Positions 1 through 7,587 of a stretch of 7,587 nucleotides of DNA are shown here, piece by piece. Positions within the stretch are counted from its first letter, which is position 1. Every line of letters begins with the position of its first letter. A program made the translations under genes and the position numbers. Below the pieces are notes generated by a model. The model searched no databases, was not told the origin of the DNA, and worked only from the letters and a program-made list of their open reading frames with translations. The DNA is from Eubacterium sp. (GTDB lineage: Bacteria; Bacillota_A; Clostridia; Lachnospirales; Lachnospiraceae): assembly GCA_024687845.1 (NCBI GenBank), contig JAILEL010000327.1:1-7587 (forward strand), given 5' to 3'.

Positions 1-166
1 GTACAAATACTGCTAAAGACGCTTTTGGTATTCGCCACATCTTATCACCAACTCTTCTAGCTTCCAATTTCCCTTCGTTGATTAAGCTGTAGATTGTATG
101 ATTTCCAACACCTAATATTTCACAACAATCGGCTACAGACAAATATTCTTGGTATTCTTCAAACAT
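1..166 (-). CDS. Excisionase-like helix-turn-helix DNA-binding protein (partial, runs off left edge)
   Basis: Reading leftward from an ATG at 166, 55 codons are open to the window edge. The product starts MFEEYQEYLSVADCCEILGV and continues with the pattern of a MerR-like/HTH_17 fold: a helix-turn-helix at about residues 8-32 (VADCCEILGVGNHTIYSLI) and then the usual wing, GKLEARRVGDKMWRIPKASL. A strong ribosome site (TAGGAGG, 174-180) sits 7 bases before the ATG and fixes the start. Such small proteins act as recombination directionality factors (Xis) or regulators, and in Clostridia elements are often followed by a tyrosine recombinase. That gene would lie to the left of this window and cannot be seen. 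It is divergent from the mobilization operon, which fits the control region of an integrative element. It could instead be an ordinary small HTH regulator. Confidence 0.8.
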   Translation of the reverse strand, partial: MFEEYQEYLSVADCCEILGVGNHTIYSLINEGKLEARRVGDKMWRIPKASLAVFV

Positions 167-198
167 AATTGATCCTCCTACATGATTTTTGGTCTGAC

Positions 199-258
199 AC
201 AAACAAGATTGGTTTGTAATAAAAAATATTTTATTAACATATTTGTAATGAAATATTG
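199..258. promoter_or_regulatory. Candidate operator/recombinase-binding repeats upstream of the excisionase-like gene
   Basis: ACAAAC (199-204) and GTTTGT (212-217) form an inverted repeat. TTTGTAAT occurs twice, at 213-220 and 242-249, each followed by an A-rich stretch ending in AATATT. Short inverted and direct repeats directly in front of an Xis-like gene are the usual location for Xis or integrase arm sites or an autoregulatory operator. The arms are short and the stretch is very AT-rich, so chance is possible. Confidence 0.3.
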
Positions 259-330
259 ATTATTTGTATGTTCGTGCTGTATAAAAACTAAAAAATAATG
301 GAGGAAACAAGAAAAATGGGGTAAAAGTTA

Positions 331-363
331 TTATTTGTTACTGGGGAACAAGTAAAGTGTGTG
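331..363 (+). other. Candidate origin of transfer (oriT) for the mobilization module
   Basis: TTATTTGTT (331-339) and AACAAGTAA (347-355) form a 9-bp inverted repeat with one mismatch around the 7-base loop ACTGGGG. It is followed at once by AAGTGTGTGAC. An imperfect inverted repeat with a nick region a few bases downstream, placed upstream of mobC and the relaxase gene, is the classic arrangement of oriT. I do not recognise the nick sequence of a specific plasmid family, so the call rests on layout only. Confidence 0.3.
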
Positions 364-390
364 ACAAAACACGTATTTATTATATATAGT
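361..390 (+). promoter_or_regulatory. Candidate promoter for the mobilization operon
   Basis: GTGACA (361-366) and TATAGT (385-390) are separated by 18 bases; TATATA (383-388) with a 16-base spacer is an alternative. Transcription would start near 397, just before the long hairpin at 404-447, about 120 bases upstream of the mobC-like start. A second, weaker possibility is TTGATT (256-261), 18 bases, TATAAA (280-285). Confidence 0.35.
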
Positions 391-403
391 GTATAGTTGA
401 TAT

Positions 404-447
404 ACCTGAGTTTTATGACTTGGGTTTTTAAGTCATAAAACTCAGGT
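404..447. repeat. Perfect 18-bp inverted repeat (long hairpin)
   Basis: ACCTGAGTTTTATGACTT (404-421) is exactly complementary to 430-447, with the 8-base loop GGGTTTTT between them. There is no T-tract after either arm, so it is not a normal intrinsic terminator on either strand. It lies between the candidate oriT and the mobC-like gene. It could be a binding site for MobC or the relaxase, an element of oriT, or an mRNA structure controlling the operon. Confidence 0.9.
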
Positions 448-449
448 GT

Positions 450-492
450 TATGATAGATTTTATATGTTTTATTTTTAATAAATCTATCATA
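450..492. repeat. 12-bp inverted repeat just upstream of the mobC-like ribosome site
   Basis: TATGATAGATTT (450-461) pairs perfectly with AAATCTATCATA (481-492) around a 19-base AT-rich loop. It starts 3 bases after the 18-bp hairpin and ends 11 bases before the AGGAAGG ribosome site of the mobC-like gene. Two consecutive strong stem-loops in this leader suggest a relaxosome-binding or autoregulatory region. Confidence 0.85.
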
Positions 493-518
493 GCAGCATA
501 AACAGGAAGGTGAAGGGT

Positions 519-824
519 ATGGAAAGACAGAATAAGGACAAGTACCTATCTGTAAGATGTACAGATAGCGAAAAGGAAAAGATAATGAAGAAGGCCTTTA
601 AATTAGGAAAGAAATTGCCAGAGTATGTTGTTGATAGTTGTTTGGCTCCGGCTGAAAGACCTAGTAAGAGGGTTAAAAAAGCTCTTATAAAGGAAGTAAA
701 GGTGTCTAATCAAATAAATCAGATCGATGCAGCTTTGAAAAACTATAAACTTAACATGACTAAAGGTAATCTGAAGAGCTTAGAAATGAGAATTAAAGAG
801 TTAAAGGAGATTATTTTATGCTGA
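519..824 (+). CDS. mobC: MobC-like relaxosome accessory protein (ribbon-helix-helix)
   Basis: The product is 101 residues. The start is taken at ATG 519 because AGGAAGG (504-510) sits 8 bases before it; a GTG at 510 in the same frame would overlap this ribosome site. Residues about 8-38 have the strand-helix-helix pattern of MobC-type mobilization proteins (YLSVRCTDSEKEKIMKKAF, then LGKKLPEYVVDSCL). The C-terminal half is lysine-rich and helical (IDAALKNYKLN, LKSLEMRIKELKEI). In this family the protein binds oriT as part of the relaxosome and helps the relaxase nick DNA; it may also repress its own operon. It overlaps the downstream relaxase gene by 7 bases, indicating translational coupling. 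Its length is normal for this group. The symbol is given by similarity of type, not by a database match. Confidence 0.8.
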   Translation: MERQNKDKYLSVRCTDSEKEKIMKKAFKLGKKLPEYVVDSCLAPAERPSKRVKKALIKEVKVSNQINQIDAALKNYKLNMTKGNLKSLEMRIKELKEIILC

Positions 825-1417
825 GTGTAATGGATATGGGTAGATTTAATGCCTGTAAGAATGAGCAGAATGTTAACAAGAGTAAGACATATTATAAAAA
901 TGCTGATGCTATTGAAAAGGTGGTGAGGTATATAACTCGAACAAGGGACAATGAAAGCAGGAGAAATGAGCTGATCTATTCAGGTGGATCAGGTGTTATT
1001 ATTGATGCGCCTATAGAGAGTATAATAAATCAATTGAAGGGAGTACAAAGTTTTTATGGTATAGATTCAAGAAAAGGCAGAAGGCTGATGCATCTGGTTA
1101 TAGGATTTACAGAAAATGATTTTTATCAGCTGAATAATGATTATGCACTTGTTGATCTGATTGGAAGAGAAACGAGTGCTTATTTTTTTGCTTTGGGCTT
1201 TCAAAATGTATATGCTGTGCATCATGATCAGGAAAAGAAAGTCCATATACATATCTGCATAAGTTCAGTTAACTATATTACAGGGCTTAAGATTCAAATG
1301 GATTATGAGTTTAACAGAGCATTGGACAAGGCTGTAAATACTTTCTTTGAGAATGCAAAAGTAATAGCTGCAGAAAATCGAGGAGAAATAACCGAAATTG
1401 AAGATCTATATAATTAA
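818..1417 (+). CDS. Compact MOBP-type relaxase / mobilization nuclease
   Basis: The product is 199 residues; its ATG overlaps the mobC-like stop and has AAAGGAGA (803-810) 7 bases before it. The HUH-type metal motif is clear at residues 135-152: HHD (135-137), then H143-I-H145, then N152, followed by a glycine four residues later, as in MOBP relaxases. H92 in RRLMHLVIGF fits the conserved histidine of motif II. Tyr38 in VVRYITRTR is the best candidate for the nicking tyrosine of motif I; Tyr25 and Tyr26 are alternatives. The enzyme would nick oriT and stay bound to the 5' end during conjugal transfer. It is essentially only the catalytic domain: no primase, helicase or long C-terminal tail follows, and no type IV secretion genes are visible, so transfer would need a helper element. 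Confidence 0.85.
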   Translation: MLSVMDMGRFNACKNEQNVNKSKTYYKNADAIEKVVRYITRTRDNESRRNELIYSGGSGVIIDAPIESIINQLKGVQSFYGIDSRKGRRLMHLVIGFTENDFYQLNNDYALVDLIGRETSAYFFALGFQNVYAVHHDQEKKVHIHICISSVNYITGLKIQMDYEFNRALDKAVNTFFENAKVIAAENRGEITEIEDLYN

Positions 1418-1439
1418 TAGTAATGAAAGGACCGATATT

Positions 1440-1961
1440 ATGAAAGAAAATTCACCCTATATAAAGCCCTACAGACTATCTTGCAAAAAGTGTGAGAAGG
1501 AAATAGATGCCAGAGATATCATTCGATTGGATTCAAGTAATATTAGAAATGCTGGTGGTTCAGGAGAGATAGTTACTGGTGGTAATTTGATTAAGGATCC
1601 TCAGGATATTATAGATAAACCTGATAATATTACATCTCAGATCTTGGATTATCAGAAACTATTTATTGATGACGATAGTTCTAAGAGTAGAAGAGCTTAT
1701 AGTACAATATACCAGATACCAGCAAAGGAATTAAATCTGACTATGGATGATGTAGTCGAGATGGTAGAAATAGTTGCACATTCATATGAAGAATACCCTT
1801 GTGTCTATGCTGTAAGTAAGGCTGGAGAGGTAATTCGTGCTGATATGATATTCAGCAACTACTCTGTGAATGGTGAGAAGCTTACTATGAATTTCAAACC
1901 ACAGAAAATGACAAATGCTTGTAAGGCGGTGATGAAAAACAAGACCAATAATGATAAATAA
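1440..1961 (+). CDS. Unrecognised 173-residue protein of the mobilization operon
   Basis: The start is taken at ATG 1440, with GAAAGGA (1425-1431) 8 bases upstream, rather than at the in-frame ATG at 1398 that lies inside the relaxase gene without a ribosome site. It begins 22 bases after the relaxase stop in the same direction, so it is probably co-transcribed. There is one CxxC pair near the N-terminus (Cys15-x2-Cys18, in YRLSCKKCEKEID), a polar, Gly/Asp-rich middle, and a mixed alpha/beta C-terminal half (QIPAKELNLTMDDVVEMVEI, then YPCVYAVSKAGEVIRADMIF). No membrane segment or signal peptide is visible. I do not recognise the family. Position suggests an accessory mobilization protein or element cargo. 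Its last 180 bases overlap the open frame of the opposing SymE-like gene. Confidence 0.75.
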   Translation: MKENSPYIKPYRLSCKKCEKEIDARDIIRLDSSNIRNAGGSGEIVTGGNLIKDPQDIIDKPDNITSQILDYQKLFIDDDSSKSRRAYSTIYQIPAKELNLTMDDVVEMVEIVAHSYEEYPCVYAVSKAGEVIRADMIFSNYSVNGEKLTMNFKPQKMTNACKAVMKNKTNNDK

Positions 1962-2192
1962 CACCTGGATGAAAACAAGTTGACTTGACACTTCGAGTTT
2001 GATATACTTTTTAATAGTTAAGGTGATGATGGGTTCAAGTTGGATAATCAGCTTTCCATCTTCATAAGATACTTGGATACCTTCTCCAACAGTATATCCT
2101 AGAAGAGATAACCATTTCCCACGTATTCGAATTTCAGGGATGGTTGGATCAGAAACTATTGCTTCATAGACATTAAGTTGTCGTTCTATCAT
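1782..2192 (-). CDS. SymE-like protein (AbrB-type fold), with an unusual read-through tail
   Basis: The start is at ATG 2192, reading leftward, because AAAGGAGG lies 5 bases before it; an in-frame TTG at 2216 is less likely. Residues 1-53 match the SymE-like pattern: RQLNVYEAIV, then IPEIRIRGKWLSLLGYTVG and a swapped-hairpin end, VSYEDGKLIIQLE. In E. coli SymE is an SOS-induced type I toxin of AbrB-like fold controlled by antisense RNA. Relatives are widespread in Clostridia, mostly of unknown activity. Here no stop follows the domain: the frame stays open for about 83 more residues, the last 60 or so being antisense to the preceding gene and hydrophobic in part (LVFIQVLFIIIGLVF). That tail is probably not a native part of the family, so the 3' end may have been lost in a rearrangement. 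The domain call is firm; the full length is not. Confidence 0.65.
   Translation of the reverse strand: MIERQLNVYEAIVSDPTIPEIRIRGKWLSLLGYTVGEGIQVSYEDGKLIIQLEPIITLTIKKYIKLEVSSQLVFIQVLFIIIGLVFHHRLTSICHFLWFEIHSKLLTIHRVVAEYHISTNYLSSLTYSIDTRVFFI
1980..2008 (+). promoter_or_regulatory. Promoter-like sequence facing into the SymE-like gene
   Basis: TTGACT (1980-1985) and TATACT (2003-2008) are separated by exactly 17 bases, a near-consensus housekeeping promoter. It points rightward, opposite to the SymE-like gene, and there is no coding sequence for it to serve before the terminator at 2287-2319. Its transcript would therefore be an RNA antisense to the SymE-like mRNA. Confidence 0.5.
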
Positions 2193-2231
2193 TGGTGCCT
2201 CCTTTCTGGCTACCAATGCTACCTGATAAAG

Positions 2232-2260
2232 ATATTATCACCCAGTATGTTCAATGTAAA
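2232..2260 (-). promoter_or_regulatory. Promoter of the SymE-like gene
   Basis: Read on the minus strand, TTTACA (2255-2260) and TAATAT (2232-2237) are 17 bases apart, preceding the ATG at 2192 with a short leader carrying the AAAGGAGG ribosome site. Transcription would start near 2225. I saw no obvious LexA-type operator beside it. Confidence 0.6.
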
Positions 2261-2286
2261 CCATTTTTTAAATAAGAAAGACAAAC

Positions 2287-2319
2287 AGGCAAAAGGTGTT
2301 GAGCCTTTTGCCTATTTTT
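2287..2319 (+). terminator. Intrinsic terminator
   Basis: AGGCAAAAGG (2287-2296) pairs perfectly with CCTTTTGCCT (2304-2313) around TGTTGAG and is followed by ATTTTT. It would end the candidate antisense RNA and any read-through from the mobilization operon. The opposite strand is also T-rich after the stem (GTTTGTCTTTCTT), so it may work in both directions and insulate the SymE-like promoter. Confidence 0.8.
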
Positions 2320-2474
2320 ATGGGTATGTATGGGAATATATGGTAATAGTAGTAAATACTATTATAAAAATGTTAGGAAGAATATTAACCTTTTTAGTAG
2401 ATTAGCCGATATATATTATATCAGTAGAAATCATCTAAATAAAATACTGAGAAAAATATGAGGTACAGTTATAG
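2320..2474. other. Non-coding AT-rich spacer with two small palindromes
   Basis: No credible gene is present here. The only structures seen are TAATAGTA (2344-2351) paired with TACTATTA (2357-2364), and GATATA (2408-2413) paired with TATATC (2417-2422). Both are short and AT-rich. The stretch separates the SymE-like unit from the riboswitch operon and would be a natural place for an element boundary, but no direct-repeat attachment site is visible. Confidence 0.5.
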
Positions 2475-2505
2475 AAACTCTTAAAATTCTATTAAGAGTT
2501 TTTAT
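2475..2505 (+). terminator. AT-rich terminator-like hairpin upstream of the riboswitch promoter
   Basis: AAACTCTTAA (2475-2484) pairs perfectly with TTAAGAGTTT (2492-2501) around AATTCTA, and the right arm runs into TTTAT. The pairing can extend outward with a G-T and A-T pairs. The stem is weak in GC, but the shape is that of a rightward intrinsic terminator. It ends 6 bases before the -35 box of the riboswitch operon, so it would shield that operon from upstream transcription. Confidence 0.55.
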
Positions 2506-2510
2506 ATAAC

Positions 2511-2539
2511 TTGATTATATGCAGAGAACTGCATATAAT
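2511..2539 (+). promoter_or_regulatory. Promoter of the riboswitch operon, embedded in an 11-bp-arm palindrome
   Basis: TTGATT (2511-2516) and a perfect TATAAT (2534-2539) are separated by 17 bases. Transcription would begin near 2546, only a few bases before the riboswitch aptamer, which strongly supports the assignment. ATTATATGCAG (2514-2524) and CTGCATATAAT (2529-2539) form a perfect inverted repeat around AGAA, covering the spacer and the whole -10 box. Such a site could bind a dimeric regulator and block the promoter. A -10-like box also exists on the minus strand, but without a good -35. Confidence 0.75.
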
Positions 2540-2550
2540 ATTACTATCAT

Positions 2551-2640
2551 ATTTGGCAAAACACGCGAAAGAGTGCGACGCAAAACTAAAAGGGACTAAC
2601 AGAAATACATGGATGTGTTCTTATGTCAGCCAGTTGCAAC
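2551..2640 (+). ncRNA. Cyclic di-GMP-I (GEMM-I) riboswitch aptamer
   Basis: The conserved pieces of the class I cyclic di-GMP riboswitch appear in order: GGCAAA (2555-2560); a hairpin CAC/GTG (2562-2564 with 2573-2575) capped by C-GAAA-G (2566-2571); GACGCAAA (2577-2584); AGGGACTAA (2591-2599); and ATG-x-CAGCC-x-GTTGC (2623-2637). The second helix forms by GAC (2594-2596) with GTC (2625-2627), CT (2586-2587) with AG (2628-2629), and a distal arm 2601-2609 with 2614-2621. CTAAC opposite TTATG fits the receptor for the GAAA tetraloop. The G before C in GGCAAA is retained, which favours cyclic di-GMP over the cGAMP-binding subclass that carries A at the corresponding ligand-contact position. One deviation is seen: A2585 replaces the usual G at the base of the second helix. 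It lies between a good promoter and a terminator directly before a gene cluster. Confidence 0.88.
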
Positions 2641-2660
2641 TATCGAGATTGATATTAATG

Positions 2661-2693
2661 AACACCGTAGAGTTAGTCTGCGGTGTTTTTTTT
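2661..2693 (+). terminator. Intrinsic terminator acting as the riboswitch expression platform
   Basis: AACACCGTAG (2661-2670) pairs with CTGCGGTGTT (2678-2687) with one T-G wobble around AGTTAGT, followed by an unbroken T-tract through 2693. It lies 20 bases after the aptamer and 8 bases before the ribosome site of the first gene, so its main effect must be on that cluster. Cyclic di-GMP would control read-through. Two upstream segments inside the aptamer are complementary to this terminator (see findings), which hints at an alternative fold and possible OFF control, but direction of control is not proven. Confidence 0.85.
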
Positions 2694-2711
2694 GTTATTT
2701 AGGAGGTGTAT

Positions 2712-2948
2712 ATGAAAGGTTACTTAACCGTTAAGGAGGCAGCATTTAAATTTGGTTATTCAGAGCGGTGGATCAGTAAGTTATGTCAAGATAATAGGAT
2801 ACCTGGGGTGGAAAAAGCTGGAATAACATATTTGATACCAGAAAATGCTGAAATGCCAAAAGATAATAGAATTACTACTGGTAAGTATAGAAATTGGAAG
2901 AAACGTTATGGTAAGAATAAAATATTGGAATATGAGATGGATGCATAA
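2712..2948 (+). CDS. Small helix-turn-helix protein, first gene of the riboswitch operon
   Basis: The product is 78 residues. The start is ATG 2712 with AGGAGG (2701-2706) 5 bases upstream; a GTG at 2706 overlaps that site. Residues 4-43 form a MerR-like/HTH_17 fold: LTVKEAAFKFGYSERWISKL, then a recognition and wing part, NRIPGVEKAGITYLIPENA. The end (DNRITTGKYRNWKKRYGK) is basic. Proteins of this shape (KGYLTVKEAA at the start, GKY near the end) are common in Clostridia as small presumed DNA-binding regulators; targets are generally unknown. It is the first gene after the terminator and 57 bases before the first zinc-ribbon gene, so it is likely induced or repressed together with the cluster. 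It could bind the palindrome at 2514-2539 and give feedback on the operon; this is inference. Confidence 0.8.
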   Translation: MKGYLTVKEAAFKFGYSERWISKLCQDNRIPGVEKAGITYLIPENAEMPKDNRITTGKYRNWKKRYGKNKILEYEMDA

Positions 2949-3005
2949 CAAGATAAACAAGCTAATTTACATAAAGAAAATGAATTGAGAAAAGGAGGAA
3001 CATAT

Positions 3006-3728
3006 ATGGCATTAATTAATTGTCCTGAATGTGGCAGAAGTGTATCTGACAAAGCAATTAGCTGTCCTGAATGCGGATATCCTGTTAGAGAATATGAAAC
3101 AAATACACATAAAAAATCAGATAATGCAAAGTATTATGAGGGCAATGTGTATGATATTAGTCCAAGATGGCAGGCTTTTGTTGATAGTTTAAACAAACCC
3201 CAAAAAGAACAAAGATATGGAAATTCATTTCAAAATAGAAAAAGTAAAGGATATAGTGAAAAAAATAAAATAAGAGACAGAATAATAGTTTTTAATACAA
3301 TAATAGGTTTTTCTTGGATTGGGCTAGGGGTAATACAAATAATATATTTTATAAAGTGTTTGAAGTATGTAAATCAAGGTATAAATTTTCAGTTCTATTT
3401 GGGAGACCATTTTTTCTCTAATACTAAGGCGATTTGCATAGTAGGATTGATTTTTGGGGTATTAAATGCAGGCTCAGCTATTTATGACTTATCAAATATG
3501 AAGAATTCTAAGGATAACGTGTTGTCCCTAATTGAAAAAGCAAAAGTTGGTTTTTTTGATGTATTATTTTTCTTTTGGAATGGATATTTAGGATTAGAAT
3601 TTTTAAGATCGCAAAATTCATTAGATATTTTTTTTGGAATAATAATTGGCATTGCCGTATTATCTGATATTATCTATAGAATTTTTATTGGTTTAAATCG
3701 AGGAAAAATAAATGATTTATTCAGTTAG
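3006..3728 (+). CDS. Zinc-ribbon protein with four predicted membrane helices
   Basis: The product is 240 residues. The start is ATG 3006 with AAAGGAGG (2991-2998) 7 bases upstream; it begins MALINCPECG exactly like its downstream paralogs, which confirms this start over a TTG at 2985. A zinc ribbon is formed by Cys6, Cys9, Cys20 and Cys23. Residues 28-92 are polar and probably disordered. Hydrophobic segments at about 93-117, 141-162, 181-199 and 207-230 predict a four-helix membrane domain with no recognised catalytic motif. With no signal peptide, the zinc ribbon should be cytoplasmic. It is the first of four consecutive genes sharing this N-terminal module. Function is unknown; the design suggests a membrane protein with a cytoplasmic interaction module. 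Confidence 0.85.
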   Translation: MALINCPECGRSVSDKAISCPECGYPVREYETNTHKKSDNAKYYEGNVYDISPRWQAFVDSLNKPQKEQRYGNSFQNRKSKGYSEKNKIRDRIIVFNTIIGFSWIGLGVIQIIYFIKCLKYVNQGINFQFYLGDHFFSNTKAICIVGLIFGVLNAGSAIYDLSNMKNSKDNVLSLIEKAKVGFFDVLFFFWNGYLGLEFLRSQNSLDIFFGIIIGIAVLSDIIYRIFIGLNRGKINDLFS

Positions 3729-3803
3729 TAGACTTATGTTTGTTAGTCTTTATACTAGTACATGGAAAACTAAAGTAACGGATAAATAACTAGGGGTGAT
3801 GAT

Positions 3804-6365
3804 ATGGCACTTATAAATTGTCCAAATTGTGGAAAAAGAGTTTCAAGTATGGCACATAGTTGTCCTGGATGTGGATTTGCAGTAGATAAATATATACTTC
3901 AAATAGAGCAAAAAAAGGAAATGGATGCTGAGAGACAGGTACGACTTGAGGCAGAAAGAAAAGAAGCCGAAAGAAAGGCACAACTTGAGGCAGAGCGAAA
4001 AGAAGCTGAGAGACAGGCGCAACTCGAAGCAGAAAGAAAAGAAGCCGAGTGGTCAGCCCGACTCGAAGCAGAAAAGAAAGAAGCCGAGCGGCAAGCAAAA
4101 CTCGAAGCAGAGAGAAAAGAAGCCGAATGGTTAGCCCGGCTTGAAGCAGAAAAGAAAGAAGTAGAGAGGCAAGTACGACTTGAGGCAGAGAGAAAAGAAG
4201 CTGAGAGACAGGTGCAACTCGAAACAGAAAGAAAAGAAGCTGAGAGACAGGCGCAACTTGAAGCAGAAAGAAAAGAAGCAGAGTGGTCAGCCCGACTTGA
4301 AGCAGAAAAGAAAGAAGTAGAGAGACAGATGCGCTTAGAAGCTGAGCAAAAGGCAGCTGAATGGGTAGCGCGCATAGACCAGGAAAGAAGAGAAGCAGAA
4401 AGATTAGCACATATTGAAGCCGATAAAAAGGAACAGCAAGAGCTTATAGCTAAGGAAAGATTAGAGAAAAAGCAAATAGAAGAAAAAGCTATTCAACAAA
4501 AAGAGGAACTCGAATCAAAGATAAAAAGAGAACGTGAGGAATTTGAAGAGGAAAGAAGAAAATGGGAGAAAGAGAAAATCGAATGGACCGAAAATGAGAA
4601 TAGACGTATGCATGCAGAAAATGAAAAATGGAAAAACGATGAAGCTGATCGTATAGAGAAAGAGAAAACTGCATGGATAAATAAAGAAAAGGAACGTTTG
4701 CAAATAGAGAAGAGTAATTGGGAACAGGAAAAGAATAATGAAATTCAGACAGAAAAACTTTTGTTAGAAGAAAAAGCTAATGAAAGAGAAAGAATTATAA
4801 ATCTAGAAAAAGAAAAACTCCAAAATGAACGATTGGCAAAAGAAAAGGAAGAAGCAGACCATTTAGCAAAAATTCATGAAGAAAGAAAAAAGATTGATGA
4901 AGAACATATTGAGCATGAGAAAAAAATAAATGCCGAGTATAAAAAAATTAAAGAAGAAAGAGAAAAACTCACGAAGGAGTTTTCTGAAATAAAAACACAA
5001 AATGAATCTGGACGAGCAAAGAAGAATAATCCGTTAATAGTGATTTTGTGTGTAATTGGATTTATCATAATAGTATTGTTAGTGGTTGTTCTATTAACAC
5101 AATGTAATAGAGAACCTTCATCCCAGGATAATAATGTGGATAAAATAATTGATAATAATGAAACTGAGAATTCTGCTGTAACTCAAATTGACACGAATAC
5201 AGATAGCCCAGTTCCAACTATAACATTATCAGCCGAAGCTACTTTAACTCCAAGCGAAGAACAACAAATAACGCCTTATGAGGAGATATTGCCTAATCCA
5301 ACATCAGAGATAATATTAACACCAGAGGTGACGGTAACTTCAACACCAGAACCAACAGATATATCAACTGTTATTTCTGAAGGGGGAAACACAGATGATT
5401 ATAAGAATATGTCTGATGAGGAGATAAAAGAATATATTCCATATGCAGAATATAAATATAAAGAATTAATATTTTTTGCTTATCCTATTAAGCATAGAGA
5501 TGCTTGGAATGAAGATAAGGTTTCTCCCTATAATATGTCAGGGGATGAATTATGTATTCTGCTAGAAACAAAACTGAACGGAGCAGATTGTCCGGTGAAT
5601 ATCATTACACAGCTTAAGAGTCCATCAGGAAAATTACTAGAGAATTTCATGTGGCCAGCACCATGGAATAGTGGCAGTGGAACTATATTCTCTATAGAAA
5701 AAAGTAAGCTTGAGGAAAAAGGTATTTATAAATATATGGTAAAGGATGCAGATAATGAGGAAATCATTCTTAAAATGGAGATTTGGTGGGATCCTGAACT
5801 TGATCTGAAACAAGGAAATGATTCTACGGTTGATTCGATTTCAGTAAATTCGGATAATCTTGGGTCGGGTAAGGAAACGGAAAAACCTGCAGCTTTTACT
5901 TTGGAATTTTCTGAAGTGAGTATGATCGATCATCAAGGAACTTTGATAAATATAGATGATAAAGGTACTCCACGTGAATTTGTATGGACTATGGAGGATT
6001 ATAGTGTAGCCAAATTCAATGAACAATTACCGGATTGTGTGGGAGTAGAAGGAGTATCATTAGGAACAACTTATGCTACTGCTACAGACCAGTTTGGCTA
6101 TACTGCAACTATTAAGCTTAATATTGTTGAGGTTGAGATATATCCTGGTGATATTACGTTAAATGTGGGAGAGCAATATCAACTTTCGGCAGTTATTGAG
6201 TACCCGGATGGTAAAAAAAGAGAAACAGGATGGTTTACAGATGCTGAAATAGTAGCAAGTGTAGATGAAACAGGATTGGTAACTGCAAATGGGAAGGGAA
6301 AAGTTAATTTGGGAGTAACAGTTCCGGATGCAGGGCTTGAATGGATACAAGTTACGGTCGAATAA
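3804..6365 (+). CDS. Large zinc-ribbon / long-helix / single-span protein with Ig-like outer domains
   Basis: The product is 853 residues; ATG 3804 has AGGGGTG (3792-3798) 5 bases before it. In order: a zinc ribbon (Cys6, Cys9, Cys20, Cys23); 13 tandem 13-residue charged repeats at residues 43-211 (pattern ERQAQLEAERKEA); further Glu/Lys-rich helix to about 400; one membrane span at 410-434 (PLIVILCVIGFIIIV...) preceded by GRAKKNN, so the N-terminal part is cytoplasmic; a Thr/Pro/Ser-rich stalk to about 535; a beta-rich domain at about 536-672; and two Ig-like domains at about 697-773 and 776-853, the last matching the BIG2 style (DITLNVGEQYQLSAVIEYPD ... TANGKGKVNLGV). It would join a long rigid cytoplasmic rod to outward-facing adhesion-type domains. 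No LPXTG signal or enzyme motif is seen. An adhesin-like or structural/sensory envelope role is inference. Confidence 0.85.
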   Translation: MALINCPNCGKRVSSMAHSCPGCGFAVDKYILQIEQKKEMDAERQVRLEAERKEAERKAQLEAERKEAERQAQLEAERKEAEWSARLEAEKKEAERQAKLEAERKEAEWLARLEAEKKEVERQVRLEAERKEAERQVQLETERKEAERQAQLEAERKEAEWSARLEAEKKEVERQMRLEAEQKAAEWVARIDQERREAERLAHIEADKKEQQELIAKERLEKKQIEEKAIQQKEELESKIKREREEFEEERRKWEKEKIEWTENENRRMHAENEKWKNDEADRIEKEKTAWINKEKERLQIEKSNWEQEKNNEIQTEKLLLEEKANERERIINLEKEKLQNERLAKEKEEADHLAKIHEERKKIDEEHIEHEKKINAEYKKIKEEREKLTKEFSEIKTQNESGRAKKNNPLIVILCVIGFIIIVLLVVVLLTQCNREPSSQDNNVDKIIDNNETENSAVTQIDTNTDSPVPTITLSAEATLTPSEEQQITPYEEILPNPTSEIILTPEVTVTSTPEPTDISTVISEGGNTDDYKNMSDEEIKEYIPYAEYKYKELIFFAYPIKHRDAWNEDKVSPYNMSGDELCILLETKLNGADCPVNIITQLKSPSGKLLENFMWPAPWNSGSGTIFSIEKSKLEEKGIYKYMVKDADNEEIILKMEIWWDPELDLKQGNDSTVDSISVNSDNLGSGKETEKPAAFTLEFSEVSMIDHQGTLINIDDKGTPREFVWTMEDYSVAKFNEQLPDCVGVEGVSLGTTYATATDQFGYTATIKLNIVEVEIYPGDITLNVGEQYQLSAVIEYPDGKKRETGWFTDAEIVASVDETGLVTANGKGKVNLGVTVPDAGLEWIQVTVE
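3930..4436 (+). repeat. Thirteen 39-bp tandem repeats encoding 13-residue helical units
   Basis: Thirteen in-frame units of 39 bases encode E-R/W-x-A/V-x-L-E-A-E-R/K-K-E-A/V. Units 1-6 resemble units 7-12 in order (1 with 7, 3 with 9, 4 with 10, and so on), giving a superimposed 234-base period. Units 3-4 and 9-10 differ at only a few bases. Tryptophan takes the second position in units 4, 6, 10 and 12. Such a tract can change in number by slippage or recombination. Confidence 0.95.
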
Positions 6366-6414
6366 TTGTAATCACAAGATTACCAGCTGGGATTTAGTAA
6401 AGGAGATTTATATT

Positions 6415-7107
6415 ATGGCTCTTATAATATGCCCTGAATGTGAAAAAAAGATTTCTGATAAAGCCAATAGTTGTCCTAATTGTGGATATCCTATTCGTGA
6501 GTTATCTGAATCAAGTGGTAGTTTTGAAACGGAGCAATATAATAAAGTATCAACCTTGAGAAGAGAAATGGATACGCCTGGAAAAGATAAGGGTATATTT
6601 TTATCTAATCAAGAAACAACTCCGATTAGAAATAACAAAAGTTATACTGGTACAAATCAAATCTTTGATAGAAGGAAGTCCTATGAAGATGTAAATTCGA
6701 ATAATGTAAGACAGTCAGCTTCTTCTGATAAATTCCTAAAAATATGCGTTTTTATAGCAATTGTTTTCGTAATTGTAGTGATTGTTATTATTTGTAACAA
6801 TGGACCTGCTAAAGGAACATATATTTTTGATAGTTTTAAATTCAATGAAGAGGAAGTTATATCTGATTCATGGAGAGAACTTATGGATGATGCGGGAGTA
6901 AACGTTGGAGCTCTTGTAATCAAGGGTGGAGGAAAAGCTAGTTTGAATATATATGGACAAAAAAGTTCGGAATTAACTTATGATAAAGAATATTTTTATG
7001 CAGAAAATGGAAACGCAACGGCCTATAAAATGTCTGGTAATACTATCACTCTTACAGTTACGTTATATGGTATAACGGTGGACATGTCTTTCACAAAGGA
7101 AGATTAA
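6415..7107 (+). CDS. Zinc-ribbon single-span protein with lipocalin-like outer domain
   Basis: The product is 230 residues. The start is ATG 6415 with AAAGGAG (6399-6405) 9 bases before it, aligned with the MALI-C-P start of its paralogs; the frame is open upstream to 6328, but that part overlaps the previous gene. A zinc ribbon is formed by Cys6, Cys9, Cys20 and Cys23 (the usual Gly after the first pair is Glu10). Residues 28-105 are polar and likely disordered, 108-127 form a membrane span, and 133-228 form a beta-rich domain (KGTYIFDSFKFNEE ... GNTITLTVTLYG) resembling the small lipocalin-like domains found in many Clostridia surface or lipoproteins. Such domains are usually extracytoplasmic and of unknown ligand. 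It lies 49 bases after the preceding gene and is probably in the same transcript. Confidence 0.82.
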   Translation: MALIICPECEKKISDKANSCPNCGYPIRELSESSGSFETEQYNKVSTLRREMDTPGKDKGIFLSNQETTPIRNNKSYTGTNQIFDRRKSYEDVNSNNVRQSASSDKFLKICVFIAIVFVIVVIVIICNNGPAKGTYIFDSFKFNEEEVISDSWRELMDDAGVNVGALVIKGGGKASLNIYGQKSSELTYDKEYFYAENGNATAYKMSGNTITLTVTLYGITVDMSFTKED

Positions 7108-7170
7108 ATTGAATTTATATGGTGGGGTACTGTAGTTGTTTTAAGTAGAATTGATAAAGGAGGCAGACAT

Positions 7171-7587
7171 ATGGCATTAATTCATTGCCCAGAATGTGGT
7201 AATCAAATATCAGATAAGGCTCATAGTTGTCCTGAATGTGGATTCCCATTACTTGAATATCTAAATAATAACACACCGGATGTCTCAAATATTGAAAAAA
7301 GTATTGATGGTTATCATGAAAATCAAGAAGAAAAAAAAACAGATCTTTTGTATGAAGATTTGTCAGATTCATATTATGAAACTGTTAAAATATTTAATAA
7401 TGCAAATACACTAGACGAGTATAAAGAAGCTTTAAGAAATTTTTCAAAATTAGGAGAATATCGAGATACTGTTTATTATGTAAATGAATGTAAAAAGAAA
7501 ATCAAAAGCATAAATTATGAGGTAAAAATTGAGTTCTTTTTTGAAACTTTAAAAAACTCAAAAGATAAAAGTGAAATTGGTAATATA
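7171..7587 (+). CDS. Fourth zinc-ribbon protein (partial, runs off right edge)
   Basis: The frame is open for 139 codons from ATG 7171 to the window end, with AAAGGAGG (7156-7163) 7 bases upstream. The zinc ribbon is intact (Cys6, Cys9, Cys20, Cys23) and close to that of the first paralog. After an acidic, disordered linker (about 30-65), residues about 70-110 contain a helical unit, YYETVKIFNNA and YKEALRNFSKLGEYRDTVYYV followed by Cys, resembling the short helical repeats (gYkDs...C) found after zinc ribbons in many Clostridia proteins. No membrane span is reached before the edge, so its architecture is unknown. It shares direction and spacing (63 bases) with the upstream genes. Confidence 0.85.
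   Translation, partial: MALIHCPECGNQISDKAHSCPECGFPLLEYLNNNTPDVSNIEKSIDGYHENQEEKKTDLLYEDLSDSYYETVKIFNNANTLDEYKEALRNFSKLGEYRDTVYYVNECKKKIKSINYEVKIEFFFETLKNSKDKSEIGNI

Follow-up and report, generated by a model that had tools for sequence, protein, structure and literature searches.

The window, by which we mean the whole stretch of 7,587 nucleotides that was analyzed (Eubacterium sp., contig JAILEL010000327.1), carries a promoter, a class I cyclic di-GMP (c-di-GMP) riboswitch aptamer, an intrinsic terminator and five co-directed genes one after another (Table 1). An earlier note, made from the letters of the sequence, had described this succession of a near-consensus promoter, aptamer and terminator, followed by a cluster of one HTH gene and four zinc-ribbon genes, and both descriptions were borne out. 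The covariance-model search for RF01051 that it had proposed, carried out here with the whole window against all Rfam families, returned a significant match with an E-value of 1.7e-9 over the full model (1-87). Mobilisation genes were found by Pfam further upstream in the window.

Table 1. Features of the riboswitch-headed gene cluster in the window
Feature	Position	Strand	Basis
Sigma-A type promoter, TTGATT-17-TATAAT	2511-2539	+	10/12 consensus match
Perfect inverted repeat of 26 bp, arms 11 bp, centre 4 bp	2514-2539	none	proposed HTH operator
Class I c-di-GMP riboswitch aptamer (RF01051)	2545-2641	+	Rfam covariance model, 57.3 bits (gathering score 35)
Candidate antiterminator helix 1, aptamer strand GGACUAAC	2593-2600	+	can pair with GUUAGUCU of the terminator, 2672-2679
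Candidate antiterminator helix 2, aptamer strand GUGUUC	2615-2620	+	can pair with GAACAC of the terminator, 2660-2665
Intrinsic terminator hairpin, 12 pairs, then T run	2660-2688	+	terminator scan
Small HTH protein, 78 aa, HTH_17/excisionase-like, winged-helix model	2712-2948	+	Pfam, NCBIfam, predicted fold
Zinc-ribbon protein 1, 240 aa, hydrophobic segments (by eye)	3006-3728	+	PF13248 and PF13240 over cut-off
Zinc-ribbon protein 2, 853 aa: zinc ribbon, long charged repeats, hydrophobic segment (by eye), Big_2	3804-6365	+	Pfam
Zinc-ribbon protein 3, 230 aa, no relatives detected for its C-terminal part	6415-7107	+	Pfam, relative search
Zinc-ribbon protein 4, truncated by window end	7171-7587	+	PF13240, 32.1 bits

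The five genes are separated by gaps of 49-75 bases, a ribosome-site-like sequence precedes each start, and no plus-strand terminator was found between them in the window scan; a single transcript probably runs through all five. Each zinc-ribbon protein begins with a CxxC...CxxC pattern behind a plausible ribosome site. PF13240 (cut-off 25) was over threshold in three of the four (26.1, 29.8, and 32.1 bits), and the 853-aa protein scored 17.4. The outer domains that had been suggested for these proteins fared differently: the Ig-like domain is present as Big_2 at residues 777-842 of zinc-ribbon protein 2 (E 1.9e-12), and the lipocalin-like domain of zinc-ribbon protein 3 had to be dropped, as there was no Pfam match and residues 135-230 yielded no relative.

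The protein database gives a precomputed PF12728 label for the HTH protein and for its relative P0002. In our scans the protein stayed below the cut-offs of PF12728 (25.5 bits vs. 27) and TIGR01764 (22.3 vs. 28.8). Its predicted fold (pLDDT 74) gave its best PDB matches to the excisionases (Xis) of HK022 and lambda, which are DNA-binding proteins; HK022 Xis matched the model with a probability of 1.00, an E-value of 0.04 and a TM score of 0.52, and no match reached E ≤0.001. A PHROG excisionase match was also obtained, and a search of solved structures with the HTH profile gave no match up to E 1. Only two other relatives were found when the protein database was searched with the HTH sequence. 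Viral records contained two distant relatives, none with an aptamer at the gathering threshold. An Acetoanaerobium relative (L001) was set aside: its neighbours, judged by eye, are type I restriction genes, and neither an Rfam match nor a promoter of the kind sought was found there.

Companions of the riboswitch in related genomes

A genome scan with the HTH alignment led to two loci in Lachnospiraceae MAGs (L002 and L003), and RF01051 was found upstream of both. The 24 genomes of the Lachnospiraceae genus to which these two loci belong contain 15 matches of the HTH profile with E ≤1e-12. Every one of the 12 strong matches (68-159 bits) is preceded, on its own strand, by an aptamer; 11 of these genes lie directly behind it, with 66-131 bases between, and in the remaining one (G001:C106) three genes intervene. 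None of the genomes searched contains the window itself. The three weak matches (∼51 bits), which are parts of 625-643-aa frames, showed no aptamer in the stretches examined. Under an assumption of uniform positions, ∼0.002 direct neighbours would be expected by chance in the genus vs. the 11 seen. The remaining 19 of the 31 genus aptamers over the cut-off lead elsewhere than to such an HTH gene. In a survey of 299 family genomes the aptamer was present in at least 110 and an HTH match at E 1e-8 in at least 152, with at least five further direct pairs outside the genus (G131, G122, G006, G299, and G040). Among 30 HTH loci taken from the listed family matches, only five had an upstream aptamer (L042, L044, L048, L049, and L063), so the HTH family is wider than its link to the riboswitch.

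For comparison of what lies behind the aptamers, 156 listed aptamer rows, 25 further aptamers and the window were combined and tandem copies merged, giving 173 units (18 HTH-linked and 155 other). The products predicted behind the riboswitch-HTH pairs differ from locus to locus. They comprise a histidine kinase and an HD domain (L272), GH3 and GDSL enzymes (L073, L248), and polysaccharide deacetylase, acyltransferase 3, GGDEF and hybrid kinase proteins (L255); L074 carries MotA/EAL and, by eye, exopolysaccharide-type genes. At L249 there is an SPFH protein with a double zinc ribbon plus three CxxC-headed proteins; TIR domains were found in the two of these three that were scanned, together with TPRs in one of them. 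L251 has a zinc-ribbon-like start with A2L_zn_ribbon below cut-off. Uma2 (L252), a WYL regulator (L271) and RCC1 repeats (L250) have no clear tie to the envelope. Judged from these predictions, the cargo is exchangeable and in part of envelope type. The envelope output put forward by the earlier note finds parallels at related loci in the polysaccharide deacetylase, acyltransferase 3, GH3, GDSL and SPFH genes and, by eye, in exopolysaccharide genes, and no clear parallel in WYL, Uma2 and RCC1.

The same note had gone further and proposed a c-di-GMP output dedicated to zinc-ribbon envelope proteins; in this reading the HTH gene would be incidental. Four tandem zinc-ribbon genes do stand behind the switch of the window, and a zinc-ribbon-like start also follows an aptamer at L249, L250 (its first aptamer), L251, L265 (where the frame has 60 aa and is close to a contig end), L270 and L185. 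In the genus (188.7 kb), eight zinc-ribbon starts were counted on the strand of the aptamer vs. none on the opposite strand, one of the eight arising from a start inside the SPFH frame of L249; outside the genus (968 kb) the counts were 11 vs. 7, and the seven look like spurious antisense frames. PF13240 genes behind genus aptamers numbered at least 3 vs. 0.31 expected, ∼10 times the genome background (P 0.004), for small counts and an expectation that ignores co-directed operons. Against a dedicated link, zinc-ribbon starts within 8 kb were found at 3/18 HTH-linked and 12/155 other aptamers (Fisher p 0.19), and among the latter 12 several resemble rubredoxins or differ in other ways. The MALINCPECG type of start found in the window gave 68 matches in 50 of the 299 family genomes and 17 weaker matches in 12 of the 24 genus genomes, none of them behind a listed aptamer by inspection of coordinates. 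Since the CxxC pattern, PF13240 and the window motif were all weak or absent, zinc-ribbon genes were rejected as a general target of the riboswitch. What stands is that an aptamer and terminator head this particular run of zinc-ribbon genes; a dedicated output is improbable given the far stronger HTH linkage. The closest conserved companion of the riboswitch is the HTH gene.

The promoter dyad

The earlier note had seen no gap for another regulator in this succession of elements. This does not hold, as the 26-bp palindrome fills the spacer of the promoter. When the 60-nt region was shuffled base by base, arms of 11 were reached in 7 of 5000 trials. A promoter-like match alone is not rare in the window (37 vs. 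a shuffle mean of 34.1). Across the HTH-linked aptamers, a promoter of at least 10/12 lies immediately upstream of 13 of the 18 (shuffled mean 0.3), and a sigma-A promoter of this type is absent at the other five. At four HTH-linked loci (L252-L255, of which L253-L255 are homologous and hence non-independent) there is instead a sigma-28-like motif; it occurs at 0 of the 155 other aptamers and has a shuffled mean of 0.02 for the 18. Such a motif would agree with transcription in motile cells, when c-di-GMP is low.

The HTH-linked promoters showed no overall excess of palindromes, with arms of at least 7 in 1/18 vs. 1.25 in shuffles. The promoter signal lies in a fixed pair, C12/G21, plus complementarity at 13/20, and not in the length of the arms. 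With position 1 as the first T of TTGACA, the pair is symmetric about 16.5 and corresponds to C 2522 and G 2531 in the window. It is present in 12/12 HTH-linked promoters vs. 8/63 HTH-free aptamer promoters (p 4.8e-9; L248, a near copy of L073, is excluded from the dyad counts). Outside the genus the figures are 5/5 vs. 3/57 (p 8.7e-6). Positions 13/20 are complementary in 8 of the 12 promoters, where four types of base pair occur (permutation p 0.00075); positions 14/19 are borderline (p 0.05), and complementarity at 11/22, 10/23 and 15/18 of these promoters gave no signal. In a scan of 78 dyad centres, 16.5 came narrowly first with 0.479, followed by 0.448 (mean 0.296, sd 0.074).

The pair was also found where the HTH gene has no riboswitch. 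Out of the 25 of 30 HTH loci without aptamer, 21 were examined (L052, L055 and L062, with stops in frame, and L061, a long frame, were omitted), 16 had a promoter at 10/12, and C12/G21 was present in 15 of these 16. In a later set of 20 further HTH genes from the listed family matches, 17 had a promoter; all 17 carried C12/G21, and 13/20 was complementary in 13. Some promoter strings are identical (L054 = L056 = L057; L294 = L299), so that independent cases are fewer than these counts. The background is 17/411 among all distinct promoter-like matches in L072-L210, HTH-linked ones included. Three plasmid-borne HTH relatives that lie before bcrR (Enterococcus and Ligilactobacillus plasmids) show C12/G21 as well, one with a promoter of 9/12. 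The family thus shows, at its own promoters, the conserved dyad that would be expected of a self-regulating DNA-binding protein with an operator in its core promoter. The simplest reading is that the HTH family binds its own core promoter and that the palindrome of the window is a putative HTH operator. Binding within a 17-bp promoter spacer would be expected to block polymerase, and repression of its own promoter by the HTH protein is therefore our guess.

Another reading is that the HTH protein has no part in recognizing C12/G21, which would instead mark a class of promoters for RNA polymerase itself or for a different regulator. Within the genus, 5 of 8 HTH-free aptamer promoters do carry the pair, among them the zinc-ribbon-leading promoters of L250 (first aptamer) and L270. 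These carriers may, however, be targets of the HTH protein in trans; the pair tracks the HTH gene across genera with or without riboswitch (15/16 and 17/17) and is rare elsewhere (17/411). We consider this reading unlikely.

The probable terminator switch and its predicted ligand

A terminator together with a possible alternative pairing to the aptamer, the two parts of an expression platform, is present in the window. In ligand-free equilibrium folds of a growing chain, the antiterminator pairs had a probability of >0.8 for chain ends at 2678-2681 (0.84-0.94 at 2678-2680), and by chain end 2683 they were replaced by the terminator. In the full-length fold the terminator (−32.8 kcal/mol) is favored over the antiterminator (−24.7 kcal/mol) by ∼8 kcal/mol, so that read-through would depend on kinetics. 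Terminator-like hairpins occur downstream of 18/18 HTH-linked aptamers, 15/18 at a stricter score.

Aptamer segments of 103 loci with a good terminator were paired with their own terminator loop or with that of exchanged loci. Pairing was better with the own loop, with a mean energy of −5.07 vs. −4.46 kcal/mol (p 0.0007), a modest effect obtained with segments picked after inspection of the window and with kinship ignored. The 15 HTH-linked loci (p 0.05) and the other 88 (p 0.025) were also evaluated separately. The pair of the window ranked 5th of 103; the loci that failed include L077 (last of 15) and L249 (13th).

A G occupies the selectivity position of the window aptamer (GGCAAA, 2555-2560), which we take to be the equivalent of G20 of Vc2 and G11 of Cd1. 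Among the 18 HTH-linked aptamers the position is G in 10, A in 6 and unreadable in 2. An A at this position goes with cGAMP, and with A in 6/18 some of the HTH-linked relatives may respond to another dinucleotide. The position is described as a factor that discriminates cyclic dinucleotides without being a hard filter (PMC9262584), and GEMM-Ib switches selective for cGAMP have been reported (PMC6456294).

The pairings of the window fit a transcriptional OFF switch. In Cd1 the aptamer and the terminator are described as coexisting and as competing with an antiterminator (PMC9262584), and in C. difficile the class I switches that function, seven in number, are reported as OFF switches (PMC6366702, PMC6200980). 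The OFF direction is likely because the layout of the window is Cd1-like and the C. difficile switches are OFF, albeit with a class I ON switch known in Bc2 of B. thuringiensis (PMC6366702). With Bc2 as precedent, bound ligand could instead favor read-through of the terminator. In the window, however, aptamer and terminator share no strands, and it is aptamer strands that would keep the terminator from forming, which makes an ON switch quite improbable. A decayed, functionless remnant, as reported for some class I copies of C. difficile (PMC6366702), is very improbable for an aptamer of 57.3 bits with terminator and alternative pairings intact.

Proposed module and comparison with known systems

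The earlier reading is supported in part. The strong HTH linkage, the dyad and the varying cargo point to a module of two layers, a putative HTH operator in the promoter and a c-di-GMP terminator switch, with exchangeable cargo that is partly of envelope type. We consider this explanation probable. The aptamer, the terminator, the possible alternative pairings, the HTH linkage across genomes and the dyad were computed in this analysis; from them we infer ligand binding, the OFF direction, binding of the HTH protein to the dyad, and repression rather than activation. In the first layer, a sigma-A promoter with a palindromic operator in its spacer would be bound by the HTH protein encoded just downstream, which would control its own promoter, most likely by repression. 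In the second layer, at low c-di-GMP, the aptamer strand of helix 1 (and that of helix 2) would pair with the loop and arm of the terminator, allowing read-through and synthesis of the HTH and zinc-ribbon proteins. At high c-di-GMP, the folded aptamer would keep both strands, the terminator would form and expression would stop.

A c-di-GMP riboswitch recurs here before a small regulator gene whose family has a dyad conserved at its own promoter. The two-layer module would be a concrete circuit in which a terminator switch connects a second messenger with a DNA-binding protein that probably regulates itself. It also supplies a predicted operator for proteins annotated merely as HTH or excisionase-like. 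More tentatively, the riboswitch and the autoregulated HTH gene may be a reusable cassette, present several times per genome in some species, each copy with its own operator variant and cargo, with the HTH protein acting in trans on other dyad-bearing riboswitch operons, including those with zinc ribbons; this is possible but falls short of an even chance. If true, c-di-GMP would drive a DNA-level regulon through RNA-controlled regulators.

In the open-licence full-text literature, no paper was found that joins a c-di-GMP-I riboswitch with Lachnospiraceae, or a c-di-GMP riboswitch with an excisionase or a zinc ribbon; in a search of the open-licence literature on the excisionase family, autoregulation and operators, the term 'excisionase family' was absent among the matches listed. 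With a predicted fold that ranks first with HK022 and lambda Xis, though at no E ≤0.001, and with its PHROG match, the window HTH protein may resemble HTH_17/excisionase-type proteins. Unlike that type, it scores below the Pfam and NCBIfam cut-offs, and its family heads operons with differing cargo and has its own promoter dyad.

c-di-GMP riboswitches have been described ahead of genes that serve motility, chemotaxis, adherence and similar functions (PMC6366702). Cd1, upstream of flgB in Clostridioides difficile, shares with the window a class I aptamer that has an intrinsic terminator behind it; in Cd1 these two can coexist, in competition with an antiterminator (PMC9262584). Unlike in Cd1, the first gene in the window encodes an HTH regulator with a promoter dyad, and the cargo consists of zinc-ribbon proteins instead of flagella. 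TfoX belongs to a protein family other than that of the window HTH protein. The Vc2-type switch before Vibrio tfoX orthologues is likewise a class I switch ahead of a regulator gene, but unlike the window, the two V. cholerae switches are described as acting without termination (PMC6366702). A relay to transcription regulators, as proposed for the window, is also described for C. difficile, where c-di-GMP switches control SigD, CD630_32650 and CD630_32670 (PMC6200980). The proteins under control there are a sigma factor and putative response regulators, whereas the window has a small lead HTH gene that recurs with different cargo.

Mobilisation and SymE-like genes

The window's contig carries mobilisation genes. 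Immediately upstream of them lies a perfect inverted repeat, which is possibly an oriT-like or terminator structure.

Features in the window
Feature	Position	Strand	Detail
HTH_17 protein	2-166	minus	
Inverted repeat	404-447		18-bp arms
NikA-like mobilisation protein and short MobA/VirD2-type relaxase domain protein	516-1417		199 aa (relaxase domain protein)
Small SymE-like protein	1980-2192	minus	PF08845, 38.6 bits (cut-off 29)

Riboswitch-HTH pairs at other loci

At L249, a locus surveyed for comparison, three tandem proteins (L249:2401-8637) each start with a CxxC zinc-ribbon-like motif. The trio and an SPFH protein are located downstream of a c-di-GMP riboswitch-HTH pair, and TIR domains were found in both of the two trio members scanned. 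At four further loci (L252, L253, L254 and L255), sigma-28-like promoters (TAAAG-N-CGATA) replace the sigma-A promoters upstream of the aptamers of such pairs.

The class I aptamers of L073 and its near copy L248 are divergent (43 bits). Their binding pocket reads AGTACAA rather than GGCAAA, and their ligand is uncertain.

Plasmid relatives next to bcrR

Relatives of the HTH protein are encoded immediately 5' of bcrR on Enterococcus and Ligilactobacillus plasmids (L306-L308). The promoter dyad, the proposed HTH operator (C12/G21 in the sigma-A promoter spacer), is common to these plasmid relatives.
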